56,314 nt of DNA. It comes from Halanaerobium congolense (lineage in GTDB: Bacteria > Bacillota > Halanaerobiia > Halanaerobiales > Halanaerobiaceae). Numbering within the stretch: position 1 is the stretch's first letter; every line of letters begins with the position of its first letter. This document shows, piece after piece, positions 1-56,314 of this stretch. Where the stretch lies: NCBI RefSeq assembly GCF_004366375.1, contig NZ_SOEF01000021.1, forward strand, positions 1-56,314. Direction: 5' to 3'. The position numbers were made by a program, and so were the translations under genes. The notes below the pieces were generated by a model. It made no database searches. It was not told where the DNA came from and worked only from the letters and a program-made list of their open reading frames with translations.

Positions 1-168
1 TAATCCCAATTATAAGGAGTTTTTCTATTTTAAGCAAGTATTTTCGTTAAAAACAGAACTTGACTTTTCTTAAATATTTTTATGCAATGCTAGTGGGGTG
101 TTATAGATAATGTAGAAGCAAAACGTGAAAGAGAAAAAATCAGGCAGGAAGCTGATTTTTATGGAGCT

Positions 169-1683
169 ATGGATGGTGCTAGCAAATTTGTTAAGGGTGA
201 TGCTATTGCCGGTATTATAATTACCTTTATTAATATAGTAGGTGGATTAGTAATTGGTGTCTTACAGCAGGATATGGGTATAGCCCAGGCAGCTCAGACC
301 TATATACTTTTAACTGTTGGTGATGGACTTGTTTCACAGATACCGGCACTTTTAATTTCTACTGCAACTGGTATGGTAGTTACTAGAGCAGCTTCCGATA
401 ATAATATGGGAAATGAAATGACAGAACAGCTTTTAAAACAGCCGAAAGCTTTATTCATTGCTTCTGGGGTGCTTTTAGTTATTGGTTTTGTTCCTGGACT
501 ACCGACCATTCCTTTTCTCTTTTTAGCGACTTTTATTGCTGTACTTGCTTATCTAATAGTTAGAACCGCTGAAACTGATAAGCTTGAGGAAAAGAAAAAA
601 CCACAGACAAAAGAAATGAGCGAAGAACAAAAACAAGAGATGCGTCAAGAAGAATTAAAACAGCTGATTAAAGTTGATAAATTAGAGATTGAGGTAGGAT
701 ATAATTTGATTTCTCTGGTACTTCCCGAACAGGGAGGAGATTTTTTAGATAGAGTGAGTAATATTAGAAAACAGATTGCAGTTGAATTAGGAATTATTTT
801 GCCGCCAATTAGAATTGTTGATAACCTACAGCTGCCGCCAGATTTGTATAAAATAAAGCTGCACGGGGTGGAACTAACCAAGTATCAGCTTTATCCAGAT
901 AAATTTTTAGCTATGGATCCCGGAAATACTTTTGAAGAAATTCCTGGAATTGAAACTAAAGAGCCTGCTTTTGGGACTGAGGCACTCTGGATTGAAGAAT
1001 CCCAGAAAGAAAATGCAGAACTTGCAAACTATACAGTTGTAGATCCTGGTTCTGTAATGGCAACTCATTTAACAGAAGTAATCAGAGAACATTCTCATGA
1101 GCTTTTAGGAAGAGAAGAAGTTAAAAAGTTAATTGATAATTTTAAAGAAGATAATGAAGCAGTTATTGACGAACTGATGCCTGATTTATTAAAATTAGGT
1201 GAAATTCAGAAAATATTGCAAAACTTACTCTGGGAAAAAATTCCAATTAATAATCTGCTTATTATCTTAGAAACTCTGGCGGATCATGCACCAAGAACTA
1301 AAGATCAGAGTGTTTTAACTGAATATGTGCGTCAGGGATTATCCAGACAGATAAGCAATCAGTTTACTGCAGAAGATAATACTCTTTATGCAATTACAAT
1401 TGATCCACAAAAGGAAGAACAGTTAATAAATTCAGTAGAGCAGTCTGACCAGGGACGATATTTGTCTTTAGAACCGGCTCAGGCTCAAGATATTATTAAT
1501 AAAATTGTTAGTCAGGTGAAGGGTTTACTTGAAGAAGGAAGAGATCCAATTTTGCTTACCTCACCAATGATTAGACGCCCTTTGAAAGAAATGGTTCACC
1601 GGACTTTTTCTGACTTAATAGTTCTATCCTTTAATGAATTAGAATCAGATATAGACTTACAGGTACAGGGGGTAGTAAATTAA
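169..1683 (+). CDS. flhA: Flagellar export gate protein FlhA, 5'-truncated
   Basis: FlhA is the inner-membrane export gate of the flagellar type III secretion system. The first ATG begins inside the conserved FlhA stretch (MDGASKFVKGDA). In-frame FlhA-like codons extend upstream to about 97 (GVID, then the ADFYGA motif), where a TAG at 91-93 closes the frame. Family members are about 680-700 residues, so roughly 180-200 N-terminal residues with the first membrane helices are missing. What remains holds three hydrophobic segments (about residues 11-33, 43-68 and 93-131) and the complete cytoplasmic C-terminal domain. The 96 bases upstream do not encode the missing part in any frame I read. The stop touches the flhF start. 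It is either a broken gene or a contig-end or assembly artefact. Identity is certain; intactness is not. Confidence 0.9.
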   Translation: MDGASKFVKGDAIAGIIITFINIVGGLVIGVLQQDMGIAQAAQTYILLTVGDGLVSQIPALLISTATGMVVTRAASDNNMGNEMTEQLLKQPKALFIASGVLLVIGFVPGLPTIPFLFLATFIAVLAYLIVRTAETDKLEEKKKPQTKEMSEEQKQEMRQEELKQLIKVDKLEIEVGYNLISLVLPEQGGDFLDRVSNIRKQIAVELGIILPPIRIVDNLQLPPDLYKIKLHGVELTKYQLYPDKFLAMDPGNTFEEIPGIETKEPAFGTEALWIEESQKENAELANYTVVDPGSVMATHLTEVIREHSHELLGREEVKKLIDNFKEDNEAVIDELMPDLLKLGEIQKILQNLLWEKIPINNLLIILETLADHAPRTKDQSVLTEYVRQGLSRQISNQFTAEDNTLYAITIDPQKEEQLINSVEQSDQGRYLSLEPAQAQDIINKIVSQVKGLLEEGRDPILLTSPMIRRPLKEMVHRTFSDLIVLSFNELESDIDLQVQGVVN

Positions 1684-2958
1684 ATGCAGATTAAAAGATA
1701 TAAAGGAGAAACTATTCAGGATGCCATTTTTAAGGTGAAAGCAGATCTAGGTCCTGAAGCAGTTATTATAGATCGCAGAGAGTATAAAGAGGGTGGATTT
1801 TTTGGTTTTTTTGCGAAGACTAAAGTTGAAATTTTAGCTGCAGTTGAGTCTAAAACTGCTGCTGTTAATCCAGATAATATTAATCCAATCAAGGAATTTA
1901 TCAATGAAGTAAAAAATACTGATAATCCCGAATCGACAAAGGGAAAAAATCTCGATATTCGTGATCAGGATGAAAGTTTTGAGTTCAAAATTCATAGAAA
2001 ACTTAGTGATCAAAAAAAATATCAATCTCAAAATGAAGTAGAAATTAAAAATGAAGCTCAAAATGAAAGACAAGATTCCAGTCAGGCTTTGCGGCATGGT
2101 CAAGCTAAGAAGAGCAAAAAATCTGCGAAAGCAGCTCTGGCTGAAAAAATTAAAAGTGTCCAGAAATCTAATAATTCGATTTCTGCTGCTGATAATAATC
2201 TATATAACTATCTTTTAGATCAGGGCGTAGAGTCAAGATTTATCACAAAATTTATCAAAGAATTGGAAACAGAATTGGTTCAAAATGAGGATCTTAAAGA
2301 AAAATTGCCTGAATTTTGTCAGCAGTATTTTGATTTTAATTCCGGTATAGAAGTTGCTGGAAAGCAGAAGGTTGTTTCTTTTATTGGACCAACTGGAGTT
2401 GGAAAGACAACGAATGTGGCCAAGATAGCAGCTATTTTTTCAATGGAAAAAAATAAAAAAGTAGGCTTCATTACCGCTGATACATACAGGATAGCTGCTG
2501 TTGAGCAGCTGCAGACCTACAGTGATATTATTGATCTTCCCTTTGCAGTTTCCTACAGTGGAGAAAATCTAAAAGATTTAATTGACAGCCGATTTGCTGA
2601 CTGTGACTTAGTACTGATTGATACTCCGGGAAGCAGCTGGAAAGATGAGCTGCAGCTCGCGAGACTTAAGATGTATACTGAAGCTGATTTTATCGATGAG
2701 TGCCAGCTGGTGATTAGTCTGAATACTAAAAGTAGTGATTTAAAGAGAATTATTAATAAATTTAGCATCTTTAATCCTGATCATCTTTTTTTAACTAAAC
2801 TAGATGAAACTGAAAGTTATGGTGATTTGATTAACCTTAAAGAAAATTACGGCCTACCATTTTCATATTTAAGTTTTGGTCAGGATGTTCCAGAGGATAT
2901 TGAAGTGGCTCAGGCTGCTAATATTAGAAAATATTTATTCGGTGATTACTATGCATAG
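1684..2958 (+). CDS. flhF: Flagellar SRP-like GTPase FlhF
   Basis: FlhF is an SRP-type GTPase that sets flagellar position and number at the cell pole or membrane. The 424 residues show a basic, variable N-terminal B domain (about 1-170), then an NG GTPase core: P-loop GPTGVGKTT near residue 235, DTPG near 313 and TKLDE near 370. The ATG directly follows the flhA stop, so the two are translationally linked. The last 8 bases overlap the start of flhG, the partner that stimulates its GTPase. The domain pattern and the flhA-flhF-flhG order make the call secure. Confidence 0.96.
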   Translation: MQIKRYKGETIQDAIFKVKADLGPEAVIIDRREYKEGGFFGFFAKTKVEILAAVESKTAAVNPDNINPIKEFINEVKNTDNPESTKGKNLDIRDQDESFEFKIHRKLSDQKKYQSQNEVEIKNEAQNERQDSSQALRHGQAKKSKKSAKAALAEKIKSVQKSNNSISAADNNLYNYLLDQGVESRFITKFIKELETELVQNEDLKEKLPEFCQQYFDFNSGIEVAGKQKVVSFIGPTGVGKTTNVAKIAAIFSMEKNKKVGFITADTYRIAAVEQLQTYSDIIDLPFAVSYSGENLKDLIDSRFADCDLVLIDTPGSSWKDELQLARLKMYTEADFIDECQLVISLNTKSSDLKRIINKFSIFNPDHLFLTKLDETESYGDLINLKENYGLPFSYLSFGQDVPEDIEVAQAANIRKYLFGDYYA

Positions 2959-3853
2959 TCAGGCTGCTAAACTAAAAGAAATGATGAAAGAAAAGGAAGA
3001 AAAAATAAAAAATAGTTTTGAAAAAAATGAAGCAGAGGAAAATGGCAGATCCACCAGAACAATAGCTGTGGCAAGTGGTAAAGGTGGAGTTGGTAAATCT
3101 ACCTTTAGCAGCAATTTTGCCTATCAACTTGCCAAACTGGGGAAAAAAGTGCTGATCATTGATAGTGATATTGGGATGGCTAATCTTGATATTATGCTTG
3201 GAGTTCAGCCTAAATATGACCTGGGGCATCTGTTGCGGGATGATTGTAGTTTAGATGAAGCAATCTGTGAAGGACCGGCTGGAATCAAACTCTTAAGTGG
3301 AATTACCGGTGACGACAGTTTTATTGATTATGATAAAGATTCAATTAATAAATTAATCAATATTGGCTCGAGACTGGAAAAGGATTTTGATTATCTTCTT
3401 ATTGATCTAGGGGCTGGAGCATCGAAGAGTATAGTTAATACAATTCGTTCTGTTGACGAATTAATTATAATTTTAACAACTGAACCTACTTCTGTGATGG
3501 ACAGCTACAGTTTAATTAAAATTCTTTCTAAACATAATTATAAAAGACCTCTAAAGATGGTAGTCAATCAAGTTGATAGCAAAAAAGATGCTCAAAAAAC
3601 TGCTAAAAGAATGATGTCAACTATTGAGAAATATTTAGGGATTAAGTCAACACTTTTAGGAATAGTAAGTTCAGATAAAAAAATCAGCTATGCAATTAGA
3701 CAACAGAAACCTTTTTCAGAACTTTTTCCTGAACGCAAAGCTGCTTTAGATTTTGAAAAAATTGCTAGAAAAATTAGTGGAGAAAAGAAGCCCTCAAAAG
3801 GAGTTAAAAGTTATTTTTATAAGATGATAGGCTTTTTTAAAGGAGATACCTAA
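2951..3853 (+). CDS. flhG: FlhG (MinD-like ATPase, flagellar number regulator)
   Basis: FlhG (also YlxH or FleN) is a MinD/ParA-type ATPase that works with FlhF to limit and place flagella. An N-terminal charged helix rich in Lys, Glu and Met is followed by the deviant Walker A KGGVGKS near residues 43-49. Next come the switch motif IDSDIGMANLD and the hydrophobic-Asp motif LLIDLGAG. I chose the ATG at 2951 (300 residues), which overlaps the flhF stop and has GGTG upstream. An ATG-free extension back to 2876 lies wholly inside flhF and lacks a ribosome site. The N-terminal helix matches the FlhF-activating element known in this family. Confidence 0.94.
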   Translation: MHSQAAKLKEMMKEKEEKIKNSFEKNEAEENGRSTRTIAVASGKGGVGKSTFSSNFAYQLAKLGKKVLIIDSDIGMANLDIMLGVQPKYDLGHLLRDDCSLDEAICEGPAGIKLLSGITGDDSFIDYDKDSINKLINIGSRLEKDFDYLLIDLGAGASKSIVNTIRSVDELIIILTTEPTSVMDSYSLIKILSKHNYKRPLKMVVNQVDSKKDAQKTAKRMMSTIEKYLGIKSTLLGIVSSDKKISYAIRQQKPFSELFPERKAALDFEKIARKISGEKKPSKGVKSYFYKMIGFFKGDT

Positions 3854-3871
3854 AAAGCTATTGGAGTTGAG

Positions 3872-4513
3872 ATGATGGATAAATTAAAAGTAAATGATAA
3901 AATTGAAGTAGAATTTAAATCAGATAAATATCCGGACATCTATCTTTCAAAAGTGGCAGACTTTGTTGATGCTGGGATAGTTATCACAGGACTTTATAAA
4001 CATGGCACACCTTTAGCAGTTAAAAAAGGTGATAAGATTAATGTTTACTTTACAACTGAGAGAGCTGCCTATGAATTTGAAAGCGTCGTTTTACAGAGAA
4101 TTAAAAAGCCGATCTATTTTATATTGATAAAAGAGCCTAAGGAGTTAAAGAGAATACAGCGCCGTGATTATTTTAGGCTTGAGCTTGATAGAATTATGAA
4201 AGTACATAAAGAAAAAAAAGACGGCTCAGTTATGAAAAAAGAAGCTCATCTTCTAGATATCAGCGGTGGCGGTGTGCAGATTAAAGCAAAAGAAGAATTT
4301 GCTGAAGGAGATATAATAAAATTGTCTTTTGGAAGTTTATTAAATATGAGTGAATTAATTAAAGGTAAAATTGTTAGAAAATCAAAAGATGATTTTGAAA
4401 CTTATAGATATGGTGTAGAATTTGTGGATATCAATGCAGGAGAAAGAGAAAAAATAATTCAGTGGATCTTTAGTCTGCAGAGACAGTTGAGAAAGAAAGG
4501 TTTAGGACAATGA
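3872..4513 (+). CDS. YcgR-like c-di-GMP-binding PilZ protein
   Basis: A 213-residue protein with an N-terminal YcgR-type beta-barrel domain and a C-terminal PilZ domain. The two c-di-GMP-binding signatures are intact: RRDYFR (RxxxR) near residue 95 and DISGGG (DxSxxG) near residue 128. Proteins of this kind slow or stop flagellar rotation, or otherwise link motility to c-di-GMP, and its place inside the flagellar operon supports that role. GGAG at 3863-3866 can serve the ATG at 3872 or the adjacent ATG at 3875. The end overlaps the next gene by 4 bases (ATGA). A GGDEF protein that could make the ligand is encoded at 34206-35138. Confidence 0.9.
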   Translation: MMDKLKVNDKIEVEFKSDKYPDIYLSKVADFVDAGIVITGLYKHGTPLAVKKGDKINVYFTTERAAYEFESVVLQRIKKPIYFILIKEPKELKRIQRRDYFRLELDRIMKVHKEKKDGSVMKKEAHLLDISGGGVQIKAKEEFAEGDIIKLSFGSLLNMSELIKGKIVRKSKDDFETYRYGVEFVDINAGEREKIIQWIFSLQRQLRKKGLGQ

Positions 4514-4872
4514 TTTTAAAATCCTTTTTGACTGGTTTTACCGCTTATGTGTTAACAGTGATTTATAATTTACTGCAGGGCAGTAGTTTAAAGATTGTCT
4601 TTATAAATGGAATTAAATTTTTATTTACTATTACTTTTCTTGCTTTAGTTTTCCAGATGATTTTTTTTCATTTTAGTTCTGACTCAAGTTCTGATTCAGA
4701 GGCGATAGGGGCTGAGAATGGAGATAAAAATCAGAAAAGAAATAAAGACAAAGAATCTGAAGCTGCCAAAGACAATAAAGGAGAAAACAATTTTAATCCT
4801 GATAAATTTAGCGAAGATTTTTCTCCTTTAAATCCTCCGGAAATTGAGTATGAAGAACATAATGAACAGTAA
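4510..4872 (+). CDS. Small two-helix membrane protein with charged tail
   Basis: Function not recognised. The 120 residues contain two hydrophobic segments (about 3-22 and 30-57). A polar C-terminal half follows, rich in Ser, Asp, Glu, Lys and Asn and probably disordered. It starts in a 4-base overlap with the PilZ gene and ends 37 bases before the sigma factor gene, so it is co-transcribed and probably translationally coupled. Its setting suggests an accessory membrane role in motility or flagellar assembly, but nothing in the sequence assigns one. Confidence 0.75.
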   Translation: MILKSFLTGFTAYVLTVIYNLLQGSSLKIVFINGIKFLFTITFLALVFQMIFFHFSSDSSSDSEAIGAENGDKNQKRNKDKESEAAKDNKGENNFNPDKFSEDFSPLNPPEIEYEEHNEQ

Positions 4873-4909
4873 TTGATTTTATAATAAATTTTACTAAAGG
4901 AAGATTACA

Positions 4910-5653
4910 ATGCTTTTAGATGAATCATTATGGGCAAAATACAAAAATGAAGATGATCAACAGGCTAGAGAAAAGATCATTTTAGAACATATCGATTTGG
5001 TCAGATATGCAGCTGGTAGAATTATGGTTATGCTGCCCAATAATATTGAGCGGGATGATTTAGAAAGTTATGGAATTATCGGCTTAATTGAAGCAGTTGA
5101 GAATTTCGATTATCAGCGCGGCTATAATTTTTCTACTTTTGCTCTGCCGCGGATCAAGGGTGAGATTATAGACTATCTGCGCCGTAAAGATTGGCTTCCA
5201 AGTGGGATGCGCAGCCAGCTAAAAAAACTGATGCAGGCGAAGAATGATTTAAAAGCAGAAAAAGGTAAAAAGATAACAGAAAAGGATTTAGTTAAGCTTA
5301 CTGACTTAGATCCTGATAGAATTAGAACTTTAGAATATTACCAGAATATTTCCGATAATATTTCACTTTCGACTGATTTTAATGGAGTAGAATTGATAGA
5401 GATTATCGCAGCTGATCTTGAAGAAGCGGTTGATAAACTTGAAAAGGAAGAAGCTGTAGAATTACTTGCTAAAAAAATAGACCGCTTAAAAGAAAAAGAA
5501 AAACTTTTAATCTCACTTTATTACTATGAAGAACTAACTCAGGCTGAGATTGCAGAGGTTATGGAGCTTTCAGCGGCAAGGGTTTCCCAACTTCACAGAC
5601 AGGCCGTGAGTAGATTGAGAGGCATGTTAAGTCGTTCCAAAGAATATTTTTAG
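4910..5653 (+). CDS. fliA: RNA polymerase sigma-28 factor (FliA/SigD type)
   Basis: A 247-residue sigma-70 family factor of the flagellar FliA/WhiG group, which directs RNA polymerase to late flagellar and chemotaxis promoters. Region 2 is clear (RDDLESYGIIGLIEAVENFD, then FSTFALPRIKGEIIDYLRR). Region 3 and a region 4 helix-turn-helix follow (LTQAEIAEVMELSAARVSQLH). AAGGAAG lies just before the ATG. The gene sits between flhG/PilZ and the rod genes, the usual place of this sigma gene in Gram-positive-lineage flagellar operons. No anti-sigma factor FlgM is visible in this window. Confidence 0.95.
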   Translation: MLLDESLWAKYKNEDDQQAREKIILEHIDLVRYAAGRIMVMLPNNIERDDLESYGIIGLIEAVENFDYQRGYNFSTFALPRIKGEIIDYLRRKDWLPSGMRSQLKKLMQAKNDLKAEKGKKITEKDLVKLTDLDPDRIRTLEYYQNISDNISLSTDFNGVELIEIIAADLEEAVDKLEKEEAVELLAKKIDRLKEKEKLLISLYYYEELTQAEIAEVMELSAARVSQLHRQAVSRLRGMLSRSKEYF

Positions 5654-5717
5654 AAATTTTACTTAAAACATGATAAAATGTAAATAATGAGATTAATTAT
5701 ATTAGGAGGTAAGTGAT

Positions 5718-7172
5718 TTGGAGTATCTTGAAATTGTAATCGCAGATGATAGATTAAAAGCCTTTCTAACAATTGATAAAGTAGAAGAAGATATCAAAGA
5801 AAATGAAGAAATAGATGAAGTAGAAGACACAGAAAAAAGTGAAATTAATAAAAATACTGAAGACAATCAAAATCTTAAAGAAACCGAGATTAGTCTAGAA
5901 GATGTAGAAAAAGCCCTCAGCGAAAAAGGAATTAGTTATGGAATAGATTGGGAAAAGATAGAAGAAATCATTGAAAATAAAGTTTATTCTGAAAAAATCT
6001 TAATAGCAGAAGGAAAGCCTCCTATTCCTGGAAAAGATGGGAAATTAATATATCATTTTGAAGAAAAACAGAGACAGGCAGGAACAATGCGTGATGATGG
6101 TACAATTGATTTCCACTCACTTGATTTAATTAATAATGTTCGAGTTGGTGAACCGATAGTTACTAAAGTAGATCCAGAACCAGGTAAAAAAGGTATCAAT
6201 ATCAAAGGGGATGAAATATTACCTCCGAAAGTTGAAAATCCTCAATTACCGCGTTCAAAAAATACTGTCAAAAAAGACAACAGCCTTTACTCAGCTGTTG
6301 ACGGGCAGATAGTGCGCGAATTTCAAAAAATTGTAATTAAAGAGGTTTTTACAGTTAATGGGGATGTAGATTTAAATACAGGCAATATAGATTTTGTAGG
6401 TAGTGTTCAGATCAATGGTGATGTAAAAGAGGGTTTTAAGATTAAAGCTGAAGGAGATATTGAAATTGCTGGTAAAGCAGGAGCCTGTGAATTAATAAGT
6501 GGTGGTAATATCCTGATTAAAAAAGGATTTATTGGCCGCAATAAAGGAACTGCTAAAGCTGCTGGAGATTTTTTTGCTAAATTTATTGAAAATGTTTCTG
6601 TTGAAGCAGAAAATGTGAGAATTTATGAGGCTGTTATGCACAGCAAAATCAAGGCTAGAGATAGTATAGAAGTTACTGAGGGTAAAGGCCTAATTGTCGG
6701 AGGTAAAATAACTGCTCGTAATCAAATCACTGCAAACTTGATTGGTTCCAGTCTGGCAACTAAAACCTTAGTTGAAATCGGTATGATGCCGGAATTAAAA
6801 GAAAAACTAAAAGAAGCTAAAGATAAAAATCAGAAGCTAATAGATGATTTAAATAAAATTCAAAAAAGTGTGGAACTCTTAGAAAATATTCAGAAGCGAG
6901 GAATTAAACTTCCAGCTAATAAAAGGCATCTTTTAGAAAAGTTAGAAACTGCCAGTGTTCAGTTGACTGATGAGAAGCGGGAAAATGAAGCAGTTCTAGA
7001 GAAATTAAAAGAAGAAATAAATGTTTCAACAAAAGCACTAGTTCATGTTAAAAAAAGTATATTTTCTGGAGTTCAAATTTTAACAGCACATGATAAAAAA
7101 ATAATTCAAAATAGATTAAAAGGCTGTAAATTTAAGGAAGTAAATAAGGAAATCAGACAGATTTCAGATTAA
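5718..7172 (+). CDS. DUF342 (FapA-like) polymer-forming domain protein
   Basis: A 484-residue DUF342 protein. The N-terminal part is very acidic (about residues 15-65). The middle has repeated Gly/Asp/Val/Ile turns (about 195-355) typical of a right-handed beta-helix, and the C-terminus has a predicted coiled coil (about 360-440). The start is TTG, set by a perfect AGGAGGT at 5704-5710 with 7 bases spacing. Relatives often sit in flagellar or chemotaxis clusters of Firmicutes, with no firmly established biochemical role. The rod gene starts 12 bases downstream, so this gene belongs to the operon. Confidence 0.85.
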   Translation: MEYLEIVIADDRLKAFLTIDKVEEDIKENEEIDEVEDTEKSEINKNTEDNQNLKETEISLEDVEKALSEKGISYGIDWEKIEEIIENKVYSEKILIAEGKPPIPGKDGKLIYHFEEKQRQAGTMRDDGTIDFHSLDLINNVRVGEPIVTKVDPEPGKKGINIKGDEILPPKVENPQLPRSKNTVKKDNSLYSAVDGQIVREFQKIVIKEVFTVNGDVDLNTGNIDFVGSVQINGDVKEGFKIKAEGDIEIAGKAGACELISGGNILIKKGFIGRNKGTAKAAGDFFAKFIENVSVEAENVRIYEAVMHSKIKARDSIEVTEGKGLIVGGKITARNQITANLIGSSLATKTLVEIGMMPELKEKLKEAKDKNQKLIDDLNKIQKSVELLENIQKRGIKLPANKRHLLEKLETASVQLTDEKRENEAVLEKLKEEINVSTKALVHVKKSIFSGVQILTAHDKKIIQNRLKGCKFKEVNKEIRQISD

Positions 7173-7184
7173 GGAGGTGAGATA

Positions 7185-7940
7185 ATGATTAAAGGGCTCT
7201 ACACAGCAGCTTCCAGTATGGGAGTTTTAGAAAAAAAGTCTAATATTCGTGCTAACAATCTGGCAAACTCAAACACCACTGGTTTTAAAAAGAGCGGAAC
7301 TGTAACAAGTTCTTTTCCAGAAATGCTTTTAGAGCGAATTGAAGCTGGTAGAAATAGTGAGGAAATTGGTGAAATTTCCACAGGAGCTTTTCTGGAGAGA
7401 AGCTTTAAAGATATGCGTCAGGGTGATCTGCAGCGAACAAATAATAAGCTTGACCTTGCGATTCAGGGAGAAGGATTTTTTACAATTGAAACTGAGGCCG
7501 GTATTCGCTACAGCCGTGACGGCAACTTTACTATTAATAATAACTCGGAACTGGTAACGCAGTCAGGAAATCCCGTTCTTGATATTAATGGAGAAAGAAT
7601 TCAGTTAATAGCTGATGAAGACTTTAGCATTGATCAAAATGGTGTTCTTCGTTTTAATAATGGTCTTCAAGGAAGCCAGATTGCTCTGGTTAATTTTGAA
7701 AATTCTGCAGAATTAATTCAGCAGGGAGATAATCTTTACCTGGAAGTTGAAGAAAGTAACGGATCTATTGCTTCAGAAGCAGTTTTAGCTCAGGGTTATC
7801 TCGAAACATCTAATGTTAAAATTGTAGAAGAGATGGTACAGATGATTAAAACAAGCAGGCATTATGAATCAAATCAAAAGGTAATAACAACTATGGATGA
7901 GAGTTTATCAAAGGTAATTAATGAAGTTGGTAAGGCTTAG
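7185..7940 (+). CDS. flgF: Flagellar rod protein, FlgF-like (FlhO type)
   Basis: A 251-residue axial protein of the FlgE/F/G family. The N-terminal heptad region carries the family signature ANNLANSNTTGFKKS. The C-terminal helix ends with SNVKIVEEMVQMIKTSRHYESNQKVI, also characteristic of the family (cited from about residue 206). It is the first of two such genes and the less typical one, so FlgF (proximal rod) is preferred over FlgG. AGGAGGTGAG precedes the ATG. The protein is exported by the flagellar apparatus and has no Sec signal. Confidence 0.9.
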   Translation: MIKGLYTAASSMGVLEKKSNIRANNLANSNTTGFKKSGTVTSSFPEMLLERIEAGRNSEEIGEISTGAFLERSFKDMRQGDLQRTNNKLDLAIQGEGFFTIETEAGIRYSRDGNFTINNNSELVTQSGNPVLDINGERIQLIADEDFSIDQNGVLRFNNGLQGSQIALVNFENSAELIQQGDNLYLEVEESNGSIASEAVLAQGYLETSNVKIVEEMVQMIKTSRHYESNQKVITTMDESLSKVINEVGKA

Positions 7941-7993
7941 GCTTTTAATAAGAGACTTTTATTATATTTAGTATTAAGATTTAGTTATAAATT

Positions 7994-8070
7994 TTGATTT
8001 AGAAATCAGCCGGACCTGTAAAGGAAGCTGAGAAACTGCTGTTGACTGATAGATACGGCAGATAAATCAA
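7994..8070 (+). ncRNA. Candidate structured RNA leader (three-way junction) before flgG
   Basis: The 158-base gap between the two rod genes contains three mutually compatible helices. P1 is TTGATTTA (7994-8001) with TAAATCAA (8063-8070). P2 is TCAGC (8006-8010) with GCTGA (8027-8031), plus an inner CCT/AGG closing a GTAA tetraloop at 8018-8021. P3 is CTGCTGT (8036-8042) with ACGGCAG (8055-8061, one G-U). Together they give a closed three-way junction 28 bases upstream of the flgG ribosome site. I do not recognise a known riboswitch class, and it does not fit the c-di-GMP-I or c-di-GMP-II consensus. Seen directly: the pairings. Inferred: that the RNA folds and regulates. Confidence 0.45.
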
Positions 8071-8107
8071 TATTTATAGAAAAATAAAAATTTATGGAGT
8101 GATCAAA

Positions 8108-8896
8108 ATGATTAGTGCTTTATGGACATCTGCTACAGGGATGAATTCTCAGCAGACAAATATTGATGTCATTTCTAATAATCTGGCCAATGTTAACACA
8201 AGTGGATTTAAAAAGTCCAAAATTAATTTTGCTGATTTAATTTATACAAATATGAGAGATGCCGGAACACCTAATGCTCAGGGAGCTGAAGTTCCAACTG
8301 GAATAGAAATAGGACATGGTTCAAAAGTAAATAGTACCCAGAAAATTTTTACCCAGGGTAATATTCAAAATACTGACAGCCCTTTGGATATGATAATTGA
8401 GGGAGATGGATTTTTTAGAATCCAGCTTCCTAATGGTAATTTTGCTTATACAAGAGATGGTTCATTTAAGATGGACAGTAATGGTGATATTGTTACTGCT
8501 GATGGCTACTATCTTGATCCTCAGATCAATATTCCAAGGGAGGCAACAAGCATATCTATTACTTCAGATGGTACAGTAAGTTATAAACCTGATGACTCAG
8601 ATCAGATGATGGAAGCTGGGCAGATTCAGCTTTATAACTTTTCTAATCCAGCTGGTTTGGCAAGTGAAGGACGCAATCTTTATTCTATGACTACTGCATC
8701 TGGAATGCCCAATCAGTCAGCTCCAGGAACTAATGGAACCGGAACAATTACTCAGGGCTTTTTAGAAATGTCTAATGTGAAAGTTGTAGAAGAAATGGTA
8801 AATATGATCGCTGCTCAGAGAGCATATGAGACTAACTCAAAAGCGATTCAGGCTTCAGATGAAATGCTGCAGACAGCTAATCAACTTAAACGCTAA
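8108..8896 (+). CDS. flgG: Flagellar distal rod protein FlgG
   Basis: A 262-residue distal-rod protein. It carries the family N-terminus (TSATGMNSQQTNIDVISNNL) and the NVNTSGFKKS motif. The FlgG-specific region around residues 40-80 (ADLIYTNMRDAGTPNAQGAE) and the C-terminal SNVKVVEEMVNMIAAQRAYE motif are also present. I chose the ATG at 8108, 8 bases after GGAG (8096-8099). The GTG at 8099 overlaps that ribosome site and is unlikely. Good length and motif match to FlgG. Confidence 0.96.
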   Translation: MISALWTSATGMNSQQTNIDVISNNLANVNTSGFKKSKINFADLIYTNMRDAGTPNAQGAEVPTGIEIGHGSKVNSTQKIFTQGNIQNTDSPLDMIIEGDGFFRIQLPNGNFAYTRDGSFKMDSNGDIVTADGYYLDPQINIPREATSISITSDGTVSYKPDDSDQMMEAGQIQLYNFSNPAGLASEGRNLYSMTTASGMPNQSAPGTNGTGTITQGFLEMSNVKVVEEMVNMIAAQRAYETNSKAIQASDEMLQTANQLKR

Positions 8897-8946
8897 TCAA
8901 CTTTAAACTTGTTATTTAAGTTTGATTTTATTGAGGTGAAAAAGAT

Positions 8947-9912
8947 TTGAAAAAGATTTGTTTAATTCTATTGTTACTTTTATTAATTTCTAATTCTGCT
9001 GCTGCTTTTGAACTGAAAATAGAACAAAATGAGTTTGTAGAATCTGCTGATATTTATCTCGGTGAAATTGCAGAATTTAACGAAGCTGAGCTTAATTCTG
9101 AACAGTTAATTGAATTAAGAAATTTAAAATTAGCTAAATCACCCCAGCCTGGGTATCAAAAATTTTTAAATAAAGTTTTAGTAGAACTATCTATTAAAAA
9201 TTTAGGTTATGATACTGCTGATTTTAGATTAAAAATGCCCAAACAAATAACTATTGAAAGAAAAGCTGCTTATATTGATATTTCTAAAGTTAGAGCTTTT
9301 GTAGAAGAAAAGCTAACTGAGGCTTTTAAGCTTGACTCAGAAAAATTAGTTATTGAAGAATTAAATAATCCTAAAAGTTATCAAATTGCTGCCGGTAACG
9401 GTGAGTATGAGCTTCAGTTTGCATCTCATTCGCACTTTAACTTTGGTAATAACAATCTAATTATAGAAGTGGTAAAAGATAGTGTGGTTCAAAATAGATT
9501 ATATTATAGATTTAAATTGGGTATTAAAAAACAGGTTTTTCGATCTTTAAAAGATCTACATTATAATTCTACCTTAAATAGAAATGATTTTGAAATTGTA
9601 GAAAAAGTAATTTATCAAAATCCTGATCAGCTGGTTAGCAGCTGGGAAAATATGCAAAAAAAAGAACTTAAAACAACTCTTAAAAAGGGAGACTATCTCA
9701 GCTATCAGTTGATTAAGAATCCTTATTTAGTTCAGTGGGGAGATCGTTTAAAAGTGACAATAGTTAAAAATAATGTTGTTTTGAGCAGTTATGTCACTGC
9801 TCGTGAGCGCGGTAAATTGGGAGATGAAATAACTGTTGAGAATGAAAATTCAGGTTACCGCTTTCAGGTAGAGGTTATCTCTGAAAATGAAGTGAAGTAT
9901 TTGTCTCCCTGA
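8947..9912 (+). CDS. flgA: Flagellar P-ring assembly chaperone FlgA (SAF domain)
   Basis: A 321-residue secreted protein with a Sec signal peptide (KK, then a Leu-rich core, ending near AAA at residues 19-21). The C-terminal SAF-type domain (about 195-320) contains the dual beta-clip seen in FlgA. FlgA helps FlgI assemble the P-ring in the periplasm. The start is TTG, placed by GAGGTGA at 8933-8939. It is larger than proteobacterial FlgA (about 220 residues) because of an extended N-terminal region. It sits directly before flgH and flgI, as its role predicts. Confidence 0.87.
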   Translation: MKKICLILLLLLLISNSAAAFELKIEQNEFVESADIYLGEIAEFNEAELNSEQLIELRNLKLAKSPQPGYQKFLNKVLVELSIKNLGYDTADFRLKMPKQITIERKAAYIDISKVRAFVEEKLTEAFKLDSEKLVIEELNNPKSYQIAAGNGEYELQFASHSHFNFGNNNLIIEVVKDSVVQNRLYYRFKLGIKKQVFRSLKDLHYNSTLNRNDFEIVEKVIYQNPDQLVSSWENMQKKELKTTLKKGDYLSYQLIKNPYLVQWGDRLKVTIVKNNVVLSSYVTARERGKLGDEITVENENSGYRFQVEVISENEVKYLSP

Positions 9913-9947
9913 TAATATTATCTTTGATTTAGATTGAGGTGTAAAAA

Positions 9948-10526
9948 ATGATTACAAAAAAAATATTAATTCTGTTTTCAATAATTTTAGTCTTAGTTTC
10001 GTCAGCTGTGAGTGCAAATTCTCTCTGGAGTGATAACTCTGCTAATTTTTATCAAGATTATCCTGAATATAAGATAGGAGATATTATTACAGTTGTTATA
10101 GAAGAAGATGCAAGTGCTATTCAGAGTGCTAATACAGGTACCAGTCAGGATAGTGATTACAGTTCCAGCGGTGGAACTGACTTTTTAGACTTCTTGCCGT
10201 TTTTTGATTTTAGTTATTCTGATTCCGAATCTGCTGATGGTTCCACTCAGAGAAGTGGTACTCTGGAAGCAGATATTACCACTAAAGTTGTTAAGATTGA
10301 TGATAATAATAATTTAGAGATTGAAGGGAGAAAACAAGTTAAGATTAATGGAGAAACTCAGACGATTTTATTAAGTGGAGTTATTAGGGCAGAAGATGTT
10401 AATTTTGATAATGAAATTTCTTCAAAAAGAGTTGCTTCTGCAAATGTAGAATATGAAGGTGAAGGACCTGTTGGAGATAAGCAGAAGAGTGGACTTTTAA
10501 CTAAATTCTTTAACTTTGTTTTTTAA
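9948..10526 (+). CDS. flgH: Flagellar L-ring protein FlgH (no lipobox)
   Basis: A 192-residue FlgH homologue that forms the outer-membrane L-ring. Family landmarks are the YKIGDIITVVIEEDASA block, the Gly/Ser/Asp-rich loop and the C-terminal ISSKRVASANVEYEGEGPVG block. The signal peptide (residues about 1-23) ends AVSA and lacks the lipobox cysteine that makes the well-studied proteobacterial FlgH a lipoprotein, so signal peptidase I cleavage is predicted. GAGGTG precedes the ATG. An L-ring gene implies an outer membrane. Confidence 0.93.
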   Translation: MITKKILILFSIILVLVSSAVSANSLWSDNSANFYQDYPEYKIGDIITVVIEEDASAIQSANTGTSQDSDYSSSGGTDFLDFLPFFDFSYSDSESADGSTQRSGTLEADITTKVVKIDDNNNLEIEGRKQVKINGETQTILLSGVIRAEDVNFDNEISSKRVASANVEYEGEGPVGDKQKSGLLTKFFNFVF

Positions 10527-10598
10527 ATTTAAAGTAAATTTATTTTTAAACAAAATTGATTGTGTTTTGTTTTAGCTATTACTGAAAGAAGGGGTAAC

Positions 10599-11732
10599 TT
10601 GTTTAATTTAAAGATTGTTTTGAATAAAAAAATTATATTTTTTGCTTTAATATTTTTCTTTATAATTTCAGCAGCTGCAGCTGCACAAAATACTGAAGTT
10701 AAAATAGGAAATATTACTCGCCTCAAAGGAGTAAGAGAAAATCAGTTAATTGGATATGGAATTGTTGTTGGACTCAATGATAGTGGTGATTCTACTCGAA
10801 GCCAGGCAACAGTGCAGAGTGTTGCAAATATGCTGGAGAATTTTGGGGTTAATGTAGATGCCAATCAGGTAAGCAGTGGTAATATTGCTGCTGTTATGGT
10901 TACAGCCTCTTTACCTCCATTTGTTCATAATGGTGATCAAATTGATGTGTCTGTAAGTTCACTTGGAGATGCGGATAGTTTACAGGGTGGAACTCTTCTT
11001 TTGACACCTCTGAGGGCACCAAATGGTGATGTCTATGCTTCAGCTCAAGGAGCAGTTTCTATCGGCGGCTATAATATCAGAGGTGGGGGGAATACACAGC
11101 GAGAAAACCACCCTACTGCAGGTTGGGTTCCTGGTGGAGCACTTATTGAGCGAGAGCCGGGGGGAAAGATTAATCAGGAGAATCTTACTTTCGTGCTTCA
11201 GAATCCTAATTTTGAAACTGCAAGTCAGATTGCCTCACGTATTAACAGTAGTTTAAATTCTGCTGTAGCAGCAAAAGCAGTTGATTCAGCAACTGTTAAT
11301 ATTTCGGTACCTGAAAGCTATTCAAATCATGTGGTAGATTTTATTGCAGAAGTTAATAAATTGACGGTGAGACCTGGTGTTGAGGCTAGGGTTGTTATCG
11401 ATGAAAAGACAGGTACTGTAGTTTTTACTCATAATGTAAAAATTTCTACTGTTGCTGTTGCTCATGGTAACCTCTCAATAAAAATTACTACCAGTACTGA
11501 AGTTTCTCAACCTCCTCCATTTAGTGGTGGCGAGACTGTTGAAACAGAGCGAACTCAGATTGAAGTAGATAAAGGTGAAGAGAGTAATTTGGTTGTTGTT
11601 CGTCAGGAAAATACGATCGAAGATCTTGTTACTGCCTTAAATGCCATTGGAGCTACTCCACGTGATATTATATCTATAATCCAGAAAATTAAAGCTGCGG
11701 GTGCTTTACATGCTGAGCTTGAATTGAGATAA
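10599..11732 (+). CDS. flgI: Flagellar P-ring protein FlgI
   Basis: FlgI forms the periplasmic P-ring around the rod. From the TTG at 10599 the protein is 377 residues, close to the family norm. A signal peptide ends around AAAAAQ, and the mature part opens with the conserved VKIGNITRLKGVRENQLIGY. The highly conserved NDSGDSTRSQATVQS and QGTVV-like segments follow. I chose TTG 10599 because AAGGGG lies at 10589-10594; the longer frame from TTG 10560 has no ribosome site. TTG at 10620 is another possibility. Confidence 0.93.
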   Translation: MFNLKIVLNKKIIFFALIFFFIISAAAAAQNTEVKIGNITRLKGVRENQLIGYGIVVGLNDSGDSTRSQATVQSVANMLENFGVNVDANQVSSGNIAAVMVTASLPPFVHNGDQIDVSVSSLGDADSLQGGTLLLTPLRAPNGDVYASAQGAVSIGGYNIRGGGNTQRENHPTAGWVPGGALIEREPGGKINQENLTFVLQNPNFETASQIASRINSSLNSAVAAKAVDSATVNISVPESYSNHVVDFIAEVNKLTVRPGVEARVVIDEKTGTVVFTHNVKISTVAVAHGNLSIKITTSTEVSQPPPFSGGETVETERTQIEVDKGEESNLVVVRQENTIEDLVTALNAIGATPRDIISIIQKIKAAGALHAELELR

Positions 11733-11758
11733 CTCTGGACTTTTTTTCTAAGCAGGAG

Positions 11759-12145
11759 GTGATTGAATTTAATTTTAATACTTTAAATCAAAATCAATTT
11801 AATTATCAGATGGATTTACAAAAAGAAAAACACAGCCAAAATAATCTTCTTAAAATGCGTAATAAAATAAAAAATGAAGCTAATAAAACAGGTAAAGCAT
11901 CAAATAATAGTGCAGAAATGGAAAGATTAGAAAAAGAGGCAGAGAAATTTACTGCTATTTTTGTAGAAAAAATGTTTTCTGAAATGAAAAGCACTTTATC
12001 GGAGGATAAGTTGCTTGATGGTGGTTATGCAGAAGATATATTTTCAGATATGCTGACTAAAGAATACAGTCAAATGGCTGGCAAACAGGGACTGTTAGCA
12101 GAATTAAACAAAAAGTTGGTTGCACAATTAAGAAGTTTTAAATAA
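11759..12145 (+). CDS. flgJ: Rod-capping protein FlgJ, N-terminal domain only
   Basis: A 128-residue protein matching the FlgJ N-terminal rod-binding domain (KEAEKFTAIFVEKMFSEMKS, then ILSDMLTKEYSQMAGKQGLL-like residues). It lacks the C-terminal peptidoglycan-hydrolase domain of enterobacterial FlgJ, so wall opening must be done by another enzyme. The start is uncertain. GTG at 11759 opens the frame but overlaps AGGAGGT at 11754-11760, and the next in-frame ATG (11810) has no ribosome site. It is the last gene of the flagellar operon, followed by a terminator. Confidence 0.88.
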   Translation: MIEFNFNTLNQNQFNYQMDLQKEKHSQNNLLKMRNKIKNEANKTGKASNNSAEMERLEKEAEKFTAIFVEKMFSEMKSTLSEDKLLDGGYAEDIFSDMLTKEYSQMAGKQGLLAELNKKLVAQLRSFK

Positions 12146-12162
12146 AATTAATTTAGTTAAAG

Positions 12163-12201
12163 AAATCTCTCAGTAGAATTATATTATTGAGAGATTTTTT
12201 A
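12163..12201 (+). terminator. Rho-independent terminator of the flagellar operon
   Basis: Inverted repeat AAATCTCTCA (12163-12172) and TGAGAGATTT (12188-12197), with a 15-base loop and a run of T at the end of the second arm. It lies 18 bases after flgJ. Confidence 0.85.
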
Positions 12202-12223
12202 GTTATTTTTCTCTAGATTATCA

Positions 12224-12252
12224 TTGTTCTATCAGCTTAAATATACTATAAT
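12224..12252 (+). promoter_or_regulatory. Sigma-70-type promoter for the SNF2 gene
   Basis: TTGTTC (12224-12229), 17 bases, then TATAAT (12247-12252). It lies just after the flagellar terminator and about 100 bases before the helicase start, giving that gene its own transcription unit. Confidence 0.6.
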
Positions 12253-12351
12253 TAAATATAGTCTTCAAATTGACTGCTTAAAAGGAAAAAACGTTTCTCG
12301 AAATTAATCACAAAATGTCAGAAAAAAGTAAGCAACACAGGAGCTGAAAGA

Positions 12352-15300
12352 ATGAGTAATAAAAATTTTGTTAGAAGCTTAGTTTCAAATAAAATATATC
12401 AGCGAGGAATTAATTATTACAATATTGGACGTGTTCTGCAGTATAGAATAAAGAAAAAAGAACCCAATCATTATCAGATTTCAGCCCGAGTTTCAGGAAC
12501 AAAAAAGTATCAGGTGAATACAGATATCAAATTAAAAAGAGAAGGTATTGACGTTGAAAGCAGCTGTGATTGTCCTTATGACTGGGAGGAATTCTGTAAA
12601 CACGAGGTAGCTGTGCTCCATAAATTTATGGAAGAAGATTTTCGTTCATCTAAGGTTGAATATGAGCCTGCAGCAGAACAAGTGCGGGCAACTTCAGATT
12701 CAGAGCCTGATTTTTCAAAAAAGAAAGCTGGACCAGATATTGTAAAACAGAGGCTTGCTGACCGCAGTTTTAAAAACTTAAAAGAAATTGCTAAAAATTA
12801 TGATGAAAATGAAATACCAAAATTAAGATATAGTGTGAAAGGTCTCCTAAATACAAATTTAGTGAACTTTAAGTTGATTTTTGATTCGGATTATCTGAGT
12901 CAGCGCGAGCTGGAGGAAGTTGTTAATTCGATAAATGAAGATGGAAGTTATGCTTATTATAAAGAAAGTCTGCTGCACAAATATTTTTACGGTAAAGAGT
13001 TAAAACTTTTAGAAGATTTATCAGATTTACTAAAAAGCAAGGGGCGGGGGAGTTCATTACTTTTAAGTAAAAATGAAAAAAACCTGGACTTTCTGCTAAA
13101 CTTAAGTCAGGTTTTTAAGCTGCAGCTGGAGGAAAATGGATCCTATGTCAAAAAAGGAAAAACTCTGCGGCCGGAGCTTAAATTAGAAGGTGATTTAAAT
13201 GGGATTGAAATCACTTTAAAAGAAGAAGATTATCCTATTTATCAGGGTGGTGAAAAAGACTGCCGCTGGACTGTAATAGAAAATACTGTGCACAAAATTG
13301 ATTTTTATGATTTTGATAAGCTTCCCACCTCGTTTATGATACCTGAGCAGCACCAGGGAGAATTTTTATTTGAAATTCTGCCAACTCTTGAGAAAAATCT
13401 CAAGCTGGAGCGTTCAGCAGAATTAGAGGGTTTTGAGCTGATTAAAGAAAGCCCCAGTATTGATTTAAATCTTGATTACAGGCAGCAGAAAATCAGCTGT
13501 CAGCTGGAGGTGGAGTTTGCCGGAGAGACTTACAGCAACACTGAGCTGCTCGGTCTGGACACTGAACAGAATATTTATAAAAGAGATTCGGAAAATCCAA
13601 AACTCTGGTATGGGAGAGATAATAAAGCTCTAGCAGAAGTTATCAATTTTTTGGAAGATTATAATTTTAAAGTAAAGCCTGAGCATTTTATAATTAAGGA
13701 TAACAACGAGATTCAGGAATTTATTACAGATGGAATGACCCATATTCCTGAAGACTGGAATGTTGAGCGCAGTGAAAGTTTTGACCAGATAGAAATTAAG
13801 GAAGTTAAACTGGAGCCGATTATTGAAATTGACGATAGTGAGGGAATCAATTGGTTTGACTTTTCGATCAGCTATAATCTCGGAGGTAAAACTTACAGCC
13901 GTCAGGAGCTGCAGCAGCTGATTTCCTATAATAAAAAGGGAGAAGCCTATGTTAAACTCGAGAATCACTATTATATTTTAGAGAGTGGAGCTCAGGAAGA
14001 AAAAATTGAGCAGATGTTGAAGGATGCTGAGGCTCAAGCTGAAGGATATCGGGCTCCCTATCATAATCTTTTATATTATAAAAATCTGGTAGAAAAAAGT
14101 GGGATTAACTTCAGAGGGAATAAAGTTTTTAATGAACTAGAAGCTGAAATAAGTGGTCTCAATGTAGTTAAAGAAAGAGAAATCCCGGTAGAGGTTAAGG
14201 GAAAACTGCGCGATTATCAGAAAAACGGCTATAACTGGCTGCGTTTTCTGCATAAATATCGCTTTGGCGGTATTCTGGCTGATGATATGGGTTTGGGGAA
14301 AACCCTGCAGATGCTGACTCTGCTGAAAAGTTTGGAGCCTGAAAAAGCGGCCTTAGTTTTATGCCCGAGAACTTTGATCTATAACTGGCAGGAGGAAGCA
14401 GCTAAGTTTTTTGATGATTTAAAAACACTTGTTTATTACGGCACACCAGCAGAGCGGGAAGCGATGCGCGGTGATTTTAATCAGTATGATTTGATAATTT
14501 CTTCCTACTCAACTATTGCTCGTGATGTAGAAGATTTGAATGCAGAAAATATTATATTTTCTTTTGCAATTTTAGATGAAGCTCAGCATATTAAAAATCA
14601 CCGGACTAAAAGGGCCAAGGCTGTTAAAAATATTCAGGCAGAAACCAGGCTTGCTTTAACGGGAACTCCACTTGAGAATTCTGTAGAAGAACTCTGGTCA
14701 ATTTTTGATTTTCTGATGCCCGGTTATTTAGGTAATTACAGTTATTTTAAGCAAAATTTTTTAAATCCTATTAATAAAAATAATGAACAGGAAAAGATGA
14801 GAGAACTAAAAGAGCGGGTTGCTCCCTTTATTTTAAGACGCCGCAAGGGAGATGTTTTAAAAGAGCTGCCGGAAAAAATAGTTAATATTCATCCGGTCAG
14901 TATGACTCAGCTGCAGGAAGACAGCTATCAGGCTGTCTTAGAAGAGGTACGAGGTGAGCTTGAGCAGACAGTTGAAGATCAGGGATTTAATCGTTCTCGC
15001 ATTAATGTACTGGCTGCTTTAACAAAGCTCCGTCAGATCTGCAATCATCCCTCTTTAGTCTTGGGAGAAGAAGGCAGAGCTCATAATTCAGGTAAGCTTG
15101 AGGCTTTGAGAGAACTGATTTCTGATGCTTTAAGTGGTGGTCATAAAATTATAGTTTTCAGTCAGTTTGTTAAAATGCTGAAGCTGATTAGAGCTGATTT
15201 TGAGCAGCAGGGAATCAATTATCTTTATCTTGATGGCTCAACTAGAAAACGGATGGAAAAGGTAAGGGAATTTAACAGCAATCCCGAAGTTGAAGTTTTT

Positions 15301-15597
15301 CTGATTAGTTTAAAGGCAGGTGGAGTTGGACTTAATCTAACAGCTGCTGACATGGTGGTTCATGTTGATCCCTGGTGGAATCCGATGGTCGAGAGACAGG
15401 CTACAGATCGCGCTCACCGATTGGGCCAGGAAAATCGGGTTATGGTCTACAAGCTAATAACCAGAGGTACAGTTGAAGAAAAGATGCTCAAGCTGCAGCA
15501 GCGAAAACAAAATTTATTTGATAATATAATTGAAAATAATGTTAATCCTATTAAAGCTATCAGCTGGGAAGATATTCAGGATCTGCTTTCGTATTAA
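12352..15597 (+). CDS. SWIM zinc-finger SNF2/RapA-family helicase
   Basis: A 1081-residue DNA-dependent ATPase of the SNF2 superfamily. An N-terminal SWIM zinc finger has ligands C72, C74, C82 and H84. A long middle region (about 100-600) has no recognised motif. The two-lobed helicase follows: Walker A ADDMGLGKT near residue 645, DEAQ box near 741 and motif VI QATDRAHRLGQ near 1015. This SWIM-SNF2 layout is widespread in Firmicutes and is thought to remodel DNA- or RNA polymerase-bound complexes; its substrate is unknown. It has its own promoter and no partner genes suggesting a defence system. The ATG follows CAGGAGCTGAAAGA. Confidence 0.92.
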   Translation: MSNKNFVRSLVSNKIYQRGINYYNIGRVLQYRIKKKEPNHYQISARVSGTKKYQVNTDIKLKREGIDVESSCDCPYDWEEFCKHEVAVLHKFMEEDFRSSKVEYEPAAEQVRATSDSEPDFSKKKAGPDIVKQRLADRSFKNLKEIAKNYDENEIPKLRYSVKGLLNTNLVNFKLIFDSDYLSQRELEEVVNSINEDGSYAYYKESLLHKYFYGKELKLLEDLSDLLKSKGRGSSLLLSKNEKNLDFLLNLSQVFKLQLEENGSYVKKGKTLRPELKLEGDLNGIEITLKEEDYPIYQGGEKDCRWTVIENTVHKIDFYDFDKLPTSFMIPEQHQGEFLFEILPTLEKNLKLERSAELEGFELIKESPSIDLNLDYRQQKISCQLEVEFAGETYSNTELLGLDTEQNIYKRDSENPKLWYGRDNKALAEVINFLEDYNFKVKPEHFIIKDNNEIQEFITDGMTHIPEDWNVERSESFDQIEIKEVKLEPIIEIDDSEGINWFDFSISYNLGGKTYSRQELQQLISYNKKGEAYVKLENHYYILESGAQEEKIEQMLKDAEAQAEGYRAPYHNLLYYKNLVEKSGINFRGNKVFNELEAEISGLNVVKEREIPVEVKGKLRDYQKNGYNWLRFLHKYRFGGILADDMGLGKTLQMLTLLKSLEPEKAALVLCPRTLIYNWQEEAAKFFDDLKTLVYYGTPAEREAMRGDFNQYDLIISSYSTIARDVEDLNAENIIFSFAILDEAQHIKNHRTKRAKAVKNIQAETRLALTGTPLENSVEELWSIFDFLMPGYLGNYSYFKQNFLNPINKNNEQEKMRELKERVAPFILRRRKGDVLKELPEKIVNIHPVSMTQLQEDSYQAVLEEVRGELEQTVEDQGFNRSRINVLAALTKLRQICNHPSLVLGEEGRAHNSGKLEALRELISDALSGGHKIIVFSQFVKMLKLIRADFEQQGINYLYLDGSTRKRMEKVREFNSNPEVEVFLISLKAGGVGLNLTAADMVVHVDPWWNPMVERQATDRAHRLGQENRVMVYKLITRGTVEEKMLKLQQRKQNLFDNIIENNVNPIKAISWEDIQDLLSY

Positions 15598-15653
15598 TTT
15601 TAATTTTGCTTTAATAAAATTTGCTGTTTGACTAGAGGGAGATGAGGTTTAAG

Positions 15654-16424
15654 ATGGAAAAAAATTTGACAGTTGAACTAAAAAAAGAACTTTATCAATC
15701 AATTTACATGCGCAAATCAATTAGAAAATATAAGAAAGAAAAACTGAGTGCCCAGCAGCTTGCTGATATTAATGGATTTCTAAAGCAAGTTTCAGTTTTA
15801 GATCCAGAAATCAAATATGAAACAAAAATTGTAAATTCAGATGCTGTCAAAAGTCTGATACCAATTAAAGCACCACATTATCTGCAGTTTTTTTCAGAAG
15901 CTAAGGGAAACTATCTTTTAAACGCAGGTTTTATTCTGCAGCAGCTTGATTTATACTTTGCAGCAAATAATTTAGGCAGCTGTTGGTTTGGTTTGGCTAA
16001 ACCTAAAAAGGATCAGCTTGCAGAGTCTGAGCTGGAATATGTAATTACTTTAGTTTTTGGAAAACCTGATGAAGAAAATCATCGGGATTCAGTTGAAGAC
16101 TTTGAACGCAAATCTCTTTCTGAAATAAAAAGAGGTCAAAATCATTATGATCTGCTGGAAGCAGTAAGACTTGCACCTTCTGCAACCAATGGTCAACCTT
16201 GGTTTTTAGTTTCAGAAGCGGCTCAAATTCATCTTTATCAAAAATCCCCAAATTTTATTAAGAAATTTTTCTACCAAAAAATGAATAAAATTGATATGGG
16301 GATAGCCCTGGCCCACCTCTGGCTGGCAGTAGATCACCTTAATAGAGATTTTAAAATTGAAAAGTTAGCTGAGGTTCCAGCTGAAGTGGAAGGGTATAAT
16401 TATTTATGCACTTTAAAATTGTAG
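15654..16424 (+). CDS. Nitroreductase-family flavoprotein
   Basis: A 256-residue protein of the nitroreductase fold, probably an FMN-dependent NAD(P)H oxidoreductase. Support comes from the N-terminal RKSIRKYKK motif, the internal NAGFILQQLDLYFAANNLGSCW segment (cited in part) and the later LAPSATNGQPW flavin-site motif. The order of these elements differs from classic enzymes, as in the TM1586-like subfamily, where the fold is duplicated. The substrate is unknown. I chose ATG 15654, 5 bases after GAGGT; ATG 15642 abuts its ribosome site. Confidence 0.8.
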   Translation: MEKNLTVELKKELYQSIYMRKSIRKYKKEKLSAQQLADINGFLKQVSVLDPEIKYETKIVNSDAVKSLIPIKAPHYLQFFSEAKGNYLLNAGFILQQLDLYFAANNLGSCWFGLAKPKKDQLAESELEYVITLVFGKPDEENHRDSVEDFERKSLSEIKRGQNHYDLLEAVRLAPSATNGQPWFLVSEAAQIHLYQKSPNFIKKFFYQKMNKIDMGIALAHLWLAVDHLNRDFKIEKLAEVPAEVEGYNYLCTLKL

Positions 16425-16437
16425 AGGAGATGATTGA

Positions 16438-16494
16438 GTGAAAAGAAAAATAATTATAGATACCGATCCGGGAATAGATGATGCAGCTGAATAA
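16438..16494 (+). pseudogene. 5' remnant of a nucleoside hydrolase gene
   Basis: An 18-codon frame opens at GTG 16438 after a good ribosome site (GAGGAG, 16425-16430). It encodes MKRKIIIDTDPGIDDAAE and then TAA. The DTDPGIDDA motif is the calcium- and ribose-binding N-terminus of inosine/uridine-preferring nucleoside hydrolases (about 310 residues). The rest of the gene is absent, since the DUF2905 gene starts 57 bases later. The clean start, ribosome site and spacing suggest a real gene lost by deletion. Confidence 0.75.
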
Positions 16495-16550
16495 ATTATT
16501 GAGTTTTAATAAGTTTTTTAGATTAATTTTAAAAAGGAGAGTTTTGGCAG

Positions 16551-16784
16551 ATGGGAGAATATGAAACTATTGGCCTATTATTGATAATAGTGGCCTTTGT
16601 AATAGCTCTAGTTGGAGCAGTAATCTACTTTGGTGGGTCTTCATTTTCCTGGTTTGGGAATTTACCTGGAGATCTAAAAGTAGAACGCGAAAATTTTACT
16701 TTTTATTTTCCACTGGCAACAATGCTTGTCCTGAGCATTGTTTTAAGTATTATAATCAAGGTTATTTTATACTTTTTTAGCTGA
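16551..16784 (+). CDS. DUF2905 family small membrane protein
   Basis: A 77-residue protein with two hydrophobic helices (about 7-28 and 50-76). They flank the DUF2905 signature FSWFGNLPGDLKVERENFTFYFPL (cited in part as GNLPGDLKVERENF). Function is unknown; it is common in Firmicutes as a short inner-membrane protein. AAGGAGAG lies about 9 bases before the ATG. It seems to be a single-gene remnant of a former operon with the broken nucleoside hydrolase just upstream. Confidence 0.85.
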   Translation: MGEYETIGLLLIIVAFVIALVGAVIYFGGSSFSWFGNLPGDLKVERENFTFYFPLATMLVLSIVLSIIIKVILYFFS

Positions 16785-16925
16785 GTCAGCAGCTATTCAA
16801 AAGTATCACAAAATCAGAAAATTAAAATATAATAAAAAAGAGGATCTCATTCTTTAACCTTTAATTATATATAATAGGTTCTCAAAAATTTTATTTGCTA
16901 AAAAATTCAAAGGAGGAATAAAAAT

Positions 16926-17762
16926 ATGATTCCAACAAGAAAATTGAAAACAGGTGATGAAATTCCGGTTATTGCTTATGGTACCTGGAATATTGCCGAA
17001 GAAAATGTAGGGGAAAAGGTAGAGATTGCTTTAAAAACAGGTTACAATCACATTGATACTGCTGAAGGTTATCATAATGAAGCTGGAATTGGAGAAGTTT
17101 TAAAGAACTATGACCGAGAAGAGTTATTTATAACTTCAAAAGTACTGCCTTCTAACTTGAATTATGAAAGCGTTATCAAGGCAGCTAAACGTTCTTTAGA
17201 AAAGTTAGGCATAGATTATCTTGATCTATATCTCATTCACTGGCCTAATCCTGCTATTTCTTTAAGAGAGACTCTGCAGGCTATGAAATATCTTCGTGAT
17301 CAGGGTCTGGTTAAAAATATTGGAGTAAGTAACTTTTCGGCTTATCAATTAAATGTTGCTTTAAAGATTACTCCGGTACCAATTACAGTAAATCAAATTG
17401 AATTACATCCCTGGTTATATCAAAAAGAACAAAAAGATCTGCTTGAGATATGTCAGCAAAATGATATAGTTGTAGAGGCATCAGCTCCACTGGCAAGAAC
17501 AGCAGTCTTGAAAGATGAAACAATTCTAGAACTAGCTGAGAAATATGATAAGTCCCCAGCTCAAATTGTTTTAAAATGGGAACTTCAAAAAGGAATAGTA
17601 CCACTGCCAAAGTCAAAAAGTGAAAGTCATATAAAAGAGAATTTAGATCTATTTGACTGGGAACTTGCAGCAGAAGATATAGGGAAAATTGATAACATTG
17701 ATCAGCACAAGAGAATATATATGATAACTCTTGATGATGACACTTATGGAATTAGTTCTTAG
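16926..17762 (+). CDS. Aldo/keto reductase
   Basis: A 278-residue NADPH-dependent aldo/keto reductase. The catalytic tetrad is visible: D44, Y49, K72 and H105, in the motifs HIDTAEGY, TSKV and YLIHWP. The late PLPKSKSESHIKENLDLFDW segment binds the cofactor phosphate in this family (cited in part as PLPKSKS). It probably reduces aldehydes or 2,5-diketo-gluconate-like substrates; the exact substrate cannot be read. AAAGGAGG precedes the ATG and a terminator follows. Confidence 0.93.
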   Translation: MIPTRKLKTGDEIPVIAYGTWNIAEENVGEKVEIALKTGYNHIDTAEGYHNEAGIGEVLKNYDREELFITSKVLPSNLNYESVIKAAKRSLEKLGIDYLDLYLIHWPNPAISLRETLQAMKYLRDQGLVKNIGVSNFSAYQLNVALKITPVPITVNQIELHPWLYQKEQKDLLEICQQNDIVVEASAPLARTAVLKDETILELAEKYDKSPAQIVLKWELQKGIVPLPKSKSESHIKENLDLFDWELAAEDIGKIDNIDQHKRIYMITLDDDTYGISS

Positions 17763-17786
17763 GCTGAAGAAGATTGAAGATTATTT

Positions 17787-17822
17787 TAGGTATCCTGTAA
17801 AGTTGCGGGATACCTATTTTTT
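17787..17822 (+). terminator. Rho-independent terminator after the aldo/keto reductase
   Basis: TAGGTATCC (17787-17795) pairs with GGATACCTA (17808-17816), followed by TTTTTT. Confidence 0.88.
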
Positions 17823-17836
17823 GGTTAAAAAATAAT

Positions 17837-17866
17837 AAAACCCCACCTAAAAGCAGGTGAGGTTTT
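17837..17866 (-). terminator. Rho-independent terminator for the - strand secreted protein gene
   Basis: AAAACCCCACCT (17837-17848) pairs with AGGTGAGGTTTT (17855-17866) with one mismatch. On the - strand the hairpin is followed by a T-rich run (17823-17836). It sits between two convergent genes, beside the + strand terminator. Confidence 0.8.
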
Positions 17867-17890
17867 ATAATAAATTTTACTCAGTAAATT

Positions 17891-18466
17891 TTACTCAGCT
17901 TCTGGTCCGAAATTTTCAAAGACAAGCAGCATATTTTTCATTTCAAAAAAGAATGTGTGGCTGGAAATAGTTGATCCGGCAACAATATCTACTTCAGGTT
18001 CGAAAGAAGTTTTAAGACTCATACCATAATATCTGCTTAAAAACTCTTCTTGCTTCATTTCTGGATGATGATCATTGGCATCAAGTGGCTTCCATTTCTT
18101 AATTACAGCCATACTTTCTTTACTTTTAGAATTATTAGCCATACCTAATACTGCAATAAAATCTTCCGGGTGAGAATAAATAATTGTATTTACCCAGCTA
18201 CCATAGCCAATAAGTTCTCCCTCTTTGTAAAGAGGTACAAAAAGATACTTAACTTCGTCTTCTTCGGGATAGAAGATATCCCCAGCTCTATCAGCATCTA
18301 CCAATTCTTTTAAAGCATTTACATAATCTTCAACAGTTCTGCCGGTTGAAATTTCTTGCTTTTCTCCACCACCAACAACATCAAGTGTGTGGGTTGTTGC
18401 AAAAGCCATAGAAGATAATGAAAGAACAAAGACTAATACTAATGATAATACTAAAACTTTTTTCAT
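17891..18466 (-). CDS. Secreted FMN_bind-like protein
   Basis: A 191-residue exported protein with a signal peptide (residues 1-23, ending AFA). The C-terminal segment VDIVAGSTISSH (about 160-171) resembles the FMN_bind motif (D..SGAT.SS) of RnfG/NqrC-type proteins, in which a Thr may carry covalent FMN. Here the core is AGST rather than SGAT, so flavinylation is uncertain. No apbE flavin transferase gene is nearby. A near-consensus promoter (18553-18581) and AGGGGGAG ribosome site suggest strong expression. It may be a periplasmic electron carrier or a non-flavin relative. Confidence 0.6.
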   Translation of the reverse strand: MKKVLVLSLVLVFVLSLSSMAFATTHTLDVVGGGEKQEISTGRTVEDYVNALKELVDADRAGDIFYPEEDEVKYLFVPLYKEGELIGYGSWVNTIIYSHPEDFIAVLGMANNSKSKESMAVIKKWKPLDANDHHPEMKQEEFLSRYYGMSLKTSFEPEVDIVAGSTISSHTFFFEMKNMLLVFENFGPEAE

Positions 18467-18493
18467 TTTTTTACTCCCCCTTGGTATTTTTTA

Positions 18494-18541
18494 GTGATAA
18501 ACATTAATTTTCTAGCTGAAATTTAATGTTATATTTATCAC
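18494..18541 (-). promoter_or_regulatory. Inverted repeat in the 5' leader of the secreted protein gene
   Basis: GTGATAAACATT (18494-18505) faces AATGTT-ATAT-TTATCAC (18525-18541), an inverted repeat with a short bulge. It lies immediately downstream of the predicted transcription start (about 18546, - strand). It could be an operator or a stabilising leader hairpin. Confidence 0.45.
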
Positions 18542-18552
18542 ATTCCATCATA

Positions 18553-18581
18553 ATTATAACAATCTATATTTAAATTGTCAA
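18553..18581 (-). promoter_or_regulatory. Near-perfect sigma-70 promoter for the secreted protein gene
   Basis: Read on the - strand: TTGACA (18581-18576), 17 bases, then TATAAT (18558-18553). Both hexamers are exact consensus at ideal spacing. It lies about 87 bases before the start codon. Confidence 0.85.
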
Positions 18582-18670
18582 CATTTTTTGAAAAAAATTA
18601 AAATACAAATAATTGAAAAGTTGATTATATATATTAAATTATTGAATCATCAAAAAAATCAAGAAAATTA

Positions 18671-18775
18671 ATGTTTGTTATGACTTTGTTTTTAGTTTTA
18701 GCTTTGACTTTTACCGGAGCAGCTCGGGCTGAAAATAAAACTAAAATAATCAGTAAAGATGATAAAATTGCATAG
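18671..18775 (+). pseudogene. Remnant encoding a signal-peptide-like 34-residue frame
   Basis: In the 357-base gap 18467-18823, an ATG at 18671 opens a 34-codon frame. A typical signal peptide (MFVMTLFLVLALTFTGAARA) is followed by 14 polar residues and TAG. There is no ribosome site. It looks like the 5' end of a lost exported-protein gene; a functional micropeptide is less likely. Otherwise the gap holds only the - strand promoter and leader of the neighbouring gene. Confidence 0.4.
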
Positions 18776-18823
18776 ATAGTCTAATTAAAATAGACTGTCT
18801 ACTTTGGAAGTATCATATCAAGA

Positions 18824-19042
18824 TTAGTTATTTTTCTTTTTTAACCTATCTAAGAGGCTGCCGATTCTTTTTTTGGCAGCTTTTTTTTCATCTTCTTTTA
18901 ATTCAAAACTTATTTCTAAGATACTCCCTTCTTCTACAGCTTCTGGGAGCTCAGATAGAGGTAGAAAAAAATCTTCTTTTTCCTGAGGTCGAATTAAAAG
19001 TCTTGCCTTTCCGTTTTCAATTTTATCAACTGTTACTTTCAT
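18824..19042 (-). CDS. DUF3006 family protein
   Basis: A 72-residue protein with the DUF3006 pattern: an N-terminal MKVTVDKIENGKARLL strand, an LPLSELPEAVEEGSIL middle and a Lys-rich tail. Such proteins are commonly encoded beside secreted ComEC-like MBL hydrolases, as here (86 bases downstream of one on the same strand). Function is unknown. A GGGATGAT stretch before the ATG is a weak ribosome site. Confidence 0.8.
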   Translation of the reverse strand: MKVTVDKIENGKARLLIRPQEKEDFFLPLSELPEAVEEGSILEISFELKEDEKKAAKKRIGSLLDRLKKKNN

Positions 19043-19128
19043 TAGATCATCCCTTCGCTTTAGTAGTTATTATATCTAGATTAATTTTTCTAATTACTCC
19101 ACATCAGTGGTCTTACCATCTAAATAAA

Positions 19129-20238
19129 TTAATTGATAGTTATTTTGTCCTGCCAGCGCTCAAATTTATAGTCGTCAATTCCATCAACATTTTTAATTTC
19201 TTCCAATTTTTTAAAAGGACCATGACTGTTTCGATATTTGATAATTTTCTTAGCTGTTGCCGGGCCAATACCCCAGAGTTTTTCTAAAACAGCAGCCTCA
19301 GCAGAATTAATATTGATTAATGCTGTTTCTGTTTTTGGAGCATTATCATTTTTTGAATCAAGTTCTGTCCCAACCATTATATTATCCGAACTTCTATCTA
19401 CTTTTACGGTATGATTTCTACCATCAGCTGTAATTACAATGTTTCCATTTAAATCGTTTCTAAATACATTGGCGCCTTCAGTTTGGTATAGTTTAATTAT
19501 CTTTGATTTAGGATGACCATAACTGTTATCACCACCAACTTGAATTACTGCAGTTTTGGGCTCTAAACTTTTTACCCAAGCTGCTGAGCTGGAAGTATCA
19601 CTGCCGTGATGTGGAACCTTAATTATATCTGCTTTTAGCTTTGGATTTTCTGTTAATAACTCTTTTTCTACTTCTTTTTCAATATCTCCTGTAAATAAGA
19701 AGTTTTGCTGTCCATATTTTAAGACGAAAACCAGTGAAGAATTATTTAAATCGTATTGATCAAGACTTTGATCTGGATGCAGAAAATGGATTTCGACTTC
19801 TCCAATTTTAAATTTATCTCCCTGTCGAGGGGTATCAAAACTGATATTTTCCTGGTCAATTTTGATCAAATAATTTTCATAAGTTTTAGAACTGTGAATT
19901 TTACCGCTGTCTAAAACAGATCCGACTTCAAAGCTGTCCATAATATCAACCAAGCCACCTATATGATCAGCATGTGGATGAGTGCTGATTAGATAATCCA
20001 ATTTTTTAATTTTTTGATCTTTTAAATAATTAATTATTTGAGCAGCAATTATATCTGCTCGGTCACCACCATCAACTAAAATATTATGACCACCTGGTTC
20101 CTCAATTAAAATTGAATCCCCCTGCCCAACATCTATAAAATGAATTTTTAAGTTTTGAGCTGTTATATTAAAGGTAAGAGAAAAAAGCAGTAAAAGTACT
20201 GCTGTTAAGGCTAAAAATACAATCTTTTTCTTATCCAT
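19129..20238 (-). CDS. Secreted ComEC-like metallo-hydrolase fused to a ComEA-like HhH domain
   Basis: A 369-residue protein with a signal or anchor segment (residues 5-27). A metallo-beta-lactamase-fold domain like the C-terminal domain of ComEC follows, with metal ligands H87, H89, D91 and H92 in STHPHADHIGG and a later VPHHGSDTS motif. A C-terminal helix-hairpin-helix domain (about 305-369; ININSA, LWGIGPATAKKII) resembles ComEA. It is predicted to act outside the membrane on nucleic acid or nucleotides, perhaps degrading DNA. The ComEC channel domain is absent, so it is not itself a DNA-uptake channel. Confidence 0.88.
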   Translation of the reverse strand: MDKKKIVFLALTAVLLLLFSLTFNITAQNLKIHFIDVGQGDSILIEEPGGHNILVDGGDRADIIAAQIINYLKDQKIKKLDYLISTHPHADHIGGLVDIMDSFEVGSVLDSGKIHSSKTYENYLIKIDQENISFDTPRQGDKFKIGEVEIHFLHPDQSLDQYDLNNSSLVFVLKYGQQNFLFTGDIEKEVEKELLTENPKLKADIIKVPHHGSDTSSSAAWVKSLEPKTAVIQVGGDNSYGHPKSKIIKLYQTEGANVFRNDLNGNIVITADGRNHTVKVDRSSDNIMVGTELDSKNDNAPKTETALININSAEAAVLEKLWGIGPATAKKIIKYRNSHGPFKKLEEIKNVDGIDDYKFERWQDKITIN

Positions 20239-20524
20239 AATTTTTTCCTTCCTTCATGATTTAAGAAATCAATCTGTTTGTTTCCAATTAATAATATTTG
20301 TTTCTAATTATTATATAACTTCTAGATTTTAAATTAAAATCCTTTTTATAGCTGAAATAAAAGATTTGGATCAAGATTATTTTAAAAAGCAGGCAGGAAT
20401 GATCTTTTTTAAAGAGAAGATAATGAACATAAGCTAATAACTAAATTTAAATAAAATTTTTGAGGTGATAGAGTGAAAGTCTGCTTGTAAACCTCGATGA
20501 TTTGCCCAAAGGAGGGTCAGAACA

Positions 20525-21343
20525 GTGGTTAAAGAATTAGAAATTACAATCTTAGCGGAAAATAATGTGGAAAAAATGTCTTTGTTGGCTGAACATGGGC
20601 TTGCTCTTTATTTTGAGTATAATGGAAAAAATTATTTATTTGATACCGGTCAGGGGAAAGTGCTTTTTCATAATGTTGAAAAACTGGGGCTTGATTTAAA
20701 AACTGTAGATACGGTCTTTTTAAGTCACGGTCATAATGATCATATAGGTGGTCTAAGGGATCTACTGGACTTGAATCCAGAAATTCGAGTTTTTGCTCAC
20801 AGTGGTGTTTTTCTGCCTAAATACAAAAAGGTTGAGGGAAAGCTAGAATTTATTGGTACTACAATTAAGAAATCAGATCTTAAAAATTTTGCAGCAGCTG
20901 AAACCACAAGTGCAGCAGCGGCAGGTATTTATAATACTGGGGTTATTCCTGCTCCAAAGGAGAGTTATTTAAATTCTAGGTATGTAATCAAAAAAGATGG
21001 CAGAGAAGAAGTTGATCCCTTTGCTGATGATACTTCTCTATATCTTGAAACTAAAAAAGGAATTGTTATTCTCTTAGGCTGCAGTCATAAAGGTGTAGAA
21101 AACATTATTGATGAAATATTGGCTGAAGTTGGTGATAAAAAAATTGCAGCAATTATTGGGGGGATGCATTTAAAAAGAGCCAGCACAGCTAAAATAAAGG
21201 AACTAATAAAATATTTCTCTAAAATAGATTTTAATTTACTGGTACCAATTCACTGTACAGGTAGAACAGCAGCAGTAAAATTCAAGGAAGCCTTTGGGAG
21301 CAGAGTTCGGCTTGGATCGGTAGGAGATAAATTTGAGTTTTAA
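20525..21343 (+). CDS. MBL-fold hydrolase (MptA/dihydropterin-synthase-like group)
   Basis: A 272-residue metallo-beta-lactamase-fold protein with ligands H68, H70, D72 and H73 (LSHGHNDHIGG) and later GCSHKG and IHCTG motifs. This pattern matches the group annotated as 7,8-dihydropterin-6-yl-methyl-4-(beta-D-ribofuranosyl)aminobenzene 5'-phosphate synthase-like. In bacteria that name is only by homology and the substrate is unknown. The start is GTG, after AAAGGAGGG. It is transcribed alone, with no clear partner. Confidence 0.85.
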   Translation: MVKELEITILAENNVEKMSLLAEHGLALYFEYNGKNYLFDTGQGKVLFHNVEKLGLDLKTVDTVFLSHGHNDHIGGLRDLLDLNPEIRVFAHSGVFLPKYKKVEGKLEFIGTTIKKSDLKNFAAAETTSAAAAGIYNTGVIPAPKESYLNSRYVIKKDGREEVDPFADDTSLYLETKKGIVILLGCSHKGVENIIDEILAEVGDKKIAAIIGGMHLKRASTAKIKELIKYFSKIDFNLLVPIHCTGRTAAVKFKEAFGSRVRLGSVGDKFEF

Positions 21344-21454
21344 TTCTTAAGCTCTTTGCCATTATTGTGTTAAAAAATTACTTTTCATTAAATTGATTTT
21401 CTGATATGATTATAGCGAAAAGATATTATTATCAAAGAGGTGGGAGGAGTTTAA

Positions 21455-23356
21455 GTGCTTGATAATTATAGATTAGAAAAAAGACTGCAGTATTTGTCGC
21501 TGATGCTTTTTCTGGCATTTATAATAAAATACAATTATTTGATGCTGCAGATTTTTTATGCTCCTTCACTGACAGCGCTGACAATTAGAAATTTATTTTT
21601 TGTGATTTTTTACTTAAAATTTGTAGAGCCTCTGCTTATTTCAAAAAAGATAAGACAGAGGTTGTTTTTCATGGTTTTTCTTTTTTCATTTTTCTTTGTA
21701 GTTAATTACTGGTACAACCGCTATTTCGGTAATTTTTTGAGCATTAGTGACCTTATTGCAGGGGAGGGAACCGGAACTTTTTCGATGTACCAGGTTTTAT
21801 TCACTCATATTTTCAAATTTAGAGATTTGATTATAATTTTAGATCTTGCTCTACTGGGATTGTTTGGTTTGAATTCTCTGCCTGATTTAAGATCAATAAC
21901 TAATTTTGGTTTATGGAGCCATTCTTTTAAGGTCTTACCTAATGAAAATATAATGGTTTTTGCCGTAATTGTTTTGCTTTTATTGACTCAGGTTGCTGCA
22001 GGAAGTTTAATTATGGGAGATTTCAGTCCGGCTGAGCTTTATCAATCGGGCAGTTCTTACCTGGCTGCAGTTTATGGAATTCTTCCTTTATATACTATGG
22101 AAGCCTACAGTTATTTTACCCGCAGCGAAGAAAAGCCCAGACCCGAATTGGAGGATGTACCCTATTATCAAAAGCAGAAACAGTTAAGTGGATTTAAAGT
22201 TCTACCCAAAAATACAAATGTTATTTTAATTCAGGTTGAATCACTTGATGCTAAAATAATTGACTATGAACAGCAGGGTAAGCCGGTCACACCATTTTTA
22301 AATAGTTTAAAAGCAGAAAGCCTTTATTTTGAAAATTTTTATGCACAAAAGGTTAACGGTAGTTTTGATGCTGACTTATCAACTCTAACTTCACTTTATC
22401 CGGTTAATAGGAGCTATGTTTTTAGAGATATTGATTTAAGTGGTTTTCATTCTCTGCCAAAACTGCTTAAAAAAAGAGGGTATCAAACACTTGCTTTTCA
22501 CAATAATGATCGTGATTTTTTCAATCGAGCTGAAGCTTATCCAGATTTAGGTTTTGACCATTTTTACAGTCAGCGAAACTTTCGAGAAACTATTTTTCCG
22601 GTTTCTAAAGAGAGAGGACTTGGAATTAATGATTATGATTTTTTTGATGCCTCAACTGAATTAATAAAAGAGGCTGCAGCAGCGGATAAACCTTTTTTTG
22701 CCTATTTAATTTCTTTAACAAGTCATACCCCCTTTAATTTTTATCCGAAAGCTGCAGTTGAAGATTTTGCAGAAGTCAACAATAATTTAGTTCATAATTA
22801 TTTTAAATCTATCAGTTTTTTAGATAAATCACTACAGAATTTTGTTTATAAATTAGAAGAAGCAGGAATAATGGATAATACACTTTTGGTTATTTACTCT
22901 GACCATGAATCTGAAATTAAAACAATGGAATATGAATCTGGACGAGATTTTACCCTCTGGCGTAATGTTAAAACTCCATACCATATTCCATTATTTATTA
23001 AACATCCCCAACTGCAGGCTGAGATATTTAGCCGTGAGGGGACTACAACTGATATTGCTCCAACTGTTCTTGATTTATTAGGCTTTCAGGAACTGCCGGA
23101 TCAATTTGTTGGGCGCTCCTTATTTTTAGAGCAGGAAGATCCAATATTATTTCTGCATGAAACTCCTCATGTATTAAAAGATGGTCAACTTTATATTAAA
23201 GAAATTGAAGAACTGCTTAAAGTTGGATATTTAAAAAATCAAAAAAGAGAAATAGAAATTTCTCAAGAAAAAATTGAAGAATTAACAGAGATAATAAACT
23301 ATATGCGCAATATATTTATGATTAATCAGGGGAAGATTTTTAAGGAGGTGGAGTGA
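21455..23356 (+). CDS. LtaS-like membrane phosphoglycerol transferase (sulfatase fold)
   Basis: A 633-residue protein with a multi-helix membrane N-terminus (about residues 14-215) and an extracellular sulfatase-fold domain (about 245-560), as in lipoteichoic acid synthase and MdoB/OpgB. Metal-site residues align: E262 in QVESLD and D483-H484 in YSDHE. The nucleophile position is S303 (NGSFDADLSTLTS) where LtaS has Thr. It probably transfers glycerol-phosphate from phosphatidylglycerol to an envelope glycan or lipid; in a diderm this may be a periplasmic glucan rather than LTA. The GTG start follows TGGGAGGAG and the gene overlaps the GlpQ-type gene. Confidence 0.87.
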   Translation: MLDNYRLEKRLQYLSLMLFLAFIIKYNYLMLQIFYAPSLTALTIRNLFFVIFYLKFVEPLLISKKIRQRLFFMVFLFSFFFVVNYWYNRYFGNFLSISDLIAGEGTGTFSMYQVLFTHIFKFRDLIIILDLALLGLFGLNSLPDLRSITNFGLWSHSFKVLPNENIMVFAVIVLLLLTQVAAGSLIMGDFSPAELYQSGSSYLAAVYGILPLYTMEAYSYFTRSEEKPRPELEDVPYYQKQKQLSGFKVLPKNTNVILIQVESLDAKIIDYEQQGKPVTPFLNSLKAESLYFENFYAQKVNGSFDADLSTLTSLYPVNRSYVFRDIDLSGFHSLPKLLKKRGYQTLAFHNNDRDFFNRAEAYPDLGFDHFYSQRNFRETIFPVSKERGLGINDYDFFDASTELIKEAAAADKPFFAYLISLTSHTPFNFYPKAAVEDFAEVNNNLVHNYFKSISFLDKSLQNFVYKLEEAGIMDNTLLVIYSDHESEIKTMEYESGRDFTLWRNVKTPYHIPLFIKHPQLQAEIFSREGTTTDIAPTVLDLLGFQELPDQFVGRSLFLEQEDPILFLHETPHVLKDGQLYIKEIEELLKVGYLKNQKREIEISQEKIEELTEIINYMRNIFMINQGKIFKEVE

Positions 23357-24411
23357 TTAAATTAATTATAATTATCACAGTTATAATCTTAATTTTTGCC
23401 TTCGTCTATTTTGAATTCTATTATTTAATTCGTCCTTCTAAATTAGGAAAAAAAATTATAGAAAAACATAACTTTGATTATCCAGTTCTTGTAGCCCACC
23501 GCGGTTCATCATATAGTGCCCCGGAGTCGACTTTGCCAGCTGTCAAAAAAGCGGTTGAGAGTGGCGTTGATTATATTGAGCTTGATGTTCAGAGGACTAA
23601 AGATGGGAAATTGGTGATTTTTCATGACACAAATTTATTGCGTTTAACAAATGTAAAGTCTATGTTCCCAGATCGGGAAAATTATGATCTACAGAATTTT
23701 ACTTTAAACGAATTACGGCTTTTAAATTATGGAGCCTGGTTTAATGTAAAATATCCAGAAAGGGCAAGTGATGGCTACAGCCACCTGACAATTATGACTT
23801 TAGAACAGGTATTGGAGTTTGTCGATCCCATTGAAACAGGGATTGGTCTCGCTTTAGAACTTAAGAGTCCCTATTTGTATGATGGAATTGAAAAGGAAAT
23901 TGTAGATCTTCTAAAAGAAAAAGAAATTTATGAAACAGAAACTAAAGCACCGCGTATTTTATTTCTTTCTTTTTCACCAGCAAGTCTAAAAAGGTTGGCT
24001 GATTTAAGACCTGACTCACCAAGAATTTTATTAACCAAAAGAAATTTTGTTTCTCCCAGGCGCTGGCAGGGCTGGTTAGACATAACAGAAGAAGCTGCAG
24101 ATGGAATTGGACCTAAAGGACATGTCAGCTTTCCTTGGTATATTGGTGCAGCTCATAAAAGAGGATTATTTGTTTTCCCATATGTGATTAATCGTTCCTG
24201 GCAGTTAAAGATTTTTTCCTGGTTCAGTGCAGATGGTTATATTACAGATCGGGCTGAAATGCTGGCTGAGTTCTTTAATCGAGTTCAAGAATTTGGAGAA
24301 AGCGTTGAAGAATTTAGTGATAATATCTTAGAAGAAGAATTAGAAAATACTGAAGAAAACCAGGAAAAAGCTGAATCTCAAAATAACTCTGAAGAAAAAA
24401 ATAATAATTAA
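23353..24411 (+). CDS. Membrane-anchored glycerophosphodiester phosphodiesterase
   Basis: A 352-residue GDPD enzyme. An N-terminal anchor helix (2-25) is followed by the TIM-barrel domain with catalytic motif AHRGSS (H49, R50), metal ligands E76 and D78 (IELDV), and H91 (FHDTN). It hydrolyses glycerophosphodiesters to glycerol-3-phosphate, here on the outer face of the membrane. A Glu/Asn-rich tail (about 315-352) looks disordered. The GTG start overlaps the stop of the phosphoglycerol transferase by 4 bases. Coupled synthesis suggests it trims or recycles the product of that enzyme. Confidence 0.92.
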   Translation: MIKLIIIITVIILIFAFVYFEFYYLIRPSKLGKKIIEKHNFDYPVLVAHRGSSYSAPESTLPAVKKAVESGVDYIELDVQRTKDGKLVIFHDTNLLRLTNVKSMFPDRENYDLQNFTLNELRLLNYGAWFNVKYPERASDGYSHLTIMTLEQVLEFVDPIETGIGLALELKSPYLYDGIEKEIVDLLKEKEIYETETKAPRILFLSFSPASLKRLADLRPDSPRILLTKRNFVSPRRWQGWLDITEEAADGIGPKGHVSFPWYIGAAHKRGLFVFPYVINRSWQLKIFSWFSADGYITDRAEMLAEFFNRVQEFGESVEEFSDNILEEELENTEENQEKAESQNNSEEKNNN

Positions 24412-24460
24412 TTTTCATATTTGATGGAATTATGTAAAAAGTTTATGATATAATTTAGAT

Positions 24461-24508
24461 GTTAGTTATTTATGAAGTTAGTTATTTATGAAGTTAGTTA
24501 TTTATAAA
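24461..24508 (+). repeat. Three tandem 16-bp repeats upstream of the alcohol dehydrogenase gene
   Basis: GTTAGTTATTTATGAA occurs at 24461-24476 and 24477-24492, with a one-base variant at 24493-24508. The array follows a -10-like TATAAT (24449-24454), so it would lie at or just after the transcription start. It could be a regulator-binding array or simple slippage. Confidence 0.8.
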
Positions 24509-24593
24509 GTGAAAACATTTTCAACTATAAAAATTTAATTTAACAAAAGCTTGATCAATTAGAAACTTTTACTCTAAGAGGAGGGTTTTTTAA

Positions 24594-25760
24594 ATGCAAA
24601 ATTTTATTTATCAGAATACAACAAAGATAGTCTTTGGTAAAGGAACAGAGGAAGAAGTTGGTGAATATACTGCCAAGCATGGCTCTAAGGTGCTGCTCCA
24701 TTATGGTGGAGGCAGTATCAAAAAATATGGAACCTATGATAAAGTTGTAAAATCTCTAGAAAAAGCAGGTATAGAATATGTTGAATTAGGAGGGGTTGAA
24801 CCCAATCCTAAATTATCACTTGTTCATAAAGGTATTGAACTGGCTAAAGAAGAAAGTGTTGATTTCATCTTAGCTGTTGGTGGTGGAAGTGTTATTGACT
24901 CCGCCAAGGCAATTGCTGTTGGTTATTTTTATGATGGTGATGTTTGGGACTTTTATTATAATAATGTTGAAATAACAGAAGCATTACCTGTCGGGGTAGT
25001 ATTAACAATTCCAGCAGCTGGAAGTGAATCAAGTACCAGCTCAGTAGTAACTAAGATGGATGGTATGTATAAAAGAAGTATCGGGACTGAATTAATTAGA
25101 CCTAAGTTTGCAATTATGAATCCTGAAATTACCTTTACTCTACCTGATTATCAGACTGCTTGTGGTGCAGTTGATATTATGGCCCATATAATGGAGAGAT
25201 ATTTTACCAATACAGATAATGTAGAGTATACAGACCGTTTGTCTGAAGCTTCTTTAAAAACAATTATAAATAATACACCTAAGGTTCTAGAAGATAATGA
25301 AGATTATGCTGCTAGAGCTGAGATCATGTGGGTTGGAAGTAATGCACACAATGGTCTTCTAGGAACGGGAAGAGAAGAAGACTGGTCTTCACACGGTATG
25401 GAACACGAATTAAGCGGAATTTATGATGTTGCTCATGGTGCAGGTCTGGCAGTTGTTTTCCCAGCCTGGATGGAATATGTTTATCAGCATGATTTAGAGC
25501 GTTTTGCTCAATTTGCTCATCGAGTTTGGGATGTTGATCCTGATTTTAAAGATCTGGAGTGGACAGCTCAGCAGGGGATTAAAAAGACAAAGGAATTCTT
25601 CAGTGATATTGGAATGCCTGTAACTCTAGCAGAACTTGATATTCCAGCAGATCGCCTGGAAGAGATGGCTGAAAAAGCTACAGAAAATGGTTCAATAGGT
25701 AGTTTTGTTGAATTAGATACTGAAGATGTACTAAAGATTTATAAAAGTGCATTAAAATAA
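24594..25760 (+). CDS. Iron-dependent alcohol dehydrogenase (BdhA/YqhD type)
   Basis: A 388-residue group III alcohol dehydrogenase that probably reduces aldehydes to alcohols with NAD(P)H in fermentation. The nucleotide-binding GGGSVIDSAKAIA motif is near residue 97. Iron ligands fall in VDIMAHIMERYF (Asp, His), HGMEHELS and DVAHGAGLA. AGAGGAGGG gives a strong ribosome site. The stop is only 16 bases before mrpE with no terminator, so it may be co-transcribed with the antiporter operon. BdhA-like butanol dehydrogenases are the closest recognisable group. Confidence 0.93.
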   Translation: MQNFIYQNTTKIVFGKGTEEEVGEYTAKHGSKVLLHYGGGSIKKYGTYDKVVKSLEKAGIEYVELGGVEPNPKLSLVHKGIELAKEESVDFILAVGGGSVIDSAKAIAVGYFYDGDVWDFYYNNVEITEALPVGVVLTIPAAGSESSTSSVVTKMDGMYKRSIGTELIRPKFAIMNPEITFTLPDYQTACGAVDIMAHIMERYFTNTDNVEYTDRLSEASLKTIINNTPKVLEDNEDYAARAEIMWVGSNAHNGLLGTGREEDWSSHGMEHELSGIYDVAHGAGLAVVFPAWMEYVYQHDLERFAQFAHRVWDVDPDFKDLEWTAQQGIKKTKEFFSDIGMPVTLAELDIPADRLEEMAEKATENGSIGSFVELDTEDVLKIYKSALK

Positions 25761-25776
25761 TATTGGAGGTGCTTAA

Positions 25777-26283
25777 ATGCTGCAGAAATTATCTGCCTTT
25801 GGTTTTTTATTAATTGTCTGGTTTATCTTTGCAGGAAAAATAACGGTAGATATTTTAATAATAGGCAGTGCAGCTTCATTATTAGTTACATTCTTTTTTA
25901 GTGATATGTTATTCAGGGAAGTTCATCGAAGGCTTCCCTGGTATCACTATTTAAGAAAGCTGGCTCTTTTATTATTATTTGTTCCTGTATTTTTTTATGA
26001 AGCAATATCGGCTGCTTTAAAAGTTTCCAAACATGTTTTTGAAAAAAATCCTTCCTTCAATCCTGGAATTGTAAAAGTTAAGACTGAACTTACAGATATT
26101 ACTGGTTTAACTCTTCTGGCCAACCTAATTACACTAACTCCAGGTACATTAACTCTCGATTACGATAGAAACGAAAAGTCTTACTATATCCACTGGATTG
26201 ATGTAGAAACAGTGGAAGAGGCTGATCTGAAAAAGAAAATAATTGCTCGCTTTGAGCGCTGGGTAGGGGTGATTTTCAGATGA
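25777..26283 (+). CDS. mrpE: Na+/H+ antiporter subunit MrpE
   Basis: A 168-residue MrpE (MnhE/PhaE) subunit. Two to three N-terminal helices are followed by the cytoplasmic domain with the family motif ANLITLTPGTLTLD. It is the first gene of an mrpEFG-B-C-D-type operon and overlaps mrpF by 4 bases. MrpE is needed for full activity of the multi-subunit Na+/H+ antiporter, which extrudes Na+ using the proton gradient. AGGAGG precedes the ATG. Confidence 0.93.
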   Translation: MLQKLSAFGFLLIVWFIFAGKITVDILIIGSAASLLVTFFFSDMLFREVHRRLPWYHYLRKLALLLLFVPVFFYEAISAALKVSKHVFEKNPSFNPGIVKVKTELTDITGLTLLANLITLTPGTLTLDYDRNEKSYYIHWIDVETVEEADLKKKIIARFERWVGVIFR

Positions 26284-26537
26284 TAATTGGCCTTGCTGTA
26301 TTTTTCTCTGTTTTGTCTTTTATTGTATCTTATCGAGTAGTAATCGGGCCTACAATCACAGATAGGCTAATTGGCGCTGATACAATAGGTATTTTTATGT
26401 CAATGGTGATGCTGATGATTGCTTTGGAATATGATATGTTTTTATTAGTTGATATAGTATTGGCATATGCAGTGCTGCTTTTTATTGATATGTTAATTTA
26501 TGCTAAATACTTTGAACACGGGGAGCTGTATAGATAA
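26280..26537 (+). CDS. mrpF: Antiporter subunit MrpF
   Basis: An 85-residue three-helix protein with the MrpF signature RVVIGPTITDRLIGADTIG. It overlaps mrpE by 4 bases and mrpG by 1, which indicates coupled translation. It is a structural subunit of the Mrp complex in the inner membrane. Confidence 0.92.
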   Translation: MIIGLAVFFSVLSFIVSYRVVIGPTITDRLIGADTIGIFMSMVMLMIALEYDMFLLVDIVLAYAVLLFIDMLIYAKYFEHGELYR

Positions 26538-26890
26538 TGACAATTAGATTAATATTCTCCTATTTTTTTATGGTATCAAGTGCAGCTTTTGCTGTGGTAA
26601 CTGTCTTGGGACTTTTACGTTTCCCGGATGTTTATACTAGAATGCATGCGGCAGCTGTGGTTTTAACAATGTCTGCTGTTTTAATGTCAATTGGAACTGC
26701 AATTTATGTCTGGGAATTTTTCTTGAGTATCAAAATTATGATGATTGGACTCTTTTTTCTATTTTCTAATCCGATGGCAACACATGCTATCGCACGTGCA
26801 TCTTATAAGAGAAAAATTGCTCTACCAAAAGAATATGAGATCGATGCCTATTCTGAATATTTAGGGAGAGATTCCGATGAACATTCTTGA
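26537..26890 (+). CDS. mrpG: Antiporter subunit MrpG
   Basis: A 117-residue MrpG/PhaG subunit with three membrane helices and the conserved GLLRFPDVYTRMHAA motif and NPMATHAIARA end. It overlaps the next gene by 14 bases. Confidence 0.92.
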   Translation: MTIRLIFSYFFMVSSAAFAVVTVLGLLRFPDVYTRMHAAAVVLTMSAVLMSIGTAIYVWEFFLSIKIMMIGLFFLFSNPMATHAIARASYKRKIALPKEYEIDAYSEYLGRDSDEHS

Positions 26891-27119
26891 GATAATTTTA
26901 TTAATTTTCTTAGTTTTTTCAGCTGTAATGACTGTTCGTTTTGATGAGGAATTGATATCAATAATTTTTTTATCTATATTTTCTTTGATTTTAACTGCAT
27001 TATATTTACTGCATAAAGCAGCAGATGTTGCTTTAGCAGAAGCAGTAATTGGTGCTGGTTTGAATACAGCTATTTTTATGAGTGCTATCAGTCAGATCAG
27101 ACATAGTGATTCCGACTGA
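26877..27119 (+). CDS. DUF4040 / MbhD-like antiporter subunit
   Basis: An 80-residue, three-helix DUF4040 protein equivalent to MbhD of archaeal membrane hydrogenases and to part of the C-terminal region of MrpA. The VALAEAVIGAGLNTAIF motif is diagnostic. Having it as a separate gene places this operon in the Mbh-like or split-MrpA class rather than the Bacillus type. It overlaps mrpG by 14 bases. Confidence 0.85.
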   Translation: MNILEIILLIFLVFSAVMTVRFDEELISIIFLSIFSLILTALYLLHKAADVALAEAVIGAGLNTAIFMSAISQIRHSDSD

Positions 27120-27142
27120 AAGTTCAGCTGGAGGTGTAAATA

Positions 27143-27862
27143 ATGAACAAATTAGTGAAAAAAACTTTAATTACGGCAGTTTTGGCTGCTGCTGCTTTTG
27201 CTCTTTATTATAATTTTTCTTTGCTGCCTGGATATCAAGACCTAGAAAAAGGTATTTCAGATTATATCATTACTTATGGTCTGCATGACACTGGGTCGCT
27301 TAATTTGATTACAGCAGTTCTCTATGATTACAGAGCCTTTGACTCCTTAGGAGAAAGTACTGTTATTTTTGGAGCTGTAAGTGGAATTGTTTTAATTTTA
27401 TCCCGCAAGATGCTGCCCGTTTCCTCAAAGGGTCTTTCTTTTATTGTTAAGCGAACCTTAGGAATTATGACTCCTTTTATTGCTTTATTTGGTTTTTATG
27501 TAATTACTCACGGTCATTTAAGCCCTGGGGGAGGATTTCAGGGAGGAGTAATCTTAGCAGCTATTTCAATAATTTTTAGTATTGTTTATGGTAGTGCCTT
27601 TGACTATAGGCGCTATAGTCCCCAAACTAAAACTGTTTTAGAAACTGGTGGGGCTTTAACTTTTTTGGTGATTGGACTTGCTGGAATAGTTATGGAAGGT
27701 GCATTTCTAAAAAATCTGGGTTTTTTAACTGCAGAGAGAGGAACATTAATTTCTGCTGGAAGTATTCCTTATATTAATATTGGAGTTGGTTTTAAAGTTG
27801 GAGCCGGATTAGCGATTATTTTTTATAGTATGATTCAAAAAACTTTTGAGGAGGATTTTTAA
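27143..27862 (+). CDS. mrpB: Antiporter subunit MrpB (MnhB domain, MbhE/F-like)
   Basis: A 239-residue membrane protein. The C-terminal MnhB domain (about 110-235) has the motif HGHLSPGGGFQGGVILAA. An N-terminal extension with further helices corresponds to the MbhE-type part usually carried by MrpA. GGAGGTG precedes the ATG, and the stop overlaps the mrpC start (TAATG). Confidence 0.9.
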   Translation: MNKLVKKTLITAVLAAAAFALYYNFSLLPGYQDLEKGISDYIITYGLHDTGSLNLITAVLYDYRAFDSLGESTVIFGAVSGIVLILSRKMLPVSSKGLSFIVKRTLGIMTPFIALFGFYVITHGHLSPGGGFQGGVILAAISIIFSIVYGSAFDYRRYSPQTKTVLETGGALTFLVIGLAGIVMEGAFLKNLGFLTAERGTLISAGSIPYINIGVGFKVGAGLAIIFYSMIQKTFEEDF

Positions 27863-28197
27863 TGCTAACTAATTTAATTTTTATTATCCTCTTTATGCTG
27901 GGCTTTTATGCCTTAATAATGAAAACAAATTTGATCAAAAATGTGATTGGGCTCAACTTAATGGAAGCAGCTATTTTTTTCTGGGTTATTTCTTTTTCAG
28001 ATATCGGTGGTGAGGTTTCAATTCACAAATTTGGTGAAACTATGGGGAAATTTAATGACCCTGTACCTCAGGCTTTAACTCTAACCGGGATTGTAATTGG
28101 AGCTAGTACTGCTGCTTTGCTTTTGACACTGATCATTGAATTAAATAAGTTTAGTGGAACTATTGATCGGGATCAAATAGAGGAGTTGAATGACTGA
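27862..28197 (+). CDS. mrpC: Antiporter subunit MrpC (NuoK-like)
   Basis: A 111-residue, three-helix NuoK homologue. It carries GLNLMEAAIFFW (with the membrane-buried Glu) and DPVPQALTLTGIVIGASTAA, both typical of MrpC. It overlaps mrpB and the first mrpD-like gene by 1 base each. Confidence 0.93.
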   Translation: MLTNLIFIILFMLGFYALIMKTNLIKNVIGLNLMEAAIFFWVISFSDIGGEVSIHKFGETMGKFNDPVPQALTLTGIVIGASTAALLLTLIIELNKFSGTIDRDQIEELND

Positions 28198-29732
28198 TGA
28201 GCTTGATGAATATTGAGTTAATCCTTTTAACTGTTCTTCCAGTACTGATAGCAGTTTTTATGTGCTTCAGCACTAATTTTAATCGCCATTCCCGGAATTT
28301 TATAGCTGTTATGGGAGTTGGAATTGAGCTGGCTCTTGTTATTTCATTATTTGTCTTAAATTTTGAGGCTGTTAAAAATTCTAATTTTTTTCTGCAGTAT
28401 ACTTTAGGCTATACTGATACACCATTTGTGATCAACCTGGCGATGGATAACTTGAGTTTGTTTTTTTCTTTAATCGTTACTTCAGCAATTTTTTTGATAG
28501 TTATTTTTTCAACTCAATACATAACCGCTAAGGAAAATATATATTTTGCTTTATTTTTTTTAGTACTTGCTTCAATTCAGGGCAGCATTTTAACTGCTGA
28601 TCTATTTACTCTCTATCTTTTTATTGAGGCAATTACAATTTTTACTACTCCATTGATTTCTTTCGAAAAAACTGAAGAAACAACTAGAGCTGCAATGCAG
28701 TATTTGTTTTATGGAATCACCGGGGGAGTATTTTTCTTTATAAGTATGATTTTAATTTATTTTAATTTGGGAACTTTAAAAATGGCTGCAGTTGCTGAAT
28801 CATTTGCTTTAATCTCAACCCCAATGCAGCTGACAATTATTATTTTCTTTTTACTTGCTTTAATAATTAAGCTTGGTATTTTCCCAATTCATTTTTGGCT
28901 GCCTCGGGCCCACAGTGCCTGTCCAGCACCCATCAGTGCTCTTTTATCAGGGGTTTTATTGAAAGTTTATTTATATATATTTATGAGATTATTTTGGACA
29001 ATGATTGCCTTTGATTTTTTAGTAGAGCTGCACTTAAGTGACTTTGTTTTGAATCTCGCTTTGGTTTCCAGTTTAATTGGACATGTTTTTGCTCTGCAGG
29101 CTGATGATTTAAAGAAAATGCTTGCTTATTCGAGTATCGGCCATATTGGAATGATTCTGGCTGTGCTGCTTTTAAACACTGAGGCAGCCTTTTATGGCGG
29201 CCTGCTGCATATCACTGCCCATTTAATGATGAAGTCCGGACTCTTTTTAAGCAGTGGTTATCTGCTCCAGACAACTTTATCACACAATATCAATGATTTA
29301 AGGGGTATTGGTCATACAAATCGTCTGGTTTTTGCAGCTTTTATCATAATTTGTCTGGGAACAATTGGGATGCCGCCGTTGATTGGTTTTGTCAGTAAAT
29401 GGTATGTGCTCTTAGCTTTTTTAAAAGCCAGACATTTTTTTGGAGCTTTTGTCGCTGCAGCTGGGAGTATAATAGCTTTAATATATTATCTCCGCTATAT
29501 TTCCCATGCTTATGAGACAGTAAAAGAGGATGGAAAGTCAATCAAGGAAGAGCTTCTTTCTTTGAAAGGATTTTTCAGCTCTACTAATAAAATGAAAAGT
29601 GTAATTTATATTTTTACAATTTTAATTATTATTTTTGGTCTGGGTTTTAAAATTTTAGAAATGCCGATTAATACAGCAATTTTTGAGCTTTTGAATCCGG
29701 AAAAATATATTGAGCTTGTTCTGGGAGGTTGA
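28197..29732 (+). CDS. mrpD: MrpD-like proton/sodium-pumping subunit, copy 1
   Basis: A 511-residue, about 14-helix member of the ND2/ND4/ND5 (proton_antipo_M) family. Key pumping residues are present: the TM5-type Glu in LYLFIEAITI and the Lys in LIIKLGIFPIHFWLP, followed by PAPISALLSG and SSIGHIGMI. It ends ...YIELVLGG, as does the next gene, with which it shares length and many motifs, so a tandem duplication is likely. The start overlaps the mrpC stop. Confidence 0.92.
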   Translation: MSLMNIELILLTVLPVLIAVFMCFSTNFNRHSRNFIAVMGVGIELALVISLFVLNFEAVKNSNFFLQYTLGYTDTPFVINLAMDNLSLFFSLIVTSAIFLIVIFSTQYITAKENIYFALFFLVLASIQGSILTADLFTLYLFIEAITIFTTPLISFEKTEETTRAAMQYLFYGITGGVFFFISMILIYFNLGTLKMAAVAESFALISTPMQLTIIIFFLLALIIKLGIFPIHFWLPRAHSACPAPISALLSGVLLKVYLYIFMRLFWTMIAFDFLVELHLSDFVLNLALVSSLIGHVFALQADDLKKMLAYSSIGHIGMILAVLLLNTEAAFYGGLLHITAHLMMKSGLFLSSGYLLQTTLSHNINDLRGIGHTNRLVFAAFIIICLGTIGMPPLIGFVSKWYVLLAFLKARHFFGAFVAAAGSIIALIYYLRYISHAYETVKEDGKSIKEELLSLKGFFSSTNKMKSVIYIFTILIIIFGLGFKILEMPINTAIFELLNPEKYIELVLGG

Positions 29733-29735
29733 TTG

Positions 29736-31268
29736 ATGGATATTAAAATTTTATTTTTGATTTTAGTTCCTCTAGGTACGGCCTTTTTAATACCATTAAT
29801 AGACTTAATTAATGCTAAATTAAGGCGTTTTTTCGTTTTGCTTGGAGTTTTACTGGAATCATATTTAATTATAACTATCATAACTGGTAATTTAGATAAT
29901 TTTAGAAATGGAGATTTTTTCCTGCAGTATTTTCTGGGAGGCTGGCGTCCTCCTTTAGGAATTACACTGGCAATGGATGGTCTAAGCCTTTTGTTTGTTG
30001 TGATAACTGCTGTCAGTCTTTTTCTGGTAGTGATTTATTCTATAGGTTATATCGGCCACCACGAAGGTAAATACTATGTGCTTTATTTTTTGATTGCAGC
30101 CGCTTCAATGGGCGCGTTATTAACAGCAGATTTATTTAATATTTATGTGTTTATAGAGATGCTGACTATAACATCTGGTGCTTTAATAGGTTTTAAAAGA
30201 AGCGAAGAGGCTAGTGCTGCTGCAATAAAATATCTAATTTATAATGTTTTAGCAGGTTTATTATTTTTCTTGGGAGTATTAGTAGTTTATTTCAATTTAG
30301 GAACTTTAAATATGGCTGCAGTAGCTCAAAATTTTGCTGATTTAGAAAGTGGAATTCAGCTCTTTATTTCTGCTATATTTTTGACTTCTATTTTAATTAA
30401 AATGGGTATTTTCCCATTTTTATTCTGGCTTCCTAAAAGTTATGATACAGCACCATCACCCGTTACAGCTGTTTTATCAGGTATTCTATCCAAAGTTTAT
30501 TTGTATATTTTTATTAGGATTTTCTGGACTGTAATTGGTTTTGAGGTAATTACTTCTTTGAATTTAAATATATTTTTAATTGATTTAGCTTTATTCTCAT
30601 CTTTTTTAGGTCATGTTTTTGCCCTGCAGTCTAATAATATTAAACGTCTTCTGGGTTATTCAAGTATTGGTCATATTGGAATGATTACGGCTGTTATTTT
30701 ATTAAACACAGAAGCTGGATTTTATGGAGGAATACTCCATATAATAAGTCATATGTTTATGAAAGCAGGATTATTTGTAGCCTGTGGTTATCTGCTGCAG
30801 TACACAAGATCTCATGCCTATGGAGATTTTAAAGGGGTGGGGCTTAGAAATAAGTCAGTATTTATTGCCTTTATCGCTTTATTATTAAGTATGATCGGTA
30901 TGCCGCCGCTTTTAGGTTTTGCAAGTAAATGGTATGTCTTAATGGCCTTTTTGGAAGCCCGCAGTTATTTTGGGGCCTTTATAGTAATTTTTGGTAGTTT
31001 AACTGCTGTAATTTATTATCTGCGCTATATAGCCAAAGGTTTTGAAGAGGTAAAACTAACAGAAGACGATTTAAAGGAAGAGGTATTCAGCAGGCCCTTA
31101 CTTTCAGTTTTATACAGAGAAAAAATTGTAAGTTTTATTACTTATACCTATGCTGCCATAATTATAGGTTTTGGGGTAGGTTTTAGATTTTTTGATTTAC
31201 CTTTAAAAATGTCAATTAATAGTATTATGAATGTTGAGCGATATATAGAATTAGTGTTAGGAGGCTAA
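29736..31268 (+). CDS. MrpD-like proton/sodium-pumping subunit, copy 2
   Basis: A 510-residue paralogue of the preceding subunit. The same landmarks occur in the same order: VFIEMLTI, LIKMGIFPFLFWLP, TAVLSGILSKVYLY, SSIGHIGMI and the end YIELVLGG. I chose the ATG at 29736, 7 bases after GGGAGG; a TTG directly before it is less likely. This copy has PKSYDTAPSP where copy 1 has PRAHSACPAP, so the two channels may differ in ion or partner. Confidence 0.92.
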   Translation: MDIKILFLILVPLGTAFLIPLIDLINAKLRRFFVLLGVLLESYLIITIITGNLDNFRNGDFFLQYFLGGWRPPLGITLAMDGLSLLFVVITAVSLFLVVIYSIGYIGHHEGKYYVLYFLIAAASMGALLTADLFNIYVFIEMLTITSGALIGFKRSEEASAAAIKYLIYNVLAGLLFFLGVLVVYFNLGTLNMAAVAQNFADLESGIQLFISAIFLTSILIKMGIFPFLFWLPKSYDTAPSPVTAVLSGILSKVYLYIFIRIFWTVIGFEVITSLNLNIFLIDLALFSSFLGHVFALQSNNIKRLLGYSSIGHIGMITAVILLNTEAGFYGGILHIISHMFMKAGLFVACGYLLQYTRSHAYGDFKGVGLRNKSVFIAFIALLLSMIGMPPLLGFASKWYVLMAFLEARSYFGAFIVIFGSLTAVIYYLRYIAKGFEEVKLTEDDLKEEVFSRPLLSVLYREKIVSFITYTYAAIIIGFGVGFRFFDLPLKMSINSIMNVERYIELVLGG

Positions 31269-31271
31269 ACT

Positions 31272-32813
31272 ATGGCTGTTATTTGGCAGCAGTTTCTTGC
31301 AGGTTTTCAATTTGATAGTTATTTTCCACTGCTGGCTGAAGTAGGAGTTATTTTAACTCTGATGACAGCTTTAGCGGCCTGGAATTATATAAAAGAAAAT
31401 AAGTTTTGGTATTACAGTTTAACAGTACTTTATCTGCTTAGTGCCTTAGTTGTAATTTTAACTACAGACTGGTTTTTCTTTCTTTTTGCCTGGGAACTAG
31501 TAACTTTAACAACATCCTTTATGCTTGCCTGGAGTGACTGGAAACTTGTCCGACAATATTTTGTGATCCAGTTCAGCGGCAGCAGTATCCTGCTTTTTGG
31601 AGCACTAGCTGCAAATGCTTTTGGCTATTCTCAAATTGGAGCAATTGATTCTGTTCCCCTGCAGTTTATTTTGATTATGGGTATCGGAATGAAGAGCGGT
31701 CTCTTTTTATTTCATTTCTGGCTGCCCCCAATTCATTCGGAGGCTCCAGCTCCGGTAAGTGCTATTTTATCAGGGTGGGTTGTTAAACTCGGCTATATAT
31801 TCTTACTTAAAATAATACCAATGGAAAGTGGGAATACATTTCTCTTTTTGATTGGCTTAGCAATGATAGTTTATGCGGGCTGGCAGGCACTGCGCTCTGC
31901 TGATTTGAAAATTATGCTTGCTTATTCAACAGTTAGTCAGTTAGGATTTATTGCACTGGCTATTGGTACTGGTGGGAAATATGCTTTTTATGGAGCGGTA
32001 TTACATATTATTGCCCATGGATTTGCAAAAACAACCTTATTTATCAGCAGCGGTATCTGGCAGAAAGAATACGGAAGCCGGATTATTTATGATTTTAAAG
32101 ATGCGATCAGCCGCAGGCCTGTAACCTCGGCAGCAGCAATTATGAGTCTTGCTTCCCTGGGAGCCGTAGTTTTCACAGCTGGATATAAAAGTAAATACTT
32201 AATAAAGTCTGCTCAGACACCAGGTATCTTAGTGACAGCAGTCTTCTTTTTACTCGGATTTTTAAGCTTTTTATATGCGGCTCGAGTTATTTATTGGATT
32301 TTTATAAAAGATCAGGATTATAGCAATTTTCTCAGTGATTTAAAACATGGATTTAACCACTATCAGATTTACACGGCAGATGTGCTGGCTTTGATTACCG
32401 GAACATTAGGGATTATAGTTGTCAGTTTTTGGCCGGAGATGCCAGCTGGTGTTTTAGCCAGCCTGGCAGATAAAGATTTTCATCTGATCAGCGGTTTGAG
32501 GGATAGTTTAATTTATTTGGCTCTGGCTGCTTACCTTTTTGTTAATAATAATGGCTTTAAGATTAAAGTGAGGGATAATTTATCTTTAGAAAATTATCTG
32601 CAGGCTTTTTTAAATTTTGTTTATGGTTTAAGCCGCAAAAGTGTTAAGTTTGATACAGAAAAGATTTTTGAAGCATTTTTCTACAATGCTATCTTTAATG
32701 CTTCTAAAAAGCTGTATAATTTAGTCTATCAGGATTTTACTATACAGCTGCTTTGGATTCCAATTTTTATGACTGTGCTTTTACTCTGGCAGCAGATTTA
32801 TGCATATTTTTAA
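31272..32813 (+). CDS. Third ND5/MrpA-like antiporter subunit
   Basis: A 513-residue proton_antipo_M protein that is more divergent than the two before it and closer to the MrpA/NuoL N-terminal part. It has FAWELVTLTTSF (TM5 Glu), MGIGMKSGLFLFHFWLPP (Lys), HSEAPAPVSAILSG and STVSQLGFI. A C-terminal hydrophilic stretch and last helix (about 490-510) may act as a lateral arm. It lacks the long MrpA C-terminus, whose functions are provided by the DUF4040 and MnhB genes. AGGAGG precedes the ATG. It is the last gene of the operon. Confidence 0.9.
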   Translation: MAVIWQQFLAGFQFDSYFPLLAEVGVILTLMTALAAWNYIKENKFWYYSLTVLYLLSALVVILTTDWFFFLFAWELVTLTTSFMLAWSDWKLVRQYFVIQFSGSSILLFGALAANAFGYSQIGAIDSVPLQFILIMGIGMKSGLFLFHFWLPPIHSEAPAPVSAILSGWVVKLGYIFLLKIIPMESGNTFLFLIGLAMIVYAGWQALRSADLKIMLAYSTVSQLGFIALAIGTGGKYAFYGAVLHIIAHGFAKTTLFISSGIWQKEYGSRIIYDFKDAISRRPVTSAAAIMSLASLGAVVFTAGYKSKYLIKSAQTPGILVTAVFFLLGFLSFLYAARVIYWIFIKDQDYSNFLSDLKHGFNHYQIYTADVLALITGTLGIIVVSFWPEMPAGVLASLADKDFHLISGLRDSLIYLALAAYLFVNNNGFKIKVRDNLSLENYLQAFLNFVYGLSRKSVKFDTEKIFEAFFYNAIFNASKKLYNLVYQDFTIQLLWIPIFMTVLLLWQQIYAYF

Positions 32814-32815
32814 AT

Positions 32816-32845
32816 TTGACATTTTTAATTTAATAATGATATTCT
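32816..32845 (+). promoter_or_regulatory. Promoter for the M20 amidohydrolase gene
   Basis: TTGACA (32816-32821), 18 bases, then TATTCT (32840-32845). The -35 is exact consensus. It lies about 50 bases before the start codon, just after the antiporter operon. Confidence 0.55.
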
Positions 32846-32893
32846 TGCGTAAAGCAGAGCTGGGCCTGCTGCCGATTGGAGGATGATTAATTA

Positions 32894-34108
32894 ATGAATG
32901 AACTAGATATAAGTCAAAAAATATTAAATAAAGCTGCAGAAATTGAGCCAAAAATAATTAAAATTAGACATCAGATTCATCAAAATCCTGAACTTTCCTT
33001 TCAAGAAAAGGAAACAGCAGCTTTAGCAGCAGCTGAAATGCATAAATTAGGATTTAAGGTTCGGAAAAATATTTTTGGAACTGGGGTTACAGCTATTTTT
33101 AAAAATTCTAATGCTGAAAACAGTAAAACACTTTTAATTCGGGCTGACATGGATGCACTGCCTGTGCTTGAAAAAAATGACCTTGAATATATTTCTAAGA
33201 ATGAGGGAGTAATGCATGCCTGTGGTCATGATGGGCACACTGCAATTTTGATCGGTACAGCTGTGGTTTTAAAAGAGTTGGCTCAGGAGTTTGAAGGTAA
33301 TCTCAAATTTTTATTTCAGCCGGGAGAGGAGACTTCAGGTGGAGCTGCAGGAATGATTAAAGAAGGAGTGCTTGAAAATCCCCAGGTCGATGCGGCATTG
33401 GGACTTCATCTCTGGGGTAGTACTGCTGAAGGTGTAGTGGAATATAAGAGTGGTCCTTTTATGGCTTCACCTGATCATTTTGATTTAAAAATAATTGGCA
33501 AAGGAGGACATGCTGCCCGGCCTCATAACACTATAGATCCGATTCCAATTGGAGCTGAAATCATTTCTACTCTCCAAAAAATAGTCAGCCGCAGAGTTGA
33601 CCCGCTGGAATCAGCAGTAATTTCTGTCTGTAATTTCGACTCAGGCAGCACCCATAATGTTATTCCAGATACAGCGGTTTTAAAAGCAACTGTTCGCTCT
33701 TTAAAACCTGAAATTAGAAAACAGCTGGCTGCTAATATTGAAAAAGTTATTAAAAATATCTGCGATATTTATGATGCAGATTATGAGTTTGATTATGTTT
33801 TCGGTTATCCACCGGTAATAAATAATTCGGAGATGACGAAGTTATTGTCAGAATCAGCTGCCAAAGTTTTAGGTAAAGATCGGGTTCGTGAAAGAGAAAA
33901 AGCTGAAATGGGAGGAGAAGATTTTTCCTTTTTTGGTGAACAGGTTCCATCAGTATTTTATTTTTTAGGTATTGCTCCTGAGGGAGAAATTATTAACCAT
34001 CACCAGGCTGATTTTAAATTTAATGATTTTGTTTTAAAAGATGGAGTAGCTGTAATGGCTCAAACTGCTCTCGATTTTTTCGCTAATTATCATAAACAGT
34101 CTCAATAA
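32894..34108 (+). CDS. M20-family amidohydrolase
   Basis: A 404-residue M20D metallopeptidase/amidohydrolase (hippurate, N-acyl-amino-acid or IAA-conjugate hydrolase group). It carries the metal-site motifs RADMDALPV, ACGHDGHTAIL and FQPGEE, and the dimerisation-domain motif GKGGHAARPH. It cleaves N-acyl or peptide-like amides in the cytoplasm, with no signal peptide; the natural substrate is unknown. GGAGGATG lies about 10 bases before the ATG. Confidence 0.93.
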   Translation: MNELDISQKILNKAAEIEPKIIKIRHQIHQNPELSFQEKETAALAAAEMHKLGFKVRKNIFGTGVTAIFKNSNAENSKTLLIRADMDALPVLEKNDLEYISKNEGVMHACGHDGHTAILIGTAVVLKELAQEFEGNLKFLFQPGEETSGGAAGMIKEGVLENPQVDAALGLHLWGSTAEGVVEYKSGPFMASPDHFDLKIIGKGGHAARPHNTIDPIPIGAEIISTLQKIVSRRVDPLESAVISVCNFDSGSTHNVIPDTAVLKATVRSLKPEIRKQLAANIEKVIKNICDIYDADYEFDYVFGYPPVINNSEMTKLLSESAAKVLGKDRVREREKAEMGGEDFSFFGEQVPSVFYFLGIAPEGEIINHHQADFKFNDFVLKDGVAVMAQTALDFFANYHKQSQ

Positions 34109-34205
34109 TATAAATTAAAAATCTAAAAACCTCTGCCGGTAAGTAATTTATAGGTGGTTCTTTATTTTAAAATTGCTAAAAAAATGGGGAATAAGGAGTG
34201 GTATA

Positions 34206-35138
34206 ATGAATAGCAATAAAACAATTTTAATAGTTGATGATAGCCAATTTAATATCCAAATTTTAAGTGATATTCTTCAAGAAAAATCATATAAAATTGC
34301 TTTAGCTAAAAGCGGAGAAATGGCATTAGAATTTGTTAAAGCTCAGAAGCCTGATTTAATTTTGCTTGATATTATGATGCCTGATCTAAATGGTTTTGAA
34401 GTCTGTAAATCTCTAAAAAATAATCAAAAAACTGCAAATATTCCGATAATATTTATTAGTGGTCTTGATAAAAGTAAAGATATAGTAAAAGGTTTTCAAG
34501 CTGGGGCGGTAGATTATATTGTTAAACCTTTTCAAAAAGAAGTAGTATTGGCTCGAGTAAATACTCATTTAAAATTAAACGAAACTCAAAAAAAGTTAGA
34601 AAAAACAAATAATGAGTTAAAAAAATTATTAGATGAGGTAAAATATCTTTCTTTTCATGATGAGATGACCGATTTATATAACAGACGTTATTTTGAAAAT
34701 GAGTTAGATAGATTGTCTAATTCACGTCAGCTTCCGATAACTATTTTTGTAGCTGATATAGATAGATTAAAATTTATTAATGATAATTATGGTCATAATA
34801 AAGGTGATCAATATATTAAGGCGGCTGCAGATATTTTAAAAAGATCAACAAGAAGCGAAGATATTGTTGCTAGAATTGGTGGAGATGAATTTGCAATTAT
34901 CTTAACTGAAAGTGGGTTTGAAGCAGCAAAGATTATTTTTGACAGAATAAGAGCTAATGTTATAGAATATAATAATAGAAATCAGCTTGTAGAAAGTTTG
35001 GAAATTTCAATTGGATTTTCAATAAAGGTCAAAGATGATGAAAATATTGATAATATATTTCAACAAGCAGATGAGATGATGTATAATAATAAAGGAAAGA
35101 ATACAACTTTAAAGAAATACAACTTTAGCAGTTATTAA
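34206..35138 (+). CDS. Response regulator with GGDEF diguanylate cyclase domain
   Basis: A 310-residue two-domain protein. The receiver domain (about 5-122) has DD at residues 11-12, the phosphorylation site D55 and Lys in VKPF. A short coiled coil follows (about 122-145), then a GGDEF domain (about 150-305). The active site GGDEF (225-229) and the inhibitory I-site RSED (216-219) are both intact, so it should make c-di-GMP and be product-inhibited. AAGGAG at 34191-34196 sets ATG 34206. No histidine kinase gene is adjacent. Confidence 0.94.
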   Translation: MNSNKTILIVDDSQFNIQILSDILQEKSYKIALAKSGEMALEFVKAQKPDLILLDIMMPDLNGFEVCKSLKNNQKTANIPIIFISGLDKSKDIVKGFQAGAVDYIVKPFQKEVVLARVNTHLKLNETQKKLEKTNNELKKLLDEVKYLSFHDEMTDLYNRRYFENELDRLSNSRQLPITIFVADIDRLKFINDNYGHNKGDQYIKAAADILKRSTRSEDIVARIGGDEFAIILTESGFEAAKIIFDRIRANVIEYNNRNQLVESLEISIGFSIKVKDDENIDNIFQQADEMMYNNKGKNTTLKKYNFSSY

Positions 35139-35179
35139 TTTTAAGTATTGAGTATCGAGCAGAATTGGAGGAAAAAAAG

Positions 35180-36394
35180 ATGAATTATATAAAAAAATCA
35201 ACTAAACTAGAAAATGTTTGTTATGATATTCGAGGACCTGTACTTAACGAAGCGACTCGATTAGAAGAAGAGGGTTATACTATTTATAAGCTTAATCTAG
35301 GGAATACCGCTCCTTTTGGCTTAAATGCACCTGACGAAATTATTCATGATGTAATGTATAATTTAAAGAATTCTCAGGGTTACTGTGATTCTCAGGGTAT
35401 TTTTCCAGCCCGCAAAGCAGTAATGCAGTATTACCAGAAAAAAGGGATTATGGATGTAGAAATTAATGATATCTATATCGGTAATGGAGTAAGTGAGTTA
35501 ATAACTATGGCAATGCAGGGGCTGTTAAATAATGGAGATGAGGTTTTAATCCCAATGCCGGACTACCCACTCTGGACAGCCTCAGTTAATTTAGCTGGAG
35601 GTAAAGCCGTCCACTATATCTGTGATGAGCAGTCTAAATGGTATCCAGATTTGGATGATATAAGAGCTAAGGTTAATAAAAAGACTAAAGCGATTGTAGT
35701 TATTAATCCTAATAATCCAACTGGTGCTAATTACCCAACTGAAATTTTAGAAGGTATTATAGAGATTGCTAAGGAAAATGAACTAATTGTTTACAGTGAT
35801 GAAATTTATGAGAAAATAACATATAATGGAGCTGAGCATACTTCAATTGCAACATTAACTGATGAGGTTTTAATTGTAACTTTTAGTGGGTTATCTAAAT
35901 CCCATCGAGTTCCTGGCTTTAGAGCTGGCTGGATGATGCTTAGTGGTCAAAAATATCATGCTGAAAGTTATATTGAGGGTTTGAAAATTTTATCTTCAAT
36001 GCGGCTCTGCAGCAATGTTCCTTCACAGCACGCAATTCAGACATCATTAGGCGGCTATCAAAGTATTGATGATCTAGTTCTGCCGGGTGGAAGACTTAAG
36101 GAACAGCGTGATCTAGCCTATAAACTTTTAATCGATATTCCTGGGATTAGCTGTGTCAAACCGGAAGCTGGACTTTATCTTTTTCCAAAAGTTGATACTG
36201 AAAGATTTAATATTACAAATGATGAGCGTTTTATTTTAGATTTTCTGATTCAGGAGAAGGTGCTTCTGGTCCAGGGCAGTGGTTTCAACTGGCCTCAGCC
36301 CGATCATTTTAGAATAGTATTTTTACCATCAGAAAAAGATCTAAAAATTGCTCTTGGTCGTTTAAAGAAATTTCTGAGCAGTTATCAGCAGTAA
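35180..36394 (+). CDS. PLP aminotransferase, class I/II (AlaT-like)
   Basis: A 404-residue fold-type I aminotransferase, probably an alanine/aspartate-type enzyme. It has the NPNNPTGA motif, YSDEIYEKI, the PLP lysine in FSGLSKSHRVPGFRAGW and a C-terminal FRIVFLPS segment. This arrangement is closest to AlaT (glutamate-pyruvate) proteins. ATG 35180 follows GGAGG (35167-35171); an upstream in-frame TTG overlaps that site. There is no terminator before the nuclease gene 50 bases on. Confidence 0.9.
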   Translation: MNYIKKSTKLENVCYDIRGPVLNEATRLEEEGYTIYKLNLGNTAPFGLNAPDEIIHDVMYNLKNSQGYCDSQGIFPARKAVMQYYQKKGIMDVEINDIYIGNGVSELITMAMQGLLNNGDEVLIPMPDYPLWTASVNLAGGKAVHYICDEQSKWYPDLDDIRAKVNKKTKAIVVINPNNPTGANYPTEILEGIIEIAKENELIVYSDEIYEKITYNGAEHTSIATLTDEVLIVTFSGLSKSHRVPGFRAGWMMLSGQKYHAESYIEGLKILSSMRLCSNVPSQHAIQTSLGGYQSIDDLVLPGGRLKEQRDLAYKLLIDIPGISCVKPEAGLYLFPKVDTERFNITNDERFILDFLIQEKVLLVQGSGFNWPQPDHFRIVFLPSEKDLKIALGRLKKFLSSYQQ

Positions 36395-36444
36395 GTTTAA
36401 AATAATTGGATTAAATAAAATAATAAATTAAGGGTTGATTTAAG

Positions 36445-37218
36445 TTGAAAAAGGCACTAATTTTTTTAACAATATTAACTGTATTAATTTTAGCAGCTGT
36501 CGGCTGTAATCAGCAGCGGGGAGATGTCGTATATATTGAGCGAGTTATAGATGGTGATACTGTTGAAACTGCAGCTGGAGATTCAATCCGCCTCTTGGGA
36601 GTTGACACCCCTGAAATTGATTGGGAAAATAATCAGTCTGAGTTTTATGCTGAAGAGGCAAGAAAATTTACTATTGAAAATTTGACCGGGGAAAATGTAA
36701 TTTTAGAATTTGATCAGGAGAAAGAAGATCATTATGGTCGGACTTTAGCTTATTTAATTCATGATGGAGAAAATTTTAACCAAAAACTGCTGGAAAATGG
36801 TTATGCCTCTTTAATGATCGTAGAGCCCAATGATTATTATGAAGCTGAATTTAAGCAGGCGGTAAAAAAAGCTAGAGCTTCCCGGCTTGGCATCTGGTCT
36901 CAGGTGCTGGAGCTTGAACGTGATTTACCCGTGATTTCTTTTCAGGAGGCAGCTTCATTTATTGGAGAAAGGGTAATTGTAGCTGGTAAGATTGTTAATA
37001 CAGCAGCTGCAGATTCTATTAATTACCTAAATTTTTCTGATAACTATCAGGACACTCTTTCTTTAGTTATTTTTAATCATAATTTAAATAAATTTGATTA
37101 CCAACCTGCTGAATATATTTTAAATAAAAAAATTAAAGTTTTAGGCAAAATAGAACTCTATCAGGGGAGTCCACAAATTATTGTAGATGATCCACATGAT
37201 ATTTTAATTATTGATTAA
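36445..37218 (+). CDS. Thermonuclease-like lipoprotein with C-terminal OB domain
   Basis: A 257-residue exported protein. The lipobox LAAVGC puts the lipidated cysteine at C21. Next comes a staphylococcal-nuclease (SNase) domain (about 28-150) with RVIDGDTV, LLGVDTPE and DHYGRTLAYL, the usual active-site pattern. A C-terminal domain (about 165-257) resembles a nucleic-acid-binding OB fold. It probably degrades extracellular or periplasmic nucleic acid. The start is TTG with a modest AAGGG ribosome site. A strong terminator follows. Confidence 0.88.
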   Translation: MKKALIFLTILTVLILAAVGCNQQRGDVVYIERVIDGDTVETAAGDSIRLLGVDTPEIDWENNQSEFYAEEARKFTIENLTGENVILEFDQEKEDHYGRTLAYLIHDGENFNQKLLENGYASLMIVEPNDYYEAEFKQAVKKARASRLGIWSQVLELERDLPVISFQEAASFIGERVIVAGKIVNTAAADSINYLNFSDNYQDTLSLVIFNHNLNKFDYQPAEYILNKKIKVLGKIELYQGSPQIIVDDPHDILIID

Positions 37219-37255
37219 AGTCGTCCTGGGATGATAAAATTAAGATTAAATGTAG

Positions 37256-37287
37256 AACCCTCTAAGTTTAAACTTAGAGGGTTTTTT
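37256..37287. terminator. Bidirectional rho-independent terminator
   Basis: A perfect 28-base palindrome (37256-37283; arms AACCCTCTAAGTTT and AAACTTAGAGGGTT) followed by TTTT. It lies between the convergent nuclease and TRAP permease genes. Confidence 0.88.
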
Positions 37288-37295
37288 GCTGCTTG

Positions 37296-39230
37296 TTAAG
37301 CTGCAGCAGGTTTTGGTAGATCCTTATTTCTAAACTGTAGATATAAGACAATTCCGAGAAGTGAAAGACCAATTATATCTGACTGCCAACCTGGAATTAA
37401 TAGACCCAGAGAACTTCCCAGCAGTAAGATTCTTTCAATAATAGTTGTTTTTCTGTTTAAATATCCTAAAACAGCAGCTGCTAGCGAGAAAACTCCAATA
37501 ATTGAACTTCCGGTAATTAAAATTACCTGAACAGCTGTAGTATTAATTAACAGCAAAGAGGGAGAATAGGCAAAGACAAAGGGCACCACAAAACCAGCAA
37601 TTGCTAATCTAACAGCCGTTAAACCTGTTTTAAGTGGATTTGAGCCCGCTATACCAGCACCTGCATAGGCTGCCAGAGCAGCTGGTGGAGTTAAGTCTGC
37701 AACAACTCCAAAGTAAAGTACAAATAAATGAGCTGCTAAAATTGGAACTCCAAGTTGTGTTAAAGCTGGAGCAGCCATTGTTGCCAGTACAATATATGTA
37801 GCTGTTGTGGGCAAACCAGTTCCCAAAATAGTACAGGCAACCATAGTAAAGAATAAAGCCATAAATAAGTTGCCGTTGGCAAGTGCAACTGTCAGACTTG
37901 TAAATTTAAGGCCCAGTCCGGTTAAAGTTGTAACTCCAACTATAAAACCAACTGCTGCACAGGCGGCTGCCACACCAAGCGCAGAAATTGCACCTTCTCT
38001 TAAAGTATCAAGCAGATCCTGCAGACCCATTCGAGTATCTTTTTTAAGAAAACTTAAAGCATAAGAAACAATGATTCCTAAAAATGCAGCTCTCAAAGGA
38101 GTATATCCTTTAAATAAGTAATAGAAAATAATGATCAAAGGAGCAATCATATGTCCTCTTGTTTTTAAGACTGTTAAGAATTTAGGTATTAAATCATCGC
38201 TCATTCCTTCTAAGCCCTGCTTTTTTGCCTCAAAGTGAACCATTAAACCTACTGTAATATAATAAAGAATCGCTGGTAAAATAGCCGCTTTGGCAATTGT
38301 CACATAAGGAACTCCAATAAATTCTGCCATAATAAAGGCTGCAGCTCCCATGATTGGGGGCATTATCTGACCACCTGTAGAAGCAGCTGCTTCTACAGCA
38401 GCTGCAAATTGGGAATTGTAACCAACCTTTTTCATAAGTGGAATTGTAAAAGATCCTGTAGTTACAGTATTAGCTACTGAACTTCCTGAAATTGAACCCA
38501 TTAAACCACTGGAAACAACAGCTGCCTTTGCAGGTCCACCAGTTGTTCTACCGGTTAAAGAGAGGGCTAGATCAATGAATAAGTCACCAAGTCCTGTTCT
38601 TTTTGCAAAAGCTCCCAAAAGTAGGAATAAGAAAATATAGGTTGCGGATACTCCAAGTGGTATCCCAAAAATACCTTCAGTTGTAAAATACATATGACTT
38701 GCAATTCGAGACCAGGAATAACCTCGGTGGGCTAACATTCCCGGCATCTGCTGACCATAATGAGCATAAAGTAAAAATAGAATTGAAATCACCGGCAGTT
38801 CCGGGCCTAAAGCACGTCTAGTACCCTCAAGTACTATAATGATTGCTAAAATAGCCATAAACTGATCCAGCTGTGTGTACATCCCGGCTCGATGAACCAG
38901 TGATTCATAATTAATTATTATATAAGATGAGATGGCAATACTAGCTAAAGCCAAAATCATATCAAAAGTTAATAACAATTTATTTTCTTTTTTATGTTTT
39001 AAAGTTGGATATAAAAGAAAAATTAGTGTAAAAATAAAGCCAAGATGAACCGCTCTCTGTTTTAGGGCTAACAGCACTCCAAACCCAGCAGTATAAAGAT
39101 GAAACAAAGATAAAGTTACAGCAATTGTAGAAACTATAATTGCTGCTAAACCGGTATAATGCCGATAATCTGTAGTCGGGTCATATTTTTTGAGTAATTC
39201 ATCTTCCTGTAAATGTTCTTTTTCAGCCAT
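37296..39230 (-). CDS. TRAP transporter fused permease (4TM-12TM)
   Basis: A 644-residue inner-membrane protein fusing the small (DctQ-like) and large (DctM-like) TRAP permease subunits, as is usual for TAXI-type systems. The large domain (about 130-590) has the repeated GlyPro-rich motifs GSISGSSVANTVTTGSF, TGGQIMPPIMGAAAFIMAE and GLPTTATYI. It takes up an organic acid or related solute using Na+ or H+. Together with DUF1850 and the TAXI binding protein it forms one - strand operon; it starts 1 base after the DUF1850 gene. Confidence 0.95.
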   Translation of the reverse strand: MAEKEHLQEDELLKKYDPTTDYRHYTGLAAIIVSTIAVTLSLFHLYTAGFGVLLALKQRAVHLGFIFTLIFLLYPTLKHKKENKLLLTFDMILALASIAISSYIIINYESLVHRAGMYTQLDQFMAILAIIIVLEGTRRALGPELPVISILFLLYAHYGQQMPGMLAHRGYSWSRIASHMYFTTEGIFGIPLGVSATYIFLFLLLGAFAKRTGLGDLFIDLALSLTGRTTGGPAKAAVVSSGLMGSISGSSVANTVTTGSFTIPLMKKVGYNSQFAAAVEAAASTGGQIMPPIMGAAAFIMAEFIGVPYVTIAKAAILPAILYYITVGLMVHFEAKKQGLEGMSDDLIPKFLTVLKTRGHMIAPLIIIFYYLFKGYTPLRAAFLGIIVSYALSFLKKDTRMGLQDLLDTLREGAISALGVAAACAAVGFIVGVTTLTGLGLKFTSLTVALANGNLFMALFFTMVACTILGTGLPTTATYIVLATMAAPALTQLGVPILAAHLFVLYFGVVADLTPPAALAAYAGAGIAGSNPLKTGLTAVRLAIAGFVVPFVFAYSPSLLLINTTAVQVILITGSSIIGVFSLAAAVLGYLNRKTTIIERILLLGSSLGLLIPGWQSDIIGLSLLGIVLYLQFRNKDLPKPAAA

Positions 39231-39231
39231 T

Positions 39232-39762
39232 TTAATACCTCCTTAAGATAAAACTCAAATAGCTAAAAGCTGTAGTCTTAATCTGGAGCAGAGTTTCAGT
39301 TTCAACTTTTTCGTATAATTTAAATGTTTTATTATTAAAAATGAATTCATGTTGAGCATAGTCACTAACTCTGAGCATTATTTCCGGCAGCTGTTGATTA
39401 ATATTTTCTATTATAAATTTACCATCTGCGGTTATATAATTTCCCTGCCCAGCTGAAGTGGGAAGCCCTGCTCCATAAGACTGATATTCTGTTCCTGTCA
39501 GTAATATTTCTCCATTTTTTATTTCAAAGAATTCAATTACCGGTGTTTTCGCAACAGAATGTAAATATTTAATACTAAAATTATCCCCATCTGTCAGCTT
39601 TTTTTCCCAGATGATTTTATCTGCTTGATAATCAATAATCTGAAGAGTATTAACCTTGAAGATAGAGAGTGAAATAATTAAAATTAAAATTGATACTATA
39701 AGCAAAAAAAATTTAAATTTTTTGTTTTTATTCATAATAAATGAGAGCCGGGTATTTTTCAA
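39232..39762 (-). CDS. DUF1850 family protein of the TAXI-TRAP operon
   Basis: A 176-residue protein with an N-terminal membrane segment (about 17-36) and the DUF1850 motif IKYLHSVAKTPVIEFFEI. DUF1850 genes are regularly placed between TAXI receptor and fused permease genes, but their role is unknown. AAAGGAGG (39774-39781) best fits the TTG at 39762. An ATG at 39735 would give 167 residues but is 38 bases from the ribosome site. The TTG falls inside a 9-bp hairpin, so initiation may be regulated or the start may be mis-set. Confidence 0.82.
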   Translation of the reverse strand: MKNTRLSFIMNKNKKFKFFLLIVSILILIISLSIFKVNTLQIIDYQADKIIWEKKLTDGDNFSIKYLHSVAKTPVIEFFEIKNGEILLTGTEYQSYGAGLPTSAGQGNYITADGKFIIENINQQLPEIMLRVSDYAQHEFIFNNKTFKLYEKVETETLLQIKTTAFSYLSFILRRY

Positions 39763-39769
39763 TACCCGG
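39748..39769 (-). promoter_or_regulatory. GAAA-tetraloop hairpin over the DUF1850 start codon
   Basis: On the - strand CCGGGTATT (39769-39761) pairs with AATACCCGG (39756-39748) around a GAAA loop: a 9-bp stem with a stable tetraloop. It begins 4 bases after the ribosome site and includes the TTG start, and no T-run follows. It could limit permease expression relative to the binding protein. Confidence 0.5.
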
Positions 39770-39784
39770 TTATCCTCCTTTAAG

Positions 39785-39863
39785 TAGATTTTAGAGGCTT
39801 GATATTATTTTTTAAAAGTTTCTACATATGATTTATGAAACTTTAAGCTTAGTCTAAAATCTA
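39785..39863 (-). repeat. Nested inverted repeats between the TAXI gene and DUF1850
   Basis: The outer arms are TAGATTTTAGA (39785-39795) and TCTAAAATCTA (39853-39863), 11 bp and exact. The inner arms are AAAGTTTC (39815-39822) and GAAACTTT (39837-39844), 8 bp and exact. The transcript can form one long hairpin of about 79 bases in the intercistronic gap. Such elements often stabilise the upstream binding-protein mRNA; here that is inference. Confidence 0.6.
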
Positions 39864-39931
39864 ATTTTTAATCTCTAATTCTTAATCTTTAATTCTTATA
39901 ATAATCTTAGTTCATTTATAGTCTTAATAAA

Positions 39932-40891
39932 TTACTTAACTTCATCATAATATTTCTGAGCACCAGGATGTAGTTCAACTGTCATACCTGATTTAGCACC
40001 CTCTAAAGTAATGTCTCTAGCTCTATCATGAGCAGCAATTAGAGTGTCTCTATTTTCAAAAATTGCTTTAGTAATATTATATACTACTTCTTCACTTAAA
40101 CTTGATTCAGCAACTAAAATAGCCTTTAAAGCTACAGTTTGAATATCATTATCTAAACCATTGTAGGTTCCAGCCGGAACGGTAACTCCGGTTAAATAAG
40201 GATAACTTTCATTTAGTGAGGCAATATCTTCATCGCTGAAGTTTAATAAAGTAATATCCTGAGTTGCAGCAACATCCATTACAGCTGCAGTTGGAATACC
40301 GGCTGTTAAGAAAGCTGCATCAATCTGTCTATTCTTTAAACGACTTGCTGCTTCACCAAATGAGAGATAATCTTCTTGAATATCGTCATAAGTTAAACCA
40401 AAGAAATTTAAGATTTGGTTTGCATTAGCTTCAGCACCACTACCAGGAGCACCAACGGCTACGCTTTTACCTTTAAGATCAGCAATACTTTTGATTCCTG
40501 CATCATTACGAACAATAATCTGAATTACTTCTGGATATAAAGAAGCAATACCGCTCATATTGTTAACCTGATTACCTTCAAACTGTCTTTCTCCATTGAC
40601 AGCATAGCTAGCAATATCATTCTGTAGAATTGCAAGTTCTACTTCCTGATTGTAAATTAAACGGGTGTTGGTTACTGAGGCTCCTGTTGATTGAGCAGAA
40701 GCGTTCATATCATCTATATTTTCATTTAAGACCTTGGCAATTGCACCACCAATTGGATAGTAGGTACCTGAGGTACCTCCGGTTGCAATTGAGAGGAAAG
40801 TGGTTTCCTGTGCAGAAACCATTCCACTAAGTAGAAGACTAAAAACAAGAACAGCACTTAAAATGAATAGAGTGTTTTTACTTTTTAACAT
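39932..40891 (-). CDS. TAXI-family TRAP solute-binding protein
   Basis: A 319-residue periplasmic receptor with a signal peptide (about 1-27, ending VSAQ). The TAXI signature IATGGTSGTYYPIGGAIAKVLN follows directly. The later KGKSVAVGAPGSGAEANANQIL block (cited in part as VAVGAPGSGAE) is typical of the family. It binds the substrate and delivers it to the fused permease; reported TAXI ligands include glutamate and dicarboxylates, and this ligand is unknown. AAGAAGGGAG precedes the start. It is the first and probably most highly expressed gene of the operon. Confidence 0.94.
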   Translation of the reverse strand: MLKSKNTLFILSAVLVFSLLLSGMVSAQETTFLSIATGGTSGTYYPIGGAIAKVLNENIDDMNASAQSTGASVTNTRLIYNQEVELAILQNDIASYAVNGERQFEGNQVNNMSGIASLYPEVIQIIVRNDAGIKSIADLKGKSVAVGAPGSGAEANANQILNFFGLTYDDIQEDYLSFGEAASRLKNRQIDAAFLTAGIPTAAVMDVAATQDITLLNFSDEDIASLNESYPYLTGVTVPAGTYNGLDNDIQTVALKAILVAESSLSEEVVYNITKAIFENRDTLIAAHDRARDITLEGAKSGMTVELHPGAQKYYDEVK

Positions 40892-40941
40892 AAATTATAA
40901 CTTCTCCCTTCTTGTATTAAATTAAATTAATTTAATTCTTT

Positions 40942-40994
40942 AACACTTTACTATAGATATTTTTAGAATAAAGTGTTCCTATTTAATTTTACAA
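40942..40994 (-). promoter_or_regulatory. Candidate promoter and operator for the TAXI-TRAP operon
   Basis: On the - strand: TTGTAA (40994-40989), 18 bases, TATTCT (40970-40965). A 9-bp perfect inverted repeat, AACACTTTA (40942-40950) and TAAAGTGTT (40969-40977), overlaps the -10 region and the predicted start. That is the position expected of a repressor operator. Confidence 0.45.
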
Positions 40995-41032
40995 CATTTG
41001 AGGTCAAAAAGCAAGAATATAATTTCAGAAAC

Positions 41033-41121
41033 AGGCGCTGATAGCTGTTATCTGGGGTAATTAAGGTCTTAATAAGTTATAGATTTTATCGGCAGAAAGC
41101 TCGCTGGGTCTGCCCCGAGGA
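41033..41121. other. Candidate structured element between divergent operons
   Basis: This GC-richer island lies in the otherwise AT-rich 516-base gap 40892-41407. GGCGCT (41033-41038) can pair with AGCGTC (41116-41121, one G-U), enclosing GATA/TATC and TTAA/TTAA mini-stems. It also encloses a hairpin CGGCAGA / TCTGCC (about 41091-41115) whose loop GCTCG could pair with the downstream CGAG. No known class is recognised and the strand is uncertain. The rest of the gap holds promoters on both strands, a coding-like fragment and a palindrome. Confidence 0.35.
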
Positions 41122-41173
41122 GCGTCAAAATACTTAAAATTAAAATAATTAAAAAATAAAATAACGTGAAAAC

Positions 41174-41202
41174 TTGAACAAGTTCCCAAAATGAGTTATA
41201 AT
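41174..41202 (+). promoter_or_regulatory. Promoter for the hydrogenase-maturation operon
   Basis: TTGAAC (41174-41179), 17 bases, TATAAT (41197-41202). It predicts a leader of about 200 bases before the first gene. Confidence 0.7.
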
Positions 41203-41336
41203 TAATTAAAAGTTAATATCTGATCAGCTGGGTTAACTATCTGAAAGGATATCATATTTTAGCACTTCCTGAATTTAAGGAGATTTCTGAGGATCAGGGG
41301 AGGGATCTTTCTATGTCAAAATATATATATATATAG

Positions 41337-41372
41337 GTACCAGGTACAAAAAGGCCTTTTTGTACCTGGTAC
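41337..41372. repeat. 36-bp perfect palindrome (REP-like)
   Basis: The left arm GTACCAGGTACAAAAAGG (41337-41354) is the exact reverse complement of the right arm (41355-41372), with no loop. Each arm itself contains the sub-palindrome GTACC-AGGTAC. It is preceded by an AT dinucleotide run (41320-41334) and lies 36 bases before the TM1266-like gene, inside the predicted leader. The form resembles extragenic palindromes mobilised by single-strand transposases; no transposase is nearby. Confidence 0.8.
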
Positions 41373-41407
41373 AAAAGAAATATATCACAACTAATGGAGG
41401 AACGAAG

Positions 41408-41665
41408 ATGAAGAAGAGAATTGGCTCAGTTGCTGTTGTTGTTGAACAAAGAGAAAAAGTAAGCAATCAGATAAATAAAATTTTAAGTAAAAATGCGGAC
41501 TGTATAATTGGTCGGATGGGAATCCCTTCGGCTGAACACGGCTTATCAATGATCTCGTTAATAGTCGAGGGAACTTCAGATGAAATTGGAGCAATGACAG
41601 GTCAGCTGGGAAGTTTACCTGGAGTTAATTTAAAATCAGCCTTAACTTCAGTTGAAGTTAAGTAG
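41408..41665 (+). CDS. TM1266-like iron-only hydrogenase system regulator
   Basis: An 85-residue ACT/ferredoxin-like protein of the TM1266 family, annotated as the putative iron-only hydrogenase system regulator. The typical parts are an opening VAVVVEQREKVSNQINKIL, a central IIGRMGIPSAEHGLSMISLI and an end with GAMTGQLGSLPGVNLKS. It usually sits beside hydE/F/G, as here. I chose ATG 41408 with GGAGG at 41396-41400; the longer frame runs into the upstream palindrome. Whether it binds DNA or a small ligand is not shown. Confidence 0.87.
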   Translation: MKKRIGSVAVVVEQREKVSNQINKILSKNADCIIGRMGIPSAEHGLSMISLIVEGTSDEIGAMTGQLGSLPGVNLKSALTSVEVK

Positions 41666-41706
41666 AGATAAACTAACGTACATGTAAAAAAATAGGAGGA
41701 AAAAAT

Positions 41707-43155
41707 ATGAGTGAAGTTAATTATTTTAAAGAGGAATTCGGAGAAAATTACAGAACTGAAATTTGTGATTATATAACTGATGAAAAGATTGAGGATATTT
41801 TGGCTGCAGCTGAAGCACCAGATAAAAAAGAGGTTCAAAGAATTATAGATAAGGCACTGGAGCTTAATGGAATTACCCCTGTAGAAGCGGCGACTTTATT
41901 ACAGGTTGAAGATGAAGATTTAATTGATCAATTTTTGGAAGCGGCAAGAAAGGTCAAAGAAGAGATTTATGGAAAAAGGTTGGTTATTTTTGCCCCACTA
42001 TATTTTGCCAATCAATGTGTTAATAACTGCCTTTACTGCGGTTTTCGTAAAGATAATAATCAGCTTGATCGTAAAAAATTATCCCAGCAGGAAATTCGGA
42101 ATGAGGTTGAGGCGTTAGAAAGAGAAGGTCATAAAAGATTACTTGTTTTAACCGGTGAAGCACCAATTACTGATTTAGATTATGTTGTAGAGAGCATCAA
42201 AACTGCCTATGATGTTAAAACAGAAAATGGGGGAGAAATTAGAAGAATTAATGCTGAAATTGCTCCTTTAAGTACTGAAGATTTCAAAAAGCTGAAAGAA
42301 TCTGAGATTGGAACATATACCTGTTTTCAGGAAACATATAACCGCAAACAATATGCTAAATTACATCCTTCAGGTCCTAAAAGTAATTTTGAATGGAGAT
42401 TGTCGGTGATGGACAGAGCTCAGGAGGCGGGAATTGATGATGTAGGAATCGGAGCTTTGTTTGGACTTTATGATTATAAATTTGATGTAATTGGAATGCT
42501 GCTTCACGCAGAGTATCTAGACAAAAAATGGGGTGTGGGACCACATACTGTTTCAGTACCAAGACTTAATCCTGCTTTAGGAACTCCTTTAGACGAAGTA
42601 CCCTATCCTGTTTCAGATGCTGATTTTAGAAAATTAGTTGCTGTTTTAAGGTTGGCAGTTCCTTATACAGGTATGATTTTATCAACCAGAGAAAGTACAG
42701 AAATGAGAAATGAATTATTTGAACATGGTGTTTCTCAAATTTCTGCTGGCTCCAGAACAACTCCTGGTGGTTATGATAAAAAAGCTAAGAATAAAGAAGA
42801 GCTGGCCCAGTTTTCACTGCATGATTTGAGACCGATAGATGAAATAATTAGTGGAATTGCTGAAGATGGTTATATACCTAGTTTCTGTACAGCCTGTTAT
42901 CGCCTCGGTCGAACAGGTAAAGATTTTATGGATTTGGCTAAGCCTGGAAAAATCCAGGAATTCTGTCGTCCCAATGCAATGCTTACTTTTAAAGAATATT
43001 TACAGGATTATGGAACTGAAACAAGCCGCAAACATGGTAAACAATGTTTATCAGATTTAATGGATAGATTGGAAGCAGATAACCCCAAATTAGCAGCAAA
43101 TATTGCTGATAAATTAGATGCAATTGCAGAGGGAGAGCACGATTTATATCTTTAG
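41707..43155 (+). CDS. hydG: [FeFe]-hydrogenase maturase HydG (radical SAM)
   Basis: HydG cleaves tyrosine to supply CO and CN- ligands for the hydrogenase H-cluster. The 482 residues show the radical SAM cluster motif CVNNCLYC (C104, C108, C111). The HydG-specific C-terminal cluster motif CX2CX22C (CTAC from about residue 394, last Cys in EFCRP) is also complete. AGGAGG precedes the ATG 41 bases after the TM1266-like gene. Both iron-sulfur sites are intact, so the enzyme should be active. Confidence 0.97.
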   Translation: MSEVNYFKEEFGENYRTEICDYITDEKIEDILAAAEAPDKKEVQRIIDKALELNGITPVEAATLLQVEDEDLIDQFLEAARKVKEEIYGKRLVIFAPLYFANQCVNNCLYCGFRKDNNQLDRKKLSQQEIRNEVEALEREGHKRLLVLTGEAPITDLDYVVESIKTAYDVKTENGGEIRRINAEIAPLSTEDFKKLKESEIGTYTCFQETYNRKQYAKLHPSGPKSNFEWRLSVMDRAQEAGIDDVGIGALFGLYDYKFDVIGMLLHAEYLDKKWGVGPHTVSVPRLNPALGTPLDEVPYPVSDADFRKLVAVLRLAVPYTGMILSTRESTEMRNELFEHGVSQISAGSRTTPGGYDKKAKNKEELAQFSLHDLRPIDEIISGIAEDGYIPSFCTACYRLGRTGKDFMDLAKPGKIQEFCRPNAMLTFKEYLQDYGTETSRKHGKQCLSDLMDRLEADNPKLAANIADKLDAIAEGEHDLYL

Positions 43156-43324
43156 ATTTTAAGTTGTTACCATTTTAGAATAGTTAATATTTCAAGCATC
43201 AAATTCTGATCTGCTCCAAATTAAGATTAAAGAAGGGAGTAAGATTATTGTTTCTATTTTACTGATGATTTTTAGTGTAACTAATTTCAAGTTAAGAAAC
43301 TATTATAAATAAGGAAGTGGAAAA

Positions 43325-44599
43325 ATGAATTCTACAGCCAAGGGAGATCGACCACATATCGCAGTTTTCGGTAGGCGGAATGTTGGTAAATCTTCGTTAA
43401 TAAATAAACTGACTAATCAGAAGCTGGCCCTTGTTTCCAGCCAGCCGGGAACAACTACTGACCCTGTTTATAAAGCAATGGAGCTGCTGCCAATTGGTCC
43501 TGTGATGATGATCGATACAGCGGGGATTGATGACCAGGGTGAGCTTGGAGAAATGAGGATCAAAAAGACCAAAGAAATTATGCGCAAAACTGATCTGGCC
43601 CTGCTGGTTATTTCTGCGGTTCAGGGGGCAGGCGAGTTTGAAGCTGATTTAGTTAGAGAGTTTAAAGAAAAAGATATTCCTTTTATTGTTGTGCTGAATA
43701 AAATTGAGCTTTTGGAAGATGCAGAGAAAGCTGAGCCGATATCTACTTTAAAAAACTTTGATAAATTTTTAAAGAAATTTAAGCTCGATTTTATTAAAGC
43801 AAGTGCAGAACAGGAAATTAATATAGACTTAATTAGAGAAACGATTGCGGAAGAGATGCCGGAAGACTGCAGCCGCCAGACTATTATGGGAGATTTAATT
43901 GACCCCGGTGATACTGTTGTTTTAGTTACCCCAATTGATAGTGCTGCTCCAAAAGGAAGGCTAATACTACCACAGGTGCAGACAATCAGAGATATTTTAG
44001 ATCATGACGCTTCTGCTCTTGTAACTAAAAAAACAAAGGTGAAATCAGAAATTGATAAATTAGAAAATGCCCCGAAAATTGTAGTTACTGATTCTCAGGC
44101 TTTTGAAACAGTTGCCCGAGAGGTACCCGAGGATATATTACTGACAGGATTTTCTGTTCTTTTTGCTCGCTATAAAGGTGATCTAAAAACCTTTGTTAGG
44201 GGAGCAAAGGCAATGGAAAAACTAAAAGCTGGAGATAAAGTGCTGGTAGCCGAAGCCTGTACTCATAGACGCCAGCAGGATGATATTGGAACAGTCAAAA
44301 TACCGAATTGGGTTCACAGTAAAATTAGTCCTGAAATTGAATTTGAGCATGTATCAGGTAGAGAATTTCCCGATAATTTGAAAGATTATACAGTGATTCT
44401 GCACTGCGGCAGCTGTATGTTAAACCGCAAAGAAGTTTTATCAAGGCTGAAAGAAGCAGAAGCTGAGGGGGTTCCGGTAATTAATTATGGAATGGGTATT
44501 GCCTGGCTGCACGGAATTCTGGACCGAGCTCTGGAACCTTTTCCAGAAGCTTTAGAACTCTGGCAGCAGGACCAAGAAGAAATTGTAGGAGTGGTTTAG
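43325..44599 (+). CDS. hydF: [FeFe]-hydrogenase maturation GTPase HydF
   Basis: HydF is the scaffold on which the diiron subcluster is built before transfer to the hydrogenase. The 424 residues have an N-terminal GTPase domain (P-loop GRRNVGKSS, residues 16-24; DTAG; NKIE). The C-terminal cluster-binding motif follows: C312xH314, then H360C361xxC364. The hydE start directly follows the stop, so the two are coupled. The 169-base gap after hydG holds no gene I can support. Confidence 0.96.
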   Translation: MNSTAKGDRPHIAVFGRRNVGKSSLINKLTNQKLALVSSQPGTTTDPVYKAMELLPIGPVMMIDTAGIDDQGELGEMRIKKTKEIMRKTDLALLVISAVQGAGEFEADLVREFKEKDIPFIVVLNKIELLEDAEKAEPISTLKNFDKFLKKFKLDFIKASAEQEINIDLIRETIAEEMPEDCSRQTIMGDLIDPGDTVVLVTPIDSAAPKGRLILPQVQTIRDILDHDASALVTKKTKVKSEIDKLENAPKIVVTDSQAFETVAREVPEDILLTGFSVLFARYKGDLKTFVRGAKAMEKLKAGDKVLVAEACTHRRQQDDIGTVKIPNWVHSKISPEIEFEHVSGREFPDNLKDYTVILHCGSCMLNRKEVLSRLKEAEAEGVPVINYGMGIAWLHGILDRALEPFPEALELWQQDQEEIVGVV

Positions 44600-45643
44600 T
44601 TGAATCAGTTTAAAGTAAAAAAAATAGTTGATCAGGCTTTTATAGAGGCTGAATTAAATAAAGAACAGATTGCAGAAATTTTAGCGGCAGACATAAATGA
44701 TTTAGATTATCTGCTGCAGCAGGCTGATCAAAAAAGAGAAGAAATTTGTGGTGATGAAGTACATTTAAGAGCTATCATAGAATTTTCTAGTTACTGCAAA
44801 CAAAACTGTTATTATTGTGGATTGAGAAAAGATAACCAGCAGCTCAAACGCTATCAGTTAGAGGTAGAAGAAATTATTGAAACTGCTCAAATGGCGGCTG
44901 AATTAGGTTATCAGACAGTGGTTCTGCAGTCAGGTGAAGATGATTACCCTGCAGCCGAAATAGCTGAAATTATTAAAGAAATAAAAAAGACTACAGCGAT
45001 GGCAGTTACTTTGAGTTTGGGAGAAAGAGATTTTGAAGTTTATAAGCTCTGGCGGGAGGCTGGAGCAGATCGATATCTTTTAAAACATGAAATAGCAGAT
45101 AAAGTTCTTTATCAAAAATATCATCCAGGAATGAGTTTTGAAAATAGAATTGAAAGTTTAAAGTATCTAAAGATTTTAGGTTATCAAATTGGAAGTGGAG
45201 TTATAATTGGTCTGCCGGAGCAGACACCAGAAATTATGGCCGAAGATTTGCTTCTCTGTCAGGATTTAGAACTTGACATGATTGGTTCCGGTCCTTTTAT
45301 TCCTCATCAGCAGACACCATTAAAAGGCAGCAATCGAGGTACAGCTGAGATGACTTTGAAGTTTACTGCTTTGAGCCGTCTTTTATTACCTTTAGCACAT
45401 ATTCCGGCGACAACTGCTCTGGGAACTATTGATGCTGAAGGGCGCCAAAAAGCTCTGCAGGCAGGAGCCAATGTAGTTATGCCTAATGTAACAGATGGAA
45501 GATATCGAGAACAGTATCAGATTTATCCCGATAAAATATGTGTTAATGAAGAGGCAGGAGATTGTCGTCAGTGTATTGGCAGTATAATAGCTTCACTTGG
45601 TCGTTATGTCAGTCAAAAACAGGGTCACAGCTTAAGAGACTAA
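44600..45643 (+). CDS. hydE: [FeFe]-hydrogenase maturase HydE (radical SAM)
   Basis: HydE is a radical SAM enzyme that works with HydG and HydF in making the diiron subcluster. The 347 residues contain CX3CX2C at C66, C70 and C73 (YCKQNCYYCGL). The conserved segments SGEDDYP, TLSLGE and GSGPFIPH follow. The start is TTG, adjoining the hydF stop after TAGGAGTGG. No hydrogenase structural gene is in the window, so the client enzyme is encoded elsewhere. Confidence 0.95.
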   Translation: MNQFKVKKIVDQAFIEAELNKEQIAEILAADINDLDYLLQQADQKREEICGDEVHLRAIIEFSSYCKQNCYYCGLRKDNQQLKRYQLEVEEIIETAQMAAELGYQTVVLQSGEDDYPAAEIAEIIKEIKKTTAMAVTLSLGERDFEVYKLWREAGADRYLLKHEIADKVLYQKYHPGMSFENRIESLKYLKILGYQIGSGVIIGLPEQTPEIMAEDLLLCQDLELDMIGSGPFIPHQQTPLKGSNRGTAEMTLKFTALSRLLLPLAHIPATTALGTIDAEGRQKALQAGANVVMPNVTDGRYREQYQIYPDKICVNEEAGDCRQCIGSIIASLGRYVSQKQGHSLRD

Positions 45644-45660
45644 AAGTTAAATATTAAAAA

Positions 45661-45714
45661 AACTCCCAATTTGAACTGCAGCTTTAAAAATTAATGCAGC
45701 TTGAGTTGGGAGTT
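45661..45714. terminator. Bidirectional terminator between hydE and the SulP gene
   Basis: The outer stem AACTCCCAA (45661-45669) pairs with TTGGGAGTT (45706-45714). An inner stem is CTGCA (45677-45681) with TGCAG (45695-45699). On the - strand the hairpin is followed by TTTTTTT; on the + strand the tail is T-rich. Its last base is also the end of the SulP gene. Confidence 0.75.
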
Positions 45715-47411
45715 TAGTTATTTTCATCTGTTTCTTTTTCCTTTTTTTCATGCTCATGTTCGCTGAAATCCAGTGCTTTATTGGTGGCTGCAAAATATTC
45801 GGTTTCAGGTAGATAGATATTACCTTCCCCTACTTTATCAGTCAGCCCAATTTTGCGGAACATTTTAAGTAAACGCTCATTAACTCCGGTCAGCATTATT
45901 TCTCCACCGTTTTCATGCACCTTATCAATGAATTCCTCTAAAACTCCAATAATTGTAATGTCAATTCTTCTTACATTTCTCAGCCTAATTATAAAATCTG
46001 TATTTGGTTCAAAAAATTCTTCCAGCTGATCTTTCAAATCATCAGCAGCACTAAAATGAACCGCTCCTTTGAGGTCAACAACCCTTGCCTGCTGGGATGA
46101 AATTTCAGATTCATCAACTTTTTTATGGTGGACATGATGGAGATGGTAACCCTGGTCATCGTCTTTTTTATCATAGTACAACATTTCTATATCTGCTTTT
46201 TTTGAAATTTGTAAAACTACAACTAAAGAAACTAAGACCCCAAAATAGATTGCCTGGTCAAGGTTAGGCAGCACAATTGTGGCAGTAAAGGTGGACCAGA
46301 AAATCAGGGCATCCCCCTTGGTTGTTTTCATGTTTTTAATTACCTCTTTAAAATCTGCAATTCCTAAAGCTGCTGCTATTACCAGACCAGCTAAAACGGA
46401 GACCGGGATATAGGCCAAAAGAGGCCTAAAGAATAATATGAAAATAATAATCGAAAGAGCACAGAAAAACTGAGAAACCCTATGTTTAGCTCCGGCACTT
46501 AAATTGGCAAAAGTATTGGAAAAAGAAGCTGAGATAGCAAAAGCACTGAAAAAAGAAATTACCATATTGCTGATCCCCTGGCTTCTAAATTCTCTGTTGA
46601 AATCAGGTTCTTCATCCGTTTTTAAAGAGATTGCCTGCAGGACAGCCATGGTCTGAATTAATCCCAGTAAGGCTATCGAAAATGCTTTGGTATAAAGCTG
46701 GCCAATTAGATGCCAGTCAAAATTAATTAGATTAAAGTCAATTATTTTTTGAGGTATTTCCCCAACTAAAGGTATAGAATTACTAACCCCAGTAACAGCT
46801 GTTAAAATTGTCATAATAACAACAGTTAAAAGATATTCAGGCAGCTCTTTTTTTAGTAGTGGAATTGTATAAATCAAAAGTAGGGTAATTAAACCAACAG
46901 CCATATTTATATAGTTGATGTCAGAAAAATTTAAAATAAACTGCCAGCTTTTTGTAATTACATTTGAACCACTTACAGCAACTCCGGTAAAATTTTCGAT
47001 TTGAGAAAAGAGTATTAAAACTGCTGCACCATGTGAAAGTGCTACAATTACAGGATGAGATACATATTTAATTAGTTCACTTAAATTAAAACTAACCAGT
47101 AAAAATTGAAATAAACCAATTAAAAAAGTGGTTAGAAAGATAACCTGGAGGTAATTTTCGCCCTGGAAATTATTTAAACTACTGTAAAGAGCAACTGTGA
47201 TCATATTGGTAGGACCTACAATTACATAAGAGGAGAAATTGAAAATAGAGGCAGTCAGCATTGAAAAAATAGAGGCGTAAATTCCGTAAATTGGATTAAT
47301 TCCTAAAATTAAAGCATAGGCCATATTCTGCGGCAGAGCAATAGTAGCAGTGGTTAAACCGCTCAGCATATCCCCACTGTATTTTTTAAACAATTTTTTT
47401 ATATTTAGCAA
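45714..47411 (-). CDS. SulP-family anion transporter with STAS domain
   Basis: A 565-residue SLC26/SulP transporter. The membrane domain (about 10-400) includes GLTTATIALPQNMAYALILG-type residues (TM1, cited in part as ALPQNMAYALILGINP). The cytoplasmic STAS domain (about 435-545) has VVDLKGAVHFSAADDL. SulP proteins carry sulfate, bicarbonate or other anions, often with H+ or Na+; the substrate cannot be read here. A His-rich insert (HLHHVHHKK, about 421-430) between the domains and an acidic tail are unusual. It is transcribed alone towards hydE. Confidence 0.92.
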   Translation of the reverse strand: MLNIKKLFKKYSGDMLSGLTTATIALPQNMAYALILGINPIYGIYASIFSMLTASIFNFSSYVIVGPTNMITVALYSSLNNFQGENYLQVIFLTTFLIGLFQFLLVSFNLSELIKYVSHPVIVALSHGAAVLILFSQIENFTGVAVSGSNVITKSWQFILNFSDINYINMAVGLITLLLIYTIPLLKKELPEYLLTVVIMTILTAVTGVSNSIPLVGEIPQKIIDFNLINFDWHLIGQLYTKAFSIALLGLIQTMAVLQAISLKTDEEPDFNREFRSQGISNMVISFFSAFAISASFSNTFANLSAGAKHRVSQFFCALSIIIFILFFRPLLAYIPVSVLAGLVIAAALGIADFKEVIKNMKTTKGDALIFWSTFTATIVLPNLDQAIYFGVLVSLVVVLQISKKADIEMLYYDKKDDDQGYHLHHVHHKKVDESEISSQQARVVDLKGAVHFSAADDLKDQLEEFFEPNTDFIIRLRNVRRIDITIIGVLEEFIDKVHENGGEIMLTGVNERLLKMFRKIGLTDKVGEGNIYLPETEYFAATNKALDFSEHEHEKKEKETDENN

Positions 47412-47710
47412 GGTGGTTCACCCCAATTCTGGATTATATTTTTTTCTTTGCTTCTAGTTTAACAGGCCAGCCTAAAACTTTCAATTGAAAAAGGAATTTT
47501 ATAATTTAATTTTGCATAGGCAGAGAGCAGGATCAGTAAGCTGCAGCATCTAAAAACACAAGATAAAATTTATTGAAATATATTTTTAGGTACTTGAAAA
47601 ATAAAATAAAATTTATTAAAATAAAATGAGAAATTCTGCTGCAAAAAAACTAAAATAATTTAAAAAGAAGCTGATTAAAAAAATATTGAATTTAATAGGA
47701 GGAGATGAAT

Positions 47711-49645
47711 ATGTTAACAAAAAATAATTATTTAACTGCAGTATTCATTTTGCTTATTCTATTATTTGTTTTTTTTCAACCATATTGTGTACAGGCACAA
47801 GAAAGTCAAAATAAGACAAATATTGAAGGTACACCAACTTTTAATCAAGGAATACTTATTATTATTTTATTAATATTTTTGCTTTTAGTTATGTTTATAT
47901 GGGAGCCGCTTCCAATAGGTGTTATATCTTTATGTATACCAGTTATTTTAATTATACTTGATTTTTGGACGAAGGTCTCAGTTGAGGATGCTTTATCAGG
48001 ATTTAGTAATTCAGCGACAATTACAGTTATGGCAATGTTTGTAATTAGTAGGGGAATTCAAAATAGTGGAGCAATGCAATTTCTAGGAAATAAAATTATT
48101 AAATATACTGGTGATAATGAGAAAAAACAAGTGATTGCAATAAGTGGACTGACAGGTATTATTGCTGGTTTTATTAATAACACTCCGACAGTTGCTACTT
48201 TTATACCTATGGTGACTGATTTAGCTAGAAAAACAAAAGTATCTCCCTCTAAATTGTTAATCCCACTCTCTTATGCTGCTATGCTGGGTGGTACATTAAC
48301 TTTATTAGGGACATCCACTAATCTTTTAGGAAGTCAGGTATCTGCTCGCTTGATAAACCATCCTTTTTCCATGTTTGAATTCACAAAATTAGGGATAGTA
48401 GTATTTGTGGTGGGAATTTTATATTTAATAACAATTGGACACCGCTTAATACCCGAAAGAATTAGACATGATCTAAAAGATTATATAGAAGAATATGAGA
48501 TAGAAAAATATTTGACTGAAATAAAAATAGCTGAAAATTCTCCTTTAATTGGACAGGATATAGGAGAATTATTGTCAAATAAGGGTAAGAATTTAGATAT
48601 TATACAATTAAATCGCAATAATGAAAAATATATGGAACCTCTAGAATTAAAAACAATTAGGCCAAATGATCATTTGGTTATTAGAGCAGATTATGAAACT
48701 GTTTTAGAATTTGCAAAGATTAATGGGGTAATTATTCTACCAGAAATTAAAATTTCTCAGGCACAATTAGAAAACGAGATAACCGGCCAAAAAGTAATTG
48801 AATTAGTTATTCCTGATAACTCGTTTTTGAAAGGCAGGACTATAAATAATGTTAATTTCCTTAATCGTTATGATGCAAGTTTGCTTGCAATTAGACATGG
48901 AGGGGAAATTGCCCATACTGATATTAAAAATTTTTATTTGAGAGAAGGGGATGTTCTTCTATTACTGGCTGCTGAAAATACTATAGAAAGGCTAAAAGAA
49001 AATCAAAACTTTATAATAAGAGAAAGGGATGAAACAGAAACTATTGCTTATAAGCCTTTAGATATTATTTTATCAGTAGGAATCGCTTTTTCGATAATTA
49101 TTTTGGCATCACTTAAAATATTGCCGATTCCGATTGCTACTTTAGCAGGTGTTGCAGCAATGGTTATCTTAAAATTAATAGATCCACAGGAAATATATGA
49201 TTCAATTAATTGGGAAGTTATTTTTCTTTTAGCGGGTTTAATACCACTAGGGGTTGCAATTGAGCAGACTGGAACTGCTAAGTTTATAGCTAATCAGATT
49301 TTAAATATTGCAGGATTTTTACCGGATATTATTGTTTTGGCGATATTTTATTATATGACTACATTACTTACAGATATAATAAGTAATAATGCCACTGTGG
49401 TACTTATGATTCCGGTGGCAATAAATGCTGCAGATCAGATTGGAGCAAATCCTTTTGCCTTTGTTTTAGCAGTAACATTTGCTGCTAGTGCTTCGTTTGC
49501 GAGCCCGGTAGGCTACCAAACAAATTTAATGGTTTATGGACCGGGAGGTTATAAATTTAGGGATTATGTACTAGTAGGTGCACCCTTAGAAATAATAATG
49601 GCTGTTATAGTACCAATTGCTATTTCAATATTTTGGGGGTTATAA
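47711..49645 (+). CDS. SLC13/ArsB-type permease with two RCK-C (TrkA-C) domains
   Basis: A 644-residue ion-coupled permease. An N-terminal hydrophobic segment (signal-like, ending VQAQ) and a linker are followed by the first transport half with FINNTPTVATF and LGTSTNLLG. Two TrkA-C/RCK-C domains come next (about 265-345 and 350-435), then the second half with ISNNATVVLMIPVA. This layout is typical of SLC13-like carriers for dicarboxylates, sulfate or related anions with Na+. ATG 47711 is 7 bases after AGGAGGA; ATG 47705 abuts it. The 290-base region before it, shared with the divergent SulP gene, shows nothing else clear. Confidence 0.92.
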   Translation: MLTKNNYLTAVFILLILLFVFFQPYCVQAQESQNKTNIEGTPTFNQGILIIILLIFLLLVMFIWEPLPIGVISLCIPVILIILDFWTKVSVEDALSGFSNSATITVMAMFVISRGIQNSGAMQFLGNKIIKYTGDNEKKQVIAISGLTGIIAGFINNTPTVATFIPMVTDLARKTKVSPSKLLIPLSYAAMLGGTLTLLGTSTNLLGSQVSARLINHPFSMFEFTKLGIVVFVVGILYLITIGHRLIPERIRHDLKDYIEEYEIEKYLTEIKIAENSPLIGQDIGELLSNKGKNLDIIQLNRNNEKYMEPLELKTIRPNDHLVIRADYETVLEFAKINGVIILPEIKISQAQLENEITGQKVIELVIPDNSFLKGRTINNVNFLNRYDASLLAIRHGGEIAHTDIKNFYLREGDVLLLLAAENTIERLKENQNFIIRERDETETIAYKPLDIILSVGIAFSIIILASLKILPIPIATLAGVAAMVILKLIDPQEIYDSINWEVIFLLAGLIPLGVAIEQTGTAKFIANQILNIAGFLPDIIVLAIFYYMTTLLTDIISNNATVVLMIPVAINAADQIGANPFAFVLAVTFAASASFASPVGYQTNLMVYGPGGYKFRDYVLVGAPLEIIMAVIVPIAISIFWGL

Positions 49646-49812
49646 AGTATATAACTGTCATAGAACTACAGTAAGTCGAGAAATTAAGAAGGGCTTAATG
49701 TTCAAAAAATAAAGGTTATGAGCTGAAGCAGAAAATGAAAGAAAAAATGGTGCAGAATTATTAGATGGGGAACAGGTTTTTCAGAACTAAGGAAAAAATA
49801 TCAAAATCCCAT

Positions 49813-49841
49813 TTGATTAATCTCAATTTCTATTGTATAAT
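49813..49841 (+). promoter_or_regulatory. Promoter of the thiT transcript
   Basis: TTGATT (49813-49818), 17 bases, TATAAT (49836-49841). It lies about 45 bases before the TPP riboswitch. Upstream, 49646-49812 shows no supportable gene. Confidence 0.75.
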
Positions 49842-49886
49842 ACAGCTAGATAGAAATTTCTACATGACTAGATTTAAAAATTAAAG

Positions 49887-49966
49887 AACGGGGAGCCAAA
49901 CTGGAGGCTGAGAGGATGAGCAATCATCGACCCACTACCTGATCCTGGTAATGCAGGCGTAGGTAA
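49887..49966 (+). ncRNA. TPP riboswitch (THI element) of thiT
   Basis: The thiamine-pyrophosphate aptamer is recognisable from GGGGAGCC (P1/P2 side), GGCTGAGAGGATGAG (pyrimidine-binding J3/2 with CTGAGA) and ACCTGATCCTGGTAATGCAGG-type P4/P5 residues (ACCTGATCCTGG from 49937; diphosphate site). GCGTAGGTA closes P1. P3 has a short GATGA/TCATC extension. It differs from the consensus ACCTGATCTGG by one inserted base in P4. The expression platform follows directly. Confidence 0.93.
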
Positions 49967-49980
49967 AATAAAAAGACCTT

Positions 49981-50020
49981 AAACCCTCCGGTTTGTTCCT
50001 CACAAATTAGGAGGGTTTTT
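49981..50020 (+). terminator. Riboswitch-controlled terminator whose 3' arm holds the thiT ribosome site
   Basis: AAACCCTCC (49981-49989) pairs with GGAGGGTTT (50010-50018), followed by Ts. The GGAGGG in the 3' arm is also the thiT ribosome site, 8 bases before ATG 50024. Formation of this hairpin should both stop transcription and hide the ribosome site. Confidence 0.85.
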
Positions 50021-50023
50021 ATT

Positions 50024-50554
50024 ATGCAGAATAAATTTTCAACAAGAATGCTGGCAGAAATTGGGGTGGCTGTTGCTCTTGCAGTTGTTTTAAATTTTCT
50101 TAAACTCTGGCGGATGCCGCAGGGTGGTTCAATAAGTTTAGAAATGCTGCCGATTTTAGTGATTGCTTTCCGCTGGGGAGTAGGAGCCGGAATGTTTAGT
50201 GGTCTGGCCTATGGACTGCTGCAGCTGATGTTTGGAGCTTATATAATTCATCCGATTCAGTTAATTATGGATTATCCTCTGCCTTATATGGTTTTGGGTG
50301 CAGCGGGTATGTTTAAGATCAGGAAAGACGAGATTATCCAGCCTCTTAAAATGTTCTGGGCAGTGGTAGTGGCCTCGGCCTTAAGGTTAATTGTTCACAT
50401 TTTATCAGGAGTTATCTTTTTTGGCAGTTATGCACCTGAGGGTCAGAATGTCTGGGCCTATTCTACTATTTATAATGCGACATTTTTGATTCCAACTACT
50501 ATAATTACTTATATTGTGCTGATAATTGTAATGAAGGCACTAGAAAAAAAATAA
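50024..50554 (+). CDS. thiT: Thiamine transporter substrate-binding subunit ThiT
   Basis: A 176-residue, six-helix S component of an energy-coupling factor (ECF) transporter, which binds thiamine with high affinity. Family landmarks are LNFLKLWRMPQGGSISLEMLP in the L1 region (cited from residue 24) and the later W-containing segment NVWAYSTIYNATFL. It depends on ECF ATPase and T-component genes encoded elsewhere. Control by the upstream TPP riboswitch fits the function. The stop overlaps the first unit of a tandem repeat. Confidence 0.94.
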   Translation: MQNKFSTRMLAEIGVAVALAVVLNFLKLWRMPQGGSISLEMLPILVIAFRWGVGAGMFSGLAYGLLQLMFGAYIIHPIQLIMDYPLPYMVLGAAGMFKIRKDEIIQPLKMFWAVVVASALRLIVHILSGVIFFGSYAPEGQNVWAYSTIYNATFLIPTTIITYIVLIIVMKALEKK

Positions 50555-50726
50555 TGACGCACTCAATGTGCTAAGGCAAATCTATTTATTTGCTATAAAA
50601 GAAAGCGAGTATGACGGGCTCGATGCCCTAATGCTGAGCTGACCATGCGTTTATAAAAGAAAGCGAGTATGACGGGCTCGATGCCCTAATGCTGAGCTGA
50701 CCATGCGTTTATAAAAGAAAGCTCAG
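50554..50726 (+). repeat. Three tandem ~58-nt units with a covarying mini-hairpin
   Basis: The units start at 50554, 50611 and 50669, each with ATGACG; their lengths are 57, 58 and about 58 bases. Units 2 and 3 are identical up to TATAAAAGAAAGC. Unit 1 is diverged in the middle. Each unit can form a 4-bp hairpin: GCAC/GTGC in unit 1, GGGC/GCCC in units 2 and 3. Two base pairs change in a compensatory way while the loop (TCRAT) stays. Each unit also reads as a six-codon frame (MTHSMC, MTGSMP, MTGSMP, stop TAA). Unit 3 ends differently, so CTGAGCT (50692-50698) and AGCTCAG (50720-50726) pair. It lies between the thiT stop and the thiC riboswitch; the role is unknown. Confidence 0.85.
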
Positions 50727-50742
50727 TACAATTTAATAAATG

Positions 50743-50830
50743 AAACAGGGGAGCCCTTGGGCTGAGATAAAGCAGATGCTTTAACCCTTAGAACCTGATC
50801 TGGATAATACCAGCGAAGGGAGTTGTGGGG
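50743..50830 (+). ncRNA. TPP riboswitch (THI element) of thiC operon
   Basis: A canonical thiamine-pyrophosphate aptamer: GGGGAGCCC, GGGCTGAGAT, a P3 extension (AAAGCAGATGCTTT), then CCCTTAGAACCTGATCTGG (P3 and diphosphate site), ATAATACCAGCG and AAGGGA. It closely matches the Rfam-type consensus, better than the copy before thiT. Confidence 0.97.
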
Positions 50831-50859
50831 AGTGATTATTAATATGATTACTTTATTTT

Positions 50860-50898
50860 AAAACACAGTTTCCTTAATTGGGAGCTGTGTTTTTATTT
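50860..50898 (+). terminator. Riboswitch expression-platform terminator before thiC
   Basis: AAACACAG (50861-50868) pairs with CTGTGTTT (50885-50892), extended by an inner TTCC/GGGA pairing, then a run of T. It is about 30 bases after the aptamer and 75 before thiC, so ligand-dependent transcription termination is expected. Confidence 0.85.
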
Positions 50899-50969
50899 TG
50901 CAATGATTTTTAAACTGATTTTTATATAATATTCTAAATTAATTTCAAAATTATAAGGAGCTGAGTAAA

Positions 50970-52256
50970 ATGACTCAAATGACAAAAGCAATTAATGGTG
51001 AAATAAGTAAAGAGATGAGGATGGCAGCAGCGGAGGAAGGGGTGGCTGCAGAATTTATTTGTCAAGGAATTGCTGCAGGAACTATTGTTATACCGGCAAA
51101 TGTTAACCACAAAAATTTAAAGGCAAAGGCCTTTGGCAGAGGTTTAAAAACTAAGGTTAATGCTAACTTTGGTACTTCTGAAGATTATGATTCTATTGAA
51201 GCTGAGTTAAAAAAATTGGAGGCAGCAGTTAAAGCTGGAGCAGATGCAGTTATGGACCTCTCTACGGGAGATAAAATAAAAGAAACTAGAGCAGCTATAC
51301 TAAAAAATGCTGAAGTTCCTGTCGGAACAGTCCCTATTTATCAAGCGGCTGTAGAAACAGTTAAGTCAGGACGGGGAATAATTGAGATGAAAGTTGAAGA
51401 ATTATTTGAAGTGATTAAAGCTCAGGTTGAAGAAGGGGTAGATTTTATTACAGTCCACTGCGGCTTGACTTTAGAAACTTTAAGACATCTGGCGGCTGAA
51501 GGAAGAGTAACCGATATTGTCAGCCGGGGTGGATCGTTTATGGCAGCCTGGATGCTCCATAATAATCAGGAAAATCCACTTTTTGAGTATTATGACCGCT
51601 TGCTTGAAATCTGCTATAAAAACGATGTAACTTTAAGTCTTGGTGATGCTCTCCGTCCGGGCAGTCTGGCAGATGCTACAGATCGAGCTCAGATCCATGA
51701 ACTTTTAGTTCTGGGTGAACTGGTAGATAGAGCTCGCGAGGCGGAAGTCCAGGTGATGGTGGAAGGACCAGGCCATGTACCCTATGATCAGATTGAAACA
51801 AATATCAAACTGCAGAAAGAACTCTGCAAAGAGGCTCCATTTTATGTGTTAGGACCTTTAGTTACAGATATTGCAGCTGGTTATGACCATATTACAGCAG
51901 CAATTGGCGGCACAGCAGCGGCAGCGGCGGGGGCGGATTTCCTCTGTTATGTTACCCCGGCTGAACATATTGGCTTACCTGATATTGAAGATGTGCGGGA
52001 AGGAGTAATTGCCTGCAAAATTGCAGCTCATGCTGCAGATATTGCAAAAGGAGTTAAGGGGGCAAAGGAGAGAGATAATCAGATGGCAGCCGCCAGAAAA
52101 AAATTAGATTGGGAAAAGCAGATTGAGCTGGCCCTGGCGCCAGAAAAATTAAAAGAATCAAGAGCAGCCCACAACCAGACTTTAAAGGAAGAAGATGCCT
52201 GTACAATGTGTGGTTCTTATTGTGCGATGAAAATAGTAGATCAGCAGCTTAGTTAA
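50970..52256 (+). CDS. thiC: Phosphomethylpyrimidine synthase ThiC
   Basis: ThiC converts aminoimidazole ribotide to HMP-phosphate, the pyrimidine precursor of thiamine, by radical SAM chemistry. The 428 residues are the short bacterial form. They carry [27 protein letters not shown] and VEGPGHVP. The C-terminal cluster motif CX2CX4C has C411, C414 and C419. ATAAGGAG precedes the ATG. First gene of the riboswitch-controlled synthesis operon. Confidence 0.97.
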
Positions 52257-52369
52257 ATAATATTTAAGTCCTGATTTAATAGAAGTCAAATAAGAACTTA
52301 GAAAAACTGACGATGACTAAAACTAATTATCAAAGTAAATATTAACTTAATTCTGAAAGGATGATTAGA

Positions 52370-52867
52370 ATGGATAATAAGAAATTGACCTTTTCGGCAC
52401 TTTTAATTGCTCTGGGAACAATGACAGGACACTTAATCTATATTCCAGTGGGAGTGGCCAAAGCTTTTCCGGTCCAGCATTTAATTAACATTTTATCCGC
52501 TGTTTTACTGGGGCCTGCCTATACAGTTTGGAATGCTTTTGCAATTTCTCTGCTTAGAAATATGCTGGGAACCGGTTCTCTGCTGGCTTTTCCGGGCAGT
52601 ATGATTGGGGCCTTAATAGCCGGTCTGCTTTATCAAAAGTTTAAATCTAAGGGGTGGGCTCTGGTGGGAGAGTTAATTGGAACAGGACTTCTGGGAGCAG
52701 TGGCTGCTTATCCGATTGCCAGATTTTTGATGGGCAGCGGTTCCACAGTGTTTTTCTTTGTTATTCCTTTTTCTTTAAGTGCAGCTGGAGGGGCAGTGAT
52801 TGCCTATTTATTCTTAAAAGCAGTGGAAAAGGCAGACAGCCTATCATTTATTGAAGATTTAAATTAA
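52370..52867 (+). CDS. thiW: Putative thiazole transporter ThiW
   Basis: A 165-residue, about five-helix membrane protein of the ThiW family, ECF-type S-component-like. It carries IPVGVAKAFPVQHLINILSAVLLGP and RNMLGTGSLLAFPGSMIGA, highly typical segments (cited in part). ThiW is predicted to import the thiazole moiety (HET), which ThiM then phosphorylates. ATG 52370 fits the AAAGG at 52356-52360 better than ATG 52361. Its place between thiC and thiD and in the TPP-regulated operon supports the call. Confidence 0.92.
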   Translation: MDNKKLTFSALLIALGTMTGHLIYIPVGVAKAFPVQHLINILSAVLLGPAYTVWNAFAISLLRNMLGTGSLLAFPGSMIGALIAGLLYQKFKSKGWALVGELIGTGLLGAVAAYPIARFLMGSGSTVFFFVIPFSLSAAGGAVIAYLFLKAVEKADSLSFIEDLN

Positions 52868-52947
52868 TAATGAAGATAGAAAATTGACTGAATTAATTTT
52901 AAAGATTAGAGAATTGAAATTGGAGCAAGCAAAAGGAGCTGATTATA

Positions 52948-53778
52948 TTGAAGAAAGTCTTAACAATAGCTGGTTCTGACTCTGGTGGAGGAGCAGGGAT
53001 CCAGGCTGATTTAAAAACAATGACAGTTCATCAAGTCTATGGAGCGTCAGTAATAACAGCAGTTACAGCTCAAAATACGTTGGGAGTACAGGGAGTAAAA
53101 ACTTTAAGTGTTCAGGCGGTAATTTCTCAGCTGGATTCTGTTTTAAGAGATATAGAATTTTCTGCTTTAAAAACTGGTATGCTGGCCAACAGTCAGATTA
53201 TTGAGCAGATAGCTGCAAAAATAAAAGAATATTCTCTGCCAAATCTGGTTGTTGATCCAGTAATGGTAGCTACAAGTGGTGACTTATTATTAAAAGAAGA
53301 AGCAGTTGAAACATATAAAGAAAAACTCTTTCCGCTGGCGGAAATTATAACACCTAATCTATATGAGGCGAAAGTATTGGCAGGTGTAGAAACTGAAGAA
53401 AATAATGATCCGCAAGTTCTGGCAGAAAAGCTAATAACTTACGGCAGCAGCTGGGTGCTGATCAAGGGCGGTCACACAACTAAAAAGAGGTCAGCAAAAA
53501 AAGCAGTTGATCTCCTTTATGACGGCAGCCAGTTCATAGAATTTGAAGCAGAACATATTCCTACAAATAATACTCATGGAACAGGCTGTACTCTTTCGGC
53601 AGCAGTTGCTTCAAATTTGGCTCGGGGAATGGACATGGAAAAAGCAGTGGGCCAAGCAAAGAAATTTATTACCGGGGCCATCAAAAATAATTTTCCTGTT
53701 GGCCAGGGTAATAGCCCGGTCAATCATTTCTGGCGGCTTCAAAATCTGCAGCATAGTTCCAATCAGCAGTTTTCTTAA
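52948..53778 (+). CDS. thiD: HMP/HMP-phosphate kinase ThiD
   Basis: A 276-residue ribokinase-fold enzyme that phosphorylates HMP and HMP-P to HMP-PP. It has the N-terminal GSDSGGGAGIQADLKT motif, substrate-site TAVTAQNTLGV, and the catalytic NNTHGTGCTLSAAVA anion hole with the Asp-equivalent region near residue 215. The start is TTG after AAAGGAG. It is followed 35 bases later by thiE. Confidence 0.96.
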   Translation: MKKVLTIAGSDSGGGAGIQADLKTMTVHQVYGASVITAVTAQNTLGVQGVKTLSVQAVISQLDSVLRDIEFSALKTGMLANSQIIEQIAAKIKEYSLPNLVVDPVMVATSGDLLLKEEAVETYKEKLFPLAEIITPNLYEAKVLAGVETEENNDPQVLAEKLITYGSSWVLIKGGHTTKKRSAKKAVDLLYDGSQFIEFEAEHIPTNNTHGTGCTLSAAVASNLARGMDMEKAVGQAKKFITGAIKNNFPVGQGNSPVNHFWRLQNLQHSSNQQFS

Positions 53779-53813
53779 GTTTATCTAGTCAAATAAGATA
53801 TTAGGAGGTAAAA

Positions 53814-54512
53814 ATGCTAAACTGGGATCTTTATTTAATCACAGAAGAAAGTTTATCAGCTGGCAGAAAAACTATAGAAGTTGTGAAAGAAGCAGCTGCA
53901 GCTGGAGTTGATGTAATTCAGCTGCGGGAGAAAAATTTGTCTCTGCGGGAAAAATTTAAGCTGGGACAGCAGATTAAAAAAATATGCAGTCGATATCAGA
54001 TCACATTGATAGTCAATGATCGGCTTGACCTGGCTCTGGCTTTAGATGCAGATGGTGTGCATCTGGGGCAGAGCGACCTGCCTCTGCGGTCTGCCCGCAA
54101 AATTTTAGGTCCAAATAAGATTATTGGCCTTAGTGCCTGCCGGGATCAAGAAATCACTCAGGCTGAAGCTGATGGTGCAGATTATCTGGGAGTGGGAGCA
54201 ATTTTTAAGACTAAATCTAAGCAGCTCAACTCAGATAAAAATGGAATTGGTCTGCAGAGATTGGCTGAGATTAAAAAAAGAACTGATTTACCGCTGATAG
54301 CAATTGGAGGCCTGAATAAAAGCAATGCCCCACAGGTAATCAAAAGTGGGGCTGACTGTATTTCGGTAATTACAGCTCTGACAAAAGCGGAAAAGATAGA
54401 AAATGAAACTCGAGAATTTAAGCAAATAATCAAAAAAGCAAAATCTAAAAGGAGGGTCCAAAATTGTCAGCAGAAACTAGTCAAAATAGAAAAGAATATG
54501 CCGAAAGGTTAA
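53814..54512 (+). CDS. thiE: Thiamine-phosphate synthase ThiE
   Basis: A 232-residue TIM-barrel enzyme that joins HMP-PP and thiazole phosphate to make thiamine phosphate. It shows VDVIQLREKN, LIVNDRLDLALALDADGVHLGQ (cited in part), GLSACRDQE and IAIGGLNKSN. The last 16 residues run past the thiM start by 49 bases, so ThiE has a longer basic tail than usual. GGAGG lies 4-8 bases before the ATG. Confidence 0.95.
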   Translation: MLNWDLYLITEESLSAGRKTIEVVKEAAAAGVDVIQLREKNLSLREKFKLGQQIKKICSRYQITLIVNDRLDLALALDADGVHLGQSDLPLRSARKILGPNKIIGLSACRDQEITQAEADGADYLGVGAIFKTKSKQLNSDKNGIGLQRLAEIKKRTDLPLIAIGGLNKSNAPQVIKSGADCISVITALTKAEKIENETREFKQIIKKAKSKRRVQNCQQKLVKIEKNMPKG

Positions 54513-55267
54513 AAAAGTTTAAAAAAATTATCAAAGCAGAAAAGCCTTTGATTCATCATATAACAAATAATGTGACAGTTAATGACTGTGCTAATATAAC
54601 TTTAAACTGGGGCGCTCTGCCGGTGATGGCCCCAGCAGTAGAAGAATCAGCTCAGATGGTGGAAAATGCTTCATCTCTGGTTCTAAATCTGGGGACTATT
54701 TCTTCCTGTCAGCTTGAGTCAATGCTTAAAGCAGGTAAAAGAGCAAATGAACTAGGAATTCCAATAGTATTAGATCCCGTTGGAGTTGGAGCTACAAAGT
54801 TTAGAATTGAAGCAGCTCAAAAAATATTAGCTGAGCTAAAAATTTCAATAATTAAGGGCAATCAAGGTGAGATATCTTTCTTAGCCGGAAAAGAAGCTGA
54901 AGTTAGAGGTGTAGAATCAATTGGTGAATACAAAAATACAGCTGAAGCTGCAGAAGAATTGGCCAAAAAGTTAGGAGCAGTTATTGTTGTCAGTTCTGAG
55001 ATTGATTTGCTTAGTGATGGCCGCCAACTCTCTGAGATCAACAGAGGTCATCCTCTAATGGGAAAAGTTGTGGGCACAGGCTGTATGCTGGGGTCAACAT
55101 TAGGTGTTTTTGCTGCTGCAGCAAAAAATTCCAATTTATCTTTATTTGAGGCAGCCCAAACTGCAGCATATTATTATTCTCTAGCAGGAGAAAAGGCAGC
55201 TGAGATTGAAAAAGCACCCAATAAATTCAAAAGGGAATTTATGGATCAGATCTATTTTTTAAATTAA
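54464..55267 (+). CDS. thiM: Hydroxyethylthiazole kinase ThiM
   Basis: A 267-residue kinase that phosphorylates salvaged thiazole (HET). It has the signature PLIHHITNNVTVNDCAN, PVMAPAVEE, DPVGVGATKFR, IKGNQGEI and the catalytic VVGTGCMLGSTL. The TTG start lies inside the thiE end, 7 bases after AAAGGAGGG, so the overlap is real and suggests coupled translation. With ThiW it forms the thiazole salvage branch. Last gene of the operon. Confidence 0.95.
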   Translation: MSAETSQNRKEYAERLKKFKKIIKAEKPLIHHITNNVTVNDCANITLNWGALPVMAPAVEESAQMVENASSLVLNLGTISSCQLESMLKAGKRANELGIPIVLDPVGVGATKFRIEAAQKILAELKISIIKGNQGEISFLAGKEAEVRGVESIGEYKNTAEAAEELAKKLGAVIVVSSEIDLLSDGRQLSEINRGHPLMGKVVGTGCMLGSTLGVFAAAAKNSNLSLFEAAQTAAYYYSLAGEKAAEIEKAPNKFKREFMDQIYFLN

Positions 55268-55304
55268 TTATTTTAAATATTTTCAGCAATATTTTTATTA
55301 TATT

Positions 55305-55354
55305 ACTCAAACTTCGCACTTGCAAAAGGGTTATTTATTGGGCGAAGTTTGAGT
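55305..55354. repeat. 13-bp perfect inverted repeat after the thiamine operon
   Basis: ACTCAAACTTCGC (55305-55317) and GCGAAGTTTGAGT (55342-55354) are exact reverse complements around a 24-base spacer. No T-run follows on either strand, so a standard terminator is unlikely; it could be an extragenic palindrome or an RNA-end hairpin. The rest of 55268-55553 holds the promoter of the next gene and nothing else I can support. Confidence 0.7.
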
Positions 55355-55414
55355 TATATTATGAAAGTAACTGTATTACAAGTTGGCTTTTCTCAGCTAA
55401 ATAAAAGGTGCCTA

Positions 55415-55443
55415 TTGAAAAAAGTTGGCAAAAAAGATAAAAT
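55415..55443 (+). promoter_or_regulatory. Promoter for the radical SAM gene
   Basis: TTGAAA (55415-55420), 17 bases, TAAAAT (55438-55443). It lies about 110 bases before the start codon. Confidence 0.55.
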
Positions 55444-55553
55444 ATAATTAACTAAAAATTAAAATAATTAGAAGGAGAACAAAGACGGTTGGATTTGGAA
55501 TAGTTTAGTTTTTTAGATTAAAAAAATAATTTAGCATTGGGAAGGGGTAAATT

Positions 55554-56314
55554 ATGCAGTTTTTAATCAATAATCCACAGTTCTGGCGCAGTGATGGGAT
55601 TAATGAAAACCCGCCGGAAAAGTTTGAACTTAAATTAAATGATGGAAAACTTGAGCTGCCGACAGAAGTTAGAGCCAGACTGGGACTCGACACAGAAACA
55701 GAAGTTAGAATTAAATTTAATCAGAAGGGAATTTACATTGAAAGAGCAGATCCCCGGCTGACAAAAGTTTATGTTGAGCCGACAAGTGACTGTAATTTAA
55801 ACTGCAAAACCTGTGTCCGCCATTCCTGGGAGGAAAAGATGGGTTTTATGGAAATGGAAACCTATTATAAATTAATTGAAGAACTGAAAGACTTTAAGGG
55901 TCTAGAAAAAATTTCATTTTGGGGAATTGGGGAGCCGCTTTTTCATCCAGAGATTGCAGAGATGATTGAGCTGGCCTCAGAGCTGGGAGTAAAAACGCAA
56001 ATGATTACAAATGGGCTGCTGCTCGATCAGAATAAAGCAGAAGCACTGCTTGAGGCCGGTCTGGACAGCCTGGTGGTTTCTGTTGATGGGACTTCTCCAG
56101 AAACTATGGCCGATATTCGATCCGGGGCAGACCTACAGACTGTGATAAAAAATGTGCAGACTTTTCGTAATTTGCGTGATAAAAAACAGAAAAACTGTGA
56201 GATCGGGATTGAATATGTAATTATGAAATCAAATGTGGACGAACTTAAGGATCTGCGTAAACTGGCTTTTAGAATGGGGGCTTCCTTTATATTTCTTACC
56301 AATCTGCTGCCCTA
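55554..56314 (+). CDS. Radical SAM enzyme with AbrB-like N-terminus (partial)
   Basis: A frame opens at ATG 55554 (AAGGGG ribosome site) and runs off the window after 253 codons without a stop. The N-terminal part (about residues 27-60: LELPTEVRARLGLDTETEVR) looks like a SpoVT/AbrB swapped-hairpin domain. The radical SAM core follows with VEPTSDCNLNCKTCVRHSW (CX3CX2C at C80, C84, C87), FWGIGEPLFHPE (the GGE-like SAM-binding motif), MITNGLLL and VSVDG. The core resembles the tungsten-cofactor-oxidoreductase (AOR) maturase group, but the decisive C-terminal part and any neighbouring oxidoreductase are outside the window. Confidence 0.85.
   Translation, partial: MQFLINNPQFWRSDGINENPPEKFELKLNDGKLELPTEVRARLGLDTETEVRIKFNQKGIYIERADPRLTKVYVEPTSDCNLNCKTCVRHSWEEKMGFMEMETYYKLIEELKDFKGLEKISFWGIGEPLFHPEIAEMIELASELGVKTQMITNGLLLDQNKAEALLEAGLDSLVVSVDGTSPETMADIRSGADLQTVIKNVQTFRNLRDKKQKNCEIGIEYVIMKSNVDELKDLRKLAFRMGASFIFLTNLLP

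Follow-up and report, generated by a model that had tools for sequence, protein, structure and literature searches.

The gap in front of flgG in Halanaerobium congolense (contig NZ_SOEF01000021.1; the whole 56,314-nucleotide stretch analysed is called the window below) probably holds a copy of an uncatalogued class of cis-regulatory RNA that would tune the translation of flgE and flgG and would be bound, most likely, by a protein of the TIGR02530 family, a reading to which we assign a probability of roughly 0.6. The conserved object is a pair of adjacent hairpins, H1 and H2, which related DNA from other genomes of the genus narrowed to positions 8006–8061 of the window and which measures about 52–56 nt. 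Specifically, H1 contains an internal loop of consensus YGGA that faces two purines, and H2, directly after it, consists of a stem of about seven pairs and a 12-nt loop of the form N-GA-NY-GA-NN-GA-N, with its three GA dinucleotides at fixed spacing.

All features of the locus lie on the forward strand. The upstream gene is flgF (7185..7940; an open reading frame with the Pfam domains Flg_bbr_C and Flg_bb_rod), which encodes a rod protein, and the gene that carries the element in its leader is flgG (8108..8896, also assigned from its open reading frame and Pfam domains), which encodes the distal rod protein. The gap reported in front of flgG by an initial annotation of this DNA is indeed there, running from the flgF stop at 7940 to the flgG start, which we place at 8108 in agreement with relatives (the longest open reading frame starts at 8099). 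Within it, the R1 model matches 8006–8061 with 67 bits. Hairpin H1 (8006..8031) comprises an outer stem (8006–8010/8027–8031), the internal loop CGGA at 8011–8014 facing AA at 8025–8026, an inner stem (8015–8017/8022–8024) and a GUAA terminal loop (8018–8021), and hairpin H2 (8036..8061) comprises a 7-bp stem (8036–8042/8055–8061) and the 12-nt loop UGACUGAUAGAU (8043–8054). An optional outer helix can form between 7994..8001 and 8063..8070, and the flgG Shine-Dalgarno sequence, GGAG at 8096..8099, lies 34 nt 3′ of H2. The helices of 8, 5+3 and 7 bp that had been noted at the outset are present in the sequence and are all contained in the minimum-free-energy fold of 7980–8090, whose −26.3 kcal/mol was equalled by none of 200 shuffles (mean −13.6, z −4.15). 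No terminator was found in the flgF–flgG gap, and a promoter there was rejected, as shuffled sequences give 2.0 ± 1.4 promoter-like matches and the gap gives 3.

With respect to conservation, the covariance model was started from nine sequences whose H1 has the same length, a first MAFFT alignment (A1) having misplaced the 3′ arm of H1, and a broader model was then made from 58 sequences. In two alignments that were both fitted with the model, which favours it, and that are anchored by the invariant loops, the pairing holds throughout: the first (58 sequences) has 97.3% of its cells paired, 11 of 13 pairs changed on both sides and a covariation score of 0.668, against 0.255 ± 0.015 when shuffled and at most 0.183 with slid partners, and the second (84 distinct sequences) has 96.3% paired, 11 of 13 pairs with compensatory changes and a score of 0.601. 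Covariation is seen in H1 and, with compensatory changes at all seven pairs, in the stem of H2 in both alignments; U–G pairs in the H2 stem suggest that the RNA corresponds to the coding strand. Orthologous gaps without conserved pairing or compensatory changes had been named beforehand as the outcome that would tell against a structured RNA, and what both sets contain is kept pairing with many such changes. As to their makeup, alignment A5 omits four flgE copies with a shortened H2 loop (L126–L129), a weak match (L145), L027 and duplicate loci, and alignment A6 comprises 85 loci, namely the 25 best-ranked and 60 hand-picked from the listed matches.

The loops are conserved still more strictly. 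Among 141 elements found by the model, a set that leaves outside it copies with other loop lengths (L126–L129, L245 and several of L255–L262), the GGA of H1 is kept in 140, 141 and 141, position by position, and the six H2 loop bases are kept in 138 (G2), 141 (A3), 141 (G6), 141 (A7), 141 (G10) and 140 (A11). Kink-turns and k-loops are built from tandem sheared G–A pairs beside a 3-nt bulge; the H2 loop has GA near both of its ends, compatible with tandem G–A pairs, yet its middle GA is invariant as well. Other parts of the originally proposed architecture are not conserved. Junction-adjacent runs of at least 8 pairs occur in 3 of the 141 elements, where shuffles predict 2.7, and shorter runs show a slight excess (mean 4.21 versus 3.89), so that the outer 8-bp helix, although seen in the fold of the window, is kept no more than chance would have it and a conserved three-way junction is rejected. 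The GTAA tetraloop that had been pointed out is present in H1 of the window, but a GNRA loop is not conserved in the alignment. In five flgE copies from the window's genus (L245 and L126–L129), H2 has a 5-nt loop, CGAUA or CGACU, instead of one of 12 nt.

The RNA is widespread in, and largely confined to, flagellates. In 30 of the 95 sources searched, which include duplicate copies of one locus, the nine-sequence covariance model matched upstream of flgG with E values under 1e-5. The sample drawn from the phylum of the window, Bacillota or a subdivision of it in GTDB, comprised 299 genomes; 195 of them matched at E ≤ 0.001, that is, 195 of the 253 with FlgE/F/G-type proteins, termed flagellates here, and none of the 46 without them. 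Outside this sample, 39 genomes were reached via other flgG loci and scored at E ≤ 0.01; 7 carry the RNA (four of Sporomusa/Negativicutes type, two Riflebacteria and one unclassified bacterium), and the proteobacterial, spirochaete, nitrospirote and acidobacterial genomes among the 39 gave no match at that threshold. Weaker copies were found without filters in Mitsuokella and in an Armatimonadota MAG of the same set.

The position of the element is as constant as its loops. By an automatic rule, 136 of the 141 elements directly precede flgE, the hook gene (69), or flgG, the distal rod gene (67), with median distances from H2 to the start codon of 32 and 35 nt; genes were labelled by N-terminal rules in place of BLAST labels (41 flgG, 40 flgE, 4 none), which confuse the paralogues FlgE and FlgG. 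Inspection by eye places three of the remaining five before flgG (L021, L026) or flgE (L197), and two differ: at L159 the contig ends after TIGR02530, and L230 is an orphan. An earlier examined set agrees, the element standing just before flgE or flgG at 44 of 45 loci (45 of 46 matches, L110 being omitted as near-identical to L109). The RNA is not restricted to flgG, in whose leader it was first noted, but also precedes flgE, including as a second copy in the same genome. The flgE copy of the window's own genome (L245, G000:C34:20747–20795) is on another contig, scores 33 bits and has the shortened H2 loop. Copy numbers given in part of the text of PMC5288503 are about 6 each for FlgB, FlgC and FlgF, about 26 for FlgG and about 130 for FlgE, with its authors arguing for about 42 FlgG; the RNA marks FlgG and FlgE, the two rod/hook subunits needed in bulk.

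This gene context bears on two rival explanations. If the RNA belonged to the upstream gene or were a remnant, it would not be a leader of flgE or flgG at all, as the orphan L230, which follows flgF with no flgG, might suggest; we regard this as highly improbable, because the gene upstream varies (TIGR02530, flgF or flgD) and, with very few exceptions among the loci examined, flgE or flgG follows. Alternatively, the hairpins could be a processing or stability element that marks where the polycistronic flagellar mRNA is cut or protected and so raises the yield of flgE and flgG with no switch involved. The marked genes are high-copy rod and hook genes, and the element begins at the upstream stop codon in flgE copies (median −1 nt), both of which would suit such a role. 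A generic stabiliser, however, needs a stem but neither an invariant GGA and three GA dinucleotides nor a partner gene, and we consider this explanation unlikely.

Several copies depart from the common arrangement. The orphan (L230, 1493–1545 on the reverse strand) is followed by what looks by eye like a terminator hairpin, and its genome (G093) has three RNA matches. Two genomes, including that of Sporomusa malonica, have a third copy (L243 and L244, 1501–1556), placed between an upstream gene that by eye resembles flgD, not TIGR02530, and a second paralogue of flgE downstream. In the Riflebacteria and the unclassified bacterium (L236–L238), 171–180 nt separate the element from the flgE start, some 140 nt more than usual, and the TIGR02530-like gene in front of the element falls just short of the family's cut-off score.

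The indication of a partner comes from gene content. TIGR02530 (flg_new) is an uncharacterised family of proteins of roughly 130 residues whose gene lies immediately 5′ of flgE; at the flgE loci of alignment A7, which keeps 66 of 78 loci tried after filters on C-terminal pattern, length and duplication, PF12611 is matched by all 66 genes that precede the RNA, and TIGR02530 by 3 of the 3 scanned. The family is present in 194 of the 195 RNA-positive genomes and in 18 of the 58 RNA-negative flagellates (Fisher 2.7e-31, a test that, like the other Fisher value given here, treats related genomes as independent), where presence means E ≤ 1e-5 and covers 212 genomes, 206 of them above the curated cut-off. 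When 8 of the 18 discordant genomes were opened, the RNA was found right after TIGR02530 in all 8, at 17–34 bits; a relaxed rescan matched 16 of the 18 at E ≤ 0.073, and G197, found by opening its locus, brings the number to 17. With relaxed filters included, 211 of 212 TIGR02530 genomes carry an RNA match; by listed coordinates, 13 of the 17 relaxed matches adjoin TIGR02530, FlbD or a FlgG-type gene, and those of G231, G265, G077 and G272 are counted without position. The exceptions are G321 (84% complete), which is RNA-positive and lacks TIGR02530, and G248, which has TIGR02530 and no RNA match.

Flagellates that lack TIGR02530, laboratory Bacillus subtilis among the control genomes having no match to the family either, were examined as well. 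Unfiltered scans revealed no RNA above 12.9 bits in 20 of their flgE regions, in 12 of which the rule located the flgE start, and none above 4.2 bits in 4 of their flgG regions, with the flgG start located in 1; 5 of 40 such genomes have weak, unopened matches at E 0.07–0.35. Each of the families f24, f42, f52, f40 and f74 includes genomes having both RNA and TIGR02530 and genomes having neither. In the outside set, TIGR02530 occurs in 7 of 7 RNA-positive genomes versus 2 of the 32 others (Fisher 2.3e-6; the matches in G358, G360 and G364 are below the curated cut-off), and a scan without filters found the RNA in those two genomes too. FlbD, the neighbour of flgE on the other side, served as a control and shows no such association (145 of 195 versus 44 of 58, p 0.87).

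Linkage explains part of this co-occurrence for the flgE copy and does not readily do so for the flgG copy. Where both are on one contig, the flgG copy is 17–18 kb from TIGR02530–flgE, which argues against linkage alone, but just 4 flgG regions of TIGR02530-less genomes were scanned. Taken together, the co-occurrence points to TIGR02530 as a likely protein partner of the RNA. In low-scoring TIGR02530 genomes (L255–L262), H1 is mostly well kept and the H2 loop is variable, which suggests that H1 may be the essential recognition part.

A different RNA-binding protein, CsrA, also had to be weighed, because CsrA binds GGA, as it does in the leader of flagellin hag, and an invariant GGA is what H1 offers. 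CsrA is present in 164 of the 195 RNA-positive genomes; the other 31, however, have no match, and the family, which served as a second control, shows no link to the RNA within the flagellates, its frequency in RNA-negative ones being 45 of 58 (p 0.24). CsrA sites moreover prefer apical hairpin loops, whereas the GGA of H1 sits in an internal loop. For want of an association and of an apical GGA, a CsrA-controlled leader was rejected as scarcely credible.

In terms of how translation might be reached, the flgE leaders offer a lead. The sequence GAGGUC occurs in 30 of the 43 leaders whose H1 carries GACCUC and in 3 of the 26 without it (p 3.6e-6, relatedness ignored), and for each of the 5 flgE leaders examined from the window's genus, the best fold includes a helix of 9–10 bp between H1 and the Shine-Dalgarno sequence. 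The ensemble probability of pairing between the Shine-Dalgarno sequence and the H1 arm, by comparison, exceeds 0.5 in only 9 of 66 flgE leaders. No such signal was found in flgG leaders, where 102 of 500 permutations reach the observed value.

This alternative pairing, together with the dense invariant loop positions and covarying stems, would also suit a ligand-binding riboswitch, in which H1 docks alongside H2 and a small molecule bound by them controls both genes. We judge this decidedly unlikely. Just flgE and flgG were found marked in a large operon, the near-perfect co-occurrence with one protein family would be unexpected for a metabolite, and no Rfam riboswitch model matches. That the flgG leader holds a structured RNA outside the known families, both c-di-GMP classes included, had been claimed from the outset and is upheld by Rfam 15, which has no match to window positions 7900–8150 at E ≤ 10. 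Likewise, Rfam gave no element match at E ≤ 1 at loci L070, L050, L033, L021, L026 and L019, and none of 26 weak matches at E ≤ 10 at L232, L119 and L160 overlaps an element. The c-di-GMP-I and c-di-GMP-II riboswitches are structured leader RNAs of motility genes and share with this RNA compact helices with conserved loops, but they were rejected since their family covariance models do not match the window; the RNA described here is instead two hairpins with no conserved closing helix, placed before flgE and flgG. Termite-flg (RF01729) was rejected as well, its covariance model matching neither positions 7900–8150 of the window nor the elements at nine other loci tested. Termite-flg and flg-Rhizobiales (RF01736), the nearest RNAs with a name, are presented in part of PMC2864571 as candidate structured RNAs, from the termite hind gut and Rhizobiales, respectively; although named after flagellar genes, they are other models with other hosts, and no Rfam match links them to the elements.

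For TIGR02530, the probable partner, an AF2 model (pLDDT 81.9, pTM 0.61) begins with an N-terminal stretch of low confidence that lacks secondary structure, followed by a helix that starts at residue 35 and then by two helices and four strands. Structure comparison returned mostly RelE, ParE, HigB, YafQ and YoeB chains in ranks 1–19 (Z 6.0–4.5, 63–76 residues, rmsd 3.1–4.2 Å), where even the best Z, 6.0, is too low to establish a fold. The likeness to the RelE/ParE/HigB superfamily is thus weak and below reliable thresholds, and TIGR02530 differs from it in the long low-confidence N-terminus and in a gene setting in which no toxin–antitoxin context is seen. DUF4258 matches weakly (36 of 66 proteins at E ≤ 1, best 0.0071), Foldseek found no match to the model at E ≤ 0.001, and a profile search of PDB sequences returned only designed proteins. 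The C-terminal domain has a median net charge of +2 and so no strongly basic character; this and the weak fold match count against the proposed reading. All 66 proteins of alignment A7 carry F-x-x-x-[LF], with the F at median residue 37 (range 28–57). In part of the text of PMC8983047, the gate recognition motif of FlgD, FLTLL at residues 36–40, is described as docking early subunits on the export gate, and the resemblance of the TIGR02530 motif suggests a putative export signal. A literature search found no functional paper on TIGR02530.

The comparisons above establish the RNA class, its structure, its gene context and its co-occurrence with TIGR02530; from them we infer binding by that protein, control at the level of translation and its direction, and export, and we propose the following mechanism. 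In most flagellates of the phylum, the RNA would form part of the mRNA immediately 5′ of flgE and flgG and would tune translation of the two bulk rod and hook subunits. TIGR02530 would recognise the GGA internal loop of H1, with the GA loop of H2 as an aid. The 5′ arm of H1 could, in flgE leaders, pair instead with the Shine-Dalgarno sequence, so that formation of H1 and access of the ribosome may be alternatives; in flgG leaders without this pairing signal, the switch may differ or may act via ribosome blocking. The protein could be an activator or a repressor, and its putative export motif raises the thought that it is perhaps a repressor removed by export. More specifically, TIGR02530 might be an exported RNA-binding regulator with a RelE-like domain that holds the flgG and flgE mRNAs until the export gate works, whereupon export through FxxxL would release synthesis; this version is tentative and, on balance, unlikely. 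FlgM is an exported anti-sigma factor, and if TIGR02530 were exported, both would couple gene expression to export, with the difference that FlgM acts on sigma-28 and TIGR02530 would act on the RNA of two subunits. Were the exported-regulator version true, TIGR02530 would be a translational counterpart of FlgM in most flagellates of the phylum.

As to its kind, the RNA would be a protein-responsive leader, in keeping with a conserved structure located 5′ of the candidate regulated genes and presumed from that position to be transcribed. A parallel is the hag mRNA leader of flagellin, controlled by CsrA–FliW, which like the candidate here is a protein-responsive leader of an exported flagellar subunit but differs in the genes, in the position of the motif and in the involvement of CsrA, which is not associated with this RNA. 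Post-transcriptional tuning of hook protein synthesis is an old question; Lee and Hughes reportedly addressed it in 2006 for Salmonella FlgE. Literature searches, including PMC11109978 and PMC6429828, found no earlier description of this RNA, its gene pair and its partner, and nothing on flgE leaders was found in passages of PMC4534456. Because the RNA is present in about three quarters of the sampled flagellates without an Rfam 15 match, a great many genomes probably carry it without annotation. The RNA and a named, unstudied protein family together supply both halves of a directly testable candidate mechanism. Elsewhere in the window, a TPP riboswitch at 50737–50838 (+) is the sole Rfam family that reaches its gathering score.
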